Shown here in pieces: positions 1 to 64,000 of a DNA stretch of 64,000 nt (within the stretch, counting starts at the first letter, position 1; each line of letters opens with the position of its first letter). The notes beneath the pieces are model-generated. The model saw nothing but the letters and a program-made list of their open reading frames with translations. It did no database searches and had not been told where the DNA came from. The position numbers and the translations under genes were made by a program. Location of the stretch: positions 1-64,000 of the forward strand of contig NZ_JAPSLI010000001.1 in assembly GCF_031180975.1 (NCBI RefSeq). The letters are read 5' to 3'. Origin of the DNA: Microbacterium sp. (lineage in GTDB: Bacteria > Actinomycetota > Actinomycetes > Actinomycetales > Microbacteriaceae).

Positions 1-91
1 GCAGCTGGTCCGCGACGAACTGGTCGGCGAAGCGCCCGGGGAAGGTCATGAGGTGGTCGGTGGCGATGGAGCCGGTGACTGCGATGCGCAC
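1..91 (-). CDS. PfkB-family carbohydrate kinase, N-terminal fragment
   Basis: Only the first 30 codons are in the window; the gene runs off the left edge. The start is GTG at 91, with AGGAG about 10 nt upstream (102–106). The translation opens with the beta strand and glycine turn RIAVTGSIATDHLMTFPG, the usual N-terminus of ribokinase/PfkB-type sugar or nucleoside kinases. These enzymes phosphorylate a sugar hydroxyl using ATP. The substrate cannot be told from this fragment. It belongs to the Streptomyces-like segment left of the poly-C run. Confidence 0.7.
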   Translation of the reverse strand, partial: MRIAVTGSIATDHLMTFPGRFADQFVADQL

Positions 92-220
92 GGCGTGGAC
101 TCTCCTGAGGGAGGCGGTTTGACACTTCACGCTACCGGGTGAGGACCGCCCGTAGAAGCAGACAAAACTACCCGATAGTAGACCTTTCTTCGTGACCTTC
201 GGCCTGCGTACGGTGCCGAC

Positions 221-430
221 ATGACGAACCTCAGGGTCCACGCCCCCTCTCCGGCCGACCTCGAAGGCGACCTGGCGTCGCTGCGCGGTGACTGCGCCCG
301 GATGGCTCCCCGCTGGGCGGCTCCGGACCGGGTCGCCGCCCGGCCCGTCCCCCCGTCCCTGATCCACGGCGTGACCGTGCCGCCGGCGTCGGCCCGGCTC
401 CTGGACGCGATGTCGGAGTACGGCGACTGA
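221..430 (+). CDS. small hypothetical protein (69 aa), Streptomyces-like
   Basis: A 69-residue soluble protein read from ATG at 221. I recognise no domain. It has no signal peptide, no membrane segment and no cysteine pairs. An acidic-basic N-terminal part (about residues 12–30) is followed by a proline-rich stretch and a short C-terminal helix. It lies between the divergent kinase gene and a membrane-protein gene. The composition is believable for a real Streptomyces protein, but the only support is the open frame in a sensible position. It could be spurious. Confidence 0.5.
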   Translation: MTNLRVHAPSPADLEGDLASLRGDCARMAPRWAAPDRVAARPVPPSLIHGVTVPPASARLLDAMSEYGD

Positions 431-619
431 GCCGTAGGGCGACCGGGCCGTCCCCGGAGCCGCCGCCGACCGGACCGGCGCTCCAGGGGAACCGTGCGCT
501 CCCCCGCTGCGTCCCATCGCTGTCCCCCGTGAAGGGGATGCGGGATACGACCCACCAGCGGTCCCGGCACGACCGGGCAGGGTCTTCCGGGACAGCTGTG
601 CAGCCGAAGGAGCGATGCG

Positions 620-2524
620 GTGAACACCGAGCGACCCGACCACGACGACGCCGAGGCGCGGACCGCCCCGGGCAGCGCGCGCGACACGGGGGGCGCTTCG
701 GGCGGCGGGGAGCCGAGCGCTCCGGAGCGACGGCCCCACCGGGAACGACAGGCCCCCGCACCCTCCGGTGCCGATGCCGTCGCGTCCGGGAGCACGGATC
801 CCCGCACCGGTACCGACGGGCCCCAGGACGCGGAGCACGACGGCGACACCCGGAGCGCCGGGACCGGGGCCGGGGCCGGTGCCGACAGGGTCCCGGACGC
901 CGAGACCGGGACCGGTGCCGCCGGAGCCCCGGGCGCGGAGACCGGGGCCGGTGGTGCCGGGGGCCGGCTCGGCGGTGGGTCCGGGACGCAGGGGGTGGCG
1001 GGTTCCGGCGGCGCGGGGGTGCGTGCCGACGGGGGTCCGGTGGACGGTGCGGGCGAGCCCGTGGTCGGGGACCGGGCCGCCGCGGGCGACCCGTCGTCGT
1101 CCCGGCGGAGGTCACCCGCGCTCGTCGCCGCCGTCGCCGCCGCCGTACTGCTCGCCGGCGGGGGCGGGGCCTATCTCGCCGCCAGTGCCTCCGGCGGTCC
1201 GGGCGGCGGGACGGCGCCGGGGGCCAACGGGGACGCCACTCCCCCGCCGCTCGCGCTCGACGGCTTCTCCGAGGACTCCGGCAACGGGATCGCCCCCGGC
1301 GAGCCCAACCCCTACGGCGCCACCTACCGCGCCGACGGCACGCTCCCGGACGGTCCCGGCTCGGCGCCGGTGTACCGCGCCGGGGGACAGGTCACCCAGG
1401 AGCGGGTGGCCGCGCTGGCGAAGGCGCTGGGGGTCGACGGCAAGCCGGTGGCGGAAGGCGGGGCCTGGCGGATCGGCGGTCAGGACGGCTCCGGGCCCAC
1501 TCTGCGGGTGGACCGGCAGGCACCCGGTGCCTGGACGTTCAGCCGGTACGCCGCGGGCACCGACGCCTGCAAGGGCGCGACGTGCTCGACCCCTCCCACC
1601 GGCGGACCGGCGGTGAGCGAGGCCGTCGCGAAGAAGGCGGCCGCGCCCGTCCTGAAGGCGGTGGGCCAGGACGACGCGAAGCTCGACGCGGGTCAGATCA
1701 CGGGCGGCAACCGCGTGGTGAACGCCGACCCCGAGGTCGGCGGACTGCCCACGCACGGCTGGACGACCGGAGTGGTCGTCGGTGCCGGGGGCGAGGTGGT
1801 CAGGGGCAGCGGCCGGCTCGCGGAGCCGGTGAAGGGGGCCGCGTACCCCGTGGTGAGCGCCGAGGAGGCGCTGGACCTGATGAACGCGGCGCCGGGCGCC
1901 GGCCACCGCGCGGGGATCGGCGGCTGCGCCAGTCCCGTACCGCTGGAGGAGCAGGGGCACCAGGAGCCGTGCGGTACGGCGACGATCCCGCCGGAGAAGG
2001 ACACGCTCACCGTCCGCTCGGCGGTGTTCGGGCTGGCCGCGCACGCCGTGGACGGCCGGCCGGCCCTCGTGCCGTCCTGGCTGTTCGAGGTGCGGCCGGC
2101 GGGTCCGGGGGACGCCCTCACGGTGACGTACCCGGCGGTGGACCCGGAGTACCTGGCCCCGCAGGACCGGTCGGGGCGGCCCAGCTCCGGGCCGACCGCG
2201 CCGGGCGACGAACCGACCTCCACCCGGAACGTCGCCGTCGAGGGCTACACCGCCGAGGGCACGGAGCTGACCGTGGCCTTCACGGGCGGGGTGTGCGCCG
2301 ACTACGAGGCGACGGCGAGCGAGAGCGCGGACCGGGTGACGGTCACCGTGACCGAGACGAAGCGGACGGACAAGGTCTGCATCCTGATCGCCAAGGAGTA
2401 CCGGCAGACGGTGCGGCTGGAGGAACCGCTGGGCGGCCGTGAGGTCGTGGGCGCGGACGGCGAGCCGGTCCCGCTCCTGAAGGACGGCGCGCGGCTGCCG
2501 GCACCGCCCTCCGGGGCGCGGTAG
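620..2524 (+). CDS. single-pass membrane protein with long disordered N-terminus
   Basis: 634 residues from GTG 620, preceded by AAGGAG at 607–612. Residues 1 to about 160 are a low-complexity Gly/Ala/Asp/Pro-rich cytoplasmic tail. One hydrophobic helix follows at about 170–190 (ALVAAVAAAVLLAGGGGAYL). The remainder is a predicted extracytoplasmic domain. It contains spaced cysteine pairs (DACKGATC; GCASP…EPCG; GVCADY…VCIL) that could form disulfides outside the cell. No catalytic motif is visible. This layout is typical of Streptomyces membrane proteins of unknown function. GC content is visibly higher than in genes to the right of the poly-C run. Confidence 0.75.
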   Translation: MNTERPDHDDAEARTAPGSARDTGGASGGGEPSAPERRPHRERQAPAPSGADAVASGSTDPRTGTDGPQDAEHDGDTRSAGTGAGAGADRVPDAETGTGAAGAPGAETGAGGAGGRLGGGSGTQGVAGSGGAGVRADGGPVDGAGEPVVGDRAAAGDPSSSRRRSPALVAAVAAAVLLAGGGGAYLAASASGGPGGGTAPGANGDATPPPLALDGFSEDSGNGIAPGEPNPYGATYRADGTLPDGPGSAPVYRAGGQVTQERVAALAKALGVDGKPVAEGGAWRIGGQDGSGPTLRVDRQAPGAWTFSRYAAGTDACKGATCSTPPTGGPAVSEAVAKKAAAPVLKAVGQDDAKLDAGQITGGNRVVNADPEVGGLPTHGWTTGVVVGAGGEVVRGSGRLAEPVKGAAYPVVSAEEALDLMNAAPGAGHRAGIGGCASPVPLEEQGHQEPCGTATIPPEKDTLTVRSAVFGLAAHAVDGRPALVPSWLFEVRPAGPGDALTVTYPAVDPEYLAPQDRSGRPSSGPTAPGDEPTSTRNVAVEGYTAEGTELTVAFTGGVCADYEATASESADRVTVTVTETKRTDKVCILIAKEYRQTVRLEEPLGGREVVGADGEPVPLLKDGARLPAPPSGAR

Positions 2525-2559
2525 GCCCGGGCGCGGGCCCCGCGGACATGCCGGAGGCG

Positions 2560-2584
2560 GCGGCCCCCCATCGGGGGGGGCCGC
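2560..2584 (+). terminator. GC hairpin after the membrane-protein gene
   Basis: GCGGCCCCCC at 2560–2569 pairs with GGGGGGCCGC at 2575–2584 across a 5-nt loop, 35 nt after the stop codon at 2522–2524. There is no U-tract, which is common for Streptomyces terminators. Confidence 0.6.
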
Positions 2585-2632
2585 GGCTGCGCCCTCACCA
2601 ACCCCTGGGCCGGCCTCGGCCCCGGGGTGCCG

Positions 2633-2654
2633 CCCCCCCCCCCCCCCCCCCCCC
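2633..2654. other. 22-nt poly-C run marking a suspected chimeric junction
   Basis: Twenty-two uninterrupted C residues separate the Streptomyces-like segment from Microbacteriaceae-like sequence. Nothing comparable occurs elsewhere in the window. The 55 nt to the right (2655–2709) hold no gene that I can assign. The exact edge of the right-hand genome may lie anywhere from 2655 to about 2740, because the C-terminus of the next gene is also slightly unusual. Confidence 0.85.
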
Positions 2655-2709
2655 ACATCGCCTGACCGCCGACGGACTCAGCGCGGCACAGAGATCGCTT
2701 TGGGCAAGA

Positions 2710-3387
2710 TCACGGACACCGTGCCGAGCGGCCCTGCGCCGTCTCCTCGGTGAAGTCCGCGACCAGCGGGGCGAGCGCGCTCCCCACCTCGTCGGCGGGG
2801 AGCTTGCGGCCCTTCACCTCGAACGAGTGGCCGCCGCCGTCGATCCAGGCGATCCGGGCATCCTGACAGGACGCCACTGCCTCCTCGAGCTGCGACAGCG
2901 GCTGAACGAAAGGATCGTTCGTGCCCTCCACGAACAGCTGAGGAGGCGCCACCGCCGGCAGGTGCTCCACACGCGGCTTCTCGGGCCTGCCGGGCGGATG
3001 CAGCGGATAGCCGAGGTAGACGAGCCCGTCCACCTGCAGCCCCTCCGCCACCGCCATCGACGCCATGCGCCCGCCGTACGACTTGCCGCACGCCCACACG
3101 CGCGCGCCGGGAGCCTGGACCCGCGCCCATTCGACCACCGCGTTCCAGGTGAGGATCGCGTGCGCAGCCGGGCCCGGCATCCGCCGCCCCGCCTCCACGT
3201 AGGGGAAGTTGAAGCGCAGCGTGGCGAGGTCCCGCTCGCGCAACCCGGCGGCGAACCCGCGGAGGAACGGATGGTCCATCCCGGCCCCGGCGCCGTGCGC
3301 GATGGCGATGACGCCGCGTGATCCGTCCACCGGCTCCCACGCCAGCGACACCGAAACGGGACCGCTCGGCAGTGCCACCTCGAGCAT
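2710..3387 (-). CDS. alpha/beta hydrolase, dienelactone-hydrolase/Tex30-like
   Basis: 225 residues from ATG 3387. Visible catalytic elements are an oxyanion strand AHGAGAG (about 30–36), the nucleophile elbow GKSYGG with Ser103, an acid at Asp158 (EGTNDPF) and His187 (GGGHSFE). This matches the short cytoplasmic KANL3/Tex30-type hydrolases, whose natural substrates are mostly unknown. The start overlaps the stop of the upstream gene as TGATG, so translation is probably coupled; GTG at 3390 is an alternative start. It is the last gene of a three-gene minus-strand operon. The last ~9 residues (AQGRSARCP) look atypical and lie close to the suspected junction, so the true C-terminus may differ. 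Confidence 0.8.
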   Translation of the reverse strand: MLEVALPSGPVSVSLAWEPVDGSRGVIAIAHGAGAGMDHPFLRGFAAGLRERDLATLRFNFPYVEAGRRMPGPAAHAILTWNAVVEWARVQAPGARVWACGKSYGGRMASMAVAEGLQVDGLVYLGYPLHPPGRPEKPRVEHLPAVAPPQLFVEGTNDPFVQPLSQLEEAVASCQDARIAWIDGGGHSFEVKGRKLPADEVGSALAPLVADFTEETAQGRSARCP

Positions 3388-3794
3388 CACGTCGCCGACC
3401 TCCCGAACGGAATCCGCACGACCTCACCGCGCCGAGCACGAAGCGTCCCGACGATCACCACCACCAGGTGCACGACGCACACCACCACGTACAGCGTCAT
3501 CGGGATGGCGACCGGAAAGAGTCCGCGCGGCTGCGGCGGCATCCACAGCAGGGCGACAGCGATGCCGAGCTGCAGCACCAGCAATCCGGTGGAGACGAGA
3601 AGGAAAAAGGTGCCCCACCGCTTCGCCGAGCGAGCGTTCGCGGCCGCGAGCGGCCCCTGACGAGAGAGCGAGCCGTAGGCGGCGACCATCCCGCCACCCG
3701 CCGCCAAGGGACCCAGCAGCGGGATGGGCAGCAGCACGAGTAGCCCGAGAGCCCACGCCGAGGCGCCCGTGGCCGGTCGCGCCGACTGCGTCAT
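3387..3794 (-). CDS. small membrane protein (DUF4870-like)
   Basis: 135 residues with about four hydrophobic segments (about 12–30, 33–50, 62–85 and 95–120). They are joined by a basic loop containing NARSAKRW. The layout resembles the DUF4870/Tic20-like small membrane proteins, but I cannot confirm the family by eye. Its ATG overlaps the stop of the upstream stress-protein gene by 4 nt, and its own stop overlaps the hydrolase start. The three genes are therefore probably co-translated. Confidence 0.7.
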   Translation of the reverse strand: MTQSARPATGASAWALGLLVLLPIPLLGPLAAGGGMVAAYGSLSRQGPLAAANARSAKRWGTFFLLVSTGLLVLQLGIAVALLWMPPQPRGLFPVAIPMTLYVVVCVVHLVVVIVGTLRARRGEVVRIPFGRSAT

Positions 3795-4594
3795 CGCCCG
3801 GTGGACGGCTCGCCGCCGGAGGATCCACCGGGCTCGCCGCCCGGCACGTCTCCACCGGGCCCGCCCTGACCAGGCACGTCGCCACCCGGGGCGGAAGCGT
3901 CACCGACCTGCACCCCACCGACTTCGCCCTCGGGCACCTCCCCCGGCACGGGGGAACCGGCCCGCTCGGGAGCCGGCGGGGCGGGCTGCGGCGGCGGCAC
4001 CACGTGCGGCTGATGCGGCGTCCCACCGGCAGCGGCTCCTGTCGCCGCCCCCTGACCACCGCCGGGCGTGATCCGCTCGCCGTACTTCGGCGGCTCGCTG
4101 AGATCCACCGGCGGCTTCGGCGTCTCGACCCGCTGCGGCCCCAGCACCTGGCGCGCCTTCGCCAGCGACCGCGGCTGCACGCGCACCTCATAGTGATCGG
4201 CGACCATCTGCGTGATGCTGGCGAAATCGCGGCGCCGGCGCACGATGGCGTAGGTCACCAGGCTCATGATCATTCCCAGCGCGACGCCGATGAAGACGAA
4301 CCCGAGGAACAGCGACACCGGCGCGTCGGGGGTGCCGAACAGCATCCACGCCGACAGGAAGAGTCCGATCAGCACGCCGTTGATCGCACCCGATCGCGCG
4401 GCCGCCGCGTATCCGAGGCGACCCGTCACCCGCTCGACCGTGCGCACGCCCTCGCCGACGATCACGATGTCGCGCGCGGGCACCTCCCCCGCGATCAGCT
4501 TCGAGACGATCTGCTGCGCCCCCTCGTACTCACGGGACGAGGCGACCACCTCGCCGATGTCGGTGCCGTTCGCCGGACGATTCAGCATGCTCAT
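3791..4594 (-). CDS. general stress protein 17M (YflT)-like membrane protein
   Basis: 267 residues from ATG 4594. This start is preferred to an upstream extension that would overlap the divergent gene. Residues about 14–55 form a YflT-like domain (REYEGAQQIVSKL, followed by the DIVIVGEG strand). Two membrane helices follow at about 68–85 and 92–115. A Pro/Gly-rich, probably disordered tail starts at about 165 and ends in acidic Gly-rich repeats. The family is linked to general stress responses; its biochemical role is unknown. It is the first gene of the three-gene operon and is divergent from the MgtE-N gene. Confidence 0.75.
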   Translation of the reverse strand: MSMLNRPANGTDIGEVVASSREYEGAQQIVSKLIAGEVPARDIVIVGEGVRTVERVTGRLGYAAAARSGAINGVLIGLFLSAWMLFGTPDAPVSLFLGFVFIGVALGMIMSLVTYAIVRRRRDFASITQMVADHYEVRVQPRSLAKARQVLGPQRVETPKPPVDLSEPPKYGERITPGGGQGAATGAAAGGTPHQPHVVPPPQPAPPAPERAGSPVPGEVPEGEVGGVQVGDASAPGGDVPGQGGPGGDVPGGEPGGSSGGEPSTGR

Positions 4595-4680
4595 CCGGCC
4601 ATTCTTCCACGCCGCCTGCAATCGCCGCCCTGTGGCGACATCCCGGCTGCCCGCCCCGGCTCGCGGACTACGCTGGACAG

Positions 4681-5943
4681 GTGAGCACACAACGGGTTTT
4701 CGTCGCGCGCCTGGCCGGGTGCGCCGTCTTCGACCCCGTGGGCGACCGGCTCGGCAAGGTCCGTGACGTCGTCATCGTGTACCGAAGTACGGCAGCGCCC
4801 CGCGTGATCGGGCTCGTCGTGGAGATTCCCGGTCGTCGCCAGGTGTTCCTCTCCATCGGCCGCGTCACCTCGATCCGGGCCGGCCAGGTCATCACCACCG
4901 GCCTCATCAACGTGCGCCGCTTCCAGCCCCGCCCCGGCGAGATGCGCGTGCTCGCCGAGTACGTCGGCCGCCGTGTGCGACTCGTGGACGGCAGCGGCAC
5001 CGCCGTCGTCGAGGACGTCGCCATCGAGCAGGACCGGCACGGCGAATGGGCCATCAGCCAGCTGTTCCTGCGCAAGGCGAAGACCAGCGCGTCGCCGTTC
5101 GCGAAAGGTCCCACCACGTTCGCGTCGTGGAACGAGGTGGCCGAGCTGCGCCAGCCCGGTGAGTCCCAGTCGGCCGAGCAGCTCATCGCCAGCTATTCCG
5201 AACTGCACGCCGCCGACCTCGCCACGACACTGCTCGACCTGCCCCAGCAGCGCATGATCGAGGTCGCCGAAGAGCTGCCGGACGAGCGCCTCGCCGACGC
5301 GCTCGAGGAGATGCCGGAGGACGAGCAGGTGCACATCCTCGACCGGCTGGGAGACGAGCGCGCCGCGGACATCCTCGACCAGATGGAACCCGACGACGCC
5401 GCCGACCTGCTCGCGCAGCTGCCGCCGAAGCGACTGGAGCAGCTGCTCGCGCTGATGGACCCCGAGGAGGCGGAGGACGTCAGGATGCTGCTGCGCTATG
5501 GCGCGGACACCGCGGGCGGCCTGATGACGCCCGAGCCCATCATCCTCTCCGCCGACGCCACCGTCGCCGAGGCGCTCGCAGTGATCCGCCGCCACGAACT
5601 GCACCCGGCCCTCGCCGCCGCCGTGTTCGTGACGCTCCCGCCGTTCGAGACGCCCACCGGGCGCCTTCTCGGCGTCGTGCACTTCCAGCGGATGCTGCGC
5701 TACCCGCCGCACGAACGGCTCGGCGCCATCCTCGACGACACCCTCGAACCGGTGTCGGTCACCGCGTCGGCCGCCGAGGTCGCCCGTCTGCTCGCCAGCT
5801 ACGACCTGGTGTCGCTGCCCGTCATCGACTCCGCGCACCGCCTGGTCGGTGCGGTGAGCGTGGACGACGTGCTCGACTACCTGCTCCCCGGCGACTGGCG
5901 CACGCACGACGCCGACGAGACCGAGAGCGGGGCGGCGCGATGA
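4681..5943 (+). CDS. PRC-barrel / MgtE N-domain / CBS-domain protein
   Basis: 420 residues from GTG 4681. The N-terminal ~135 residues look like tandem PRC-barrel strands. Residues about 165–285 are the helical superhelix of the MgtE N-terminal domain (LLAQLPPKRLEQLLALMDPEEAEDV). Residues about 285–400 are a paired CBS domain (GGLMTPEPIIL… SLPVIDSAHRLVGAVSVDDVLDYL). There is no membrane channel, so it is not a transporter itself. It is probably a cytosolic Mg2+/nucleotide-sensing relative of MgtE. Its stop overlaps the next start as ATGA. The tatB/mrp/MgtE-N neighbourhood is conserved in Actinobacteria, including mycobacteria. Confidence 0.85.
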   Translation: MSTQRVFVARLAGCAVFDPVGDRLGKVRDVVIVYRSTAAPRVIGLVVEIPGRRQVFLSIGRVTSIRAGQVITTGLINVRRFQPRPGEMRVLAEYVGRRVRLVDGSGTAVVEDVAIEQDRHGEWAISQLFLRKAKTSASPFAKGPTTFASWNEVAELRQPGESQSAEQLIASYSELHAADLATTLLDLPQQRMIEVAEELPDERLADALEEMPEDEQVHILDRLGDERAADILDQMEPDDAADLLAQLPPKRLEQLLALMDPEEAEDVRMLLRYGADTAGGLMTPEPIILSADATVAEALAVIRRHELHPALAAAVFVTLPPFETPTGRLLGVVHFQRMLRYPPHERLGAILDDTLEPVSVTASAAEVARLLASYDLVSLPVIDSAHRLVGAVSVDDVLDYLLPGDWRTHDADETESGAAR

Positions 5944-6503
5944 TGGCCCGGTCCCCTCGCCTCGACACTCCGCTCGGGCGCGGCAGTGCCACCCGCGGCG
6001 CGGCGCCCTCGCGCGACCGTTTCGGACGCTTCACGGAGTGGGTCGCCCGCGCCATGGGCACTCCCGCGTTCCTGCTGCTGCTCACCCTGTTCTGCGCGGC
6101 CTGGATCGCGTGGAACACCCTCATGCCGAAGCACCTGCGCTTCGACGATGCCGCCCTCGGCTTCACCGCGCTCACCCTGATGCTGTCGCTGCAGGCGTCG
6201 TACGCCGCGCCGCTGATCCTGCTCGCGCAGAACCGGCAGGACGACCGCGACCGCGTGCAGATCGAGCAGGACCGCCAGCGCGCCGAACGCAACCTGGCGG
6301 ACACCGAATACCTCGCCCGCGAGATCGTGGCGCTGCGCCTGGCCCTCGACGAGCGCACCGCGCAGACCGTCACCAGAGACGTGCTGCGGCAGGAGCTGAA
6401 GTCGCTGCTCGCCGACCTGGAGCACTCGGACGGCGCCCGGCCGGCCGACCGCGATCCGGCGGATTCCGCGGCCCGCCGTGACGACGACGAGCGGCGACGA
6501 TGA
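5940..6503 (+). CDS. DUF1003 membrane protein
   Basis: 187 residues. A basic N-terminus is followed by two membrane helices (about 42–60 and 77–96) around the DUF1003 signature SLQASYAAPLILLAQNRQDDRDR. A charged cytoplasmic coiled-coil follows (about 105–160). Function is unknown; the family often lies beside MgtE-N genes. It overlaps both neighbours by ATGA, so MgtE-N, DUF1003 and mrp look like a translationally coupled operon. Confidence 0.85.
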   Translation: MMARSPRLDTPLGRGSATRGAAPSRDRFGRFTEWVARAMGTPAFLLLLTLFCAAWIAWNTLMPKHLRFDDAALGFTALTLMLSLQASYAAPLILLAQNRQDDRDRVQIEQDRQRAERNLADTEYLAREIVALRLALDERTAQTVTRDVLRQELKSLLADLEHSDGARPADRDPADSAARRDDDERRR

Positions 6504-7621
6504 CCCTCGCCGAACGGGTGCGCGACGCGGTCGCCGCCGTCACCGACCCGGAGCTGCGGCGTCCCATCGGCGATCTCGACATGGTGCGGGACGTGCGCGT
6601 GAGCGGCGCGACGGCGCACGTCGCGATCGTGCTCACGATCGTCGGTTGCCCGGCCGCCCAGCGCATCGAGTCGGATGTGCGGGATGCCGCGGCATCCGTT
6701 CCCGGTGTGGACGAGGTGACCGTCGACGTCGGCGTGATGACTCCCGACGAGCGCCGCGCCCTGACCGAGAAGCTGCGCGCCGGGCGACCGGCGCGGCACA
6801 TGCCGTTCGGCCCCGACTCTCTCACCAGGGTGATCCTCGTCTCCAGTGGCAAGGGCGGCGTCGGCAAGTCGACGGTGACGGCGAACCTCGCCGTGTCGCT
6901 GTCGCAGCTGGGTCTGCGGGTGGGGCTGATCGACGCGGACGTGCACGGGTTCTCCATTCCGGGGCTGCTGGGCATCCCCCCGGGGACCCAGCCGACGCGT
7001 CTGGACGACCTCATGCTCCCGCCGGTCGCGCACGGCGTGAAGGCGGTGTCGATCGGCATGTTCCTGCGCGACGGCGAGGCCGTCGTCGCCTGGCGGGGGC
7101 CGATGCTGCACCGTACCGTGCAGCAGTTCCTCACCGACGTGTTCTTCGGCGACCTCGACGTGCTGCTCGTGGACATGCCGCCCGGCACCGGTGACGTGGC
7201 GATCTCGATCGGGCAGATCCTGCCCCACGCCGAGGTGCTCGTCGTCACCACCCCGCAGCAGGCGGCGGCGGAGGTCGCGATCCGCAGCGGCCTGGTCGCC
7301 CGGCAGACGGGTCAGCGCGTGATCGGGGTGGTGGAGAACATGGCGGCTCTCTCCCTGCCCGACGGCACCACGCTCGAGCTGTTCGGTTCCGGGGGCGGCG
7401 AAGCGGTGGCCCGCGCGTTGTCCGCCGACGGGCAGGACGTCCCGCTGCTGGCATCCGTCCCGCTCAGCCCGGCGCTGCGCGTCGGCGGCGACGACGGGCG
7501 CCCTGTCGTCCTCGAGAATCCCGCGGATGCCGCCGCCGCCGCGATCATCGACCTCGCGGGCGCCATCGCGGCGCTGGGGCGCGACCTGCCGCGACGGCCC
7601 CTGCCGATGCGCGTGTCCTGA
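6500..7621 (+). CDS. mrp: Mrp/NBP35-type iron–sulfur carrier P-loop ATPase
   Basis: 373 residues. Residues 1–85 form a MIP18/DUF59-type domain (TDPELRRPIGDL… TIVGCPAAQ). The deviant Walker A SSGKGGVGKST lies at 115–125 and the Walker B-like VDMPPGTGD further on. These are hallmarks of the cytosolic ATPases that carry or transfer Fe–S clusters. The paired C-terminal cysteines of E. coli ApbC are absent; the region after ENM reads ALSLPDGTTLELFGSGGG. That loss appears usual for actinobacterial members, so any cluster handling must use other residues such as Cys50. The stop codon directly abuts the convergent tatB stop. Confidence 0.9.
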   Translation: MTLAERVRDAVAAVTDPELRRPIGDLDMVRDVRVSGATAHVAIVLTIVGCPAAQRIESDVRDAAASVPGVDEVTVDVGVMTPDERRALTEKLRAGRPARHMPFGPDSLTRVILVSSGKGGVGKSTVTANLAVSLSQLGLRVGLIDADVHGFSIPGLLGIPPGTQPTRLDDLMLPPVAHGVKAVSIGMFLRDGEAVVAWRGPMLHRTVQQFLTDVFFGDLDVLLVDMPPGTGDVAISIGQILPHAEVLVVTTPQQAAAEVAIRSGLVARQTGQRVIGVVENMAALSLPDGTTLELFGSGGGEAVARALSADGQDVPLLASVPLSPALRVGGDDGRPVVLENPADAAAAAIIDLAGAIAALGRDLPRRPLPMRVS

Positions 7622-8014
7622 TCAGGTCGCCTCGGCGTCGAACGGCGGCGGGGTGCTGCTACTGAAGGTCGTGCGGGTCAGTCGCGGCCGCGGGGGCGGC
7701 GTGACCGGGTCGGTCGCCACGGCGGCGGAGGACGCAGGCGCGGCCGAATCGAACGACGGTTCCTCGAACAGAGCGTCGCGGATGATCCGCCTCGGGTCGT
7801 ACTGTCGCGGGTCGAGCTTGCGCCAGTCGACGTCGTCGATGTCCGGCCCGAGCTCCTCCCGCATCTTCGACTTCGTCTCGCGCAGATACTCGCCCGCTCG
7901 GCGCACGAAACGCGCGAAGCTCTCGGCGGCCTTCGGCAGACGCTCCGGGCCGATGATGAGCACAGCGACAAGGCCGATGAGCAGCAGCTTGTCGAAGGTC
8001 AACCCGAGTTCCAT
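7622..8014 (-). CDS. tatB: Sec-independent protein translocase subunit TatB
   Basis: 130 residues. There is one N-terminal membrane helix (about 5–22, DKLLLIGLVAVLIIGPERLP), with the Gly-Pro hinge typical of TatA/B. An amphipathic helix follows (KAAESFARFVRRAGEYLRET), then an acidic and proline-rich tail. The tail length fits TatB better than TatA. With TatC it forms the receptor that recognises twin-arginine signal peptides of folded exported proteins. It is convergent with mrp and divergent from the O-methyltransferase, the arrangement also seen around mycobacterial tatB. Confidence 0.9.
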   Translation of the reverse strand: MELGLTFDKLLLIGLVAVLIIGPERLPKAAESFARFVRRAGEYLRETKSKMREELGPDIDDVDWRKLDPRQYDPRRIIRDALFEEPSFDSAAPASSAAVATDPVTPPPRPRLTRTTFSSSTPPPFDAEAT

Positions 8015-8100
8015 CCCTCCAGGCTACCCGTCGCGCCTCCCCTTCCGATGCACTCCGGCCGCTTACGCTGGAGGCACCGGCTTCCCCAGGAGATCAAGCA

Positions 8101-8730
8101 ATGAGCGAGCACGACGCGAACGCCCGATTCGCCAGCGAGACCATCGTCGAACCCACTGCGATCGCCAGGGCCCGCGCCCACGCCCTCGAACTCGGGGCGG
8201 CGCCGCTGAGCCCCAGCATCGGCGCGCAGTGCGCTGTCCTCGCCGCGGCGTCGGGCGCACGATCCATCGTCGAGATCGGCACGGGCGCGGGGGTGTCGGG
8301 ACTGTGGCTGCTCCGCGGCGCCCCGCAGGCGGTGCTCACCACCATCGACAGCGAGCCGGAGCATCTCGCCGCCGCGCGCCAAGCGTTCGCCGACGCCAAG
8401 GTGCCGCCCGCGCGCGCCCGGTTCATCACCGGACGGGCCGCCGACGTGCTGCCGCGCATGAACGAGAGCTCGTACGACATCGTGCTCGTGGACGCCGACC
8501 CGGAGAACGTCATCGAGTACGTCGAGCACGGCCTGCGCCTGGTGCGCACCGGCGGGCTCGTGCTCGTGCCGCGCGTGCTCGGCGGCGGCCGCGTCGCCGA
8601 TCCGGTGCAGCGCGACGCGGTCACCACCGCGTACCGCTCGGTGGTGCAGGAGACCCAGGAGTCGCAAGCAGTGCTGTCGGCCCTCACCACCGTCGGCGAG
8701 GGAATGCTGCAGCTCGCCCGCACGGCCTGA
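8101..8730 (+). CDS. class I SAM-dependent O-methyltransferase (family 3)
   Basis: 209 residues from ATG 8101, with CAGGAG about 9 nt upstream. The AdoMet-binding glycine loop IVEIGTGAGVSGLWL and the acidic end of strand 2 (TTIDSEPEHLAAARQAF) are clear. Motif DIVLVDADPENVIEYVEHG matches the catechol-O-methyltransferase-like family 3. The actinobacterial orthologue sits next to the tat/sigE region in mycobacteria; its substrate is unknown. A strong hairpin follows the stop. Confidence 0.85.
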   Translation: MSEHDANARFASETIVEPTAIARARAHALELGAAPLSPSIGAQCAVLAAASGARSIVEIGTGAGVSGLWLLRGAPQAVLTTIDSEPEHLAAARQAFADAKVPPARARFITGRAADVLPRMNESSYDIVLVDADPENVIEYVEHGLRLVRTGGLVLVPRVLGGGRVADPVQRDAVTTAYRSVVQETQESQAVLSALTTVGEGMLQLARTA

Positions 8731-8741
8731 GCCGAGACACA

Positions 8742-8777
8742 AGAAGGGCGATGGATCACCCGATCCATCGCCCTTCT
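8742..8777. terminator. strong bidirectional hairpin terminator
   Basis: A perfect 16-bp stem (8742–8757 with 8762–8777) closes a 4-nt loop. It lies between the methyltransferase gene and the convergent DUF3117 gene. T-rich sequence follows on the + strand and an A-rich-to-T-rich complement lies on the other side, so it can end both transcripts. Confidence 0.9.
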
Positions 8778-8788
8778 CCTTCTCGTTC

Positions 8789-8962
8789 TCAGGCGGGGTT
8801 CACGACGGCGCCCAGCACCTCGTGAAGCTCCTTCGCCTCGGCGTCGTTCACGGAGACGACCAGTCGGCCGCCGCCCTCGAGCGGAACGCGCACGATGATG
8901 AGTCGCCCCTCCTTCACGGCCTCCATCGGTCCGTCGCCGGTCCTCGGCTTCATCGCTGCCAT
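8789..8962 (-). CDS. DUF3117 small conserved protein (57 aa)
   Basis: 57 residues starting MAAMKPRTGDGPMEAVKEG and containing LIIVRVPLEGGGRLVVSVN. This is the near-invariant signature of the actinobacterial DUF3117 family. The start is ATG 8962, with GGGAG about 6 nt upstream. Predicted to be a small beta-rich soluble protein; its function is unknown. Conservation in such a short protein argues for an important structural or regulatory role. Confidence 0.9.
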   Translation of the reverse strand: MAAMKPRTGDGPMEAVKEGRLIIVRVPLEGGGRLVVSVNDAEAKELHEVLGAVVNPA

Positions 8963-9062
8963 CGTGGCTCCCTTTCCTCGGTGGTATGGATCAAGTTTAT
9001 CGGTACCGCCGGACCGACCGTTGACCGCCGATCCGCATCGGTGCGCGCGTCTACGCGTGTCA

Positions 9063-10277
9063 TCACGGGATCTGCCAGAAGGTCATCCCGAGTCCGTACA
9101 TTCCGAGGATCCAGACCCACTGGCCGAGCAGGCACGCGGCCAGCACCGCCCATCGGTATCCCGGTCGGCGCGGCACCGCCACCGCTCCCCACAGCGGCGT
9201 CAACGGCATCAGCAGCCGGAACGTGCTGGACTGCGGGAAGAACACCGCGAGCAGGTAGAGCAGGTACGAGGCGCTCCACAGCCGGATGTCGACGCCGAGG
9301 CGCCGCACCGCCCGCACGCGCATCAGCAGGAAGGCCGCGCCCGCCACGAGCACCGCGAGTGCGATCGGGCCCCACCACCCCGGCATCCCCCAGTGCGAGA
9401 ACCAGAAGACGGCGGCGCGGAGGAAGCCGTCGAACGGCACGAATTCGGCCGACGCGTCCGGGATCCAGTTGCGTCGCCATGCCAGTTCGGTCTGCAGATA
9501 CGCGTCCCACTCACCGGTGACGACGGTCGCGATGAGCTGCCACGAGAACCCGACGGCGGTGGCCAGTGCCCCGAGCGCCACGATGTGGGCGGCCTCCCGG
9601 CCGCCCAGCGGCTCGACGCGTCGACGCACCCAGCGGCTCAGCCCGTGCAGGCCGAGGAACAGCGCGAAGGCGAGGATGCCGGGGCGCGTGAACCCCATCA
9701 CCGGGATGAGCGCGTACAGCCAGGCGTACCGGTGCCGCGACACGAGGTCCAGTGCGACGAGCAGCAGCAGCACGAACAGCGCCTCGGCGTATCCGACCTG
9801 GAAGAGCGCCGCCAGCGGGCCGCACGAGAAGAACGCCACCGCCCACATCGCCGCGGAAGCGCCGATGCGATCGCGCAGCAGCCGGTGCAGCGCGAGGCAG
9901 GCCAGGAACCCGGCCACCAGCGACACCACGAGCGCCCCGGACGGCCAGAAACCGAAGCCGACCAGCTTGGCGACGTGCGCGTACACGGGCATGAACGCCC
10001 AGGCGTTCTCGGCGACCTCGCCGGTGTCGGTCCTGGGCAGCTCCGCGGGGTACCCGTACTCCGCGACCGTCCAGTACCACTGCGCATCCCAGCCGATCAC
10101 GAACTCGGCGACGGACGCGTCGGCACCGAACCGTGACAGGGAGGTGGACTGCGCCGCGGCGAGCGCGAGCAGCGCCGTGGTCACGAGCCGGGAAAGGGCG
10201 TAGATCACCCCGATACGGGCGGCGACCGGCATCCGCACCCAGGAGCGGACCGCGCGGGTCAGGCTCCGCTCAGCCAC
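9063..10277 (-). CDS. polytopic glycosyltransferase (PIG-V / GT-C-like mannosyltransferase)
   Basis: 404 residues with about ten membrane helices. The first periplasmic loop carries WDAQWYW and then ENAWAFMPVYAH. This is the aromatic-acidic pattern of PIG-V-type mannosyltransferases that use polyprenyl-phosphate sugars. It probably transfers mannose to an envelope glycolipid or glycoprotein on the outer face of the membrane. The start overlaps the end of dapE by 19 nt; an internal Met at residue 16 is a possible alternative. I am sure of the polytopic transferase character, less so of the sugar. Confidence 0.75.
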   Translation of the reverse strand: MAERSLTRAVRSWVRMPVAARIGVIYALSRLVTTALLALAAAQSTSLSRFGADASVAEFVIGWDAQWYWTVAEYGYPAELPRTDTGEVAENAWAFMPVYAHVAKLVGFGFWPSGALVVSLVAGFLACLALHRLLRDRIGASAAMWAVAFFSCGPLAALFQVGYAEALFVLLLLVALDLVSRHRYAWLYALIPVMGFTRPGILAFALFLGLHGLSRWVRRRVEPLGGREAAHIVALGALATAVGFSWQLIATVVTGEWDAYLQTELAWRRNWIPDASAEFVPFDGFLRAAVFWFSHWGMPGWWGPIALAVLVAGAAFLLMRVRAVRRLGVDIRLWSASYLLYLLAVFFPQSSTFRLLMPLTPLWGAVAVPRRPGYRWAVLAACLLGQWVWILGMYGLGMTFWQIP

Positions 10278-11332
10278 GCGCGCAACCCGCGTTCGACGTC
10301 CTCGATCTGCGCGAGCGGCACGCGCTCCTCATCGTGGTGCGCCAGGTGGGGGTCACCGGGGCCGTAGTTCACCGCCGGCACCCCGAGCGCCGAGAAGCGC
10401 GCGACGTCCGTCCAGCCGTACTTGGGGCGCGCCTCGGCGCCCACCGCGGCGAGGAACTGCTGCGCGATCGGCGCGTCGAGTCCGGGGCGGGCGCCGTCGG
10501 CGGCATCCGTGATCTCCACCTCGAAGCCGGCGAGCACCGAGCGCACGTGCGCCTCCGCGCCGGCGATGCTGCGGCTGGGCGCGAACCGGTAGTTCACCTC
10601 GACCTCGCACAGGTCGGGGATGACGTTGCCCGCCACCCCTCCGGTGATGCGGACGGCGTTGAGTCCTTCGCGGTAGCCGAGGCCCTCGACGGGGATCTCC
10701 CTGGCGCGGTACTCGGCCAGGCGCGCCAGGATCGGCGCGGCGCCGTGGATCGCGTTCTCGCCCACCCAGGAGCGGGCGCTGTGCGCGCGGACCCCGCGGG
10801 TGCGGACGATGGCGCGCAGCGTGCCGTTGCAGCCGCCCTCCACCTGCCCGTTCGAGGGCTCGCCGAGGATCGCGAAGTCGGCCTGAAACAGCTCGGGCCG
10901 GTCCGCGGCGAGCAGACCGAGCCCGTTCTTGGACGCTTCGACCTCCTCGTTGTCGTACCACATCCAGGTGATGTCGACGATGGGCGCGGTGAGCTCGGCG
11001 GCGAGCCTGAGCTGCACCGCGACACCCGCCTTCATGTCGACCGTGCCGCGGCCCCACAGGAACTCCTCGCCCTCGATCGCGATGCGCCGCGTCGGCACGT
11101 TGCCGTTGATGGGGACGGTGTCGATGTGGCCGGCGATGACCACGCGCTGCGCGCGGCCGAGGTTCGTGCGGGCGACGATCGTGTTCCCGTGCCGGATCAC
11201 CTCGAGATGCGGGTGCGCCCGCACCGCCTCCTCGATCTCGTCGGCGAGGCGCCCCTCTGCGCCGGAGACGCTCGGGATGTCGCAGATCGCGCGCGTGATG
11301 TCGAGCGAGGACGCGGAGAGATCGAGCAGCAT
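10259..11332 (-). CDS. dapE: succinyl-diaminopimelate desuccinylase
   Basis: Zinc amidohydrolase of the M20 fold that removes succinate from N-succinyl-LL-diaminopimelate, giving LL-DAP for lysine and peptidoglycan. Metal and catalytic elements are visible: AGHIDTVP (His/Asp), GRGTVDMKAG (bridging Asp), DNEEVEASKNG (Glu pair), GEPSNG, and a late His in DPHLAHHDEERVP. I chose ATG 11332 (MLLDLSASSLD, 357 aa), which has a GGGGG ribosome site, over a start 24 nt further upstream. It is divergent from dapD across ~50 nt. Confidence 0.92.
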   Translation of the reverse strand: MLLDLSASSLDITRAICDIPSVSGAEGRLADEIEEAVRAHPHLEVIRHGNTIVARTNLGRAQRVVIAGHIDTVPINGNVPTRRIAIEGEEFLWGRGTVDMKAGVAVQLRLAAELTAPIVDITWMWYDNEEVEASKNGLGLLAADRPELFQADFAILGEPSNGQVEGGCNGTLRAIVRTRGVRAHSARSWVGENAIHGAAPILARLAEYRAREIPVEGLGYREGLNAVRITGGVAGNVIPDLCEVEVNYRFAPSRSIAGAEAHVRSVLAGFEVEITDAADGARPGLDAPIAQQFLAAVGAEARPKYGWTDVARFSALGVPAVNYGPGDPHLAHHDEERVPLAQIEDVERGLRAWLSGA

Positions 11333-11382
11333 GACCCCCAGCCTATCCGCGAGCACATCAGCGCCTCCGCTATTTTGGGGGG

Positions 11383-12336
11383 ATGAGCACTGAGCGCACC
11401 GTGTGGGGTATCGGACTGTCCACGATCGCCGGCGACGGCACCGTCCTGGACGCGTGGTACCCGGAGATCGGCTTCGGAGAGCCGAACGCCGAGGACGCGG
11501 CCTCGGCGGCCGACACCTGGCAGGCGCTCGCCGAGCCGGATTCGCGCCGCAACGTCACGGTGGAACTCGTGCAGGTCTCGATCGACCTGGACGCGGCCGT
11601 CGCGTCCACTGTGGACGCGTACCTGCGCCTGCACGCGCTGTCCCGTCTGCTGGTGAAGCCGAACGAGCTGAACCTGGACGGCATCTTCGGGCACCTGCCG
11701 ACCCTCGCGTGGACCAATGCGGGGCCGATGCTGCCGACGGATGCCGCACGGCTGCGCCCGGTGCTCCAGCGGCACGGCATCCAGGTGCAGGGGCTGGACA
11801 AGTTCCCGCGGCTGACCGACTACGTCCAGCCGGAGGGCGTCCGAATCGCGGACGCGTCCCGGGTGCGCCTGGGCGCGCACCTCTCCCCCGGCACCACCGT
11901 GATGCACGAGGGCTTCGTGAACTTCAACGCCGGCACGCTCGGCGCGTCGATGGTCGAGGGCCGCATCTCGCAGGGCGTCGTCGTGGGCGACGGCAGCGAC
12001 ATCGGCGGCGGCGCGTCCATCATGGGCACCCTCTCCGGCGGCGGCACCGTGCGAGTGTCGATCGGCGAGCGCACGCTGCTCGGCGCGAACGCCGGCATCG
12101 GCATCTCCCTCGGCGACGACTGCGTGGTCGAGGCCGGGCTGTACGTGACCGCGGGCACGAAGGTCGTCCTCGCCGACGGTCCGGACACCGCCGACGGCGG
12201 ACGGCCGACCGTGAAGGCGGCCGAGCTGTCCGGTCGCGACGGCATCCTGTTCCGCCGCAACTCGCTCACCGGCGCCGTCGAGGCGACCCAGCGCACCGGC
12301 GTCGGCATCACCCTCAACGAGGCCCTCCACGCCTGA
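11383..12336 (+). CDS. dapD: tetrahydrodipicolinate N-succinyltransferase
   Basis: 317 residues, the long actinobacterial DapD type. The N-terminal half is mixed alpha/beta. From about residue 155 it becomes a left-handed beta-helix of hexapeptide turns ([21 protein letters not shown]… [14 protein letters not shown]… [10 protein letters not shown]). It transfers succinyl from succinyl-CoA to tetrahydrodipicolinate, the step that commits flux to the succinylase branch. Functional trimers are known for the family. The start ATG has a GGGGGG ribosome site directly upstream. It works with dapE (divergent neighbour) and dapC nearby. Confidence 0.95.
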
Positions 12337-12346
12337 CCTCCCCCTC

Positions 12347-12413
12347 GTTTGGGGCGGATTCTCGCGTTCGGGGCGGTTGTCATCCGCCCCGAACGGGGAA
12401 AACCGCCCCAAAC
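12347..12413. repeat. nested double-hairpin repeat, copy A
   Basis: Four arms related to GTTTGGGGCGG form nested palindromes. The outer arms at 12347–12357 and 12403–12413 are exact complements. The inner arms at 12366–12376 and 12384–12394 (GTTCGGGGCGG and its complement) also pair, around a 7-nt loop. It lies 11 nt after the dapD stop, upstream of the DEAD-box helicase gene. A second copy follows that helicase gene. Confidence 0.9.
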
Positions 12414-12608
12414 GCGCGACGACGGGCGCACAGGGGGACGTGCTACTGTCAAGGGTCGCTCCCGTTCACGCGGAGCGCCTGCGTCGTCGAACGCTCCCGC
12501 GCCGTCCACCGGCCGCGAACTTCTCGAACGGCGAACCGATGCGCGAACCCGCGCCGTCGCCCACCTTCCCGCACGCCGGCTGAACGCCCGTGCCCTTTGG
12601 AGCCACCC

Positions 12609-14081
12609 ATGACTTCCTTCCTCGACCTCGGCGTGCCCGCCGCCCTCGCCTCCGTGCTCGCCGCGGACGGCAAGACCGAGGCCTTCGCCATCCAGCGCGA
12701 CACGCTGCCCGACTCGCTCGCCGGACGCGACCTGCTCGGCCGCGGCCGTACCGGCAGCGGTAAGACCATCGCGTTCGCACTGCCCCTGGTGGCGCGTCTC
12801 GCCGCGACGAACGCCTCCCGCCGGCCGGGCCGCCCGCGCGGCCTGGTGCTCGCCCCCACCCGCGAGCTGGCCACCCAGATCGCTGCCACGATCTCCCCAC
12901 TCGCGGCAGCCGTGGGCCTGCGCGTCACCACCGTGTTCGGCGGAGTCAGCCAGCGCCCGCAGGAGCAGGCGATGCGCTCCGGCGTCGACATCGTCGTCGC
13001 CTGCCCCGGTCGCCTCGAAGACCTCATGAAGCAGAAGATCGTCGCGCTGGACGCGGTCGAGATCACCGTGCTGGACGAGGCCGACCACATGGCCGACCTC
13101 GGCTTCCTGCCCGGCGTGACCCGCATCCTGTCGGCCACGCCCGCCGGCGGTCAGCGTCTGCTGTTCAGCGCCACCCTCGACCGTGGCATCGACTCGCTCG
13201 CGAAGCGCTTCCTGAGCAACCCGGTCAGCCACGAGGTCGACGAGGCCAGCGTGCCGGTCGGCGAGATGACCCACCGGGTGCTGGTCGCCACCAGCACCGA
13301 GGCCAAGAAGCAGCTCGTCGAGCACCTGGCATCCGGTCTCGGCCGGCGGATCCTGTTCACGCGCACCAAGCACCAGGCGAAGAAGCTGGCCAAGCAGCTC
13401 ACCGCGTCCGGCATCCCGTCGGTCGACCTGCACGGCAACCTCGGGCAGAACGCCCGGGAGCGCAACCTGGCCGCCTTCGGCGCCGACCCGGCCCAGGGCG
13501 GCGTGCGCGTGCTGGTCGCCACGGATGTCGCCGCGCGCGGCGTGCACGTGGACGACGTCGAGCTGGTCGTGCACGTCGACCCGCCGCTCGAGCACAAGGC
13601 GTACCTGCACCGCTCCGGCCGCACCGCGCGCGCCGGCGCCGCCGGCACCGTCGTCACCCTGGTGCTGCCCGAGCAGCGGCGCGACGTGAAGGACCTGCTC
13701 CGCAAGGCGCAGATCACCGCGCCGCTGGAGGACGCCAACGCCGGGATCGTGCAGGAGCTGGTCGGCGAGCGTGCAGCGCACGTGCGTCCGGCCCCCGCCG
13801 CCGCGCCCGCGAAGCAGGCGTCGTCGGGGTCCCGCGGCCAGTCCGCCGGCGGCTCGTCGTCGTCGCGGCGCCGCCGTCCGCGCGGGCAGGGTTCGCAGGG
13901 CGGACAGCAGGCGTCTCAGCACGCCGGGCAGGGCCGCTCCGCCGCCCACGGCCGCCCTGCGCACGGCGCGCAGGCTCCCGCCGGCCGCAGCGCTGGGCGG
14001 GACCACGACGCGCAGCGTCCGGCCCGTCACGACGCCCGCCCGCAGGGCTCGCGCCGCGCCAGCCGCCCCCAGGGCCACTGA
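12609..14081 (+). CDS. DEAD-box RNA helicase
   Basis: 490 residues from ATG 12609. The helicase motifs appear in order: a Q-motif-like AFAIQRDTLP, I GRTGSGKT, Ia PTRELATQ, II DEAD, III SAT, and VI HRSGRTARAG. From about residue 395 the C-terminus is a basic Ser/Gly/Gln/Arg-rich disordered tail, as in RNA-binding DEAD proteins of Actinobacteria. It probably remodels RNA in ribosome assembly or cold adaptation. The 195-nt stretch between repeat copy A and the start carries no gene and may be a long 5' leader. The gene is bracketed by the two double-hairpin repeats. Confidence 0.92.
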   Translation: MTSFLDLGVPAALASVLAADGKTEAFAIQRDTLPDSLAGRDLLGRGRTGSGKTIAFALPLVARLAATNASRRPGRPRGLVLAPTRELATQIAATISPLAAAVGLRVTTVFGGVSQRPQEQAMRSGVDIVVACPGRLEDLMKQKIVALDAVEITVLDEADHMADLGFLPGVTRILSATPAGGQRLLFSATLDRGIDSLAKRFLSNPVSHEVDEASVPVGEMTHRVLVATSTEAKKQLVEHLASGLGRRILFTRTKHQAKKLAKQLTASGIPSVDLHGNLGQNARERNLAAFGADPAQGGVRVLVATDVAARGVHVDDVELVVHVDPPLEHKAYLHRSGRTARAGAAGTVVTLVLPEQRRDVKDLLRKAQITAPLEDANAGIVQELVGERAAHVRPAPAAAPAKQASSGSRGQSAGGSSSSRRRRPRGQGSQGGQQASQHAGQGRSAAHGRPAHGAQAPAGRSAGRDHDAQRPARHDARPQGSRRASRPQGH

Positions 14082-14100
14082 CCCGGTCACTGACCCCGGT

Positions 14101-14160
14101 CTCCACCTCCCGGGTCTCCACCTCCCGGGTCTCCGCCTCCCGGGTCTCCACCTACCGGGT
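14101..14160. repeat. four tandem copies of a 15-bp unit
   Basis: The unit CTCCACCTCCCGGGT repeats at 14101, 14116, 14131 and 14146. There is one change in the third copy and one in the fourth. It lies just after the helicase stop codon and ends at the left arm of repeat copy B, so it is intergenic. Such units often vary in number between strains. Confidence 0.9.
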
Positions 14161-14225
14161 TTGGGGCGGGTTCTCAACTTTGGGGCGGCGCACCACCGCC
14201 CCAAACGCGAGAATCCGCCCCAAAC
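14159..14225. repeat. nested double-hairpin repeat, copy B
   Basis: The architecture matches copy A: arms at 14159–14169 and 14215–14225 (GTTTGGGGCGG and its complement), and inner arms at 14178–14188 and 14196–14206 around a 7-nt loop. It sits between the convergent helicase and gltA genes, where it could also act as a two-way terminator. Confidence 0.9.
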
Positions 14226-14286
14226 ACCCCAGGACACGGGGTACGTGAGCGATCGGCGCCGGGCGCGGGTCAGCGGGCGGCGCGGG

Positions 14287-15576
14287 TCAGCGGGCGGGGT
14301 AGGACCGCTCGGGAGCGCCGATGTAGAGCTGCTGCGGACGGCCGATCTTGGTCTGCGGGTCCAGCTGCAGCTCCCGCCACTGCGCGAGCCAGCCGGGCAG
14401 CCGGCCGATCGCGAACAGCACGGTGAACATGCGCGTCGGGAAGCCCATCGCCTTGTAGATCACGCCGGTGTAGAAGTCGACGTTCGGGTAGAGCCGGCGC
14501 TCCTTGAAGTAGTCGTCCGCGAGCGCGATCTCCTCGAGCTCCTTGGCGAGGTCGAGCAGCGGGTCTGTGACGCCCAGCTCGGAGAGCACCTCGTCGGCGG
14601 CCTCCTTGACCAGCTTGGCGCGCGGGTCGTAGTTCTTGTAGACCCGGTGGCCGAAGCCCATCAGCTTGACGCCCTCCTCCTTGTTCTTCACGCGCTCGAC
14701 GAAGCGCTGCACGCTCTGACCGGACTCGCGGATCTGCCCGAGCATCGTCAGCACCGCCTCGTTGGCACCGCCATGCAGGGGGCCGGAGAGCGCCTGGATG
14801 CCCGCCGAGATCGACGCGAACTGGTTGGCACCGGTGGATCCGACCAGGCGCACGGTGGAGGTGGACGCGTTCTGCTCGTGGTCCTCGTGCAGGATCAGCA
14901 GCAGCTCCAGCGCCTTCGACATCACCGGGTTGACCTCGTACGGCTCGCTGTGCACGCCGAAGTTGAGCTTGAGGAAGTTGTCCACGAAGCTCAGCGAGTT
15001 GTCCGGATACAGGAACGCCTGGCCCACGCTCTTCTTGTGCGCGTACGCGGCGATCACCGGCAGCTTGGCGAGCATGCGCACCTGGTTGAGCTCCACGTGC
15101 TCCGGGTTGTGCGGGTCGGTCTGGCCCTCGTAGTAGGTCGACAGTGCGGCGACCGCCGACGACAGCACCGCCATGGGGTGCGCGGTGTGCGGCAGTGCCG
15201 AGAAGAAGTGCTTCAGATCCTCGTGCAGCAGCGTGTGGCGACGCACGCGCTCGTCGAACTCGGCCAGCTCGACCGCGGTGGGCAGCTCCCCGTAGATGAG
15301 CAGCCACGCCACCTCGAGATAGCTGCAGCTGCGCGCGATCTGCTCGATCGGATAGCCGCGATAGCGCAGGATGCCCTGGTCGCCGTCGATGAACGTGATC
15401 GCCGACTTGGTGGATGCCGTGTTCACGAAGCCGTAGTCGAGTCCGGTGTAGCCGGTCTGCCGCGTGAGGGTCGAGAGGTCGATGCTGCCTGCACCGCTCG
15501 TCGACCGCAGCACGGGGAACTCCGCGGTCTTGTCGCCGACGGAAAGAGTGGCCTTGTCGGGCTGACCTGCGCTCAC
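14287..15576 (-). CDS. gltA: citrate synthase
   Basis: 429 residues, the usual length of hexameric type II citrate synthase. It condenses oxaloacetate with acetyl-CoA at the entry to the TCA cycle. Visible active-site blocks include SGPLHGGANEAV (catalytic His) and GFGHRVYKNYDPRA (His/Arg binding oxaloacetate), plus the C-terminal RPQQLYIG. The start is ATG 15576, with AGGAGG just upstream. It appears monocistronic. The 178 nt to dapC on the 5' side hold no gene, and I see nothing definite there. Confidence 0.95.
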   Translation of the reverse strand: MSAGQPDKATLSVGDKTAEFPVLRSTSGAGSIDLSTLTRQTGYTGLDYGFVNTASTKSAITFIDGDQGILRYRGYPIEQIARSCSYLEVAWLLIYGELPTAVELAEFDERVRRHTLLHEDLKHFFSALPHTAHPMAVLSSAVAALSTYYEGQTDPHNPEHVELNQVRMLAKLPVIAAYAHKKSVGQAFLYPDNSLSFVDNFLKLNFGVHSEPYEVNPVMSKALELLLILHEDHEQNASTSTVRLVGSTGANQFASISAGIQALSGPLHGGANEAVLTMLGQIRESGQSVQRFVERVKNKEEGVKLMGFGHRVYKNYDPRAKLVKEAADEVLSELGVTDPLLDLAKELEEIALADDYFKERRLYPNVDFYTGVIYKAMGFPTRMFTVLFAIGRLPGWLAQWRELQLDPQTKIGRPQQLYIGAPERSYPAR

Positions 15577-15754
15577 GCGAACCTCCTGCTGCGTTGTGCC
15601 TCTGGGGACGATGTCCGGCGCGCAACGCCGGGGCCGGGTCTCGACCGCATCGCGTGTACAGCCTAGTCGCGCACTCGGCCTACTGTGACATCCGCCAAGA
15701 GATCACGCGATCGCTCGTCGCCCCTCCACAACCTTCGCGAGGTGGAGAACGGGC

Positions 15755-16867
15755 TCATCGGGTGGCGGATGCCAGTCGCTCGGCGGCCTGTTCGATCCGG
15801 TCCAGCGGCGCGGTGAGCGCGAGGCGCACGTGACGAGCGGAGTGCTCGCCGTAGAAGTGCCCGGGGCCGGCGAGGATGCCGAGCTCCGCCAGCCGCTGCA
15901 GCGACTCCCAGGCGTCCCGATCCTCGGTGGCCCAGAGGTACAGTCCGGCCTCCGACCCGTCGATGCGGAAGCCGGCGGCTTCGACGGCCGGTTTCAGCAC
16001 GTCACGGCGGCGACGGTACAGCTCCTTCTGCGCAGCGACGTGCTCGTCATCGCGCAGCGCGACAGCCATGGCGTGCTGCACAGGTGCGGGCGGCATCAGC
16101 CCGAGGTGCTTGCGCGCCGCGAGCAGGCCCGCGATGAGATCCGAGCATCCCGCGACGAACGCGGCACGGTAGCCGGCGAGGTTGGACTGCTTGCTGAGCG
16201 AGTACACGCTCAGCAGATCGGCGCGCGATCCGCCGGTGACCCGCGGGTCCAGCACCGACGGCACGGGCTGGTCGGCCCACGGCCCGTCCCACCCGAGTTC
16301 GGCGTAGCACTCGTCGCTGGCAAGCACGGCGCCCAGCTCCCTGGCGCGACGCACGGCGGCGGCGAGCTCCTCGACGCTCCAGGTGCGTCCGTCCGGGTTG
16401 CCGGGGGTGTTGATCCAGATGAGCTTGGCGCCCTCCGGCCATTCGTCGGGGTCGTCGGCTGCCACCGGGGTCGCCCCGGCGACCGTCGCACCGACCGCGT
16501 AGGTCGGGTACGCGATGCGCGGATGAACGACGACGTCCCCGGCGGTCAGGCCCAGCAGAGTGGGCAAAAGCGCGACCAGCTCCTTCGACCCGATGGTCGG
16601 CAGCACGTGCGCGGGTGTCAGGCCGGGCACCCCGCGGCGGCGCGCGTACCAGTCCACGATGGCGTCGCGCAGCGCGGGCGAGCCGACCGTCAGCGGGTAG
16701 GAGTGCGCGTCGGTGGCCTCCGCGAGAGCACGCCGGATGACGTCGGGGGTGGGGTCGATGGGCGAGCCGACGGAGAGGTCGACGATGCCGCCCGGATGCT
16801 GCGCGGCACGCTTACGGTACGGCTCCACCGCGTCCCACGGGTACGCGGCGAGGTCGAGGACCCCCAC
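15755..16867 (-). CDS. dapC: succinyldiaminopimelate aminotransferase
   Basis: 370 residues, fold-type I PLP aminotransferase. The PLP-binding lysine is in VYSLSKQSNLAGYR; NTPGNPDG and ASDECYAELGW are the cofactor-binding asparagine and aspartate motifs. It converts N-succinyl-2-amino-6-ketopimelate to N-succinyl-LL-DAP, between DapD and DapE. It starts with GTG 16867 directly after the ferredoxin stop, with no gap. The fdxA–dapC pairing is conserved in Actinobacteria. Confidence 0.9.
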   Translation of the reverse strand: MGVLDLAAYPWDAVEPYRKRAAQHPGGIVDLSVGSPIDPTPDVIRRALAEATDAHSYPLTVGSPALRDAIVDWYARRRGVPGLTPAHVLPTIGSKELVALLPTLLGLTAGDVVVHPRIAYPTYAVGATVAGATPVAADDPDEWPEGAKLIWINTPGNPDGRTWSVEELAAAVRRARELGAVLASDECYAELGWDGPWADQPVPSVLDPRVTGGSRADLLSVYSLSKQSNLAGYRAAFVAGCSDLIAGLLAARKHLGLMPPAPVQHAMAVALRDDEHVAAQKELYRRRRDVLKPAVEAAGFRIDGSEAGLYLWATEDRDAWESLQRLAELGILAGPGHFYGEHSARHVRLALTAPLDRIEQAAERLASATR

Positions 16868-17188
16868 CTACTCCCCCTGCGGGGGCAGCGCTGCGATGAT
16901 GGGGTGGTCGTGGTGGATGACGCCGACCTTGGCGGCGCCGCCGGGCGAGCCGATCTCCTCGAAGAACTCCACGTTGGCCTTGTAGTAGTCCTGCCACTCG
17001 TCGGGCAGGTCGTCCTCGTAGTAGATCGCCTCAACAGGGCACACCGGTTCGCACGCGCCGCAGTCCACGCACTCGTCGGGGTGGATGTACAGCGAGCGCT
17101 CCCCCTCGTAGATGCAGTCGACGGGGCACTCGTCGATGCAGGCACGATCCTTCACATCGACGCAGGGAAGAGCGATCACATACGTCAC
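16868..17188 (-). CDS. fdxA: 7Fe ferredoxin
   Basis: 106 residues. Cysteines at 9, 17, 21 and 25 followed by 40, 43, 46 and 50 (CxxCxxCxxxCP) give the pattern of one 3Fe-4S and one 4Fe-4S cluster (FdxA/FdxC type). The acidic C-terminal extension is typical of actinobacterial members. It is a soluble one-electron carrier. It abuts dapC directly, so both are probably on one mRNA. Confidence 0.93.
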
Positions 17189-17192
17189 GGAA

Positions 17193-17633
17193 TCAGTCTA
17201 CGTCGCGCGCGGAGGTTCCCGTCGCGGTCGGGGCCGCGGTCGGCGGTGCACCGGCGGCTCCGTCCGTGTGGGCGGACCGCAGCCGGGACAGGTCCGGCCA
17301 GGCGACGACCAGCACGGTGATGCCGACGGCGAGGTACATCCAGATGTTACCCAGCGGCGTGTTCGGCACGACGACGGAACCGCCGGGGCCGCGCTGCGAG
17401 ATGACGAGGATCAGCGCCAGCATCCCGATCCCGGCCACGAGCGCCGCCCAGCGGTCGCCGGTCAGCGCGCGCAGGGAGATGAGCAGGGCCGCGCAGGCGA
17501 TGCCGCCGACGATCAACCCCACCGGCACCGGGCCCCAGAGGAAGCTGTGCGCGATCGTCGCAGCGATCCCGTAGACGCCGCCGACGACGGCGGCCGCGAG
17601 CCAGGACAGGCCGCGTGAGATCGATGAGGACAC
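17193..17633 (-). CDS. small integral membrane protein upstream of fdxA
   Basis: 146 residues from GTG 17633, with four predicted membrane helices between residues about 8 and 115 and a Thr/Ala/Pro-rich tail. The family is unknown in function. In many Actinobacteria a protein of this kind lies beside fdxA and mycothiol deacetylase genes, though mshB is not present here. The start is uncertain because the GTG has only a weak ribosome site and there is no in-frame ATG upstream. Confidence 0.65.
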
Positions 17634-17674
17634 CGCCTCAGCATAGTGGCCGCGCCACCGGCATCCGGCCCGAC

Positions 17675-17989
17675 TCAGACCGCCCAGCCGACCAGCCGCA
17701 GCAGCGCCGCCACCGCGGCCGCGGCGATCACGACCACGAGGAACGATTGGCGCATCCACAGCAGGCCCGCGGCGACCAGCACGGCGGGCACGCGAGCGTC
17801 CACGACCACCGCCTGCCCCGCGCCGAGCGTCTGCACGGCGACCAGCGCAGCGAGCAGTGCGACGGTGAGCAGGTCGGAGATCCGCGCGGGCCGCGGGGCC
17901 TCCATCACCTGCGGCGGCACCAGGTAGCCGAACGCCTTCAGCGCGACGCAGATGCATGCGGCGAGCAGCACGGCACTCCACACGCTCAT
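17675..17989 (-). CDS. azlD: AzlD-family branched-chain amino-acid transport subunit
   Basis: 104 residues with four hydrophobic segments, including LLWMRQSFLVVVIAA. The size and layout fit AzlD, the small partner of the AzlC exporter permease. Its start overlaps the azlC stop by 4 nt. The pair probably exports branched-chain amino acids or analogues across the cytoplasmic membrane. Confidence 0.85.
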   Translation of the reverse strand: MSVWSAVLLAACICVALKAFGYLVPPQVMEAPRPARISDLLTVALLAALVAVQTLGAGQAVVVDARVPAVLVAAGLLWMRQSFLVVVIAAAAVAALLRLVGWAV

Positions 17990-18762
17990 GACCCGGACCC
18001 CGCATCACGTCCCGACCACGCCGACGGGCCGGTCGCCGCCCTGTCGCGGTCGAGCCAGTTGAACCAGCCGACCACGAACGCGACCAGCGCAGCCACCAGC
18101 ACCGGCAGCCCGGGCATCAGCACCGGTGTCAGCGTCGCCGCCACCACGGCCGCGGCGGCTCCCACGACCACCGCCTGACGGCGGCGCAGGCGCGGCCATA
18201 GCAGTGCCAGGAACGCGGCTGCGGCGGCGGCGTCCAACCCCCATGCCTTCGGGCCGCCGACCTGGTCCAGCACGTCGCCGAGCAGCGCGCCGATGAGGGT
18301 CGTGAGGTTCCAGCCGAGGTAGATGCCGACGCCGGTGACCCAGAACCCGAGGCGGCTGAGCCGCGGATCGTCCTGCGCGATGGCCACGGCGGTGGACTCG
18401 TCGATCGTGAAGTGCGACGCCACCGCACGGCGGCGGAACCCGCTGCCGATGATCGGCGACATGCGCATGCCGTAGGCGAGGTTGCGCACCCCGAGCAGCC
18501 CGGCCGAGGCGATGGCGGAGGGCAGCGCCGCCACCCCGCCAGCGGCGAACACGCCGACGAACGCGAACTGCGAGCCGCCGGTGAACATCACCAGGCTCAG
18601 CACGCAGGTCTGCCAGACGTCCAGTCCGGACGCCACGGCGAGCGCGCCGAACGAGATGCCGTACGCGCTGGTGGCGATGGCGACGCCGAGCCCCTCGCGC
18701 CACACCTCACGTCGGCGTCGCTGGACCTCGGGGAGATGAGCCGCTGCACGCATGCCTTCCAT
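17986..18762 (-). CDS. azlC: AzlC-family branched-chain amino-acid exporter permease
   Basis: About 258 residues and seven to eight membrane helices. Family motifs are AYGISFGALAVASGL, FTGGSQFAFVGVF and SHFTIDESTAVAIAQDD. The start is ambiguous: ATG 18762 is used here, ATG 18753 is also in frame, and a start further upstream would run into the 3' end of the neighbouring gene. Co-translated with azlD. Confidence 0.85.
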   Translation of the reverse strand: MEGMRAAAHLPEVQRRRREVWREGLGVAIATSAYGISFGALAVASGLDVWQTCVLSLVMFTGGSQFAFVGVFAAGGVAALPSAIASAGLLGVRNLAYGMRMSPIIGSGFRRRAVASHFTIDESTAVAIAQDDPRLSRLGFWVTGVGIYLGWNLTTLIGALLGDVLDQVGGPKAWGLDAAAAAAFLALLWPRLRRRQAVVVGAAAAVVAATLTPVLMPGLPVLVAALVAFVVGWFNWLDRDRAATGPSAWSGRDAGSGS

Positions 18763-18793
18763 TCTCGGGCATGCGGCGCGGCTCACCCGCGGG

Positions 18794-19675
18794 TCAGTAC
18801 CAGTTCACGGCCTGCGAGTGCCCCCAGGCGTTGCACGGCGAACCGTACGCCGCCGCGATGTACTCCAGACCCCAGGCGATCTGCGTGGCCGCGTTCGTGC
18901 GCCAGTCGGCACCGGCGGACGCCATCTTGTCGCCGGGGAGGGCCTGCGGGATGCCGGTGGCGCCGCTCGAACCGTTGTAGGCCTGGTAGTTCCAGCCGGA
19001 CTCCTTGGTCCACAGCGACTCCAAGCAGGAGAACTGCCCGTCTCCCCAGCCGTAACGGCTGGCCGCCATGTCGCGCGCGGTGGCCTTGGCGCCCTCCACG
19101 GTGTTCGCGGCCGCGAGGGCGGCGGCGGCAGCGGCCTCCTTCTCGGCCTTGATACGGGCGGCCTCCTCGGCCGCAGCCTTGGCCTTCTCGGCGGCGATAC
19201 GCGCCGCCTCGGCCTGCTGCGCCTCGGTGAGCGCGGTCTGCAGCGTCTCGATACCCGCGAGGACCTCACGGGTCTCCTTGGCCGCACTGGCGGTGAGCGC
19301 GGTGAGACGGTCGGCTTCCAGCTCGTCGGGGTCGGCGAGCGCCCTGGCATCGGCCTTCAGTTCGGTGATGTCGACCGCCGGCTGCGCGACGTCGAGACCC
19401 GACGCCGCCACCACGTTGTTCAGTGCGACGGCGTTGGTCAGGGCGATGCCCGCCTCTTCCGCCGCATTGGTGCTCTTGCGGATCTGGACATCGGTCGGGG
19501 CCGAGGCGAGATCCGCCAGCGCGGACGGCGCCTGGATCAGGCCGGCGGTGAGCAGGACGCCCAGCAGCGCGGTGCCGCCGAGGATCGCGAAGCGGCGGCG
19601 GGGCCGGGGCGAGGGGGAAGCGGATGCCGTTGCGGCGGCGCGTCTGGACGCGCGGGTGTCGAGGGTTTCAGGCAT
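18794..19675 (-). CDS. exported lytic-transglycosylase-like (SLT) protein
   Basis: 293 residues from ATG 19675. A basic N-terminus and hydrophobic segment (about 31–55, ending ALA) indicate export or an N-terminal anchor. Residues about 145–210 form an Ala/Glu/Lys-rich coiled coil. The C-terminal ~90 residues are an SLT-type domain (YGWGDGQFSCLESLWTKESG… YNGSSGATGIPQALPG) with Glu in KESGW as the likely catalytic acid. Two cysteines (FSCL, SPCN) may form a disulfide. It probably cleaves or remodels peptidoglycan during growth. Confidence 0.82.
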   Translation of the reverse strand: MPETLDTRASRRAAATASASPSPRPRRRFAILGGTALLGVLLTAGLIQAPSALADLASAPTDVQIRKSTNAAEEAGIALTNAVALNNVVAASGLDVAQPAVDITELKADARALADPDELEADRLTALTASAAKETREVLAGIETLQTALTEAQQAEAARIAAEKAKAAAEEAARIKAEKEAAAAAALAAANTVEGAKATARDMAASRYGWGDGQFSCLESLWTKESGWNYQAYNGSSGATGIPQALPGDKMASAGADWRTNAATQIAWGLEYIAAAYGSPCNAWGHSQAVNWY

Positions 19676-19790
19676 GAGGATTTCGAGACTTTCGGGTCGT
19701 CGTTCGCCCGGTCCTGCCGGATGCAGGGTGGTACGTCGGGAACCGCTCACCCGGGCGCAGGAACCAGCCTTTCGGATCCGCCTGGACGAA
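19676..19790 (-). promoter_or_regulatory. structured 5' leader, possible c-di-AMP (ydaO-type) riboswitch
   Basis: Read on the minus strand, the leader of the SLT gene contains ATCCGAAAGG, a GGGTGAGCGGTTCCC block and CCGGGCGAACGACGACCCGAA. These resemble parts of the ydaO/yuaA class, which commonly precedes cell-wall hydrolase genes in Actinobacteria. The conserved GACAGCTAAC-like segment is not clear, so this is a candidate only. Confidence 0.3.
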
Positions 19791-19839
19791 ACCGGCCCGT
19801 CACCTGGACATCCGGTGGGCATCCCATGTGAATGCATGC

Positions 19840-19877
19840 AAAAGGGCCCCGCGCCGCCTGTGGGCGGTGCGGGGCCC
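19840..19877 (-). terminator. intrinsic terminator of typA
   Basis: On the minus strand a 15-bp stem (19863–19877 with 19844–19858; one G-U pair, 4-nt loop) is followed by TTTT. It lies 14 nt after the typA stop codon. Confidence 0.88.
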
Positions 19878-19891
19878 GGAGCCTGTGCGGG

Positions 19892-21802
19892 TCAGACGTT
19901 CGCGTCCTGACGCTTCAGGCGCGACGCCTCCCTGGCGCGGGTGGTCTGGTCGAGGATGACCTTGCGGATGCGCACTGCCTCCGGCGTCACCTCCACGCAC
20001 TCGTCCTCGCGGGCGAACTCCAGCGATTCCTCCAGCGACAGGATGCGCGGCGGCGTCATCGACTCGAACGTGTCGGCCGTGGAGGAGCGCATGTTGGTGA
20101 GCTTCTTCTCCTTGGTGATGTTCACGTCCATGTCGTCGGCGCGGGAGTTCTCGCCGATGACCATCCCCTCGTAGACCTCCTCGGTCGGCCGCACGAAGAA
20201 CGACATGCGCTCCTGCAGCGCGATCATGGCGAATGGGGTCACGACGCCGGCGCGGTCGGCGACGATCGAGCCGTTCTGGCGCGCGACGATCGAGCCGGCC
20301 CACTCGCCGTAGCCGTGCGAGATGGCGTTGGCGATGCCGGTCCCCCGGGTGATGGAGAGGAACTCGGTGCGGAAGCCGATCAGACCCCGAGACGGGACGA
20401 TGAACTCCATGCGGATCCAGCCGGTGCCGTGGTTGATCATGTTGTCCATGCGACCGCGACGGTTCGCCATCAGCTGCGTCACAGCGCCCAGGTGCTCCTC
20501 GGGCACGTCGATCGTGAGGTGCTCGTACGGCTCGTGCACCTTGCCGTCGATCTTGCGCGTGACGACCTGCGGCTTGCCGACGGTCAGCTCGAAGCCCTCA
20601 CGGCGCATGTTCTCGACGAGGATGGCCAGCTGCAGCTCGCCGCGACCCTGCACCTCCCACGCGTCGGGGCGGCCGATGTCGTTGACCCGGATCGACACGT
20701 TTCCGATCAGCTCGCGGTCGAGGCGGTCCTTCACCATGCGGGCGGTGAGCTTGTGGCCCTTGACCTTGCCGACCAGCGGCGACGTGTTGGTTCCGATGGT
20801 CATCGAGATCGAGGGCTCGTCGACCGTGATCTGCGGCAGAGGGCGCACGTCCTCCGGGTCGGCGATGGTCTCGCCGATCATGATGTCCGGGAACCCGGCG
20901 ATCACCGCGATGTCACCGGGGCCGGCCGACTCGGCCGGGTAGCGGTCCAGCGCCTTGGTCATCAGCAGCTCTGTGATGCGCGCGTTCTGGGTGGTGCCGT
21001 CCTGGCGCACCCAGGCGACGGTCTGACCCTTCTTCAGCGTGCCGTTGAAGACACGGAGCAGGGCGAGCCGGCCCAGGAATGCCGAGGAGTCGAGATTGGT
21101 GACCCACGCCTGCAGCGGCGCCTCGTCGTCGTAGGACGGCGCGGGAACGTGCGTCAGAATCGCCTCGAACAGCGGCTCGAGGTCGTCGTTGTCCGGCAGC
21201 TCTCCGTTGGCGGGGCGGTTGGCGGATGCCGCACCGGCCCGGCCGGAAGCGTAGACCACGGGCACGTCCAGCAGCGCGTCGACGTCGAGGTCGGGCACGT
21301 CGTCGACCAGGTCGGACGCCAGGCCGAGCAGCAGGTCGTGCGCCTCCTCCTCGACCTCGGCGATGCGGGCGTCGCCGCGGTCGGTCTTGTTCACGAGCAG
21401 GATGACGGGCAGCTTGGCCTCGAGCGCCTTGCGCAGCACGAAGCGTGTCTGCGGCAGGGGGCCCTCGCTGGCGTCGACGAGCAGCACGACGCCGTCGACC
21501 ATCGACAGCGCGCGCTCGACCTCCCCGCCGAAGTCCGCGTGACCGGGGGTGTCGACCACGTTGATCGTCACCGGCGCATCGGTGTGCTTGCCGTTGTAGG
21601 TGATCGCCGTGTTCTTGGCGAGGATCGTGATGCCCTTCTCCCGCTCCAGGTCGTTGGAGTCCATCGCGCGCTCCTCGACGTGCGCGTGCTCGCCGAACGA
21701 GCCGGTCTGACGGAGCATCGCGTCGACGAGGGTGGTCTTGCCGTGGTCGACGTGAGCGACGATCGCGACGTTACGGAGGTCGGGGCGGTGGGCGTGCGCC
21801 AT
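19892..21802 (-). CDS. typA: translational GTPase TypA/BipA
   Basis: 636 residues, full length for the family. GTPase motifs are AHVDHGKTT (G1), the REKGITI switch, [11 protein letters not shown] (G3) and NKTDR (G4). EF-G-like domains follow, including the BipA-specific C-terminus ([18 protein letters not shown]). It is a ribosome-associated GTPase involved in 50S assembly and stress or low-temperature growth. Monocistronic with its own terminator, and divergent from the CPBP gene across a region holding an inverted repeat. Confidence 0.95.
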
Positions 21803-21888
21803 GCAGAAGTCCTAAGAGGGGGTGTGGGTGTGCGCCGGGATGCCGACATTCCAGGATAACGCACGGTCCCTGAACGCCCTCCGACCGC

Positions 21889-21947
21889 TTCGAATCACGT
21901 GAATGGTGGCGTTCTGGCCGGGTTCGGAGCCATTCACACGATTCGAA
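21889..21947. repeat. 18-bp imperfect inverted repeat in the typA–CPBP intergenic region
   Basis: TTCGAATCACGTGAATGG at 21889–21906 is repeated inverted at 21930–21947, with 16 of 18 positions matching and 23 nt between the arms. It sits between the divergent starts, 20 nt from the CPBP start codon. It may be a large operator, an mRNA leader hairpin or a small mobile palindrome. Confidence 0.8.
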
Positions 21948-21967
21948 CGAGGGATAGCATCGACACC

Positions 21968-22753
21968 GTGACCGGAGAGCAGCCCGCCAGGACGTTCTCC
22001 CGCGCCCGGCTGTGGTGGGAGATCGCGATCGTGCTGGCACTGGGACTCGGGCAGTCCGCGGTGTACGCGGTCGTGCAACTGGCGTACCGGCTCACCGACG
22101 CCACTCCCCTCGCGGAGCAGACCGCCACGCTCAACCCCTCCCGCAGCGACCGGGAGGTGTTCGACCTCGTCTACCAGCTGCTGTCGATCGGGTTCTCGAT
22201 CGTCCCGGTGCTGCTGGTGTGCTTCCTGCTGTGGCGCCCAGCGCGGCCGCACCTCGCTGCGCTGGGCCTGGATGCCGGACGGCCGGCGCGGGACACGGCA
22301 TCCGGCATCCTGCTCGTCATCGCGATCGGCGTGCCGGGGCTGGCGCTGTACCTGGCGGGGCGCGCAGCCGGCCTCTTCGTCGCGATCGACCCGGCCGGGC
22401 TGGACGCGCACTGGTGGACCGTCCCGGTGCTGCTGCTGTCCGCCGCGCGCGCCTCCGTCGTCGAGGAGGTCGTGGTACTCGGCTACCTGTTCGCGCGGCT
22501 GCGCGCCCTGGGCTGGGGCACGTGGCCGATCATCATCGCGACCAGCGTGCTGCGGGCGAGCTATCACCTTTACCAGGGCCCCGGGGCGTTCATCGGCAAC
22601 CTGGGGATGGGCCTGCTGTTCGGATGGCTGTTCGCGCGCGGCGGCCGGCTGCTGCCGTTCCTGATGGCGCATTTCGCCATCGACGCGGCGGCATTCGTCG
22701 GCTACCCGTGGGCCGCCGCCACCTGGCCCGAGCTGTTCGGGCTGCCGGGCTGA
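21968..22753 (+). CDS. CPBP-family intramembrane metalloprotease (CAAX protease/ABI)
   Basis: 261 residues from GTG 21968, chosen because an in-frame ATG at 21899 falls inside the inverted repeat. About seven membrane helices. The ABI motifs are visible: SVVEEVVVLGYLFARL (Glu pair, motif 1), ASYHLYQG (His, motif 2) and HFAIDAAAF (His/Asp, motif 3). Family members are membrane-embedded glutamate-dependent proteases, often linked to peptide processing or self-immunity. The substrate is unknown, and no bacteriocin gene is adjacent. Confidence 0.82.
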   Translation: MTGEQPARTFSRARLWWEIAIVLALGLGQSAVYAVVQLAYRLTDATPLAEQTATLNPSRSDREVFDLVYQLLSIGFSIVPVLLVCFLLWRPARPHLAALGLDAGRPARDTASGILLVIAIGVPGLALYLAGRAAGLFVAIDPAGLDAHWWTVPVLLLSAARASVVEEVVVLGYLFARLRALGWGTWPIIIATSVLRASYHLYQGPGAFIGNLGMGLLFGWLFARGGRLLPFLMAHFAIDAAAFVGYPWAAATWPELFGLPG

Positions 22754-22765
22754 CCCCGCGGTGGT

Positions 22766-23071
22766 TCAGTCGAACAGTTCGCTGAGCCAGCTCTCGCGCT
22801 TGCGCTTGTGGGGCCGATGCCCGCGGTCGTCGTAGCGGGGTTCCTCATAGCGGTCGCTGGGCTGGTCGTACCGCGGCGGCTCGTAGCCGGGCGCCGGGCG
22901 CACCGGCTCGGGCCGGTACGCCGCCGGCTGCGGAGCGGCGACGGAGCGGTCGATGATCTTGTCCAGCTCGCCGCGGTCGAGCCAGACGCCGCGGCACTGC
23001 GGGCAGTAGTCGATCTCGATGCCGCTGCGTTCGCTCATCACGAGGGTGGTTCCATCTGCGGGGCAAAGCAT
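22766..23071 (-). CDS. TFIIB-type zinc-ribbon protein
   Basis: 101 residues from ATG 23071. The N-terminus is a compact zinc ribbon: CPADGTTLV followed by DYCPQCRGVWLDRGELDKI, giving CP-x-DG and CPxCxGxWLDxGE, the zf-TFIIB family signature. The rest is Pro/Tyr/Arg-rich and probably disordered, ending in a basic KRKRESWLSELFD. Probably a nucleic-acid or protein adaptor; its role is unknown. Last gene of the minus-strand run from the oligopeptide transporter. Confidence 0.8.
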   Translation of the reverse strand: MLCPADGTTLVMSERSGIEIDYCPQCRGVWLDRGELDKIIDRSVAAPQPAAYRPEPVRPAPGYEPPRYDQPSDRYEEPRYDDRGHRPHKRKRESWLSELFD

Positions 23072-23140
23072 GCGGCCAGCCAACCAGGCGCGCCTATGAA
23101 CCGGCTCCACCCGCGCGCGGGCGCTGGGCACCGCGCGACT

Positions 23141-23728
23141 TCAGGCGTACGCGAGCGCTGCCACCGCGGCGGCCCACACGATGAGACCGACGGTGACGGC
23201 GACCGCCACCCAGTCCCATCGGCGATGCACCGGCTCGTCGCTTCCGGCCCCGTGCACCGTTCCCACCGCACCGGAAGCGTGCTGCCGCCCGGAGTGCTCC
23301 GCCTTACGCCGGCGCAGCTCCGCCACCACGTCCTCCCCGGTGTGACCGGCATCCTCGAGCCGCCGCTCCGGGCCGAGGCGCCGCGGGCGCGCGATCGCCG
23401 GTCCGCCGAAGCAGCGCACGATCGCCCCATCCTCGAGCATCAGCTCGACCTGCCAACGCATCGCGACCTTCTGCACACGCCCCCAGGGGACGAGGATGCG
23501 CCGCAGCGGGTTTCGCACCTCCACCCCGTCCGCGTCGGCCCGGATGCCGGCCGACGCGACGAGGTACCCCGCCCAGAGGGCGAGCAGCGGCCAGGGTGCG
23601 ATCAGCAGCGCCTCTCGCACTCCGGACCGCGCGACCGCATCCCAGAGCAGCATCCCCACGAGGAGTGCACCGATGGCGACGAGCAGGTATCCACCGGGCG
23701 GCCGGTACACGAAGGTCGCGGGACTCAT
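23141..23728 (-). CDS. membrane protein with bacterial PH-like domain
   Basis: 195 residues from ATG 23728, which overlaps the transporter ATPase stop as ATGA. Two helices near the N-terminus (about 14–30 and 40–60) precede a PH-like strand set (GIRADADGVEVRNPLRRILVPWGRVQKVAMRW). One C-terminal helix is at about 172–193. This is the common Microbacteriaceae PH-domain membrane protein of unknown function. Coupling to the transporter may be incidental. Confidence 0.72.
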   Translation of the reverse strand: MSPATFVYRPPGGYLLVAIGALLVGMLLWDAVARSGVREALLIAPWPLLALWAGYLVASAGIRADADGVEVRNPLRRILVPWGRVQKVAMRWQVELMLEDGAIVRCFGGPAIARPRRLGPERRLEDAGHTGEDVVAELRRRKAEHSGRQHASGAVGTVHGAGSDEPVHRRWDWVAVAVTVGLIVWAAAVAALAYA

Positions 23729-25380
23729 GGCAGGGGCGCGAGGCCACCGCCCAGCGGCGCGGACGCCCCCGGGATCGCGTCGAGCAGCCGCCGCGTGTAC
23801 TCCTCCCGGGGGTCGCTGAAGATGGAGTCGACAGTGCCCTGCTCGACGATCCGGCCCTTCTCCATCACGCACACCAGATCCGCGGCGACTCGCACCACGG
23901 CGAGGTCATGGGTGATGAACAGATAGGTGAGCCCCAGCTCGCTCTGCAGCTCCGCCAGGAGCCGGAGGATCTGGTCCTGCACGAGCACGTCGAGGGCGGA
24001 CACGGCCTCGTCCAGCACGACGATGTCGGGCTTCAGCGCCAGTGCCCTGGCGATGGCCACGCGCTGACGCTGCCCGCCCGACAGCTCGTTGGGGTATCGC
24101 GAGGCGAGCTCGCGCGGCAGCGCCACCTGGTCGAGGAGTTCCAGCGTCTGCCGGTGCTGCTCCTGGCGGGTGCCGATGCCGTGCACCTGCAGCGGTTCGG
24201 CGATGAGGGTGCCGATGCTGCGGAGCGGGTCCAATGACCCGTAAGGATCCTGGAACACCGGCTGCATGCGCCGGCGCAGCCGGAAGATCTCCCCGCGGCT
24301 CATGGTGCTCGTGGACTGCCCGTCGATCAGGATCTCGCCGTCGGTAGGCGTCTCCAACTGCAGCAGCATCTTCGCGACTGTGGATTTACCCGATCCCGAC
24401 TCCCCGACCAGTGCCAGCGTCTTTCCTCGGGGGATCCGGAACGACACGTCATCGACCGCTCTGAACCGTTCGCGGTGCAGCCCGCCCGTGCGGATCGAGT
24501 ATTCCTTCACCAGTCCGCGTACCTCGATCACCGCGGGCGCCGTGGGCGCAGGCACGGCGGTCGCGCCGGAGGACCCGATGCGCTGCGACGCGAGGCTCGG
24601 CGCCGCGGCGACCAACCGCTGCGTGTACGGATGCTGCGGGTCGGTGAGGATGTCCGCGCTCGGCCCTGCTTCGACGATCTCGCCCTGGTTCATCACGATG
24701 ATGCGGTCCGCGCGGTCTCCCGCAAGGCCCAGGTCGTGCGTGATGAGGAGCACCGAGGTACCGCGTTCGCTCGTGAGGCGCGCGAGGTGGTCCAGGATGA
24801 CGCGCTGCACGGTCACGTCGAGCGCGCTGGTCGGCTCGTCCGCGATGAGCAGCTTGGGATCGGCGGCGAGGCCGATGCCGATCAGCGCGCGCTGGCGCAT
24901 GCCGCCCGAGAACTGGTGCGGGAACTGATGCATGCGACGTTGCGCGTCCGCGAGTCCTGCCTGCTGCAGGACCTCCACCGCCCGGTCGTGCACCTCACGG
25001 CGACCCTGCGCCAGGCCGTTCGCCTTGACGGCCTCCTTCACCTGGAAGCCGATGGACCAGACCGGGTTGAGATTCGACATGGGATCCTGCGGCACATAGC
25101 CGATGTCGCGGCCCCTGATGCGCTCCATCTCCGCGCGCCCGGTCCGGGTGAGGTCCTTGCCGTCGAGCGTGATGCTGCCGCCCGTGACGTGACCTGTGCC
25201 CGGCAACAGGTCGATGATGGCCGACGCGGTGGTGGACTTGCCGGAGCCGGATTCGCCGACGATCGCGAGGGTCTCCCCTGGGAACAGGTCGAAGCTGACG
25301 CCGTGCAGCACCTGTCGCGCGTTCGTGCCCTTTCCGAACGCGACGGTGAGGTCGTTGACGCTGAGAAGCGGTGCGTTCAT
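23725..25380 (-). CDS. oligopeptide ABC transporter ATP-binding protein (fused OppD-OppF type)
   Basis: 551 residues with two complete ABC ATPase domains. Domain 1 has Walker A GESGSGKST (about residue 40), signature FSGGMRQRA and LIADEPTSALD. Domain 2 starts at about 280, with GESGSGKST, signature LSGGQRQRV and VLDEAVSALD. Both domains carry the OppD/F-type C-terminal extension (DPQHPYT, DPREEYT). It energises uptake through the two permeases encoded just upstream. It overlaps both neighbouring genes by 4 nt. Confidence 0.92.
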   Translation of the reverse strand: MNAPLLSVNDLTVAFGKGTNARQVLHGVSFDLFPGETLAIVGESGSGKSTTASAIIDLLPGTGHVTGGSITLDGKDLTRTGRAEMERIRGRDIGYVPQDPMSNLNPVWSIGFQVKEAVKANGLAQGRREVHDRAVEVLQQAGLADAQRRMHQFPHQFSGGMRQRALIGIGLAADPKLLIADEPTSALDVTVQRVILDHLARLTSERGTSVLLITHDLGLAGDRADRIIVMNQGEIVEAGPSADILTDPQHPYTQRLVAAAPSLASQRIGSSGATAVPAPTAPAVIEVRGLVKEYSIRTGGLHRERFRAVDDVSFRIPRGKTLALVGESGSGKSTVAKMLLQLETPTDGEILIDGQSTSTMSRGEIFRLRRRMQPVFQDPYGSLDPLRSIGTLIAEPLQVHGIGTRQEQHRQTLELLDQVALPRELASRYPNELSGGQRQRVAIARALALKPDIVVLDEAVSALDVLVQDQILRLLAELQSELGLTYLFITHDLAVVRVAADLVCVMEKGRIVEQGTVDSIFSDPREEYTRRLLDAIPGASAPLGGGLAPLP

Positions 25381-26321
25381 CGCTGTGCCCTCGCCTTCGG
25401 GTCGACGGCGTCGCGGAGCAGCTCGCCGAGAGTGATGAACGCCAGCACCGTGATGGTCAGTGCCAGCGAAGGCCAGAACAGCGCCATGGGGGCGGTGCGG
25501 ATGCTGGTCTGCGCCTGGCTGATGTCGTTGCCCCAGGACATGATGGAACCGCCGAGGCCCACGCCGAGGAACGACAGCACCGACTCGGCGACGATCGCGG
25601 TGCCCAGGCTGAGGGTGGCGACGACGATCACCGGGGCCATGGCGTTCGGCAGAACGTGGTACAGCAGCGTCTTGAAGCGGGACACGCCGAGCGCCTCCGC
25701 ACCCATGACGAAGTCGGCCTGTTTCACCCGCAGCACCTCGGCGCGCATGATGCGGGCGGTGGCCGCCCAGGCGAACCCGCCGATGGCGAAGGCGAGCACG
25801 AACTCGTTGCGCACCGGCATCACCGACATCACCACGACACCCGCGATGATGTACGGGATCGTGAAGAAGATGTCACCCACACGGGAGAGCAGCGAATCGA
25901 GCCAGCCCCCGTAGAACCCGGCGAAGGCGCCCATCACGATGCCGATCACGGTGCTGATGAGGGTCGCGAGCACGCCCACCACGACCGACGTGCGCGTACC
26001 CCAGATCACCCGCGAGTAGACGTCGCACCCCTGGCGCGTGAAGCCCAGCGGGTGCCCCGCTTCAGGGCCGCCGTTGCTCTTGGCGAGCTGGTAGCCGTTG
26101 TTGGGCGGGACGTTCGTGAACAGCCCGGGAAACAGCGCGACGACGATGATCAGCACGGCGAACACGACCGAGATCCAGAACAGCGGCCTGCTGCGCAGGT
26201 CGCGCCAGGCGTCCAGCCAGAGGTTGCTCGGCTTCGGGTCGATGCGGACGACGTCGACGGCGACGGAGCGGGTGGCGACCGGAGCGACATAGTGCTCCTG
26301 CCGTGGGTCAGGTCGAGACAT
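25377..26321 (-). CDS. oligopeptide ABC transporter permease (OppC/DppC type)
   Basis: 314 residues and six membrane helices. The cytosolic coupling loop is EALGVSRFKTLLYHVLPNAMAPVIV, the EAA motif of the family. An N-terminal OppC-type region precedes helix 1, and a large extracytoplasmic loop is present between helices 1 and 2 (FGLNNGYQ region). The 5' end overlaps the OppB-type gene by 14 nt and the 3' end overlaps the ATPase gene by 4 nt. Confidence 0.92.
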   Translation of the reverse strand: MSRPDPRQEHYVAPVATRSVAVDVVRIDPKPSNLWLDAWRDLRSRPLFWISVVFAVLIIVVALFPGLFTNVPPNNGYQLAKSNGGPEAGHPLGFTRQGCDVYSRVIWGTRTSVVVGVLATLISTVIGIVMGAFAGFYGGWLDSLLSRVGDIFFTIPYIIAGVVVMSVMPVRNEFVLAFAIGGFAWAATARIMRAEVLRVKQADFVMGAEALGVSRFKTLLYHVLPNAMAPVIVVATLSLGTAIVAESVLSFLGVGLGGSIMSWGNDISQAQTSIRTAPMALFWPSLALTITVLAFITLGELLRDAVDPKARAQR

Positions 26322-27240
26322 AGCGGATCCTCGGGTCGAGCAGGCCGTAGATCAGGTCCACGATGATGTTGACGAACACGTACACGACGACGAACACGGT
26401 GACGAAGGACACCACAGTCGGGTTCTCGCCCCGGATGATGGCTTCGTAGAGCGTGTTGCCCACGCCGGGGACGTTGAAGATGCCCTCGGTCACCGTCGCG
26501 CCGACCATCAGAATGCCGAATACGGTCCCAAGGTCGGTCACCATCGGGATGAGCGAGTTGCGCAGCACGTGCACGGGGATGACCCGCCGCCGCGGCAGCC
26601 CCTTGCTGTACGCCGTGCGCACCCAGTCTTGGTTGAGGGTGTCGATCGTCGAGGAGCGGGTGAGCCGCATGCTGGTCGCGTACACGCTCACGCCGAGCAC
26701 GATCGCCGGCAGCCAGAGGTCGCCCCAGTCGTTGCGGGCGCCGACCGTCGGCCGGAACCAGCCGAGCTGCACGGCGAGGAAGTACTGCGCGAGGAACGAG
26801 AGCACGAAGATCGGCACGGCGATGAACACCAGCGCGAGGACGAGCATGGCGTTGTCGAAGATCCCGCCCTTGCCCAGCGCCGAGAACAGCCCGATCACGA
26901 TCGCGAGCACGAACGCGATCGCGACGGCCATCACCGCCAGCCGCAGCGTCACAGGGAAGGTGCGCGCCAGCACGTCGCTCACCGGCTGCCCGGAGAAGCT
27001 CACGCCGAAGTCGAGTCGGAAGATGCCGGCGATGTAGTGGAAGTACTGGGCGATGAACGGCTCATCCAGGTGATACCGCGCGCGCAGCCGCTCCAGCAGC
27101 GTCTCGCTGGGCTGTCGGTCCCCGAACAGCGCCGCGATCGGGTCGCCGGGCATGGCGAAGACCATGAAGTAGATGAGCAGGGTGGCGCCGAAGAACACCG
27201 GCACCGCCTGCAGGATGCGTCTGAGGATGTAGAAGGCCAC
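26308..27240 (-). CDS. oligopeptide ABC transporter permease (OppB/DppB type)
   Basis: 310 residues from GTG 27240, with a GGGAGGT ribosome site about 7 nt upstream. Six membrane helices. Characteristic features are FYILRRILQAVPVFFGATLLIYF at the N-terminus and the EAA-like loop YSKGLPRRRVIPVHVLRNS. It forms the translocation channel with the OppC-type subunit. A stable hairpin separates it from the substrate-binding-protein gene upstream. Confidence 0.92.
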   Translation of the reverse strand: MAFYILRRILQAVPVFFGATLLIYFMVFAMPGDPIAALFGDRQPSETLLERLRARYHLDEPFIAQYFHYIAGIFRLDFGVSFSGQPVSDVLARTFPVTLRLAVMAVAIAFVLAIVIGLFSALGKGGIFDNAMLVLALVFIAVPIFVLSFLAQYFLAVQLGWFRPTVGARNDWGDLWLPAIVLGVSVYATSMRLTRSSTIDTLNQDWVRTAYSKGLPRRRVIPVHVLRNSLIPMVTDLGTVFGILMVGATVTEGIFNVPGVGNTLYEAIIRGENPTVVSFVTVFVVVYVFVNIIVDLIYGLLDPRIRYVST

Positions 27241-27292
27241 CCTCGACCTCCCTTCGGGTACGAGCGCGCATCGCGCGCCAGGGGGCAGAGAG

Positions 27293-27327
27293 AACGAGGC
27301 GGTGGTGGACGTCACCACCGCCTCGTT
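27293..27327 (-). terminator. intercistronic hairpin between binding protein and permease genes
   Basis: A perfect 15-bp stem (27293–27307 with 27313–27327) and 5-nt loop lie 8 nt after the binding-protein stop, with no strong U-tract. In such operons this structure usually attenuates transcription or protects the upstream mRNA, giving excess binding protein over permease. Confidence 0.75.
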
Positions 27328-27335
27328 CCGAAGGG

Positions 27336-28970
27336 TTACTCCGCCTTCTTCTCGATCTGCTCGAACAGCGGGACCGAGTTCCAACCGAACTTCACGTTGT
27401 CGACCGTCTCGGCGTACCCGCCCACGACGTTCGAGTACCACAGCGGGGTGGCCGGAAGGTCCTGCAGAAGGATCTCCTGCGCCTGCTGGAACAGCTCGTT
27501 CGCCTTCTCCGGGTCGGTCTCGGAGATGCCGTCCGCCAGCAGCTTGTCGAACTCCGGGTTCGAGTAGTCGCCGTCGTTCGAGCCGGCGTTGGTGGCGTAC
27601 AGCGGGCCCAGGAAGTTGTACAGGCCCGGGTAGTCCGCCTGCCAACCGGTACGGAACGCGGTCTGGATGGAACGGTCGGTGACCTTGCCGCGAAGCTCTG
27701 CGAAGGTCGGGTACGGAGCACCGGAGGCTTCGATGCCGAGGGTGTTCTTGATCGAGTTCACCGTCGCGTCGACCCAGGCCTGGTGGCCACCGTCGGCGTT
27801 GTAGGCGATCTGGAACTCACCGCTCCACGGGCTGATCTCGTCGGCCTGCTCCCACAGCTCCTTGGCCTTCTCGGGGTTGTACTCCAGCACCTCGCTGCCT
27901 TCGAGCTCGTCGCTCCAGCCGTCGATCACGGGGGAGGTGAAGTCGCTCGCCGGGGTGCGGGTGCCCTGGGAGATCACGTCAGTGATCTCCTCACGGTTGA
28001 TCGACATCGACAGCGCCTGGCGACGCAGCTTGCCCTCCTCCCCGCTGAAGTGCGGCAGACGCTCCGGGATGGTGAACGACTGGAAGACCGCCGCCGGCTG
28101 GTTCACGGCCCGGTCGCCCAGATCGGACTCGAAGGTCTCGTACGCAGAGTCCGGGATGGCGTCGAGCACGTCGAGTTCGTTCGCGAGCAGGTCGGAGTAG
28201 GCCGCGTCCTGCGTGGCGTAGAACACGATGTTCAGGCCGCCGTTGACGGGCTTGCGCGGGCCGTCGTAGTCGGGGTTGACGACGAGGTCGATGCCGACGT
28301 CGTGCTGCCATGCACCCTCGCCGTCGAGCATGTACGGTCCGTTGCCGATCGGGTTCTCACCGTACGCCGCCATGTCCTCGAAGGCCACGTCGGGGAGCGG
28401 GTAGTACGCCGAGTAGCCCAGGCGCTGCGCGAAGTCGGAGGCGGGCTTGTTCAGCGCGATGGTGAACGTGTACTCGTCGACCTGCTCGAGACCGGTGAGC
28501 TCGGAGTCCTCGTCGTAGCTGAACCCTTCGATGTCCTCGAAGAAGTAGCTGGACAGCTGCTCGTTCGAGGCCAGCGCCCCGTAGTTCCAGGCCTTGATGA
28601 AGTTGTCGGCGGTCACCTCTTCGCCGTTGGTGAAGGTCAGGCCCTCGCGGATCTTGATGGTCAGATGCTGCGGGTCGTCGACCGTGATCTCCTCGGCGAC
28701 GTCGTTGAAGACGGAGCCGTCCTCCGCGTAGCCGATCAGACCGGCGAAGATCGCGTCGAGGATCTTTCCACCGCCGACCTCGTTCGTGTTGGTCGGGATC
28801 AGCGGATTCTGGGGTTCGGATCCGTTGACCTTGATGATGGCGCTCGAGTCGACGTCGGATGCGTCGTCGCCGCCCGTGTCGGGATTCTCGGATCCCGCGC
28901 AGCCGGAGAGTGCCAGGGCACTCGCCGCGAGCAGCGCGAGTCCCGCCAGGGTGATCTTGTTGCGCTTCAC
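27336..28970 (-). CDS. oligopeptide ABC transporter substrate-binding lipoprotein
   Basis: 544 residues from GTG 28970, with AGGAGGA 6–8 nt upstream. The signal peptide ends in the lipobox LSGC (Cys about residue 24), followed by an acidic linker. Family 5 extracellular solute-binding features are visible: NGEEVTADNFIKAWNYG near residue 125 and NPIGNGPYML. The match to OppA-type peptide binders is good; the exact peptide class is unknown. First gene of the importer operon. Confidence 0.9.
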   Translation of the reverse strand: MKRNKITLAGLALLAASALALSGCAGSENPDTGGDDASDVDSSAIIKVNGSEPQNPLIPTNTNEVGGGKILDAIFAGLIGYAEDGSVFNDVAEEITVDDPQHLTIKIREGLTFTNGEEVTADNFIKAWNYGALASNEQLSSYFFEDIEGFSYDEDSELTGLEQVDEYTFTIALNKPASDFAQRLGYSAYYPLPDVAFEDMAAYGENPIGNGPYMLDGEGAWQHDVGIDLVVNPDYDGPRKPVNGGLNIVFYATQDAAYSDLLANELDVLDAIPDSAYETFESDLGDRAVNQPAAVFQSFTIPERLPHFSGEEGKLRRQALSMSINREEITDVISQGTRTPASDFTSPVIDGWSDELEGSEVLEYNPEKAKELWEQADEISPWSGEFQIAYNADGGHQAWVDATVNSIKNTLGIEASGAPYPTFAELRGKVTDRSIQTAFRTGWQADYPGLYNFLGPLYATNAGSNDGDYSNPEFDKLLADGISETDPEKANELFQQAQEILLQDLPATPLWYSNVVGGYAETVDNVKFGWNSVPLFEQIEKKAE

Positions 28971-29101
28971 TGTGTCCTCCTGTGGACGAGTAAGCACGCG
29001 CTCATCCTTGAGCACGCCGATGCTCCGCGCGTAACCGTGGCCGGCGCCCGGGAGGAACTCCGTTAATGAACTGTTACTGAACGGCCGGTCGGGAAACGAC
29101 G

Positions 29102-29135
29102 CGAGCCCGCCCCGGACGGTGTCGGGGCGGGCTCG
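29102..29135 (-). terminator. terminator of the glycine-cleavage operon
   Basis: A 13-bp GC stem (29102–29114 with 29123–29135, 8-nt loop) lies 17 nt past the gcvP stop. It separates the gcv operon from the oligopeptide transporter promoter region. The rest of the 182-nt gap (28971–29152) holds no gene. Confidence 0.75.
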
Positions 29136-29152
29136 GGAACGACGAGCGGATG

Positions 29153-32032
<2,880 letters not shown>

Positions 32033-32034
32033 TC

Positions 32035-32412
32035 TCAGCCCTCCGTGATCGCGACGTACGCGGCGCGGTCGAGCAGGCCGTCCAGGGCGCCGTCCGCGAC
32101 CTCGACCTTGACCAGCCAGCCGTCCTCGAACGGCGCGGAGTTCACCAGCGACGGGTCGTCGACGACGGCGTCGTTGACCTCGACGACGGTGCCGGATACG
32201 GGTGCGTAGAGCTCGCCCACCGACTTGGTCGACTCGATCTCGCCGACGACGGAGCCCGCCGTGATGGCGGTGCCGACGGCGGGCAGCTCGACGAACACCA
32301 CGTCACCGAGCTTGTCGGCGGCGTAGTCGGTGACGCCGAGCGTCACGACCGGGCCGTCGGCGGTGACCCACTCGTGCTCTTCGCTGTACTTGAGGGCGTT
32401 GAGATCGGTCAT
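32035..32412 (-). CDS. gcvH: glycine cleavage system H protein
   Basis: 125 residues. The lipoylated lysine is in [18 protein letters not shown]. The N-terminus [11 protein letters not shown] is the family signature. The lipoyl arm shuttles the aminomethyl group between GcvP, GcvT and dihydrolipoamide dehydrogenase. The start overlaps the gcvT stop (ATGA). Confidence 0.96.
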
Positions 32413-33515
32413 TTCTTCCTCCGGTAGAAAGGCAGTGCGGTCACGGTCGCGGGGACGAGGGTGCCCCGCACATCAAGGAATACTCCGGTTCCCTCGGCGG
32501 CGGAACCGGCGTCGAGGTAGGCCATCGCGATGGGGTGGCCGAGGGTGGGGCTGAGGGCACCGCTGGTGATCTCGCCGATCTCGGCGCCGTCGGCGTCCCG
32601 CACCGGGTAGCCGGCGCGGCCCGCGCGACGTCCCTCAGCGGTGAGGCCGACGAGGACGCGGGCGTCGGCGGCGGGTGCGACGGCGTCCTTGCCGACGAAC
32701 CGCTCCTTGTCGGTGACGACGACCCGTCCGAGTCCGGCCTGCGCCGGCTTGGTGTCCAGGGTGAGCTCGTGGCCGTACAGCGGCATCCCTGCTTCGAGAC
32801 GGAGGGTGTCGCGGGCGGCGAGCCCGGCGGGGACGAGGCCGTGCGCCGTGCCCGCCGCGGTCACGGCATCCCACAGCGCGACCGCGTCCTCGGCGCCCAC
32901 CAGCAGCTCGAAGCCGTCCTCACCGGTGTACCCGGTGCGAGCGAGCAGCAGCGGGGCACCGGCGAACGTGGCCGACGCCCAGGCGTAGTACTTCTGCTCG
33001 CCCCACGGGATGCTCACGTCGCCGATGCCCTCGGTGGCCGCCAGGATCGCCTCGGCGTGCGGGCCCTGCACGGCGATCAGCGCGTAGTCGTCGGAGACGT
33101 CGGCGACGTCCACCTCGAACCCGGCCGTGCGCTCGGTGAGCGCGTCGCGGACGGCGTCGCGGTTGCCGGCGTTGGAGATGATCAGGTAGTCGTCCTCCTG
33201 CAGGCGGTAGACGATGACGTCGTCGACGATGCCGCCGGACTCGGCCAGCAGCAGCGAGTACTTCGCCTTGCCGACCGCGAGCGCGGACAGCCGGCCGGCG
33301 AGGGCGTAGTCGAGGAACGCGGGGGCGCCGGCACCGCGGACGGTGAACTCGGCCATGTGCGAGATGTCGAAGATCCCGGCCGCCTGCCGCACCGCGTGGT
33401 GCTCGGCGAGGTCGGAGGTGTAGCGCACCGGCATCTGCCAGCCGCCGAAGTCGGTGAAGGACGCGCCGAGCGCCTCGTGGCGCTCGCGGAGCGGTGTGTA
33501 GCGGAGTTCGGTCAC
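32409..33515 (-). CDS. gcvT: aminomethyltransferase (T-protein)
   Basis: 368 residues. Visible blocks are [15 protein letters not shown] at the N-terminus, FDISHMAEF, and [11 protein letters not shown]. It transfers the methylene group from GcvH to tetrahydrofolate and releases ammonia. First gene of gcvT-gcvH-gcvP, directly downstream of a glycine riboswitch. Confidence 0.95.
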
Positions 33516-33567
33516 GGAGTTCTCCCGGTCGGGACGGGCGGACCAGCGTCGGCGCTGATCCCTGGAA

Positions 33568-33752
33568 CTCCCCCTCTGTCATGGGCCTGAGAGCTTCACC
33601 CGGACTCGATCTCGAGAGGGGCTTTCACCGTCGGCGGATGCCGGAGCATCGCTTTTCAGAGCGGCCTGGGCCCGGGCGGTGGGGGTACCTGAGAGATTGG
33701 CGGGGAGGCTTGCTCCTTCGGTGCCCGGCTGCGTTCACCGGGCTCTCCCGCA
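33568..33752 (-). ncRNA. tandem glycine riboswitch controlling gcvTHP
   Basis: Read on the minus strand, two aptamers follow each other. The first carries CGGGAGAGCC, CACCGAAGGAGCAA and AATCTCTCAGGTA. The second carries CGGTGAAAGCCCC, AAGCTCTCAGGCCC and ATGACAGAGGGG. These are the conserved glycine-aptamer blocks. The 3' end lies about 50 nt before the gcvT start. Glycine binding is expected to raise expression of the cleavage operon. Confidence 0.92.
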
Positions 33753-33832
33753 CGGGTCGTACGGCCTGTGTTCGGTTGTGGCCCCAGTGTAGCGGCAGCG
33801 GGCGCCGCCCGCCGACCCGTAGGCTCGGTGCT

Positions 33833-34498
33833 GTGACCGGAGAGAGCACTGAGAACGACGCCATCCGCGTCGCCGTCTCCACCGTCATCTTCTCGCTGCG
33901 GGCGGCCCCGGACGGCGATCGTCTGATGCTGCCCCTGGTGCGGCGCACCCGCGAGCCGTTCCTCGGGATGTGGGCGCTGCCGGGCGGGTGGCTGGACGTG
34001 GCAGAGGATCTGGATGCCGCGGCGTCGCGCACCCTCGCCGAGACGACCGCCCTGATGCCCAGCTACCTCGAGCAGCTGTACACGTTCGGCGCGGTCGACC
34101 GATCGCCCACCCGCGTGGTCTCGGTCGTGTACTGGGCGCTGCTGCGCAGCGATCTGGTGGACGCGCAGCGTGCGGCGGCGGACGCGCCGGAGAACGTGGA
34201 GTGGTTCGACGTCGACGAGCTGCCTGAGCTCGCGTTCGACCACAACCGCATCGCCGAGTACGCGCTCTGGCGGCTGCGCAACAAGGTCGGCTACAGCACG
34301 ATCGCGGCAGGCCTGCTGCCCGACGAGTTCACCCTCACCGAGTTGCGCGAGGTGTACGAGACGGTGCTCGGCCGTCGGCTCGACCCGTCGAACTTCCGCC
34401 GCCTGCTGGAGGGCTCGGACGAGCTCGTCCCGACCGAGCACTTCCGCACCGGCAAGCACCGCCCGGCCCGGCTGTACCGCTACAACGCCGAGGCCTGA
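33833..34498 (+). CDS. nrtR: NrtR-type NUDIX transcriptional regulator of NAD synthesis
   Basis: 221 residues from GTG 33833. An N-terminal NUDIX domain (to about 150) is followed by the NrtR winged-helix domain (FTLTELREVYETVLGRRLDPSNFRRLLEG). The Nudix box is degenerate: after GGWLDVAE comes RTLAETTAL where catalytic members have RE…EE, so hydrolase activity is unlikely. NrtR repressors bind ADP-ribose or related NAD metabolites and control nadABC. Here it lies directly upstream of nadA and the paired operator-like sites, which strongly supports that role. Confidence 0.88.
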   Translation: MTGESTENDAIRVAVSTVIFSLRAAPDGDRLMLPLVRRTREPFLGMWALPGGWLDVAEDLDAAASRTLAETTALMPSYLEQLYTFGAVDRSPTRVVSVVYWALLRSDLVDAQRAAADAPENVEWFDVDELPELAFDHNRIAEYALWRLRNKVGYSTIAAGLLPDEFTLTELREVYETVLGRRLDPSNFRRLLEGSDELVPTEHFRTGKHRPARLYRYNAEA

Positions 34499-34530
34499 CC
34501 CAGGGTCGTCGCCCGCACACGCGAGAGCCG

Positions 34531-34588
34531 TTGCAGTTCTGGTCAATCCGACATAATCTGTGAGCAGCACAGTAAGTGTCAGATCGAC
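34531..34588 (+). promoter_or_regulatory. nadABC promoter with two NrtR-like operators
   Basis: TTGCAG (34531–34536) and TAATCT (34554–34559), spaced 17 nt, form a housekeeping promoter. Site 1, GTC-AATCC-GAC (34542–34552), fills the spacer. Site 2, GTC-AGATC-GAC (34578–34588), lies just after the start point. Both have the GTC-N5-GAC palindrome geometry of NrtR sites and sit in a larger dyad (TCTGGTCRATCYGACA, inverted). Confidence 0.7.
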
Positions 34589-34606
34589 CAGAAGAGGCGA
34601 TGCCCG

Positions 34607-35911
34607 ATGCCCACGCTCTCACTCCCCGCCGTCGACCCCTCGGTCGACCACGCGATCCAGGCGATCGTGGCCGGCGCCTCCGAGGACGCCACCTGCACCA
34701 CCGACCTCGCCGCCGGCCCCTGGAACTTCGACACCCGACCGGGCTACGGCCCCGGCTCCTCGATGGGCGACGTCATCCGCGTCGGCGCTCCTCGGCAGGG
34801 CGAGCTGCCCGCCGAGTACCGCGAGGCCGGCGAGGACGAGCTGGACGCGCGCATCCGCGCCGCCCGCGCGACGCTCGGCGATCGCGTCGTCATCCTCGGG
34901 CACTTCTATCAGCGCGAGGAGGTCGTGCGGCACGCGGACTACGTGGGCGACTCGTTCCAGTTGGCCGGCGCGGCGAAGGGCCGCCCCGAGGCCGAGGCGA
35001 TCGTGTTCTGCGGCGTGCACTTCATGGCCGAGACCGCCGACCTGCTGTCGGGCCCGGATCAGGCCGTCATCCTGCCCAACCTCGCCGCCGGCTGCTCGAT
35101 GGCCGACATGGCGAACATCGACGAGGTGGAGGACTGCTGGGAGCAATTGGCGGACGTGCTCGGCCCGCTCGACGTCCCCGACGCCGACGGCCTGCTGCCG
35201 GTGATCCCCGTCACGTACATGAACTCGTCCGCGGCCATCAAGGGCTTCGTGGGCCGGCACGGCGGTATCGTGTGCACCTCTTCGAACGCCGCCACGGTAC
35301 TGGAATGGGCGTTCCAGCGCGGGCGGCGGGTGCTGTTCTTCCCGGACCAGCATCTCGGCCGCAACACCGCCAAGGCCATGGGCGTCCCCCTTGAGCGGAT
35401 GCCGATGTGGAACCCCCGCCGCCCGCTGGGCGGCGCGTCGGCGGAGCAGCTCCGCGACGGACAGGTCATCCTGTGGCACGGCTTCTGCTCGGTGCACCGC
35501 CGCTTCACCGTCGACCAGATCGACAAGGCCCGCGCCGAGCACCCCGGCGTGCGGGTGATCGTGCACCCGGAGTGTCCGATGGAGGTCGTCGACGCCGCCG
35601 ACGAGGCAGGATCGACGGACTACATCCGCCGCGCGATCGAGGCGGCCACCGAGCCGACCGTGTTCGCGATCGGGACCGAGATCAACCTGGTCCGTCGCCT
35701 GGCCGCGCAGCATCCGCAGCACGAGATCTTCTGCCTCGACCCCGTCGTGTGCCCGTGCTCAACGATGTACCGCATCCACCCCGGTTACCTCGCCTGGGTG
35801 CTCGAGGAGCTCGTCGCCGGACGCACGCCGAACCGCATCCGGGTCACCGATGACGTCGCCGAGCCGGCCCGCGCGGCCCTCGAGCGGATGCTGGCGGCGA
35901 AGCCGCGATGA
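34607..35911 (+). CDS. nadA: quinolinate synthase
   Basis: 434 residues. It condenses iminoaspartate with dihydroxyacetone phosphate to quinolinate. The three 4Fe-4S ligands expected for the family fall in GCSMADM, HPECPMEV and VVCPCSTMYRI. The HFYQREEV block near residue 104 and the YMNSSAAIKG substrate loop are present. First gene of nadABC, with an AGAAGAGG ribosome site. Its stop overlaps the nadB start. Repression by NrtR is likely from the operator pair. Confidence 0.95.
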   Translation: MPTLSLPAVDPSVDHAIQAIVAGASEDATCTTDLAAGPWNFDTRPGYGPGSSMGDVIRVGAPRQGELPAEYREAGEDELDARIRAARATLGDRVVILGHFYQREEVVRHADYVGDSFQLAGAAKGRPEAEAIVFCGVHFMAETADLLSGPDQAVILPNLAAGCSMADMANIDEVEDCWEQLADVLGPLDVPDADGLLPVIPVTYMNSSAAIKGFVGRHGGIVCTSSNAATVLEWAFQRGRRVLFFPDQHLGRNTAKAMGVPLERMPMWNPRRPLGGASAEQLRDGQVILWHGFCSVHRRFTVDQIDKARAEHPGVRVIVHPECPMEVVDAADEAGSTDYIRRAIEAATEPTVFAIGTEINLVRRLAAQHPQHEIFCLDPVVCPCSTMYRIHPGYLAWVLEELVAGRTPNRIRVTDDVAEPARAALERMLAAKPR

Positions 35912-37443
35912 AGGTCCTCGTCGCGGGCGGCGGAGTGGGCGGGCTGAGCACGGCGCTCCTCGCCGACGCGCGCGGGCACCGCGTCGAGCTGCTCGTGAAG
36001 GGCTCGCTCGGCGACGGCTGCACGCCGCACGCGCAGGGCGGCATCGCCGGCGAGTACGGCCAGGGCGACTCCCCCGCCCTGCACGCCCTGGACACCATGC
36101 ACGCCGGCGACGGGCTGGGAGACCCGGTGGCGATCGCCGCACTCGTGGACGGCGCCCGCGCCGCGCTGCGCCGACTGCAGGATGCCGGTGTCGCCTTCGA
36201 CCACGCCGCGGACGGCACCGTCGCCCGCGGCCTGGAGGCCGCGCACAGCCGCGCGCGGATCGCGCACGCCGGCGGCGACGCGACCGGCGCCGCCATCTCC
36301 GCCGCGCTCGCCCGGAGGGTGCGCACCACCGGCATCCGGGTCCGCGAGCACGCCCTCGCCGCCGACCTGCTCACCGACCGCGGGCGCGTGTACGGAATCC
36401 GCCTGCTGGGCGGCGAGGAGATCGACGCGGATGCCGTCGTGCTGGCCACCGGCGGCGCCGGCCGGCTGTTCGCGCACACCACGAACCCGGCGGAGACGAC
36501 CGGCGACGGGATCGCCATGGCACTGCGGGCCGGCGCGGAGGTCGCGGATCTGGAGTTCGTGCAGTTCCACCCGACCGTGCTGGCCGGCACCGGGTTCCTC
36601 GTCTCCGAGGCCGTGCGGGGTGCCGGGGCGACCCTCATCGACGGCGACGGGCGGCGCTTCCTGCTCGACGAGCACCCCGACGGCGAGTTGGGGCCGCGCG
36701 ACGTGGTCGCCCGAGCGGTGGCGCGGCGTGCCGCCGAGCAGGGTGGTCCGGTGCGGCTGGACGCCACGATGCTGGGAGCCGCCGAGCTCGCCCGTCGATT
36801 CCCGACGATCGGCGCGGAGACCCGGCGGCAGGGCTGGGACTGGTCGCGCGAACCCATCCCTGTGACGCCGGCGGCGCACTACCTGATGGGCGGAATCGTC
36901 ACCGATGTCGACGGCCGCACGTCCCTGCCGGGCCTGTGGGCGGTCGGCGAGACGGCGCGCACTGGCGTGCACGGCGCCAACCGGCTCGCGTCGAACTCAC
37001 TGCTCGAAGGGGCGGTGTTCGCGGCGCGTGCGGTGGAGTCGCTCACCGTTGCGGTCCCTGAGCCCGTCGTCGGGCGCTCCGCGATGGATGCCCGAGGTGA
37101 AACTGTCCCCCGCCGCCCTGCGGGCGGCTCCCGCCAAGCCGGATGCCAGCTCGCCTCGGGCATCCATCGCTCCGCTCCGACCACAGCGCGGGAGAACCTC
37201 CGCGCCGCGCTGCAGCAGGTGATGTGGGAGCACGTCGGACTGCTGCGGTCCCGGGACGGTTTGGAGGAAGCAGTGCGCACGCTCTCCGGGTGGGAGACAC
37301 CGGAAGCGGTCGATCGTGCCACGTTGGAGGACGCCAACCTCCTCACGGTGGCGTGCGCGATGGCATCCGCCGCCCTGGCCCGCACCGAGTCGCGCGGCGC
37401 CCACCACCTGCTCCCCGAACCCGCCCTGATCGGAGCCCGATGA
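35908..37443 (+). CDS. nadB: L-aspartate oxidase carrying an in-frame palindromic insertion
   Basis: 511 residues. FAD-binding VAGGGVGGLSTALLA at the N-terminus, the PHAQGGIAGEYG and QFHPTVLAGTGFLVSEAVRG substrate blocks, and AAHYLMGGIVTD are all present. It oxidises aspartate to iminoaspartate for NadA. Residues about 392–421 are encoded by a 90-bp inverted-repeat cassette (37081–37170) at the boundary before the C-terminal helical domain. That boundary is where an insertion should be tolerated. It overlaps nadA and nadC by 4 nt each. Confidence 0.93.
   Translation: MKVLVAGGGVGGLSTALLADARGHRVELLVKGSLGDGCTPHAQGGIAGEYGQGDSPALHALDTMHAGDGLGDPVAIAALVDGARAALRRLQDAGVAFDHAADGTVARGLEAAHSRARIAHAGGDATGAAISAALARRVRTTGIRVREHALAADLLTDRGRVYGIRLLGGEEIDADAVVLATGGAGRLFAHTTNPAETTGDGIAMALRAGAEVADLEFVQFHPTVLAGTGFLVSEAVRGAGATLIDGDGRRFLLDEHPDGELGPRDVVARAVARRAAEQGGPVRLDATMLGAAELARRFPTIGAETRRQGWDWSREPIPVTPAAHYLMGGIVTDVDGRTSLPGLWAVGETARTGVHGANRLASNSLLEGAVFAARAVESLTVAVPEPVVGRSAMDARGETVPRRPAGGSRQAGCQLASGIHRSAPTTARENLRAALQQVMWEHVGLLRSRDGLEEAVRTLSGWETPEAVDRATLEDANLLTVACAMASAALARTESRGAHHLLPEPALIGAR
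37081..37170. repeat. 90-bp palindromic cassette inside nadB
   Basis: Terminal arms GCGATGGATGCCCGAGGYGA at 37081–37100 and inverted at 37151–37170 match at 19 of 20 positions. The interior carries its own hairpin, GCCGCCC–TGC–GGGCGGC (37112–37128). The length is a multiple of three and the frame stays open across it. Confidence 0.88.
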
Positions 37444-38291
37444 TCACCGCCGCCGCCCTCGACCGCGCCGTGCGCGCCGCCCTCGAGGAGGACGCTCCCT
37501 GGGGCGACCTCACCAGCAGCACGCTGCTCCCAGCGCACGCCACGGCGACCGCCGACCTCGTCGCCCGCGAGGCCGGCACCTTCAGCGGGGGCGACGTGTT
37601 CGCGGCCGCGTTCGCGCTCACCGACCCGTCCGTGCAGGTCGATCTGCACGTCGGTGACGGCGACCGCTTCCAGCCCGGAGACGTGCTCGCCAGCGTGATC
37701 GGCAGCGCGCGCAGCATCCTCACCGCCGAGCGCGTGGCCCTGAACTTCGCCCAGCGGATGAGCGGGATCGCCACCCTCACCGCGGCCTACGTCGACGCCG
37801 TCGAGGGCACCGGGGTGCGCATCGCCGACACCCGCAAGACCACGCCGGGGTTGCGCGAGTTCGAGCGGCACGCCGTCGTCTGCGGCGGCGGCAGCAACCA
37901 CCGCCGCTCGCTGTCGGATGCCGTGATGGCCAAGGACAACCACCTCGCCGTACTGCAGCAGGACGGCAAGGACCTCGCCACGGCGCTGCGCGACGCCCTC
38001 ACCCGCCTGCCGCACACCGTGCACGTCGTGGTCGAGGTGGACCGGCTCGACCAGATCCCGGCGGTGCTGGACGGCGGGGCGCACACCGTGCTGCTGGACA
38101 ATTTCTCCCTCGCCGACCTCCGCGAGGCGGTCGCTCTGATCGGCGGAGGCGCCACGGCCGAGGCCTCCGGCGGGGTGAACCTCGACACGGTCCGCGCGAT
38201 CGCCGAGACCGGGGTCGACGTGATCTCGGTCGGCGCGCTCACCCATTCTGCGCGTGCCCTCGACCTCGGACTCGACGTGCGGATCGGCTGA
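37440..38291 (+). CDS. nadC: nicotinate-nucleotide pyrophosphorylase (quinolinate phosphoribosyltransferase)
   Basis: 283 residues from ATG 37440, overlapping the nadB stop. Signature blocks: EEDAPWGDLTSS, LNFAQRMSGIATLT, DTRKTTPGLREFERHAVVCGGGSNHR and ASGGVNLDTVRAIAETGVDVISVG. It converts quinolinate and PRPP to nicotinate mononucleotide. An additional frame upstream of the ATG is only the overlapping nadB sequence. Confidence 0.95.
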   Translation: MITAAALDRAVRAALEEDAPWGDLTSSTLLPAHATATADLVAREAGTFSGGDVFAAAFALTDPSVQVDLHVGDGDRFQPGDVLASVIGSARSILTAERVALNFAQRMSGIATLTAAYVDAVEGTGVRIADTRKTTPGLREFERHAVVCGGGSNHRRSLSDAVMAKDNHLAVLQQDGKDLATALRDALTRLPHTVHVVVEVDRLDQIPAVLDGGAHTVLLDNFSLADLREAVALIGGGATAEASGGVNLDTVRAIAETGVDVISVGALTHSARALDLGLDVRIG

Positions 38292-38292
38292 C

Positions 38293-39432
38293 ATGCCCGC
38301 AGGCATGCTGTACCTCGACCACGCCGCCACCTCCCCGGTACGCCCGGAGGTGCTCGCCGCGATGCGGCCGTACCTCACCGACGTGTTCGGCAACCCCTCC
38401 AGCCACCACACCGCCGGTGAGGCGGCCGCCGCCGCCCTCGAGGACGCCAGGGCGCAGGTCGCCGCGTTCCTCGGCATGCGCGCCCGCGACGTGGTGTTCA
38501 CCTCCGGCGGCACCGAGGCCAACAACCTCGCCGTCAAGGGCATCGTGCTCGGCGGCGAGCGACGGCACCTCGTCACCACCCCGATCGAGCACGAGTCCGT
38601 CCTGGAATCCGCCGCCTACCTGCAGCGGTTTCACGGCGTCGACACGACGCTGCTGCCCGTGGACGCGCACGGCGCCGTCGACCCCACCACCCTGTCGGAC
38701 GCGATCACCGACGACACCGCGCTGGTCAGCTTCGCGCACGCCAACAACGAGATCGGCACCGTGCAGGACGCGGCAGCGGTCATCGCCGTCGCCCGCGACC
38801 GCGGTGTGCCGGTGCACGTCGACGCCGTGCAGTCCGCCGGGTGGGTGGACCTCGCCGGCCTGCAGGCGGACGCGGTGTCGATCGCCGGGCACAAGCTGGG
38901 AGCGCCGAAGGGCACCGGCGCGCTCGGCGTGCGTTCGCGGATCCCCATCGAGCCGCTGCTGCACGGCGGCGGGCAGGAGCGCGGTCGCCGCAGCGGCACC
39001 GAGAACGTGGCAGGCGCGGTGGCACTCGCGGCGGCCGTGACGCTCGCCGACACCGAACGCGCCGCGGCCGCGGCATCCGTCGGCGAAGAGGTGCGCGCGT
39101 TCATCGCCGAGGTGCTGCGGACGGTGCCGGGCTCCGCACTCACCGGGTCGCCCACCTCCCGCCTGCCCGGTGTGGCGAGCTTCACGTTCGCCGGGACGTC
39201 CGGCGAGGCGGTGCTGCTGGAGCTCGAGCGCCGCGGCGTGGTCTCCTCCAGCGGGTCGGCGTGTGCTGCGGGCAGCGACGAGCCCTCCCCCGTGCTGCTC
39301 GCGCTCGGCATCCCCGCGGCCGTCGCGCAGACCGCCGTCCGGTTCACGTTCGACCGCACCCCGCCGCCCGCCGGCCTCGGCGCTCGGCTCGCCGCTCTGG
39401 TGGCGGATGCCGTGCGCGCCGTCGCCGCGTGA
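38293..39432 (+). CDS. cysteine desulfurase (NifS/IscS-like) of the nad operon
   Basis: 379 residues from ATG 38293, 1 nt after nadC. The PLP lysine is in SIAGHKLGAPKG. The active-site cysteine lies in SSSGSACAAGSDEP. YLDHAATSPVRPEV opens the protein. It removes sulfur from cysteine for Fe–S assembly. Position directly after nadABC suggests that it matures the 4Fe-4S cluster of NadA, as in the nifS-linked nad genes of Bacillus. ATG 38305 is an alternative start. Confidence 0.9.
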   Translation: MPAGMLYLDHAATSPVRPEVLAAMRPYLTDVFGNPSSHHTAGEAAAAALEDARAQVAAFLGMRARDVVFTSGGTEANNLAVKGIVLGGERRHLVTTPIEHESVLESAAYLQRFHGVDTTLLPVDAHGAVDPTTLSDAITDDTALVSFAHANNEIGTVQDAAAVIAVARDRGVPVHVDAVQSAGWVDLAGLQADAVSIAGHKLGAPKGTGALGVRSRIPIEPLLHGGGQERGRRSGTENVAGAVALAAAVTLADTERAAAAASVGEEVRAFIAEVLRTVPGSALTGSPTSRLPGVASFTFAGTSGEAVLLELERRGVVSSSGSACAAGSDEPSPVLLALGIPAAVAQTAVRFTFDRTPPPAGLGARLAALVADAVRAVAA

Positions 39433-39504
39433 CGCCGCCGGACGCGCGCGGCTGTCGAAGGCGGCCAGCGGATGCCGCCGCCGGCGCCCCAATAGACTCG
39501 GCTG

Positions 39505-40449
39505 GTGACCGCAGCGCCCCTCGTGACCATGATCGTGCCGGGGCGGGACGTGGCCGGCTACGTTCCTGCAGCCCTGGCATCGCTGCAGGCGCAGACCGAG
39601 CAGCGCTGGCGGGCCGTGCTCATCGACGACGGCTCGGCCGACGACACCCGGGCGGTCTTCGAACGTGCGGCCGCGGAGGACTCCCGCTTCACCGTGCTGC
39701 ATCACCGTGAGGCCCGCGGCCTCGGCGGCGCGCGCAACGCCGGACTCGAACTGGTCGACACTCCGTTCCTGGGCTTCCTGGACGCCGACGACGAGCTCAC
39801 CCCCGACGCCATCGCACGGTGGACGCGCGCTCTGGAGGAGTCCGGCAGCGACTTCGTCGCCGGAGCGTACGTCCGCACCCGGCTGGTCGACGGCAGGTAC
39901 CGACCCGGCCGCGTGCAGCCGTGGGTGGAACGGGCGACGTCGCCGCGTGCCCTCGGCACCACCCTGGTGCAGCGTCCGCACGCGTCGGCGAACATCGTCG
40001 CCTGGTCGAAGCTGAGCCGCACCGGCTTTTGGGACGACCTGCGGTTCCCCGAGGGCGTGGCCTACGAGGACCAGATCGTCGCCCAGCTGATGTACACGCG
40101 CGCCGCGACGTTCGACCTGATCCCCGACGTCGTGGTGCGGTGGCGGGTGCGCCCGGACGGCACGTCGATCACGCAGGGCAGGGGCACCCTGCCCGTGCTG
40201 CGCGACTACCTGGCGGCGCTGCGCGGCGGCATCCGTGTGCTCGAGGCGGCCGGATGCGCGGACGCCGTCGTCGCCCGCCTCGATCTCATCCTCGCGATGG
40301 ACCTGCCCCCGCTGCAGCGGATCGCCGACACCCACCCCGACCCGGCGTACCGTGCCGCGCTGGCGGCGTTCGTCGACGAGCTGCACGCGTTGCCGGAGTT
40401 CTCCGCGACAGCCCCCGATCCGTCGCTCGCCGCGGCCCTGGAATGGTGA
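39505..40449 (+). CDS. family 2 glycosyltransferase
   Basis: 314 residues from GTG 39505. GT-A fold elements: VTMIVPGRDVAGYVPAALASL at the start, LIDDGSADDT (nucleotide-binding Asp) and GFLDADDELTP (DxD-like). There are no membrane helices, so it is a cytosolic transferase. It probably adds a sugar to an envelope polymer or teichoic-acid-like chain. It stands beside an SDR gene 4 nt downstream. The substrate is unknown. Confidence 0.85.
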   Translation: MTAAPLVTMIVPGRDVAGYVPAALASLQAQTEQRWRAVLIDDGSADDTRAVFERAAAEDSRFTVLHHREARGLGGARNAGLELVDTPFLGFLDADDELTPDAIARWTRALEESGSDFVAGAYVRTRLVDGRYRPGRVQPWVERATSPRALGTTLVQRPHASANIVAWSKLSRTGFWDDLRFPEGVAYEDQIVAQLMYTRAATFDLIPDVVVRWRVRPDGTSITQGRGTLPVLRDYLAALRGGIRVLEAAGCADAVVARLDLILAMDLPPLQRIADTHPDPAYRAALAAFVDELHALPEFSATAPDPSLAAALEW

Positions 40450-40453
40450 CCAC

Positions 40454-41224
40454 ATGACCTACCTCGACTCGCTCTTCTCCCTCCAGGGCCGCACCGCGGT
40501 CGTCACCGGCGGCAGCTCCGGCATCGGCCGTGGCATCGCCACCGCGCTCGCCCAGGCGGGTGCCGCCACTGTGGTCGTCGCCCGCGGCCGCGACCGCGTC
40601 GACGAGACGGTGCGGGAGCTGACGGATGCCGGATGCCGTGCCGCCGGCGTCACCGGCGATCTGTCGTCCGCCGACGGCATCCGCCGCCTCGCCGAGGACG
40701 CGACCGAGCCGTTCGGCGAACCCGACATCCTGGTGAACTCGGCCGGGATCAACATCCGCCCGCCGTACGCGGAGATCACCGAGCAGGACTGGCATGACAC
40801 GATGACCGTGAACGCGCTCGCGCCGTTCCTGCTCGGGAAGCGTTACGCGCCCGGCATGGCCGAGCGCGGGTTCGGGCGGCTGCTGCACATCAGCTCGCAG
40901 CAGGCGCACCGGGCTTTCGTGGGCAGCGGCGTGTACGGAGTGTCGAAGGGGGCGGTCGAATCGCTGGTGCGCTCCGAGGCCGAGGCGTGGGGAGGCACGG
41001 GCGTGACAAGCAACGCGCTGGTGCCGGGCTTCGTGCTCACGCCGCTGAACGCCCGGCTGCAGGAGGACCCCGACCAGGTGGCGGCGCTGGCGGCGCGGAC
41101 CATGATCGGCCGCAACGGCCTGCCCGAGGATTTCGCCGGCGCCGCCGTGTTCCTGGCCAGTCCGTCGTCCTCGTTCGTCACCGGGCAGTCGCTGTTCATC
41201 GACGGCGGGATGTCGGTGCACTGA
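40454..41224 (+). CDS. short-chain dehydrogenase/reductase
   Basis: 256 residues. Cofactor motif TGGSSGIG (about 18–25), NSAGIN, catalytic ISS and YGVSKG (Tyr-x-x-x-Lys), and C-terminal PSSSFVTGQSLFIDGG are all present. Classical SDR of the gluconate/3-oxoacyl reductase type. It starts 4 nt after the glycosyltransferase stop, so the two may be co-transcribed. The substrate is unknown. Confidence 0.9.
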   Translation: MTYLDSLFSLQGRTAVVTGGSSGIGRGIATALAQAGAATVVVARGRDRVDETVRELTDAGCRAAGVTGDLSSADGIRRLAEDATEPFGEPDILVNSAGINIRPPYAEITEQDWHDTMTVNALAPFLLGKRYAPGMAERGFGRLLHISSQQAHRAFVGSGVYGVSKGAVESLVRSEAEAWGGTGVTSNALVPGFVLTPLNARLQEDPDQVAALAARTMIGRNGLPEDFAGAAVFLASPSSSFVTGQSLFIDGGMSVH

Positions 41225-41236
41225 GCGGGCGGCCGG

Positions 41237-43144
41237 TTACGGCGCGACCTCCTCTTCCGCGTCGAGCACTCGGCTGGCGGCCATCTGCTCCGCGGCGAGC
41301 GCGGCGTACAGCCCACCCGCCGCGAGCAGCTCGGCGTGCGTCCCCGATTCGACGATCCGGCCCGCCTCGACGACATGGATGACGTCGGCGCCGATCACCG
41401 TGGACAGCCGGTGCGCGATCGTGAGCGTCGTCCGACCCTTCGCCGCCGCATCCAGCGCGTCCTGCACCAGCCGCTCGGACACGGTGTCCAGCGCCGAGGT
41501 CGCCTCGTCGAGCAGCAGCACGGGGGGATCCTTCAGCAGCACCCGCGCGATCGCGATGCGCTGCTTCTCGCCCCCGGAAAGACGGTAGCCGCGCTCGCCG
41601 ACCACGGTGTCGTAGCCGTGCTCGAAACCGGCGATCACGTGATGGATGTTCGCCGCGCGGCAGGCGGCCTCCAGCTCGGCATCCGTCGCCTCGGGCTTGG
41701 CGTACCGCAGGTTCTCGCGGATCGTGGCGTGGAACAGGTACGTCTCCTGCGACACGATCCCGATGTCGTCGATGATCGACTCCTGCCGCAGCGTGCGGAC
41801 ATCAGCGCCGGCGAACCGCACGGTGCCCGCACTGGCCTCGTACAGCCGCGGGGCCAGGTAGAGGATCGTCGTCTTGCCGGCACCGGACGGGCCGACGAAC
41901 GCGACGTGACTGCCCGGCTCTGCCACGAACGAGACGCCGTCGAGCGTCGGGCGGCTGTCGCCGGCGGCATCGGGATAGCGGAACACGACGTCTTCGAACG
42001 CGACCTGACCTCGTGGGCCGGGTGCGTCGGCGACGTCGATCGCGTCCGCGGCGTCGCTGATCTGCGGCACGAGATCCAGGTACTCGAAGATCCGCGCGAA
42101 CAGCGCACGGGAGGTCTGCAGGTCGAGCGCGACGCGCATCAGCCCCATCAGCGGCATGAGCAGCCGCGCCTGCACGGTGGTGAACGCGACGATGGCGCCG
42201 GCGGTGATCTCACCCGTGCCGCCGGTGATGAGCAGACCGGCGACGAGGTACACCACGGCCGGCACGCTGGACATGATCACCTGGACGACGGCGAAGAACC
42301 CCTGGCCGCTCATCGCCCTGCGCACCTGCAGTCGCACCTGGTTGTCGTTCTCGCGCTGGTAGCGCGCGGACTCGGTGCGCTGCCGGTTGAACGACTTGGA
42401 CAGCAGGATGCCGGACACGCTCAGCGTCTCATGCGTGATGCTGGTCAGCTCGGACAGCGACTCCTGCGTCTCAGCGGCGATCCGCGCGCGCACCTGCCCG
42501 ACGCGCCGCTGCACGAGGACCAGCACCGGCATCATCACGATCGCGATGAGCGTCAGCCGCACGTCGATCAGCAGCATGGCGACCAGAGAGGCGATCACGG
42601 TGACGGTGTTGCCGAGGATGCTGGTGACCGTGTTGGTCAGCACGCCGGACACACCGCCGACGTCGTTCTGCAGCCGGGACTGGATCACGCCGGTCTTGGT
42701 GCGGGTGAAGAAGCCCAGCTCCATGGCCTGCAGGTGCTCGAAGAGCCGCACCCGCAGGTCGCCGGTGACCTCGTTGCCGACGGTCGAGGTGAGCCAGGTC
42801 TGGGCGACGCCCACCGCCGCGGAGAGCAGGAACAGGCCGATCATGGCACCCACGAGCGTGGTCAGCAGACCGATCTGCGGTGGCCCGCCGTCGAGCGGGA
42901 ACAGCGCGTGATCGAAGATGCGTTGCACGAGCAGCGGCGGGATGACCGCCAGCCCCGCGCCGATCACGACGAGCAGCGCTGTCAGGGCGAGCCGCCAACG
43001 GTAGGGGCGGAACAGCGCCACGACGCGGCGCCCGAGTCCTGGCACGCGCGGGGCCTGCGCGTTGAGCCGGCGCTGCGTCTGCTCGTCGACGCCGCGGAAC
43101 CCGCCGCGCCCTCCGCCCATGCCGCCCATGCCGCCCATGCTCAT
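41237..43144 (-). CDS. ABC exporter, fused membrane and ATPase half-transporter
   Basis: 635 residues. A Met/Gly-rich N-terminus is followed by six membrane helices (about 50–335) and an ABC domain with Walker A GPSGAGKT, signature LSGGEKQR and Walker B VLLLDEATSALD. This is the MsbA/LmrA-like multidrug or lipid exporter layout. It should work as a homodimer, or with an unlinked partner. Divergent from the MFS exporter at 43289; a drug-response role is possible but not shown. Confidence 0.88.
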   Translation of the reverse strand: MSMGGMGGMGGGRGGFRGVDEQTQRRLNAQAPRVPGLGRRVVALFRPYRWRLALTALLVVIGAGLAVIPPLLVQRIFDHALFPLDGGPPQIGLLTTLVGAMIGLFLLSAAVGVAQTWLTSTVGNEVTGDLRVRLFEHLQAMELGFFTRTKTGVIQSRLQNDVGGVSGVLTNTVTSILGNTVTVIASLVAMLLIDVRLTLIAIVMMPVLVLVQRRVGQVRARIAAETQESLSELTSITHETLSVSGILLSKSFNRQRTESARYQRENDNQVRLQVRRAMSGQGFFAVVQVIMSSVPAVVYLVAGLLITGGTGEITAGAIVAFTTVQARLLMPLMGLMRVALDLQTSRALFARIFEYLDLVPQISDAADAIDVADAPGPRGQVAFEDVVFRYPDAAGDSRPTLDGVSFVAEPGSHVAFVGPSGAGKTTILYLAPRLYEASAGTVRFAGADVRTLRQESIIDDIGIVSQETYLFHATIRENLRYAKPEATDAELEAACRAANIHHVIAGFEHGYDTVVGERGYRLSGGEKQRIAIARVLLKDPPVLLLDEATSALDTVSERLVQDALDAAAKGRTTLTIAHRLSTVIGADVIHVVEAGRIVESGTHAELLAAGGLYAALAAEQMAASRVLDAEEEVAP

Positions 43145-43288
43145 CCCGCCAGGCTAATGCGCGGGGGCGACATCGCGGTTCCCCCGTCGTCGAACGAGAA
43201 TTCACCCGGAGGAGGGAATCAAACGCACGCGGCTGCGGTTACGCTGTAACGCTGCGCCGCATCCCAACACTTTCCTCGGAGGAGACCC

Positions 43289-44761
43289 ATGTCTGCTGTC
43301 CACACCGGTCCCTCGCCCACAGTCGCGCGCGACAACGGCATCATCCCGCGCAAGGACATGGCGGTCATCTGGGTGCTGCTGACCGCCGCGTTCGTCGCGA
43401 TCCTCAACGAGACGACGATGGGCATGGCGATCCCGCACCTCATCACCGATCTCGGCATCACGCCGATCGCCGCGCAGTGGGTGACCAGCGCGTTCATGCT
43501 CACCATGGCGGTGGTGATCCCCACCACCGGCTTCCTGCTGCGCCGCTTCACGACGCGACAGATGTTCCTCGCCGCCCTGGTGCTGTTCTCGTCAGGCACG
43601 CTGATCGCCGCGCTCGCGATCGGGTTCCCGATGCTGCTCGCCGCGCGCATCGTGCAGGCCTCAGGCACCGCGATCATGATGCCGCTGCTGATGACCACCA
43701 TTATGAACCTGGTGCCGCCGGCCTCGCGCGGCCGGATGATGGGCCGGGTGAGCGTGGTGATCTCGCTGGCGCCCGCGATCGGTCCGACCATGTCCGGCTT
43801 CCTGCTCGACACGTTCGGCTGGCGCGCCATCTTCGTGGTCGTGCTGCCGATCGCGCTGGTGGCGATGTTCATCGGCTGGCGCTGGCTGACCGACGTGGGC
43901 GAGACCACCCACGCGCCCATCGACGTGCTCTCCATCATCCTGTCGGCCTTCGGGTTCGGCGGCATCGTGTACGGACTGAGCCAGATCGGCAGCATGGGCG
44001 AGGGCATCAGCTGGGCGCCGCTGGCCGTCGCGCTCGCGGTGGGCGTCGTCGCGCTCGGCCTGTTCCTGTGGCGCCAGGTCGTGCTCCAGCGTGAGGACGA
44101 CGCGCTGCTGGATCTGCGGATCTTCCGGTCGAAGGACTTCACCCTGTCGATGGTGCAGATGTTCCTGTTGTCGATGGCGTTCTTCGGCAGCATCACCGTG
44201 ATCCCGCTGTACCTGCAGGACGCGCTCGAGATGAAGGCGGTGGATGCCGGACTCGTGGTGCTGCCCGGCGCCCTCGCGATGGGTCTGCTCGGCCCGGTCA
44301 TCGGCCGCATCTACGACAAGCACGGCACGCGCATCCTGCTCATCCCCGGTGCGTTCCTGGCCGCCGGGATGCTGTGGCTGGTCACCACCCTCACCGTGCA
44401 CAGCTCCGTCTGGCTGGTGCTGGTGGCGCAGACGCTGCTGTCCGTCGGGCTCGCCCTGTCGTTCACGCCGCTGTTCACCGCGTCACTGGCGTCGCTCACG
44501 CCCAAGTTCTACTCGTACGGCAGCGCGGTGATCGGCACGATCCAGCAGGTGGCCGGTGCGGCCGGCATCGCGGTGATCATGGCCGCGTTCACGGCGGTCA
44601 GCAACACCGGCGGCGGCACGCAGGTGCCTGAGGCGGTGGCGGCCGCCACCCGGACGTCCATCACGATCGCGGCGGTCATCGCGACCGTCACGATCGTCGG
44701 CGCATTCCTGATCCGCAAGCCGGAGGACCACGCCGAGCACCCGGGTCACGCCGCGCACTGA
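43289..44761 (+). CDS. MFS drug exporter, DHA2 (14-helix) family
   Basis: 490 residues from ATG 43289, with GGAGGAG 6–9 nt upstream. About 14 membrane helices. Signature regions are LNETTMGMAIPHL (helix 1, motif D-like) and SRGRMMGRVSVVISLAPAIGPTMSGF (motif C). Predicted proton-driven multidrug exporter. The 144-nt gap to the divergent ABC exporter holds a short GTTAC-GCT-GTAAC dyad but no clear operator family. Confidence 0.88.
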   Translation: MSAVHTGPSPTVARDNGIIPRKDMAVIWVLLTAAFVAILNETTMGMAIPHLITDLGITPIAAQWVTSAFMLTMAVVIPTTGFLLRRFTTRQMFLAALVLFSSGTLIAALAIGFPMLLAARIVQASGTAIMMPLLMTTIMNLVPPASRGRMMGRVSVVISLAPAIGPTMSGFLLDTFGWRAIFVVVLPIALVAMFIGWRWLTDVGETTHAPIDVLSIILSAFGFGGIVYGLSQIGSMGEGISWAPLAVALAVGVVALGLFLWRQVVLQREDDALLDLRIFRSKDFTLSMVQMFLLSMAFFGSITVIPLYLQDALEMKAVDAGLVVLPGALAMGLLGPVIGRIYDKHGTRILLIPGAFLAAGMLWLVTTLTVHSSVWLVLVAQTLLSVGLALSFTPLFTASLASLTPKFYSYGSAVIGTIQQVAGAAGIAVIMAAFTAVSNTGGGTQVPEAVAAATRTSITIAAVIATVTIVGAFLIRKPEDHAEHPGHAAH

Positions 44762-44774
44762 CACGCTGCGTGCG

Positions 44775-44806
44775 CGAAGCGCCTCGCCTCTCGGCGGGGC
44801 GCTTCG
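44775..44806. terminator. bidirectional hairpin after the MFS exporter
   Basis: CGAAGCGCC at 44775–44783 pairs with GGCGCTTCG at 44798–44806. An inner CGCC/GGCG stem is stacked on it. It lies between convergent genes, 13 nt after the MFS stop. Confidence 0.65.
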
Positions 44807-44811
44807 TCGTC

Positions 44812-44967
44812 TCAGCCCTGCTCGGACTCGCGGTCCCGCTCGGGGGCAGGCACGGCGCACACGCCGTCCACGCACATGCCGGCATCCGCTCCAGGCGCCG
44901 ACAGCAACTCGAGTCCCGGCGGCGGAGTGAGCACGGTTCCGGTCTGCGGGGTGACGGATTCGGTCAT
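44812..44967 (-). CDS. small protein with a CVDGVC motif (51 aa)
   Basis: 51 residues from ATG 44967, without a membrane segment. A Thr/Pro/Leu-rich N-terminal half is followed by GMCVDGVCAVPAPERD. The two cysteines four residues apart could bind a metal or form a disulfide. I recognise no family. The frame ends 6 nt from a terminator, which supports a real gene, but the ribosome site is weak. Confidence 0.5.
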   Translation of the reverse strand: MTESVTPQTGTVLTPPPGLELLSAPGADAGMCVDGVCAVPAPERDRESEQG

Positions 44968-45055
44968 CCCTCGATCGTACGCCGCCCTAGCGAGCAGGGG
45001 GCCACCGATGCAAGCCCTAGCCATCCCGAACCGCGCGGGAGTACCGTCCCGAGAC

Positions 45056-45634
45056 ATGATCATCACTCCTCCTGACGTCGACACGGCCACCGGCGAGGCG
45101 GCGCGGATGTACGCCGCCGACCGGGATGCGGACGGGGTCGTGTACGGGCACACCCAGGCGATGGCGGTGAACCCCGAGGCGTACCACGCCTTCGAGTCGC
45201 TCATCCGCGCGATCGTGCCGTCCATCGGCATCCGCGTGTACGAGGCGGCCACGCTGGGAGCGGCCCGCGCGATCGGCTCCACGCACTGCCTGCTCGCCCA
45301 CGGCCGCAAGTCGCTGCGCGCCGACGTGGTCGACGAGGCGGGCCTGCACGCGTTCGCCGACGGTGACGACAGTGCGTTCACGCCGGCCGAGCAGTCGGTC
45401 ATCCGCTACGCCGCGCGCCTCTCCGGCGACGCCGCCACCATGACGGATGCCGACACCGAGGAACTGCGGGCGCACGGCTACGACGACCGGCAGATCGTCG
45501 ACATCACGCTCGCCGCCGCGGCGCGCAACTACTTCAGCCGGGCGCTGCTGGCCCTGAACGTGCCGCTGGAGGACGTGCCGGGCATGGAGCCCGCGCTGGG
45601 CGCCGCGCTGCGGAAGGCGGCGGTGAGCCGATGA
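45056..45634 (+). CDS. AhpD/carboxymuconolactone-decarboxylase-like protein with one cysteine
   Basis: 192 residues from ATG 45056; an in-frame ATG at 45008 has a better GGGGG ribosome site and would add 16 residues. The fold resembles peroxidase-related AhpD proteins. The catalytic helix reads AIGSTHCLLAHGRKS, so it keeps the second cysteine and the histidine but lacks the first of the C-x-x-C pair. Such proteins may be peroxidase-like or not redox-active. The stop overlaps the next gene by 4 nt. Confidence 0.78.
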   Translation: MIITPPDVDTATGEAARMYAADRDADGVVYGHTQAMAVNPEAYHAFESLIRAIVPSIGIRVYEAATLGAARAIGSTHCLLAHGRKSLRADVVDEAGLHAFADGDDSAFTPAEQSVIRYAARLSGDAATMTDADTEELRAHGYDDRQIVDITLAAAARNYFSRALLALNVPLEDVPGMEPALGAALRKAAVSR

Positions 45635-46122
45635 GGGGGCCGGATCACCGCCCGGACGGGCGCGACGAGACGAGGGAGGAGCGCGCCGACCGCAACTGGG
45701 ACGAGCTGATGCAGGAGCTGCGCGTCATGCAGACCGGTACGCAGATCCTCACCGGCTTCCTGCTGGCGGTCGCTTTCCAGCCGCTGTTCGCCGAGCTCGA
45801 CGGGTTCCAGCGCACGCTGTACGTGCTGCTCGTGCTGCTCGCGGCGACGGCCACCGTCCTCGCCCTCGCCCCGGTCGGCCTGCACCGGTTCCTGTTCGCG
45901 CAGCGCCTCAAGCCGGAGCTGGTCAGGGTCGCCGACCGTCTCGTCAAGGCGAATCTGGTGGTGATCGGGGCGGTCACCGTGGGAGTGACGATGCTGATCC
46001 TGGACGTCACGCTCTCGCGCACCGTGGCGATGATCGCCGGGGCCGGTGGTCTCGTGCTCGTGGTGGCGCTGTGGCTGCTGCTGCCGCTGATCCTGCGGTG
46101 GCGCGCGAATTCCGATTCCTGA
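45631..46122 (+). CDS. DUF6328-type membrane protein
   Basis: 163 residues. A charged N-terminus RNWDELMQELRVMQTGTQILTGFLL leads into four membrane helices (about 40–58, 62–82, 105–125 and 130–155). This conserved opening matches the actinobacterial family I know as DUF6328; its function is unknown. Co-translated with the AhpD-like gene through an ATGA overlap. Confidence 0.8.
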   Translation: MRGPDHRPDGRDETREERADRNWDELMQELRVMQTGTQILTGFLLAVAFQPLFAELDGFQRTLYVLLVLLAATATVLALAPVGLHRFLFAQRLKPELVRVADRLVKANLVVIGAVTVGVTMLILDVTLSRTVAMIAGAGGLVLVVALWLLLPLILRWRANSDS

Positions 46123-46278
46123 CGCCGTCGACGGCTGTGCGCGCTGGGAGGTTCGCAAGCGTCAGGTGTGAATGGCCTCACAGACCGCGAGCCGGGGTTG
46201 AACCTCGGCGGCATGTTCGGAATCGTGGCCCGGACATCGCGCCGGACGGTGCGGTGTCCGCCACGGAAGGAGAGTCCC

Positions 46279-46572
46279 ATGCTCACCCTGACCGAGAACG
46301 CCGCCATGATCGCGACGACCATCGTCGCCCAGCAGAGCACGCAGCCGGATGCCGGTCTGCGCATCCACACGTCCGCAGGGGAGACCGACGCGCCCCGCTT
46401 CGCGGTGACCGTCGCCCCCACTCCCGAACCGGGCGACGCCGTGCTCGAGGATGCCGACCTGCGGGTCTTCCTCGAGCAGGCAGCCTCCGAGGCGCTGGCC
46501 GACAAGACGCTCGACGCCGCGGTGGACGAGCAGGGCGCCGTGTCGTTCACGCTGCTGCCGCAGCCGGCCTGA
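46279..46572 (+). CDS. HesB/IscA-like protein lacking cysteines
   Basis: 97 residues from ATG 46279, with AAGGAG 9 nt upstream. The pattern LTLTENAAMIATTIVAQQS… GLRIHTSAG… FAVTVAPTPEPGDAVLEDADLRVFLEQAASEAL follows the A-type Fe–S carrier fold. All three cluster-binding cysteines are missing, so it cannot act as a classical IscA. It is a common Microbacteriaceae variant of unknown role. Confidence 0.75.
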   Translation: MLTLTENAAMIATTIVAQQSTQPDAGLRIHTSAGETDAPRFAVTVAPTPEPGDAVLEDADLRVFLEQAASEALADKTLDAAVDEQGAVSFTLLPQPA

Positions 46573-46603
46573 CCGGCATCCGCTCGGCGCCGTCCGCACG
46601 CAC

Positions 46604-46641
46604 AGGAGCCGCCGCGATCCGACAGGACCGCGGCGGCTCCT
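46604..46641. terminator. bidirectional terminator between HesB-like and dps genes
   Basis: AGGAGCCGCCGCG at 46604–46616 pairs perfectly with 46629–46641 across a 12-nt loop, between two convergent genes. Confidence 0.82.
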
Positions 46642-46653
46642 CGCGTGTGCGGG

Positions 46654-47214
46654 TCAGCGCCCCGACGGGGTGCGGTTCTCTGCGCTCACCATCCAGGCGA
46701 ACTGCTCGAGCTTCTCGATCACTGCGTGCAGGATGTCGGCGGAGGTGGGATCCTCCTCGTCCACCTCGTCGTGCACCTTCCGCATGGTGGCGACGGCCGC
46801 CTCGAGCCGCTGCGTGACGAGGTCCACGGTGTCCTGCGTGGAGACCTCGCCCGTCGGGAAGGGCGGCAGGGTGGTGGTCTCAGCGATCGTGTCGCTGCGC
46901 CCGTCCGGCACGGCGTGCAGTGCCCGCATCCGCTCCGCGACGGTGTCGGCGAAGGCACGAGCGGCCTCGATGATCTCGTCCAACTGACGATGGGTGTCGC
47001 GGAAGTTCCGACCGACGACGTTCCAGTGCGCCTGCTTGCCCTGCAGGGAGAGTTCGATCAGGTCGACGAGCACCGCCTGCAGGTTGCCGGTGAGCTGCGC
47101 GGAGGCGGTGAACCCCTTCTCGGCGTTCTGCCGCCGCGTGGTCTTGGCGGCGGACGTGCTCGCGCCGCCCTTGGCCGCACCCTTGGTCGTGGTCGACTTC
47201 TTCGCTTCTGCCAT
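46654..47214 (-). CDS. dps: Dps-family DNA-protecting ferritin
   Basis: 186 residues from ATG 47214, with GAGGAGG upstream. A Lys/Ala/Thr-rich N-terminal tail (about 1–33) may bind DNA. The four-helix ferritin core contains the ferroxidase signature KQAHWNVVGRNFRDTHRQLDEIIE. It is expected to form 12-mers that oxidise and store iron and shield DNA from peroxide. Divergent from a GNAT gene. Confidence 0.92.
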   Translation of the reverse strand: MAEAKKSTTTKGAAKGGASTSAAKTTRRQNAEKGFTASAQLTGNLQAVLVDLIELSLQGKQAHWNVVGRNFRDTHRQLDEIIEAARAFADTVAERMRALHAVPDGRSDTIAETTTLPPFPTGEVSTQDTVDLVTQRLEAAVATMRKVHDEVDEEDPTSADILHAVIEKLEQFAWMVSAENRTPSGR

Positions 47215-47355
47215 GCTGGCCTCCTCGTCGTGCGCCGCCGATGCGGCGCGGGGTGGTTCGTCCCAGACCGTATCGGTGCGGCCGAGCGCCCCCGCAGGGG
47301 GTTGACAGCCCGCGCGGCCATTGCGCAGGGTGGCGTGCGACGAGAGGAGCAGCAC

Positions 47356-47835
47356 ATGACGGACGCCGACGGGCACCCGCAGGTCGAGATCAGCCCCATC
47401 CGCGTGGAGGATGCCGGCGAGGTGATGACCCTGCAGCGCGCCGCGTTCGTGTCCGAGGCGCAGATCTACGGCACCGCCGACATGCCGCCGCTCACGCAGA
47501 CGCTCGACGAGGTTCGGGCGGAGCTCGCGGACTGCATCGGCTGGGTGGCGCGCGTGGACGGCCGGCTGGTGGGTGCGCTCCGCGCCCAGCAGTCGGACGG
47601 TCTGCTGCTCATCGGCCGCATCGCGATCGCGCCCGACATGCAGGGCGAGGGCATCGGCCGGATGCTGCTGGAGGCCGCCGAGAACGGCACGCGCGCCACG
47701 GAGGCCGAACTGTTCACCGGCAGCCTCAGCGAGGCGAACATCCGACTGTACGAGCGGTGCGGCTACCGGCAGACCGAACGGGTGCCGCAGGGCGACGGCA
47801 CCGAGCAGGTGTTCATGCGCAAGCGGCTGCGCTGA
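47356..47835 (+). CDS. GNAT-family N-acetyltransferase
   Basis: 159 residues from ATG 47356, with AGGAG 8 nt upstream. The acetyl-CoA loop is QGEGIGRMLLEAAE (about 98–111), preceded by the strand LLIGRIAIAPDM. The C-terminal ERCGYRQTERVP is the usual GNAT ending. Substrate unknown. A TTGACA box about 45 nt upstream marks a probable promoter. Confidence 0.87.
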   Translation: MTDADGHPQVEISPIRVEDAGEVMTLQRAAFVSEAQIYGTADMPPLTQTLDEVRAELADCIGWVARVDGRLVGALRAQQSDGLLLIGRIAIAPDMQGEGIGRMLLEAAENGTRATEAELFTGSLSEANIRLYERCGYRQTERVPQGDGTEQVFMRKRLR

Positions 47836-47865
47836 CCCGCCCGGGCCCCGCGCCCTCGCGGTGGG

Positions 47866-48393
47866 TCATTCCGCCATGCGCTCCCCGTCGGGTGAGAGCA
47901 CCCACCAGACGTCGTTCACGCCCTGCCCCTTCACGTCGCCCGCCGCGGAGTCGCCCGCGAAGTAGTACAGCGGCCAGCCGTTCAGCGTCAGCTGCATCTC
48001 GCCGTCAGGGCCGGCGATCGTGCCGACCTCTCCGGTGACACCCTCCACCTCCGGCGACTCGCTGTCGACGGTCACCACCGGCCAGTTCTGCAGGCACTCC
48101 CCCTCGCAGGCGCTCTTGTCCGCACCCTGGGTGTCCTTGTCGAACATGTAGACCGTCATGCCCTCCCCGTCTACGACGATCTCACCGAGCGACGAATCGG
48201 CCGTCATGAGTGCGACGTCACCGGCGGGCGTCTCTTCGGAGGGGCTCTCCTGCTCAGCGGGCGGAGCTCCGTACGGGTCGACCGCCTCGTCGCCGCCTCC
48301 CCCGCCTCCGGGCGACGGCGAGGAGCAGCCGGCCAGGCCGAGCGTGAGCACGAGCGCGGTGCCGATCAGAGCGCCCCTGATCTTCGAATGCAT
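47866..48393 (-). CDS. secreted-repeat lipoprotein (PF03640 type)
   Basis: 175 residues. The signal peptide ends in the lipobox LAGC (Cys23), followed by an acidic Gly/Ser/Glu linker. Two copies of the secreted repeat follow: GMTVYMFDKDTQGADKSACEGECLQNWPVV and LNGWPLYYFAGD…DVKGQGVNDVWWVL. Family members are extracytoplasmic lipoproteins, probably redox or ligand-binding; the biochemical role is unknown. It is preceded by an ECF promoter identical in both hexamers to that of the adjacent sigma factor gene. Confidence 0.88.
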   Translation of the reverse strand: MHSKIRGALIGTALVLTLGLAGCSSPSPGGGGGGDEAVDPYGAPPAEQESPSEETPAGDVALMTADSSLGEIVVDGEGMTVYMFDKDTQGADKSACEGECLQNWPVVTVDSESPEVEGVTGEVGTIAGPDGEMQLTLNGWPLYYFAGDSAAGDVKGQGVNDVWWVLSPDGERMAE

Positions 48394-48443
48394 GTCGAGC
48401 CTCCTGTCGTGATGCCGGCTCCGGACGGAACGCGGTCATCGTG

Positions 48444-48471
48444 GACACGAGCGCGGCTGCGCGCGGGTTCA
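48444..48471 (-). promoter_or_regulatory. ECF-type promoter of the lipoprotein gene
   Basis: On the minus strand TGAACC (48466–48471) and CGTGTC (48444–48449) are separated by exactly 16 nt. This matches the mycobacterial SigL-type consensus. The –35 overlaps the stop codon of the anti-sigma gene, so the lipoprotein gene has its own promoter. Confidence 0.78.
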
Positions 48472-49170
48472 CCTCGGAGCGGAGTCCTCGGGGTCACCGG
48501 ACAGCAGGACGTCGCCGGTCCTGGCCGCCCTGACCTCCAGCCGATCGATCTCGTCGGCGCGGAGCGCCGTGCCCGCGCTCACCGTCGCGGTGGACTCCGG
48601 GAACGCCCGCCAGCTCGACAGTGTGGTCTCCGAGCCGTCCTCACCCACCACGACGAGCAGATACGTCCACCCGTCCGCGGGCGCGTCGGCGGCGTCCTCG
48701 TACCGGCAGGTCATGTCGATGCGGGTGCCCCAGGCGACATCCTCCAGCCGGACGGATGCCGACAGCGGGCGGTCCGCGACCGGCTCCAGTGCCACGGTCA
48801 GGGAGTCGTCCGGCGAGAGCGAGCGCATCACCGGCACGATGAGTACCGCGGCGATCACCGCTGCGGCCACCCCGAGTGCGGCGATGCGGCGCATCCGCCG
48901 ACTTCGGCGCGCACGCGCCCGCCCGATGCGGATGATGTCGGCGCGACGTGCGGGATCGGGGGCGGCGCCGACCGGCGCTGCGGCCTCGTCCAGGCGGTCG
49001 GCGGGCACCCGCGAGAGCAGGCCGGGGATGGGTGCGAGTTCGGCGATCGCGGTGCGACACCGGTCGCACTGCGCGAGGTGGGCCTCGTAGCGCACGCGGT
49101 CGGCGGCGCTCAGCGCGCCGAGCACGTATGCGGCGTCCCACTGCGCGAAGCGGGCGTGGTCGTCGGTCAT
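48469..49170 (-). CDS. membrane-bound anti-sigma factor (zinc-finger, RskA-like)
   Basis: 233 residues from ATG 49170. The N-terminal zinc-binding anti-sigma domain has HLAQCDRCR (H-x3-C-x2-C). One membrane helix (about 97–115) leads to an extracytoplasmic RskA-like domain. It should hold the neighbouring sigma factor inactive until a surface signal acts. It overlaps the sigma gene by ATGA, the usual coupling for such pairs. Confidence 0.9.
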   Translation of the reverse strand: MTDDHARFAQWDAAYVLGALSAADRVRYEAHLAQCDRCRTAIAELAPIPGLLSRVPADRLDEAAAPVGAAPDPARRADIIRIGRARARRSRRMRRIAALGVAAAVIAAVLIVPVMRSLSPDDSLTVALEPVADRPLSASVRLEDVAWGTRIDMTCRYEDAADAPADGWTYLLVVVGEDGSETTLSSWRAFPESTATVSAGTALRADEIDRLEVRAARTGDVLLSGDPEDSAPR

Positions 49171-49673
49171 CGCGTCACTCCCCTCTCCTGCAGCGCCAGT
49201 CGCAGCGCCCTGAGCCCGTAGTGCAGCCGCGACTTGACGGTTCCTTCGGGGACGGTGAGGTCCTGCGCGATCTCCGCGACGCTGAGGCCGCGGTAGTAGG
49301 CCCGCACCACCACATCCCGGTGCGCCGGCGACAGCACCGCCAGCGCTTCCTCGATGAGCATGGCGTCGAACAGCGCGTCCGTGGCGTCCCGCACCGGCCC
49401 GTCCGGCGTCTCCGGCACGGTGATCTCGCGCTGGTGGCGGGCGCTGCGCGCCTCGTCGATCACGAGGTGTCTGGCGACGGTGTACATCCAGGAGCGGGTG
49501 GCCTCCGGCTCGTCCGCCAGGATCCGGGGAGTGCGCCACGCGCGCAGGAGCGTCTCCTGGACCACGTCGTCGGCGGCCGCTCTGTCGCCGGTGAGATGCA
49601 CGACGTAACGCCAGATCGGTCCCGCGTGGGCATCGTAGAGCGCGCCCAGCCGCGCAGCATCGTCATCCGGCAT
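49167..49673 (-). CDS. ECF sigma factor (SigL/SigK-like)
   Basis: 168 residues. Region 2 (LYDAHAGPIWRYVVHLTGDRAAADDVVQETLLRAWR) and region 4 (LSPAHRDVVVRAYYRGLSVAEIAQDLTVPEGTVKSRLHYGLRAL) are complete; there is no sigma1.1 or region 3. With the zinc-finger anti-sigma factor it forms a surface-stress switch. Its own promoter carries TGAACC-N16-CGTGTC, so it is likely autoregulated. Similar promoters lie before the lipoprotein and CHRD genes. Confidence 0.92.
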   Translation of the reverse strand: MPDDDAARLGALYDAHAGPIWRYVVHLTGDRAAADDVVQETLLRAWRTPRILADEPEATRSWMYTVARHLVIDEARSARHQREITVPETPDGPVRDATDALFDAMLIEEALAVLSPAHRDVVVRAYYRGLSVAEIAQDLTVPEGTVKSRLHYGLRALRLALQERGVTR

Positions 49674-49691
49674 CCGTCACCTCCTGCTCAG

Positions 49692-49719
49692 GACACGGGA
49701 GCGGCGCCCCGAGGGTTCA
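49692..49719 (-). promoter_or_regulatory. autoregulatory ECF promoter of the sigma operon
   Basis: On the minus strand TGAACC (49714–49719) and CGTGTC (49692–49697) are 16 nt apart and 19 nt from the sigma start codon. Hexamers and spacing are identical to the lipoprotein promoter. Confidence 0.8.
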
Positions 49720-49871
49720 TTCCCGCCGGACGGCACGCTCGTTCCGAGTATGGACCCGTCCGAGTGCGCTGCGGCGGGATTCGTCAAGCCCCCCGACAGT
49801 GTGCCGGAGCGCCTCTAATGTCGAAAGCACCTCACCGGCGCACCCGAGCGCGGGGCGGAGAAGAGACGACG

Positions 49872-51260
49872 ATGCCGACGCTTGACGAGACACCCACCGA
49901 AGCACTGCTCGAAGGACGCTACCGACTCGGGGAGTGCATCGGCCGGGGCGGCATGGCGGTCGTGCACCGGGCCGAGGACCTCATGCTCGACCGCACGGTC
50001 GCGATCAAGATCATGCGCTCCGGGACCGAGGGGCCGGGTGCCGGGGCGCGCACCCGCCGGGAGATGTCGGTGCTGGCATCGCTGAACCATCCCGGCCTGG
50101 TCACGCTGCTCGACGCCAGGGTCGTGGAGGGCGGCCCGGAGTACCTGGTGATGGAGTACGTCGACGGCCCGAGCCTGCGGGAGCGGCTGGACGAGGGCCC
50201 CCTGACGCCCACCGAGGTCGCCTCCCTCGCGGGCGACCTCGCGGAGGCGCTGCACGCCGTGCACAGTGCGGGCGTGGTGCACCGCGACATCAAGCCGTCC
50301 AACGTGCTGCTCGCACCGACCGGGTTCCCGTCGCACCCGTTCCGCGCGAAGCTGGCCGACTTCGGCATCGCACAGCTGTTGGACGGGGCACGGATGACGT
50401 CCCCGGGCATGGTGCTCGGCACCCCCGCGTACGTCGCCCCGGAGCAAGCGCGCGGCGCGGCCCCCGCCCCTGCGGCGGACATCTTCGCGCTCGGCGTGGT
50501 CCTGCTGGAGGCCTTCACGGGCAAGCGCCCCTTCTCGAACGCGACCCCGGCCGAGGCCATCGCCGCGCGGCAGACGCTGCCGCCGGACATCCCGGACGGT
50601 CTCGACCCCCGCTGGGCGGCGCTGCTGCGGCGGATGACGTCGTTGGACCCCGTGCTGCGCCCCACCGCCCTCGAGGTGGCGTCCGCGGTGCGGCCGCTGA
50701 GGCCGGAGGGCGACACGCAGCCGTGGAGCGGCGGATCAGCGGCGCCCGGCGCCGCAGCGGGGGCGTCGCTGGTCTCCGCGAACAGTTCGGAGGTCACCGC
50801 CGGAGGCGACGACGGCGGTACGCGGACGCTCGTGATGCCTCCGGTGCCGACGGCGAACGCCCGGCCGCGGCGGGCGGGCGGGCGTCTGCGCGTGCTCGCC
50901 GCGCTCGGGACGGGGTCGGCGGCGGCGCTGATCGCGGCGGTGGTGTGGGCCAGTTCGCTGGGCGACGGCACGCCCGAGCCGGTCAGCAGCGTTCCTCCGG
51001 TGGTGGCGCCCTCGGCGCCCGTCGAACAGGCTCCGGCGGTCGACACCTCCGACGACGACTCCCAGGAGGACGGCGGCGAGCAGGATGACGACGCGCCCCA
51101 GCAGAACGAGAAGGAGGCCGCGAAGGCCGCCGAGGAGCAGGCGAAGCAGGCCGAGAAGGCCGCCGAAGAGCAGCGGAAGAAGGCGGAGGAAGCCCAGAAG
51201 CAGGCCGAAAAGGCCGCCGAGGAGAAGCAGAAGTCCGGCAAGGGCAACGGCGGCGGCTGA
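49872..51260 (+). CDS. membrane Ser/Thr protein kinase with coiled-coil tail
   Basis: 462 residues from ATG 49872. Kinase domain about 17–275: glycine loop GRGGMAVV, VAIKIM lysine, VVHRDIKPSN catalytic loop, LADFGIAQLL, and GTPAYVAPEQARG. One membrane helix is at about 336–355. The outside part is short and acidic, then a long Lys/Glu/Ala coiled coil (about 415–455); there are no PASTA repeats. It faces away from the sigma operon. It could sense envelope state through the coiled coil; its substrate is unknown. Confidence 0.9.
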   Translation: MPTLDETPTEALLEGRYRLGECIGRGGMAVVHRAEDLMLDRTVAIKIMRSGTEGPGAGARTRREMSVLASLNHPGLVTLLDARVVEGGPEYLVMEYVDGPSLRERLDEGPLTPTEVASLAGDLAEALHAVHSAGVVHRDIKPSNVLLAPTGFPSHPFRAKLADFGIAQLLDGARMTSPGMVLGTPAYVAPEQARGAAPAPAADIFALGVVLLEAFTGKRPFSNATPAEAIAARQTLPPDIPDGLDPRWAALLRRMTSLDPVLRPTALEVASAVRPLRPEGDTQPWSGGSAAPGAAAGASLVSANSSEVTAGGDDGGTRTLVMPPVPTANARPRRAGGRLRVLAALGTGSAAALIAAVVWASSLGDGTPEPVSSVPPVVAPSAPVEQAPAVDTSDDDSQEDGGEQDDDAPQQNEKEAAKAAEEQAKQAEKAAEEQRKKAEEAQKQAEKAAEEKQKSGKGNGGG

Positions 51261-51288
51261 ACCGCTCGCCACGCTGCGGTGCCGAGAG

Positions 51289-51316
51289 TGAACTTTCGGG
51301 CGGGCTCCATCGTGAG
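51289..51316 (+). promoter_or_regulatory. ECF-type promoter of the CHRD gene
   Basis: TGAACT (51289–51294) and CGTGAG (51311–51316) are separated by 16 nt. It differs from the sigma-operon promoter only at the last –35 base and two –10 bases. It lies 65 nt before the CHRD start. Confidence 0.62.
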
Positions 51317-51380
51317 AAGGAGGGGGCTGTCGCGTCCGGCGTCGCCCCGCGAATGGCAGACAAGGAAGTGAGGCAGCATC

Positions 51381-51809
51381 ATGCACCATGTCACTCGAGC
51401 CGCGATCGCCGGCGGGATCTCGTTGCTGGCGGTCTGCGGAGCGGTCGCAGCGAGCGCCGCGCCCGCGGTCCCGCTGAACAACGGGCAGGAGACCACCGAC
51501 GCCAAGGGCGGCGCGCACGGCATGTTCAGCTACACGATCGACGGCGATCAGTTCTGCTACACGATCGAGGTCGATGGACTCACCACCGCGGCTGCGGCCG
51601 CGCACGTGCACCTCGCGCCCCGGGGTGAAGCCGGCCCGATCCGCATCCCGCTCAGCGTGCCGAACGAGACGTCGTTCGACGTGTCGGGCTGCGCGACGGT
51701 CTCCGACCCGGCGATCCTCGCCGGAATCCAGGAGGATCCCGGCGACTGGTACGTGAACGTGCACACCCCGACGTACCCCGGCGGTGAGGTGCGCGGCCAG
51801 CTGAAGTAG
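51381..51809 (+). CDS. exported CHRD-domain protein
   Basis: 142 residues. A signal peptide with cleavage after ASA (about residue 26) is followed by a single CHRD domain (LNNGQETTDAKGGAHGMFSYTIDGDQFCYTIEV… GWYVNVHT-like end, YPGGEVRGQL). Two cysteines (FCYT, SGCA) may pair. CHRD domains are extracellular beta-sandwiches of uncertain function. The promoter suggests membership of the adjacent ECF regulon. Confidence 0.88.
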   Translation: MHHVTRAAIAGGISLLAVCGAVAASAAPAVPLNNGQETTDAKGGAHGMFSYTIDGDQFCYTIEVDGLTTAAAAAHVHLAPRGEAGPIRIPLSVPNETSFDVSGCATVSDPAILAGIQEDPGDWYVNVHTPTYPGGEVRGQLK

Positions 51810-51818
51810 TGGCCGATC

Positions 51819-51850
51819 GGATGCCGCGTGCGCGCCGGCGCGCGGCATCC
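51819..51850. terminator. bidirectional hairpin between CHRD and hydrolase genes
   Basis: GGATGCCGCG (51819–51828) pairs with 51841–51850 around a GC-rich core, between convergent stops. Confidence 0.72.
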
Positions 51851-51854
51851 GCGC

Positions 51855-52421
51855 TCAGTCCCAGTCGAGGTACTCCTCGATGATCACGGCGGCGTCGACG
51901 GGGTGGGTCGCCGGGAAGAGGTGGTCCGCGCCCTCGAGCGTCTTGAGGCTCGCGCGCTCCGGTGCGGTGGCCTGCAGCTTGTCGCCGGTCGCCGGGACCG
52001 TCACCTCGTCGTCGGAGCCCTGGATGATGAGCACCGGCATGACCGGCGGCAGGGGGATGTCGACGTCCTCCACGCCGAGCAGCAGCAGTCCGTTCACGCG
52101 GTCGGTGTGCGCGTTCGCGAAGGTGCGCGCGACCGTGCCGCCGAGGCCGTGACCGCCGATCCAGGTGTCCTCGATGCCGAGGTGGTCGATGACCGCCAGA
52201 GTGTCGGCGACGCGCTCTTCCAAGGTCTCCTCGCCCTGGGACCCGGAGTCGATCCGCACCACACGGAACCCGGCCTCCTCGGCGAGGTAGTGCGAGATGA
52301 CGCCCAGCACGTCGGCGTCCAGACCGCGGCCGGGGATCAGCACCAGCGTGACGGGCCCTTCACCCTCGTCGACGTACGCCACGGCACGGCCTGTCGGTTC
52401 GAAGATGCTGCTCTCGGTCAC
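51855..52421 (-). CDS. alpha/beta-hydrolase-fold protein without the serine nucleophile
   Basis: 188 residues from ATG 52421. The fold is clear: an oxyanion strand LVLIPGRGLDADV, the elbow region WIGGHGLGGTVAR, an Asp in IIQGSDDEVT and a His in EGADHLFPATHP. The usual G-x-S-x-G serine is replaced by Gly (GHGLGG); the codon is GGC. The protein therefore should not catalyse normal ester hydrolysis. It may bind a ligand, or be a perhydrolase-like relative using other residues. Confidence 0.8.
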   Translation of the reverse strand: MTESSIFEPTGRAVAYVDEGEGPVTLVLIPGRGLDADVLGVISHYLAEEAGFRVVRIDSGSQGEETLEERVADTLAVIDHLGIEDTWIGGHGLGGTVARTFANAHTDRVNGLLLLGVEDVDIPLPPVMPVLIIQGSDDEVTVPATGDKLQATAPERASLKTLEGADHLFPATHPVDAAVIIEEYLDWD

Positions 52422-52528
52422 GTGCTTCAGTCCTCTCGTGTGGCCGGGGTCACATCAACCTTATCCGGCGCGGCGGGGCGGGTGCGGGGTCCCGTCTCGT
52501 GTGACAGAACCCGGACCACCGCGCCTGT

Positions 52529-52559
52529 GCGCGGCGTGTCGCGCTCCGACACGCCGCGC
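52529..52559 (-). terminator. hairpin downstream of the small lipoprotein gene
   Basis: A perfect 13-bp stem (52529–52541 with 52547–52559, 5-nt loop) lies in the 205-nt gap between the lipoprotein stop and the hydrolase start. I see nothing else in this gap except space for the hydrolase promoter. Confidence 0.6.
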
Positions 52560-52626
52560 GCGCCTCGGTTCGTCCGGGATCCGGCACGCCCTGCCCCCGG
52601 CATCCGATCAGGGCGAGCGGATGCCG

Positions 52627-52992
52627 TCAGCCGCAGAACGCGTCCAACGATTCCTTCACCCGCTCGACGGCCTCGACCGTCTCGGGCGCGCGCAGGTCGG
52701 CCGAGTCGGCGAGGCGCTGCGCGTTGGACGAGATGAGGTCGCCGATCTCGCCGCCGATGTCGTCGGCAGCGCCCTCGAGCGTGGCGACGAGATCATCGCG
52801 CGCAGCGGCGATCTGCTCTTCGCTGGCGTTCCCGTCCGCGAGAAGGGTCTGATACTGCCCGTAGGCGTCGTCGAACGCCGCGCAGATCTCACCGACCGGA
52901 ACTCCGGCGGCCTCTCCGGCGAGCTGCGTCACCTGCGAGCAGCCGGTGAGGAGTCCGAGAGCGAGGAGCGGAATGATGGCGAGTCGGCGCAT
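52627..52992 (-). CDS. small lipoprotein (121 aa)
   Basis: 121 residues. The N-terminal signal peptide has the lipobox LLTGC (Cys18). The mature part is almost all helical, with two more cysteines (EICAAF and the C-terminal AFCG) that could pair. No known domain. It is anchored outside the membrane by a lipid and may be an envelope or stress protein. Confidence 0.75.
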   Translation of the reverse strand: MRRLAIIPLLALGLLTGCSQVTQLAGEAAGVPVGEICAAFDDAYGQYQTLLADGNASEEQIAAARDDLVATLEGAADDIGGEIGDLISSNAQRLADSADLRAPETVEAVERVKESLDAFCG

Positions 52993-53037
52993 ACCGCGAG
53001 GCTAGCCGGGGAAGCTGTGCGTCGCCGTGGCGCCGGT

Positions 53038-53508
53038 TCACTCGTCGGTCAACCCGGCCCGCGCGAGGTTCCGCTTCAGCCAGTCGGGCCGGTGGTCGGG
53101 TGAGCGCGGGTACTTCCGCTGCTCCGTGAGCCACTCCCGGTCGGCGACGTCGACGTGCCAGGACGGCTCGTCGTCGTAGTTGTACGTCGCCTCCGCTGCG
53201 CCGTCACGGCGCACGGTGAGCACCATGGAGAACCACGTGCCGCGGTCGGCCTGGTACATCGCGGCGCGCAGGCGCCTGCGTACCAGCGAGAGGCCCGGCG
53301 GGATGTCGGCGGCCACCGAGCTGCCGTCGAGCAGTTCCGCGACAGCGCTGATGTCGGCCACGCCCCCGACCGTCGAGCACTCGTATCGGATGCGTGCCCA
53401 CCCATCGGGCGCGGCCGCAGCGAGGGCCTGTGCCATCTCGGCGCGCAGGCGCGCCTCGGCGAGGAGCGGGGACTCGGTCGGTTCTAGGTCGGGCGTCTTG
53501 GCGTGCAC
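53038..53508 (-). CDS. YezG-like (DUF600) immunity-type protein
   Basis: 156 residues from GTG 53508; an upstream ATG is out of frame. Blocks such as MYQADRGTWFSMVLTVRRDG, YNYDDEPSW and YPRSPDHRPDWLKRNL match the YezG-like immunity/antitoxin family, which neutralises nuclease or LXG-type toxins in other bacteria. No toxin gene is next to it here. It may be an orphan immunity gene. Confidence 0.6.
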   Translation of the reverse strand: MHAKTPDLEPTESPLLAEARLRAEMAQALAAAAPDGWARIRYECSTVGGVADISAVAELLDGSSVAADIPPGLSLVRRRLRAAMYQADRGTWFSMVLTVRRDGAAEATYNYDDEPSWHVDVADREWLTEQRKYPRSPDHRPDWLKRNLARAGLTDE

Positions 53509-53529
53509 GTCACCATGCTCGCACGTCGC

Positions 53530-53700
53530 TCACTCGACGTGTTTGGTGTGATCCTCGACGTCGGGTTCGGCGCGGAGGACGTCGGCGATCTCCTCCTCGG
53601 GGCGCGGGGCGATCGTCTCATCCTCCTCGAGCTCGGGAATGCTGGGCTCGTCCGGCGCGGGGACGTGCCCGTGCGGAGTCTGGTCGTTGTGGTCGGACAC
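53530..53700 (-). CDS. small acidic protein (56 aa)
   Basis: 56 residues from GTG 53700, with GGAGGGA 8 nt upstream. Very acidic (IPELEEDETIAPRPEEEIADVL) with several histidines at both ends. Predicted to be disordered. I recognise no family; the good ribosome site and composition suggest a real gene. Confidence 0.5.
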   Translation of the reverse strand: MSDHNDQTPHGHVPAPDEPSIPELEEDETIAPRPEEEIADVLRAEPDVEDHTKHVE

Positions 53701-53856
53701 GGCTGTTCCCTCCGTCGATGACACCACAGCGTACGCCGGTCGGGACGCCCACGGCGCGGTCGAGGCGCTGCCCACGAGTAACCTGATCGCGTCGGCGGCG
53801 GGCGGAGGGGCGGCGGTCCGATAAGGACGTCGACGGGCGCCTGTCTGGCTCCGCTT

Positions 53857-55278
53857 CTAGACGACCGCCCCGGTGGGCTCCTCATCCGCGGCAGTCGGCA
53901 CTCGCCCCTGGAGCGTCGCGAAAGCGACGACTGCGGCTGTGAGCAACACGCCGGCGCTGACCAGAAGCGCAGCCCGATAGCCGTCCACCAGAGCGTCCGC
54001 GGTCGCGCTTCCCGTCGCCGCCGTCACTGTGGCGGCGACGCCGGCCAGCAGCGCCAACCCGAGAGCGACGCCGATCTGCTGTGCGGAGTTCAGGAGTGCC
54101 GAGGCGATGCCGGCCTTGTCGTGATCGACACGATAGACGGCCGCCTGGGTGAGGGCCATGACACCGAGCCCGAAACCGACGGCGAGAACGAACAGTCCTG
54201 GCGCGAACCGGAGCCCGTCACCGTGGTCGCCCACGGCCCACCAGATCCACAGGGCGCCCACTACGCTGAGGAGCCCTCCTGTCGCAGTGACGTAACGCGG
54301 CGCGATCGTGAGCAGCACTCTCGGCGCCGCGCCAGCCCCGACGATGATGCCCGCCGCGAACGGCAGCATCGACAGACCGGTGACAAGCGGTGAGTACGCC
54401 TGCACCTGCTGCAGGTAGAGCGTGGCGATGTAGAGGATGCCCATGGGTCCGATCGCGAGGCCGAGCATCGTCAGATATGCCCCTGTGCGGTTGCGATCGC
54501 GGAAGAGTGCGAGCGGCACGAGCGGGTTGGCGACGCGGCGCTGGGTGAGTACGAACACCACCAGCAGGGCGACGGCGAGACCGATGAGAGCGTAGCCTGC
54601 GGAATCGGTGAGCCCGGCTTCAGCGAACCGCGTGATCGCGTAGACGACAGCGACCATGCCACCCGTGCCGAGAACCGCGCCGAGGGCGCCCACGCGTCCA
54701 GCGTGCGGGTTCGCAGCCACGAGAGTGCGGCTGCCCAGCAGCACCAGCACGCCGATGGGGATGTTGATGAAGAAGACCCACCTCCAGCCGAGGAGATCGG
54801 TCAGGACGCCACCCAGGAGCACCCCCACCACGATGCCGATGCCGGACATCGCGCCGTACAGGGACAACGCGGCGTCGCGCATCTTCCGACTGTCGAACGT
54901 CGTCGCGATCAGCGCCAGCGCGTTGGGTGCAACGAGCGCGGCGCCGATCCCCTGAGCCACTCTGGCAGCGATGAGCACGGCCGTGGTCTGGCCCAGACCT
55001 CCGGCGAGCGAGGCCAGCACGAACACTGCCAGTCCGAGTTGGAGCGTGCGCCGGCGTCCCCAGAGGTCCCCGATGCGCCCGCCGAGGAGCAGGAGCGAGC
55101 CGAACGCGAGGATGTAGCCGTTGATCACCCACGGCAGATGCACCGGATGCACATCGAGTTCGCGCTGGATGCTCGGCAGGGCGATATTCACGATCGAGTC
55201 GTCAAGCACCAGCATCAGCTGCGCTGTCGCGATCACCAGCAGGGGCACGAGGCTGGATGCTGCTTTCGTCGACGACAT
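53857..55278 (-). CDS. MFS exporter, DHA2 (14-helix) family
   Basis: 473 residues, about 14 membrane helices. LVLDDSIVNIALPSIQRELDV (helix 1 with the DHA2 Asp), GRIGDLWGRRRTLQ (motif A) and YGAMSGIGIVVGVLLGGVLTDLLGWRWVFFINIPIGV (motif C) are clear. Probable drug or metabolite exporter. A TTGACA box (minus strand, 55345–55350) and one of two CsoR-family-like operators lie over its promoter. The divergent gene encodes an AhpD-like protein. Confidence 0.9.
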   Translation of the reverse strand: MSSTKAASSLVPLLVIATAQLMLVLDDSIVNIALPSIQRELDVHPVHLPWVINGYILAFGSLLLLGGRIGDLWGRRRTLQLGLAVFVLASLAGGLGQTTAVLIAARVAQGIGAALVAPNALALIATTFDSRKMRDAALSLYGAMSGIGIVVGVLLGGVLTDLLGWRWVFFINIPIGVLVLLGSRTLVAANPHAGRVGALGAVLGTGGMVAVVYAITRFAEAGLTDSAGYALIGLAVALLVVFVLTQRRVANPLVPLALFRDRNRTGAYLTMLGLAIGPMGILYIATLYLQQVQAYSPLVTGLSMLPFAAGIIVGAGAAPRVLLTIAPRYVTATGGLLSVVGALWIWWAVGDHGDGLRFAPGLFVLAVGFGLGVMALTQAAVYRVDHDKAGIASALLNSAQQIGVALGLALLAGVAATVTAATGSATADALVDGYRAALLVSAGVLLTAAVVAFATLQGRVPTAADEEPTGAVV

Positions 55279-55324
55279 CCGTCACTCTCCTTCTCGGGTG
55301 TGAGACGCAGTCTCCACATCGGGG

Positions 55325-55375
55325 ATACCCTCGTGGGGTATATTGTCAAGAGTACCAGATACCCCAGGAGGGTAT
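55325..55375. promoter_or_regulatory. two CsoR-family-like operators in a divergent promoter
   Basis: ATACCCTCGTGGGGTAT (55325–55341) and ATACCCCAGGAGGGTAT (55359–55375) are near-palindromes with the ATACCC…GGGTAT ends typical of CsoR/CstR/RcnR-type (DUF156) repressor sites. Their centres are 34 bp apart. Site 1 fills the spacer of the MFS promoter (TTGACA at 55345–55350 on the minus strand). Site 2 lies before the AhpD-like gene. No DUF156 regulator gene is in the window. Confidence 0.68.
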
Positions 55376-55400
55376 ACCGCTCGACAAGCAGAGGAACAGG

Positions 55401-55730
55401 ATGCACTCCCACAACGACGAAGCCCGCTTCATGGCCGACATCAAAGAAGCAGCTCCGGAGATGGTCTCGGCCTTCTTCGCGTTCGACAAGGCGGTGTTCA
55501 GCAAGAACGTCGGCAAGCTCGACCTGGTCACCCGCGAGCTCATCGCTGTGGGCGTCGCGGTGACGACCCAGTGCGCGTTCTGCATCGAAGACCACGCCAA
55601 GCGAGCCGTCAAGGCCGGAGCATCCAAGGCCGACGTCGCCGAAGCGGTCATGGTCGCGACTGCACTGCGGGCGGGCGGTGGCGTGACGCACGGCTGGAAG
55701 GCGATGAATAGTCTCGCCGAGGACGAGTAG
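55401..55730 (+). CDS. AhpD-like carboxymuconolactone decarboxylase family protein
   Basis: 109 residues from ATG 55401. The redox helix TTQCAFCIEDHAKRAVKAGAS keeps the C-x-x-C-x3-H motif of AhpD-type peroxidase partners. The small size matches single-domain CMD proteins. Expected role: thiol peroxidase or electrophile removal. It shares a regulatory region with the MFS exporter, so both probably answer the same metal, sulfur or aldehyde signal. Confidence 0.87.
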   Translation: MHSHNDEARFMADIKEAAPEMVSAFFAFDKAVFSKNVGKLDLVTRELIAVGVAVTTQCAFCIEDHAKRAVKAGASKADVAEAVMVATALRAGGGVTHGWKAMNSLAEDE

Positions 55731-55763
55731 CCTGCGGCGCGGCTCGAGAACTCTGAGTTGACG

Positions 55764-56012
55764 TCAGGAGAAGAGCTGACGGAGGTCGTCAAGATCGCCG
55801 GAGTCGACCACCTTCTGGACGGCATCGACGGTTTCCTGGTCCGTGAACATGCCCTCGAGCGTGTCGTTCCAAATCGCCCGCACTGTGTCCACATCCCGGG
55901 CGTCAACCGCCGCACCCGCGGGCTCGACTGCTTGCTCGTACGGAATCTGCTGGAACCCAGCGGGTGCGTCAATGGGACCGTGGTAGCGCGTTTCGTCTCG
56001 CCTTCGGCTCGC
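55764..56012 (-). pseudogene. truncated C-terminal gene remnant
   Basis: On the minus strand about 75 codons of protein-like sequence end in a stop at 55764–55766 (…VEPAGAAVDARDVDTVRAI and EGMFTDQETVDAVQKVVDS). No start codon or ribosome site precedes it. The protein-like part begins exactly at the edge of the repeat at 55988, in which the frame meets TGA. Codon third positions are less GC-rich than in neighbours. It is probably the 3' end of a lost gene; I do not recognise the family. Confidence 0.5.
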
Positions 56013-56023
56013 TCAACGACCGG
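55988..56023. repeat. GCGTTTCGTCTCGC-family hairpin repeat, copy 1
   Basis: Opens GCGTTTCGTCTCGC and closes GCTCAACGACCGG, with CTTCGG in the middle. The segment GAGCGAAnnnGAGACGAAACGC in reverse is shared with the copies at 56051 and inside gcvP (30672). Intergenic, beside the gene remnant. Confidence 0.88.
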
Positions 56024-56050
56024 GCTGATCCGACTCTGCCCCGGTTCGAC

Positions 56051-56084
56051 GCGTTTCGTCTCGCTTCGCTCGCTCAACGACCGG
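56051..56084. repeat. GCGTTTCGTCTCGC-family hairpin repeat, copy 2
   Basis: The same ends as copy 1, with TTCGCTC in the middle, in the same orientation 27 nt further on. It ends 10 nt before the ychF stop. The two copies and the remnant account for the 363-nt stretch 55731–56093, which has no intact gene. Confidence 0.88.
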
Positions 56085-56093
56085 AGGAGGCGA

Positions 56094-57167
56094 TCAGACG
56101 TTGAAGCGGAACTCCACCACGTCGCCGTCCTGCATGACGTAGTCCTTGCCCTCCAGGCGCGCCTTGCCGCGGGCGCGGGCCTCGGCCACGGATCCCGCGG
56201 CGACCAGGTCGTCGAACGAGATCACCTCGGCCTTGATGAAGCCCTTCTCGAAGTCGGTGTGGATGACACCGGCGGCCTGCGGGGCCTTCCAGCCCTTGCC
56301 GATGGTCCACGCGCGGGCCTCCTTCGGCCCCGCCGTGAGGTAGGTCTGGAGGCCGAGGGTGTCGAAGCCGATGCGGGCGAGCTGGTCGAGGCCGGACTCC
56401 TCCTGACCGGTGGAGGCGAGCAGCTCGGCGGCATCCTCCGGGTCGAGGTCGATGAGCTCCGACTCGATCTTCGCGTCGAGGAAGATCGCCTTCGCCGGCG
56501 CGACCAGCGCCTCCAGTTCGGCCTTGCGAGCGGCATCCGTCAGCACCGACTCGTCGACGTTGAAGACGAAGATCACCGGCTTCGCGGTGAGCAGGCCGAG
56601 CTCCTTGATGGGCGCGAGGTCGATCCCGCTGACCGACAGCAGCTGCCCGCGCTCCAGCGCGTCCTGCGCGGCCTTCGCGGTCTCAAGCACGACGGGGTCG
56701 GTCTTCTTGCCACGCACCTCTTTCTCGATGCGGACGATCGCCTTCTCGAGGGTCTGCAGGTCGGCGAGCATCAGCTCGGCGTTGATCGTCTCCAGGTCGC
56801 CCTGCGGGTTGATCGCGCCTTCGACGTGCACCACGTCGTCGTCGGCGAAGCCACGGACCACCTGCGCGATGGCATCCGCCTCACGGATGTTGGCGAGGAA
56901 CTGGTTGCCCAGCCCCTCCCCCTCGCTCGCGCCACGCACGATGCCGGCGATGTCGACGAACGACACCGTGGCCGGCAGGATGCGCTCGCTGTGGAAGATA
57001 TCGGCGAGGGTGTTCAGCCGCGCGTCGGGCAGGTTCACCACGCCCACGTTCGGCTCGATGGTGGCGAACGGGTAGTTCGCCGCGAGCACGTCGTTCTTGG
57101 TGAGCGCGTTGAAAAGGGTGGACTTGCCGACGTTGGGCAGGCCGACGATGCCGATAGTGAGAGCCAC
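56094..57167 (-). CDS. ychF: ribosome-associated ATPase YchF/OLA1
   Basis: 357 residues. GIVGLPNVGKSTLFNALT (P-loop), FVDIAGIVRGASEGEGLGNQFLANIREADAI (switch II), and NVDE where GTPases have NKxD; that change is why the family prefers ATP. The TGS-like C-terminus (AAGVIHTDFEKGFIKAEVISFDD) is present. It binds ribosomes and is linked to oxidative stress and translation quality. Monocistronic. Confidence 0.95.
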   Translation of the reverse strand: MALTIGIVGLPNVGKSTLFNALTKNDVLAANYPFATIEPNVGVVNLPDARLNTLADIFHSERILPATVSFVDIAGIVRGASEGEGLGNQFLANIREADAIAQVVRGFADDDVVHVEGAINPQGDLETINAELMLADLQTLEKAIVRIEKEVRGKKTDPVVLETAKAAQDALERGQLLSVSGIDLAPIKELGLLTAKPVIFVFNVDESVLTDAARKAELEALVAPAKAIFLDAKIESELIDLDPEDAAELLASTGQEESGLDQLARIGFDTLGLQTYLTAGPKEARAWTIGKGWKAPQAAGVIHTDFEKGFIKAEVISFDDLVAAGSVAEARARGKARLEGKDYVMQDGDVVEFRFNV

Positions 57168-57257
57168 GGGTCACGAGTCTACCGGCGGGACGTTGCACCC
57201 CGCCCCCGCAGATCGATGGGCCTGGCCGACCGACGCCCCCGAGCGCATACTGAAGCC

Positions 57258-57914
57258 GTGAACGACTGCTGCGCATCGCACACGCCGGGCGGATACGACC
57301 GCGAGTTCGGCGATCGGTTCGCCCGACGGCTCGCGCGCGGTTATCGCCGCCGAGGTCTCACGGAGACGGCGCTTCACATCGTGGACTTCGCGTCGCACGC
57401 GGGACTCGAAGGGACGTCGGTCCTGGAGATCGGAGGCGGAATCGGGGACATCCAGCTCGAGCTCGTCAAGCGGGGCGCCTCGAAGGCGACCAACCTCGAG
57501 CTGTCCACCGGTTACGAGAGCGAGGCGCGGCGACTGCTGGACGAGGCAGGCCTCGGCGAACGCGTCGAGCGGCTGCTCGGCGTCGACCTGGCCGTCTCGC
57601 CCGACGCCGTCGAGCCCGCCGATCTCGTCGTGCTCAACCGCGTGGTCTGCTGCTACCCCGACTACGCACGGCTGCTGAGCGCCGCGGCGAGCCGCGCCCG
57701 CCACGCGGTCGTTTTCAGCTTCCCGCCCAGAAACTGGTTCACCCGCGCGGGGACCGCCGCCGTCAACCTGTGGTGTCGCCTCCGACGGAGTGAGTACCGC
57801 GGATTCGTCCACTCCCCGGATGCCATGGTCGCGGTGCTGGAGCGCCATGGATTCGCGCCGCGCTATCGGCACACCGGTCGCTTTTGGAGCGTCGTCGGCG
57901 CCGTTCGCGCGTGA
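57258..57914 (+). CDS. class I SAM-dependent methyltransferase
   Basis: 218 residues from GTG 57258. The AdoMet loop VLEIGGGIGDIQLELVKRGASKATNLELS is clear, and PADLVVLNRVVCCYPDYARLL follows. The cysteine-rich start (NDCCASH) and shape resemble the Mg-protoporphyrin O-methyltransferase-like group, but no chlorophyll genes are present, so the substrate is unknown. The start is GTG because no nearby ATG fits. Confidence 0.82.
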   Translation: MNDCCASHTPGGYDREFGDRFARRLARGYRRRGLTETALHIVDFASHAGLEGTSVLEIGGGIGDIQLELVKRGASKATNLELSTGYESEARRLLDEAGLGERVERLLGVDLAVSPDAVEPADLVVLNRVVCCYPDYARLLSAAASRARHAVVFSFPPRNWFTRAGTAAVNLWCRLRRSEYRGFVHSPDAMVAVLERHGFAPRYRHTGRFWSVVGAVRA

Positions 57915-57924
57915 CGCGGCAGTC

Positions 57925-58662
57925 TCACCCGACGCGCACCGCGCGGTAGGCGGCCGTCACGTACGGCATGTCGATCGTGCCCTCGCCGAGGCCCAGCTCG
58001 TCGAACAGCCGGTCCATCTCGCGGGCGATCCGCTCCTTCTCGTCCTGCGGCGCCGTGATCACGTAGCTGCGGCTGCCTGCCATGTCGTGCAACTGCGCTC
58101 TGGTCATCGGCCGCCGCCACTCCCACCGCCGCTCCTCCGGGATGCCGAACGGCGCGGTCACCACCGGACCGTCCCCTGCCACCATCTCCTCGGCCGGGCT
58201 GCCGTGCATGATCGCGGTGAGGCCGCGCACCCAGTCGACGCGTTCGTCGCACACGTTCCAGATCAGCCCCAGCACGCCACCGGGGCGCACCACCCTGCCG
58301 ATCTCGGACAAGGCGGCGGCCGGGTCCACCCAGTGCCACGCCTGACCCAGCACCACGGCGTCGACCGACGCGTCCGGCAGCGGCAGTCGCTCCGCCGTGC
58401 CCTGCAGCGTCCGCACACCCGGCGACGTCGCCGTCAGCCGCTCCAGCATCCCGGCATCCGGGTCGACCGCGACGAGCTCCACGTCGGTGACCTCTGCGAC
58501 GGCACGGGTGAGCTTGCCGGTGCCCGCGCCCACGTCGGCGACGCTCCGCACCGGAGCCCCCGGCTCCAGCATCCAGCCGACCGCTTCGCGGGGGTAGTCG
58601 GGGCGCCCCGACTCGTACCGGTGCCCCTCCGCACCGAATGACGTCGCTCGTTCATCAGCCAT
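57925..58662 (-). CDS. class I SAM-dependent methyltransferase (UbiE/COQ5-like)
   Basis: 245 residues. Glycine loop VADVGAGTGKLTRAVAE, acidic strand end LVAVDPDAGML, and the motif AWHWVDPAAALSEIGRVVRPGGVLGLIWN. The family commonly methylates small lipophilic acceptors; the substrate here is unknown. Convergent with the previous methyltransferase (10-nt gap). Confidence 0.85.
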   Translation of the reverse strand: MADERATSFGAEGHRYESGRPDYPREAVGWMLEPGAPVRSVADVGAGTGKLTRAVAEVTDVELVAVDPDAGMLERLTATSPGVRTLQGTAERLPLPDASVDAVVLGQAWHWVDPAAALSEIGRVVRPGGVLGLIWNVCDERVDWVRGLTAIMHGSPAEEMVAGDGPVVTAPFGIPEERRWEWRRPMTRAQLHDMAGSRSYVITAPQDEKERIAREMDRLFDELGLGEGTIDMPYVTAAYRAVRVG

Positions 58663-58721
58663 ATCGCCACCCTACGGCGCGCCTCAGCCCCGCGCCGGGC
58701 GACGCCCGCGAGGGTGGTGGC

Positions 58722-59315
58722 GTGCCCCTGGACTTCACCGCGATCGACTTCGAGACGGCGAACTCCAGCCCCGCATCCGCCTGCTCCGTGGGGCTCGTGC
58801 GGGTGCGCGGCGGTGAGATCGTCGCGCAGACCGGGTGGCTGATCCGTCCACCGGCCGGCCACGACGATTTCAACGAGTGGAACGTGAAGATCCACGGCAT
58901 CCGCCGGCAGGACGTCGCCACCGCGCTCACCTGGGCGCAGCAGATCGACCGGCTGTGCGCGTTCGCCGGGGCGGACGTGCTCGTCGCCCACAACGCCGGC
59001 TTCGACCTGAACGTGCTGCGGCGCGCCTGCGAGGCGACCGGCCTGGCCGCTCCCCCGTACCGTTCGCTGTGCTCGCTCGCGGTCGCGCGAAAGACCTACC
59101 AGCTGGACTCGTACCGACTCCCGAAGGCGGCCGAGGCAGCCGGTTTCGGGGCGTTCCCGCATCACGACGCACTCGCCGACGCGCGCGCCTGCGCGCACAT
59201 CGTGATCGACGCCGCCCGCCGTGCCGGTGCGACCGACATCGACGACCTCGCCGAGGCGCTGGGTGTCGCGCTCGGCGGGCCCGCGCTGGCGGACGCGGAA
59301 CGCGCGGTGGCGTGA
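58722..59315 (+). CDS. DEDDh 3'–5' exonuclease (DnaQ-like)
   Basis: 197 residues from GTG 58722. Exonuclease motifs: I FTAIDFETANSS (Asp/Glu), II VLVAHNAGFDLNVL (Asp), III FPHHDALADARACAHI (His and Asp). Matches stand-alone DnaQ-like nucleases used in RNA or DNA trimming. It probably runs with the ankyrin-repeat gene 28 nt downstream. Confidence 0.88.
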   Translation: MPLDFTAIDFETANSSPASACSVGLVRVRGGEIVAQTGWLIRPPAGHDDFNEWNVKIHGIRRQDVATALTWAQQIDRLCAFAGADVLVAHNAGFDLNVLRRACEATGLAAPPYRSLCSLAVARKTYQLDSYRLPKAAEAAGFGAFPHHDALADARACAHIVIDAARRAGATDIDDLAEALGVALGGPALADAERAVA

Positions 59316-59343
59316 CACGACCCGCGACGGGGAGAATGGTCCG

Positions 59344-59727
59344 GTGACCAACGGACTGAGCCTCGAGGTCATCGAGGGCACCTTCGACCTGGCCCGGCAG
59401 GGCCGCACCGGACCGCTCGGCGAGATGATCGACGCCGGCGTGCCGATCGACGTGCGCAACCCGCGCGGCGACACGCTGCTGATCGTGGCGACCTACGCCG
59501 AGCAGGTCGAGACCGTCGCCGATCTCGTGCGCCGCGGCGCCGACCTGGATGCTGTGAACGCGAACGGCCAGACCGCCGTGGCGTGCGCGGTGTTCCGACG
59601 CAACGAGGAACTGCTGCGGCTGCTCCTGGACGCCGGTGCCGATCAGGATGCCGGCGCGCACACCGCCAAGCAGATCGCCGATCAGTTCGGCCTCCGCGCC
59701 ATGCGTGCCGTGCTCGACTCGTACTGA
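59344..59727 (+). CDS. ankyrin-repeat protein
   Basis: 127 residues from GTG 59344. About three ankyrin repeats: GPLGEMIDAGVPIDVRNPRGDTLLIVATY, VADLVRRGADLDAVNANGQTAVACAVFR, LLRLLLDAGADQDAGAHTAKQIADQF. A small protein-binding adaptor; no partner is evident beyond its neighbourhood with the exonuclease and rmuC. Confidence 0.87.
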   Translation: MTNGLSLEVIEGTFDLARQGRTGPLGEMIDAGVPIDVRNPRGDTLLIVATYAEQVETVADLVRRGADLDAVNANGQTAVACAVFRRNEELLRLLLDAGADQDAGAHTAKQIADQFGLRAMRAVLDSY

Positions 59728-59787
59728 TCCGCCGGCTTCGCGGCGGGCGGATGCCGGAATGTCGGAGGCCCCCGGCAGGATGAGGGC

Positions 59788-61113
59788 ATGACACCCACCA
59801 CCGCTGTGATCGCGCTCGTCGCCCTGATCGTCGGCGCCCTGATCGGCTGGCTCGCCGCCCGCGCCCGCGACGGCGCCGCGCTGGCCAGGGCGACCGCCGA
59901 GGCGGACGCGCTGCGCGAGGACAGGGACCGCCAGTACGACCTGTATCGTGACGCGGTCGAGCACGCCCGCGCCGAGCAGCGCGCTCAGGCCGAGCGTGCC
60001 AGCAGCGAGAACTCCGTGCTGACGGCGCTGGCGCCCGTGCGCGAGACGCTGGAGCGGATGCAGCGCACCGTGTCGACGCTGGAGCAGGACCGGCACGCCC
60101 AGTACGGGGCGCTCAGCGAGCAGCTGCGCCGCGCCCAGGAGTCCGACGAGGCGCTGCGTGCCATGACGGAGTCGCTGGCCGGTGCCCTGCGCTCGACCGC
60201 CACGCGGGGCGTGTGGGGTGAGACGCAGCTGCGGCGTGTGGTGGAGGCCGCCGGGCTCACCCGTCACGTCGACTTCGACCTGCAGACCACGATCACGTCC
60301 GACCGCGGTCAGGGCCGGCCCGACATGGTGATCCGGCTCCCCGGTGGAGCGTCCATCGCGGTGGACGCCAAGGTGCCTCTGGACGCGTACCTCGCGGCGA
60401 GCGCTCTGGGCGCGAACGCCGACGACGGCCAGCGCAAGCCCCTCATGCAGCAGCATGTCAAGGCGGTGCGCGCGCACGTGGACGCGCTGGCGAAGAAGGC
60501 GTACTGGGGCGGGCTCGACGCCGGTCCCGAGTTCGTCATCTGCTTCCTGCCCAGCGAGTCACTGCTGGCGTCGGCGATCGACGAGGACCCCACCCTGCTC
60601 GACCACGCGTTCGGCAAGCGCGTCGCCCTCGCGTCGCCGGTGAACCTGTGGGCGGTGCTGAAGACCGTCGCCTACACCTGGACCCAGCAGGAGGTGTCCG
60701 CCGAGGCCCGCGAACTGCTGCAGCTCGGCACGCAGTTGTACGAGCGCCTCGGCGTGCTGTCCGGCCATGCCGAGGATCTCCGCCGTGCACTGGAGCGCAC
60801 CGTCGACAGCTACAACCGCTTCGCGGGCTCGCTGGAGAGCCGCGTGCTGGTGACCGCACGCCGCTTCCCCGGGATCGACGCGTCCACGCTGGACGCCAGT
60901 CCTCAGCCGATCACCACGCAGACGCGCCGGTTCACGGCATCCGAACTGCTGCCGCTCGAAGAGGACAGCACGGCACGGGCCGAACTCGCGACCGACGTGT
61001 CGGCCGATCTCGGCGAGTTGCGTGAGCGGCTCTCCGAGCGGATGCCGTCGCCGCCGCGCTCCGGGACGCCGCGCGCGGAGGCGCCTGCCAGCTCGACGAC
61101 GCGGGAGGACTGA
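59788..61113 (+). CDS. rmuC: RmuC DNA-recombination-limiting nuclease-like protein
   Basis: 441 residues. One N-terminal membrane helix (about 4–22), a long coiled coil (about 30–130), then the RmuC domain with GVWGETQLRRVVEAAGL, MVIRLPGGASIAVDAKVPLDAYLAA, KKAYWGGLDAGPEFVICFLPSESLLASA and KRVALASPVNLWAVLKTVAY. RmuC proteins are predicted PD-(D/E)XK-type nucleases that limit inversion recombination between short repeats. That is notable in a window with several inverted repeats. Confidence 0.93.
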   Translation: MTPTTAVIALVALIVGALIGWLAARARDGAALARATAEADALREDRDRQYDLYRDAVEHARAEQRAQAERASSENSVLTALAPVRETLERMQRTVSTLEQDRHAQYGALSEQLRRAQESDEALRAMTESLAGALRSTATRGVWGETQLRRVVEAAGLTRHVDFDLQTTITSDRGQGRPDMVIRLPGGASIAVDAKVPLDAYLAASALGANADDGQRKPLMQQHVKAVRAHVDALAKKAYWGGLDAGPEFVICFLPSESLLASAIDEDPTLLDHAFGKRVALASPVNLWAVLKTVAYTWTQQEVSAEARELLQLGTQLYERLGVLSGHAEDLRRALERTVDSYNRFAGSLESRVLVTARRFPGIDASTLDASPQPITTQTRRFTASELLPLEEDSTARAELATDVSADLGELRERLSERMPSPPRSGTPRAEAPASSTTRED

Positions 61114-61120
61114 TCGGCGC

Positions 61121-61417
61121 TCAGGCGCCGCCGGGCACCCAGGAGAGCAGTGCGATCACCACGGCCGAGGTCGCCAGGAACGCGCCGATCATCCACCACG
61201 AGCTGATTTCGTGGCCCTCGTCCCGACGGACGCGGAACAGCACATCGGTGCGGCGTGAGGGGTCGATGATGATCTTGGTCGAACCCGTGGGCGTCTTGGT
61301 GGCCTGAGCGGCTGCGGCCGCGGCCTGGGCCTCGGTGACCCGCACGATGCGCCCCGTCTTGGTGGTGACGTGCTGCACACGGCCAGGCTGGCCGGACTGC
61401 TCCGAGGGTGACGTCAT
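61121..61417 (-). CDS. small C-tail-anchored membrane protein
   Basis: 98 residues from ATG 61417. An Ala/Gln/Thr-rich N-terminal part with TKIIIDPSRRTDVLFRVRRDEGHEIS precedes one C-terminal membrane helix (about 72–92). Conserved-looking but of unknown function. Convergent with rmuC across 7 nt. Confidence 0.7.
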   Translation of the reverse strand: MTSPSEQSGQPGRVQHVTTKTGRIVRVTEAQAAAAAAQATKTPTGSTKIIIDPSRRTDVLFRVRRDEGHEISSWWMIGAFLATSAVVIALLSWVPGGA

Positions 61418-61563
61418 CGCGGGCTCTCCTGTTTTCTGACGCTGCCGACGCACGTCGGGCGCGCCGGATCGCTCTCATTCTGCCAGGCCGTTCTGGGAAA
61501 CGCGCCAGCGACGGGCGCGCCCACGCGACCGCCCCGTCAGGACACCCGGCTCGACTCAGCGGG

Positions 61564-62550
61564 TCAGAGCCACTTGGAGACGAGGTGCTCCGACGCGATA
61601 CGCCGCAGCGTGCCGGACGCTCCTCGCAGCACCACGCTCTCGGTGTACAGATAGCCGGCCTCGCGGCGCACGCCGGCGACCAGCTGGCCGTCCGTGACCC
61701 CCGTCGCGACGAACAGGGTGTTGTTGCCCTTGACCAGGTCGTCCGCCTCGTAGACCTTGTCCATGTCGAGTCCCGCGTCGATGCCGCGCTGCCGCTCCTC
61801 GTCGTCACGCGGCCACAGCCGGCCCTGGATGTGCCCGCCGAGCGCCTTGATGGCGCACGCCGTCACGATGCCTTCAGGGCTGCCACCGATGCCGACGCAC
61901 ATGTCGGTGCGCGCACCGTGACGCGCGGCATTGATGCCGCCCGCGACGTCGCCGTCGCTCATCAGACGCGTGCCCGCTCCCGCCTCCCGAATCTCCTGGA
62001 TCAGCTGTTCGTGCCGGGGCCGGTTCAGCACCGAGACGACGATCTCCTCGACCGGCTTCTCCATCGCCGCGGCCAGTCGGCGGATGTTCTCGCCGATGGG
62101 CAGGCGGATGTCCACGACGCCCACGCCGGCGGGGCCCGTGACGAGCTTGTCCATGTAGAACACGCTCGAGGCGTCGAGCATGGTGCCACGGTCGGAGACC
62201 GCGATCACCGATAGAGCGTTCTGACGTCCGGCGGCCGTCAACGACGTGCCGTCGATGGGGTCCACCGCGATGTCGCACTCCGGACCACTGCCGGTACCGA
62301 CCTCCTCGCCGTTGAACAGCATCGGGGCGTTGTCCTTCTCGCCCTCGCCGATCACGACCCGCCCCTGGAACTGCACCGTGCCGAGGAAGGCGCGCATCGC
62401 GTCGACGGCCGCGCCGTCCGCCGCCTCCTTGTCACCTCGTCCGATGAACGGAACCGCCCGGATCGCGGCCGCCTCCGTGGCGCGCACGAGTTCGAGTGCG
62501 AGGTTGCGGTCGGGACGAAGCGGGCTGAGATCGGCTGTGAGGCTCACCAT
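61564..62550 (-). CDS. glpX: class II fructose-1,6-bisphosphatase
   Basis: 328 residues. Metal and substrate motifs GEGEKDNAPML, DPIDGTSLTAAG and GDVAGGINAARHG (GlpX type). It hydrolyses fructose-1,6-bisphosphate to fructose-6-phosphate in gluconeogenesis. It is divergent from the aldolase gene fba, which makes the same bisphosphate; the 184-nt gap carries both promoters. Confidence 0.95.
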   Translation of the reverse strand: MVSLTADLSPLRPDRNLALELVRATEAAAIRAVPFIGRGDKEAADGAAVDAMRAFLGTVQFQGRVVIGEGEKDNAPMLFNGEEVGTGSGPECDIAVDPIDGTSLTAAGRQNALSVIAVSDRGTMLDASSVFYMDKLVTGPAGVGVVDIRLPIGENIRRLAAAMEKPVEEIVVSVLNRPRHEQLIQEIREAGAGTRLMSDGDVAGGINAARHGARTDMCVGIGGSPEGIVTACAIKALGGHIQGRLWPRDDEERQRGIDAGLDMDKVYEADDLVKGNNTLFVATGVTDGQLVAGVRREAGYLYTESVVLRGASGTLRRIASEHLVSKWL

Positions 62551-62734
62551 GGCGTCAGCCTAACGACCCGCCGGTCGGAATTCTCGGTATTTCGGCCAGC
62601 GCCGGATGAAGGAATGGCATTTCTTTCGTCATGCGAAGAGGTGCGGCGTCGGCCCGACGAAACGACACCGAGCGGCGCCGCATCCCGCTACTAAAGTGAG
62701 CACTGACCCCCGCACCTCTATCGCAGGAGAATCA

Positions 62735-63763
<1,029 letters not shown>

Positions 63764-63780
63764 CACCCGCGTAGGCGCCG

Positions 63781-63806
63781 GGAGCCTGAGCTCGTCGAAG
63801 GGTCCC
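63781..63806. repeat. copy of the CTGAGCTYGTCGAAGGG-type intergenic motif
   Basis: GGAGCCTGAGCTCGTCGAAGGG-like sequence follows the fba stop by 18 nt. CTGAGCTTGTCGAAGGG-like motifs are common between genes of many high-GC bacteria; their role is unknown. Confidence 0.55.
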
Positions 63807-63814
63807 ACCGCACC

Positions 63815-63855
63815 GACAGGATGCCCCGGACCGTCCAGGTCCGGGGCATCCTGTC
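63815..63855 (+). terminator. intrinsic terminator of fba
   Basis: A perfect 18-bp stem (63815–63832 with 63838–63855) with a 5-nt loop lies about 50 nt after the fba stop and is followed by a short T-rich stretch. Confidence 0.9.
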
Positions 63856-63897
63856 TTCCGCTCCGTCCGCCGGCGGGGTACGTGGCACACTTACCGC

Positions 63898-64000
63898 ATG
63901 CCGCTGCAGCCCACCGATCCCCGCCAGGCGAGACGCCTGTCCGAGACGCTCAACGAGTTCCAGCAGGCGGAGGGGCACCCGCAGTTCCGGGTGGACGTCG
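63898..64000 (+). CDS. unknown protein, N-terminal fragment
   Basis: Open frame from ATG 63898 to the window end: 34 residues beginning MPLQPTDPRQARRLSETLNE. No family recognised. The position after the fba terminator and a predicted amphipathic helix favour a real gene start; the rest lies outside. Confidence 0.5.
   Translation, partial: MPLQPTDPRQARRLSETLNEFQQAEGHPQFRVDV

Follow-up and report, generated by a model that had tools for sequence, protein, structure and literature searches.

A run of 22 cytosines marks a probable assembly join between stray Streptomyces DNA and a host contig

Introduction

In two-colour sequencing chemistry, dark cycles are called as G. Poly-G tails, composed of no-call bases, are a reported artefact of short reads, as set out in the sections of PMC12863550 drawn on here. 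Inverted repeats and GGC motifs have also been reported as sites of sequencing bias (PMC4872057), and in the parts of that study concerned with such bias, secondary structure did not account for the coverage dip observed there. At the level of the assembly, the portion of the GUNC paper that deals with contamination (PMC8201837) describes chimeric contigs that arise through misassembly, with culture media, kits or reagents and index hopping as sources of contamination.

The locus described here joins two kinds of DNA through a run of C. The stretch of DNA analysed (hereafter the window; 64,000 bases) comprises bases 1-64000 of contig C13 (670,021 bases) in a draft genome of 17 contigs and 3.23 Mb, whose host side we take to be Microbacterium. 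Because the window starts at C13 base 1, the suspect DNA forms a contig tip. The features of the left end of the window, in window coordinates, are as follows.

1-2587, no strand assigned: foreign Streptomyces DNA at the C13 tip, 99.27% identical to L027:2575-5161 (Streptomyces MAG RH52_bin.044)
1-91, minus strand: cut pfkB-type kinase gene (PfkB found on the full L027 gene)
221-430: small open reading frame in the Streptomyces segment
620-2524, plus strand: gene for a 634-aa protein
2548-2587, plus strand: terminator hairpin at which the Streptomyces match breaks (loop, then a G8 run in place of a clean falling arm)
2588-2632, plus strand: apparent degraded copy or close homologue of the tip of contig C3 (DUF222-type gene end)
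2633-2654, plus strand: run of 22 C, probably artefactual filler (poly-G when viewed from the hydrolase side)
2655-6000, no strand assigned: native host DNA, continuing through the rest of the window (matches in genus genomes; tetranucleotides)
2710-3390, minus strand: alpha/beta hydrolase gene, apparently intact (Abhydrolase_11, E 1.2e-43)

Results

Two genera in one contig

The alignment of bases 1-2587 to Streptomyces DNA runs over 2593 columns with 7 mismatches and two 6-base indels, and intergenic DNA also matches. No Pfam family was found for the 634-aa protein, which has at least 147 encoded relatives (the best 80 of 147 being 79 from Streptomyces and one from Kitasatospora). An earlier note on this DNA had assigned the first 2.6 kb to Streptomyces; the origin is borne out by this match, while the extent has to be trimmed, as homology stops at about 2574-2587, before the poly-C. 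When the 10-kb Streptomyces locus was searched in the host's own genome, the remainder of it was absent at near identity: there were ten matches, those other than the segment itself being four homologous stretches (70-78%) and five short ones (25-49 bases). Base composition agrees with a foreign origin. GC content is 76.9% in bases 1-2632 vs a native mean of 70.8% and maximum of 74.2% (103 same-size segments), and by tetranucleotides none of these 103 native segments was as Streptomyces-like as bases 1-2632; the native segments were drawn, after removal of those with ≥50 N, from the genome stretches examined, which also served as the native reference. The change in base composition described in the earlier note is present. 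By sequence comparison, bases 1-2587 are almost certainly stray Streptomyces DNA, present through an error in the data and not through gene transfer in nature.

To the right of the poly-C the DNA is of host type, as had been proposed: among 149 genomes of the host genus (own genome counted), 145 had a match to bases 2655-6000, so that each side, searched alone, returned its own genus. Among the matches listed for this interval most span about 4.0 kb onward, with at least eight relatives matching on the hydrolase side. Seven of the seven relatives compared align with the hydrolase at 74-79% identity, the alignments reaching residue 216-226 of 226, and the gene therefore looks complete; the warning that its end was compromised by the junction did not hold, as the end is not visibly damaged.

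The poly-C run and the sequence before it

The run of exactly 22 C claimed to separate the two sides was located at 2633-2654. A first-order Markov model predicts 5e-8 C runs of ≥22 per 64 kb; after this run, the longest C run in the window has 6 bases, and the longest G run has 8 (2575-2582, inside the junction). The run had been called a homopolymer seen nowhere else, which is true of the window but not of the genome, where C runs of ≥15 occur in two other clusters (C7:114318-114489 and C13:115467-115626, each adjoining an N10 gap) and C runs of 12 at two further places, the tip of contig C3 and C12:91262.

The 45 bases before the window's run of C point to contig C3. In a search of the host's own genome with bases 1-2632, window 2561-2622 matched C3:23-84 on the minus strand (77%, E 7.5e-6). 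C3 starts with 12 G, equivalent to poly-C in window orientation, and over window 2588-2632 the two sequences are identical at 35 of 45 positions, with no gaps, both continuing into CCGCCCCCC. At five of the ten differing positions the window has G or C where C3 has A or T, and at none is it the other way round. That these 45 bases belong to the Streptomyces DNA was rejected, as they are not found in the continuation of the MAG. Against the plasmid collection, window 2561-2720 gave nine weak partial matches (E 0.4; five Streptomyces, two Shinella and two Azospirillum). From these comparisons, bases 2588-2632 appear to resemble host DNA, as a degraded copy or close homologue of the C3 tip; as the C3 match is 77%, their source could also be a paralogue or the DNA of a second strain.

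On the Streptomyces side the match breaks inside a terminator. The rising arm of the terminator of the 634-aa gene is present within 1-2587, and the window's falling arm carries T-to-G and C-to-G changes and the G8 run at 2575-2582 before the break. The intact L027 hairpin folds at -74 kcal/mol (81 bases, RNA parameters).

Contig C3 as the probable left neighbour

The C3 tip codes for the C-terminal end of a protein of DUF222 type, of which the genome has three paralogues (the DUF222 match is on the C11 paralogue); the 42-residue C3-tip peptide itself matched no Pfam family. In relatives G033, G036 and G076, a DUF222-type C-terminus lies convergent with the hydrolase, 173-388 bases from its alignment, and in G042 it lies 1.9 kb from the hydrolase. 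In four relatives (G092, G107, G036 and G069), the hydrolase is followed on this side by further genes of C3, among them APH family, M24 peptidase and Exo_endo_phos genes. The distance between the hydrolase alignment and the start of these genes is 48 bases in G069, a single-contig genome, and 4.9 kb in G107; on this side, G036 showed no relative of the APH-type gene. The C3 sequence match, together with synteny in four relatives, leads us to conclude that C3, reverse-complemented, most probably precedes window base 2655 in the real chromosome as its true left neighbour, in which case the Streptomyces piece has been grafted in its place. As a separate observation, the DUF222-type gene at the C3 tip (L013:1-130) is missing the HNH-like stretch of its paralogues and changes frame there; either a genuine pseudogene or a further misassembly may lie behind this.

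Other poly-C and poly-G scars

Poly-C/poly-G scars occur at several places in this assembly, the window's poly-C among them. The two other clusters are as follows.

G000:C7:114304-114489 (L009:10305-10490): poly-C/poly-G cluster between convergent genes for a deformylase and an AMP-binding enzyme
G000:C13:115467-115626 (L010:10468-10627): poly-C/poly-G cluster between convergent glyoxalase-type and histidyl-tRNA synthetase-type genes

The flanks of the C7 cluster lie 59-123 bases apart in all 11 relatives searched. Those of the C13 cluster lie 87-1140 bases apart in five of 11, the other six having the right flank only among the matches listed. Both clusters are apparently unfilled assembly gaps. 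Read in the sequencing direction, the host side of the junction and both sides of the C7 cluster run into poly-G. The left side of C13:115467 runs into C, contrary to what would be expected of a simple poly-G failure, and this is evidence against it. The C13 poly-C is also adjoined by a long palindromic intergenic repeat (C13:115632-115701; L010:10633-10702) that folds into a near-perfect hairpin and occurs at no fewer than 19 other places in the same genome, with further occurrences in G076 and G069.

Contig tips

Two of the 34 contig tips (those of C9) are all N, and 28 of the 32 readable tips have at least one 40-mer in common with another tip. The four unpaired tips are C3-5' (the end that matches the junction), C13-5' and both ends of C15 (compared with the tips of other contigs). 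An unpaired tip as a feature special to C3 and C13 was accordingly rejected, and since C15 also lacks partner tips, an unpaired tip alone is weak proof. C15 (L024, 5492 bases) had matches at E <1e-50 in 10 of the remaining 148 genus genomes, at best with 74% identity over about 1.2 kb, and its composition is not Streptomyces-like. Four of five measured tip pairs have exactly 127 bases in common from the first base, which we interpret as the mark of a de Bruijn assembler run at k=127; in the remaining pair, C1/C4, 135 bases are common, arranged differently. Twelve of the 32 readable tips form two groups of six, with a common end sequence within each group, as if both ends of one multi-copy element had broken the assembly.

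Discussion

Origin of the junction

The junction is best explained as an assembly chimera, to which we give a probability of about 0.96. The join is strongly supported because each side finds its own genus and because C3 has been identified, by match and synteny, as the neighbour displaced from the host side; the earlier note's reading of an assembly join rather than a natural transfer is upheld on the same grounds. Foreign origin, the C3 match, synteny, scars elsewhere and the 127-base tip overlaps are the observed parts of this explanation, from which the following course of events may be reconstructed. In the real chromosome, the unread stretch from C3 to base 2655 would hold the 3' end of the DUF222-type gene, convergent with the hydrolase. 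Host reads going leftward from the hydrolase may decay into poly-G (poly-C on the plus strand) and then into error-rich sequence like that of the C3 tip, while Streptomyces, presumably a trace contaminant, would contribute reads that decay inside their own terminator hairpin. Against a simple form of this course, no strong hairpin was seen beside the poly-C on the host side. The G-inflated read ends of host and contaminant could then grow alike around the common core CCCATC, and because they are alike, a de Bruijn assembler might walk from host to contaminant along this presumed path, leaving the C3 end dangling.

Among the alternatives, the one that survives best, though improbable, is that the poly-C is genuine, forming the proline-rich end of the host DUF222-type gene, and that the Streptomyces part alone is false. 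C3 too ends in poly-C, with an open frame terminating DPPVPPPPP, which would suit such a gene end; however, all eight homologues that were read to the stop (three paralogues and five relatives) have an RF-type tail and no poly-proline, and the remaining clusters at N10 gaps are intergenic. Still less probable is a join that arose in the laboratory, before assembly, whether through homopolymer tailing or as a chimeric library fragment. Poly-C is a classical cloning tail, and one chimeric molecule could connect both sides. Against this stand the other poly-C/poly-G clusters, which lie at N10 gaps within native DNA; the poly-C end of C3, where foreign DNA was not seen; and the degraded, C3-like bases lying between Streptomyces and host DNA, which would be unexpected for a tail. 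The scars elsewhere and the C3-like bases at the join likewise speak against the cloning tail that the earlier note had entertained. Hardly credible is a recent natural transfer in which the host acquired at least 2.6 kb of Streptomyces DNA beside the hydrolase, with the poly-C left as a scar of repair. The deposited contig does carry the segment without interruption, but relatives have DNA of C3 type as the left neighbour, and such DNA is also present in this assembly and ends in poly-C, the break falls inside a hairpin with G-inflated errors, bases 1-2632 had no megablast match in the plasmid or phage collections, and the segment runs off the contig tip with host DNA on one side only and no return to host DNA seen. 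Similarly far-fetched is a very recent capture in which the host took in chromosomal DNA of Streptomyces, the poly-C being the scar of end joining and C3 being displaced by the insertion. The genuine poly-proline tract, bench tailing and natural transfer were all rejected on the evidence given for each.

Consequences

With the assembly chimera as the preferred reading, the junction is likely an ordinary artefact for which C3 can be named as the true neighbour. A false claim of gene transfer is averted, and bases 1-2654 leave the host's gene list; we recommend that 1-2587 be deleted from the host genome and that 2588-2654 be regarded as unreliable. Long C or G runs in short-read drafts can flag unfilled gaps and foreign grafts, and degraded sequence beside such a run may reveal the displaced true neighbour.

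Comparison with known systems

The runs described here share with short-read poly-G tails a homopolymer of G (C on the opposite strand), which in such tails stands at base calls without signal (PMC12863550) and may do so here. They differ in persisting inside an assembly, and that paper, in its sections on such tails, links them to short inserts rather than to hairpins. The contig itself is like the chimeric contigs treated in the corresponding part of the GUNC paper (PMC8201837), in which fragments of different organisms are brought together in one contig. Unlike the cases in that part of the paper, the present one allows C3 to be identified as the displaced neighbour, and the degraded sequence of the junction to be located.
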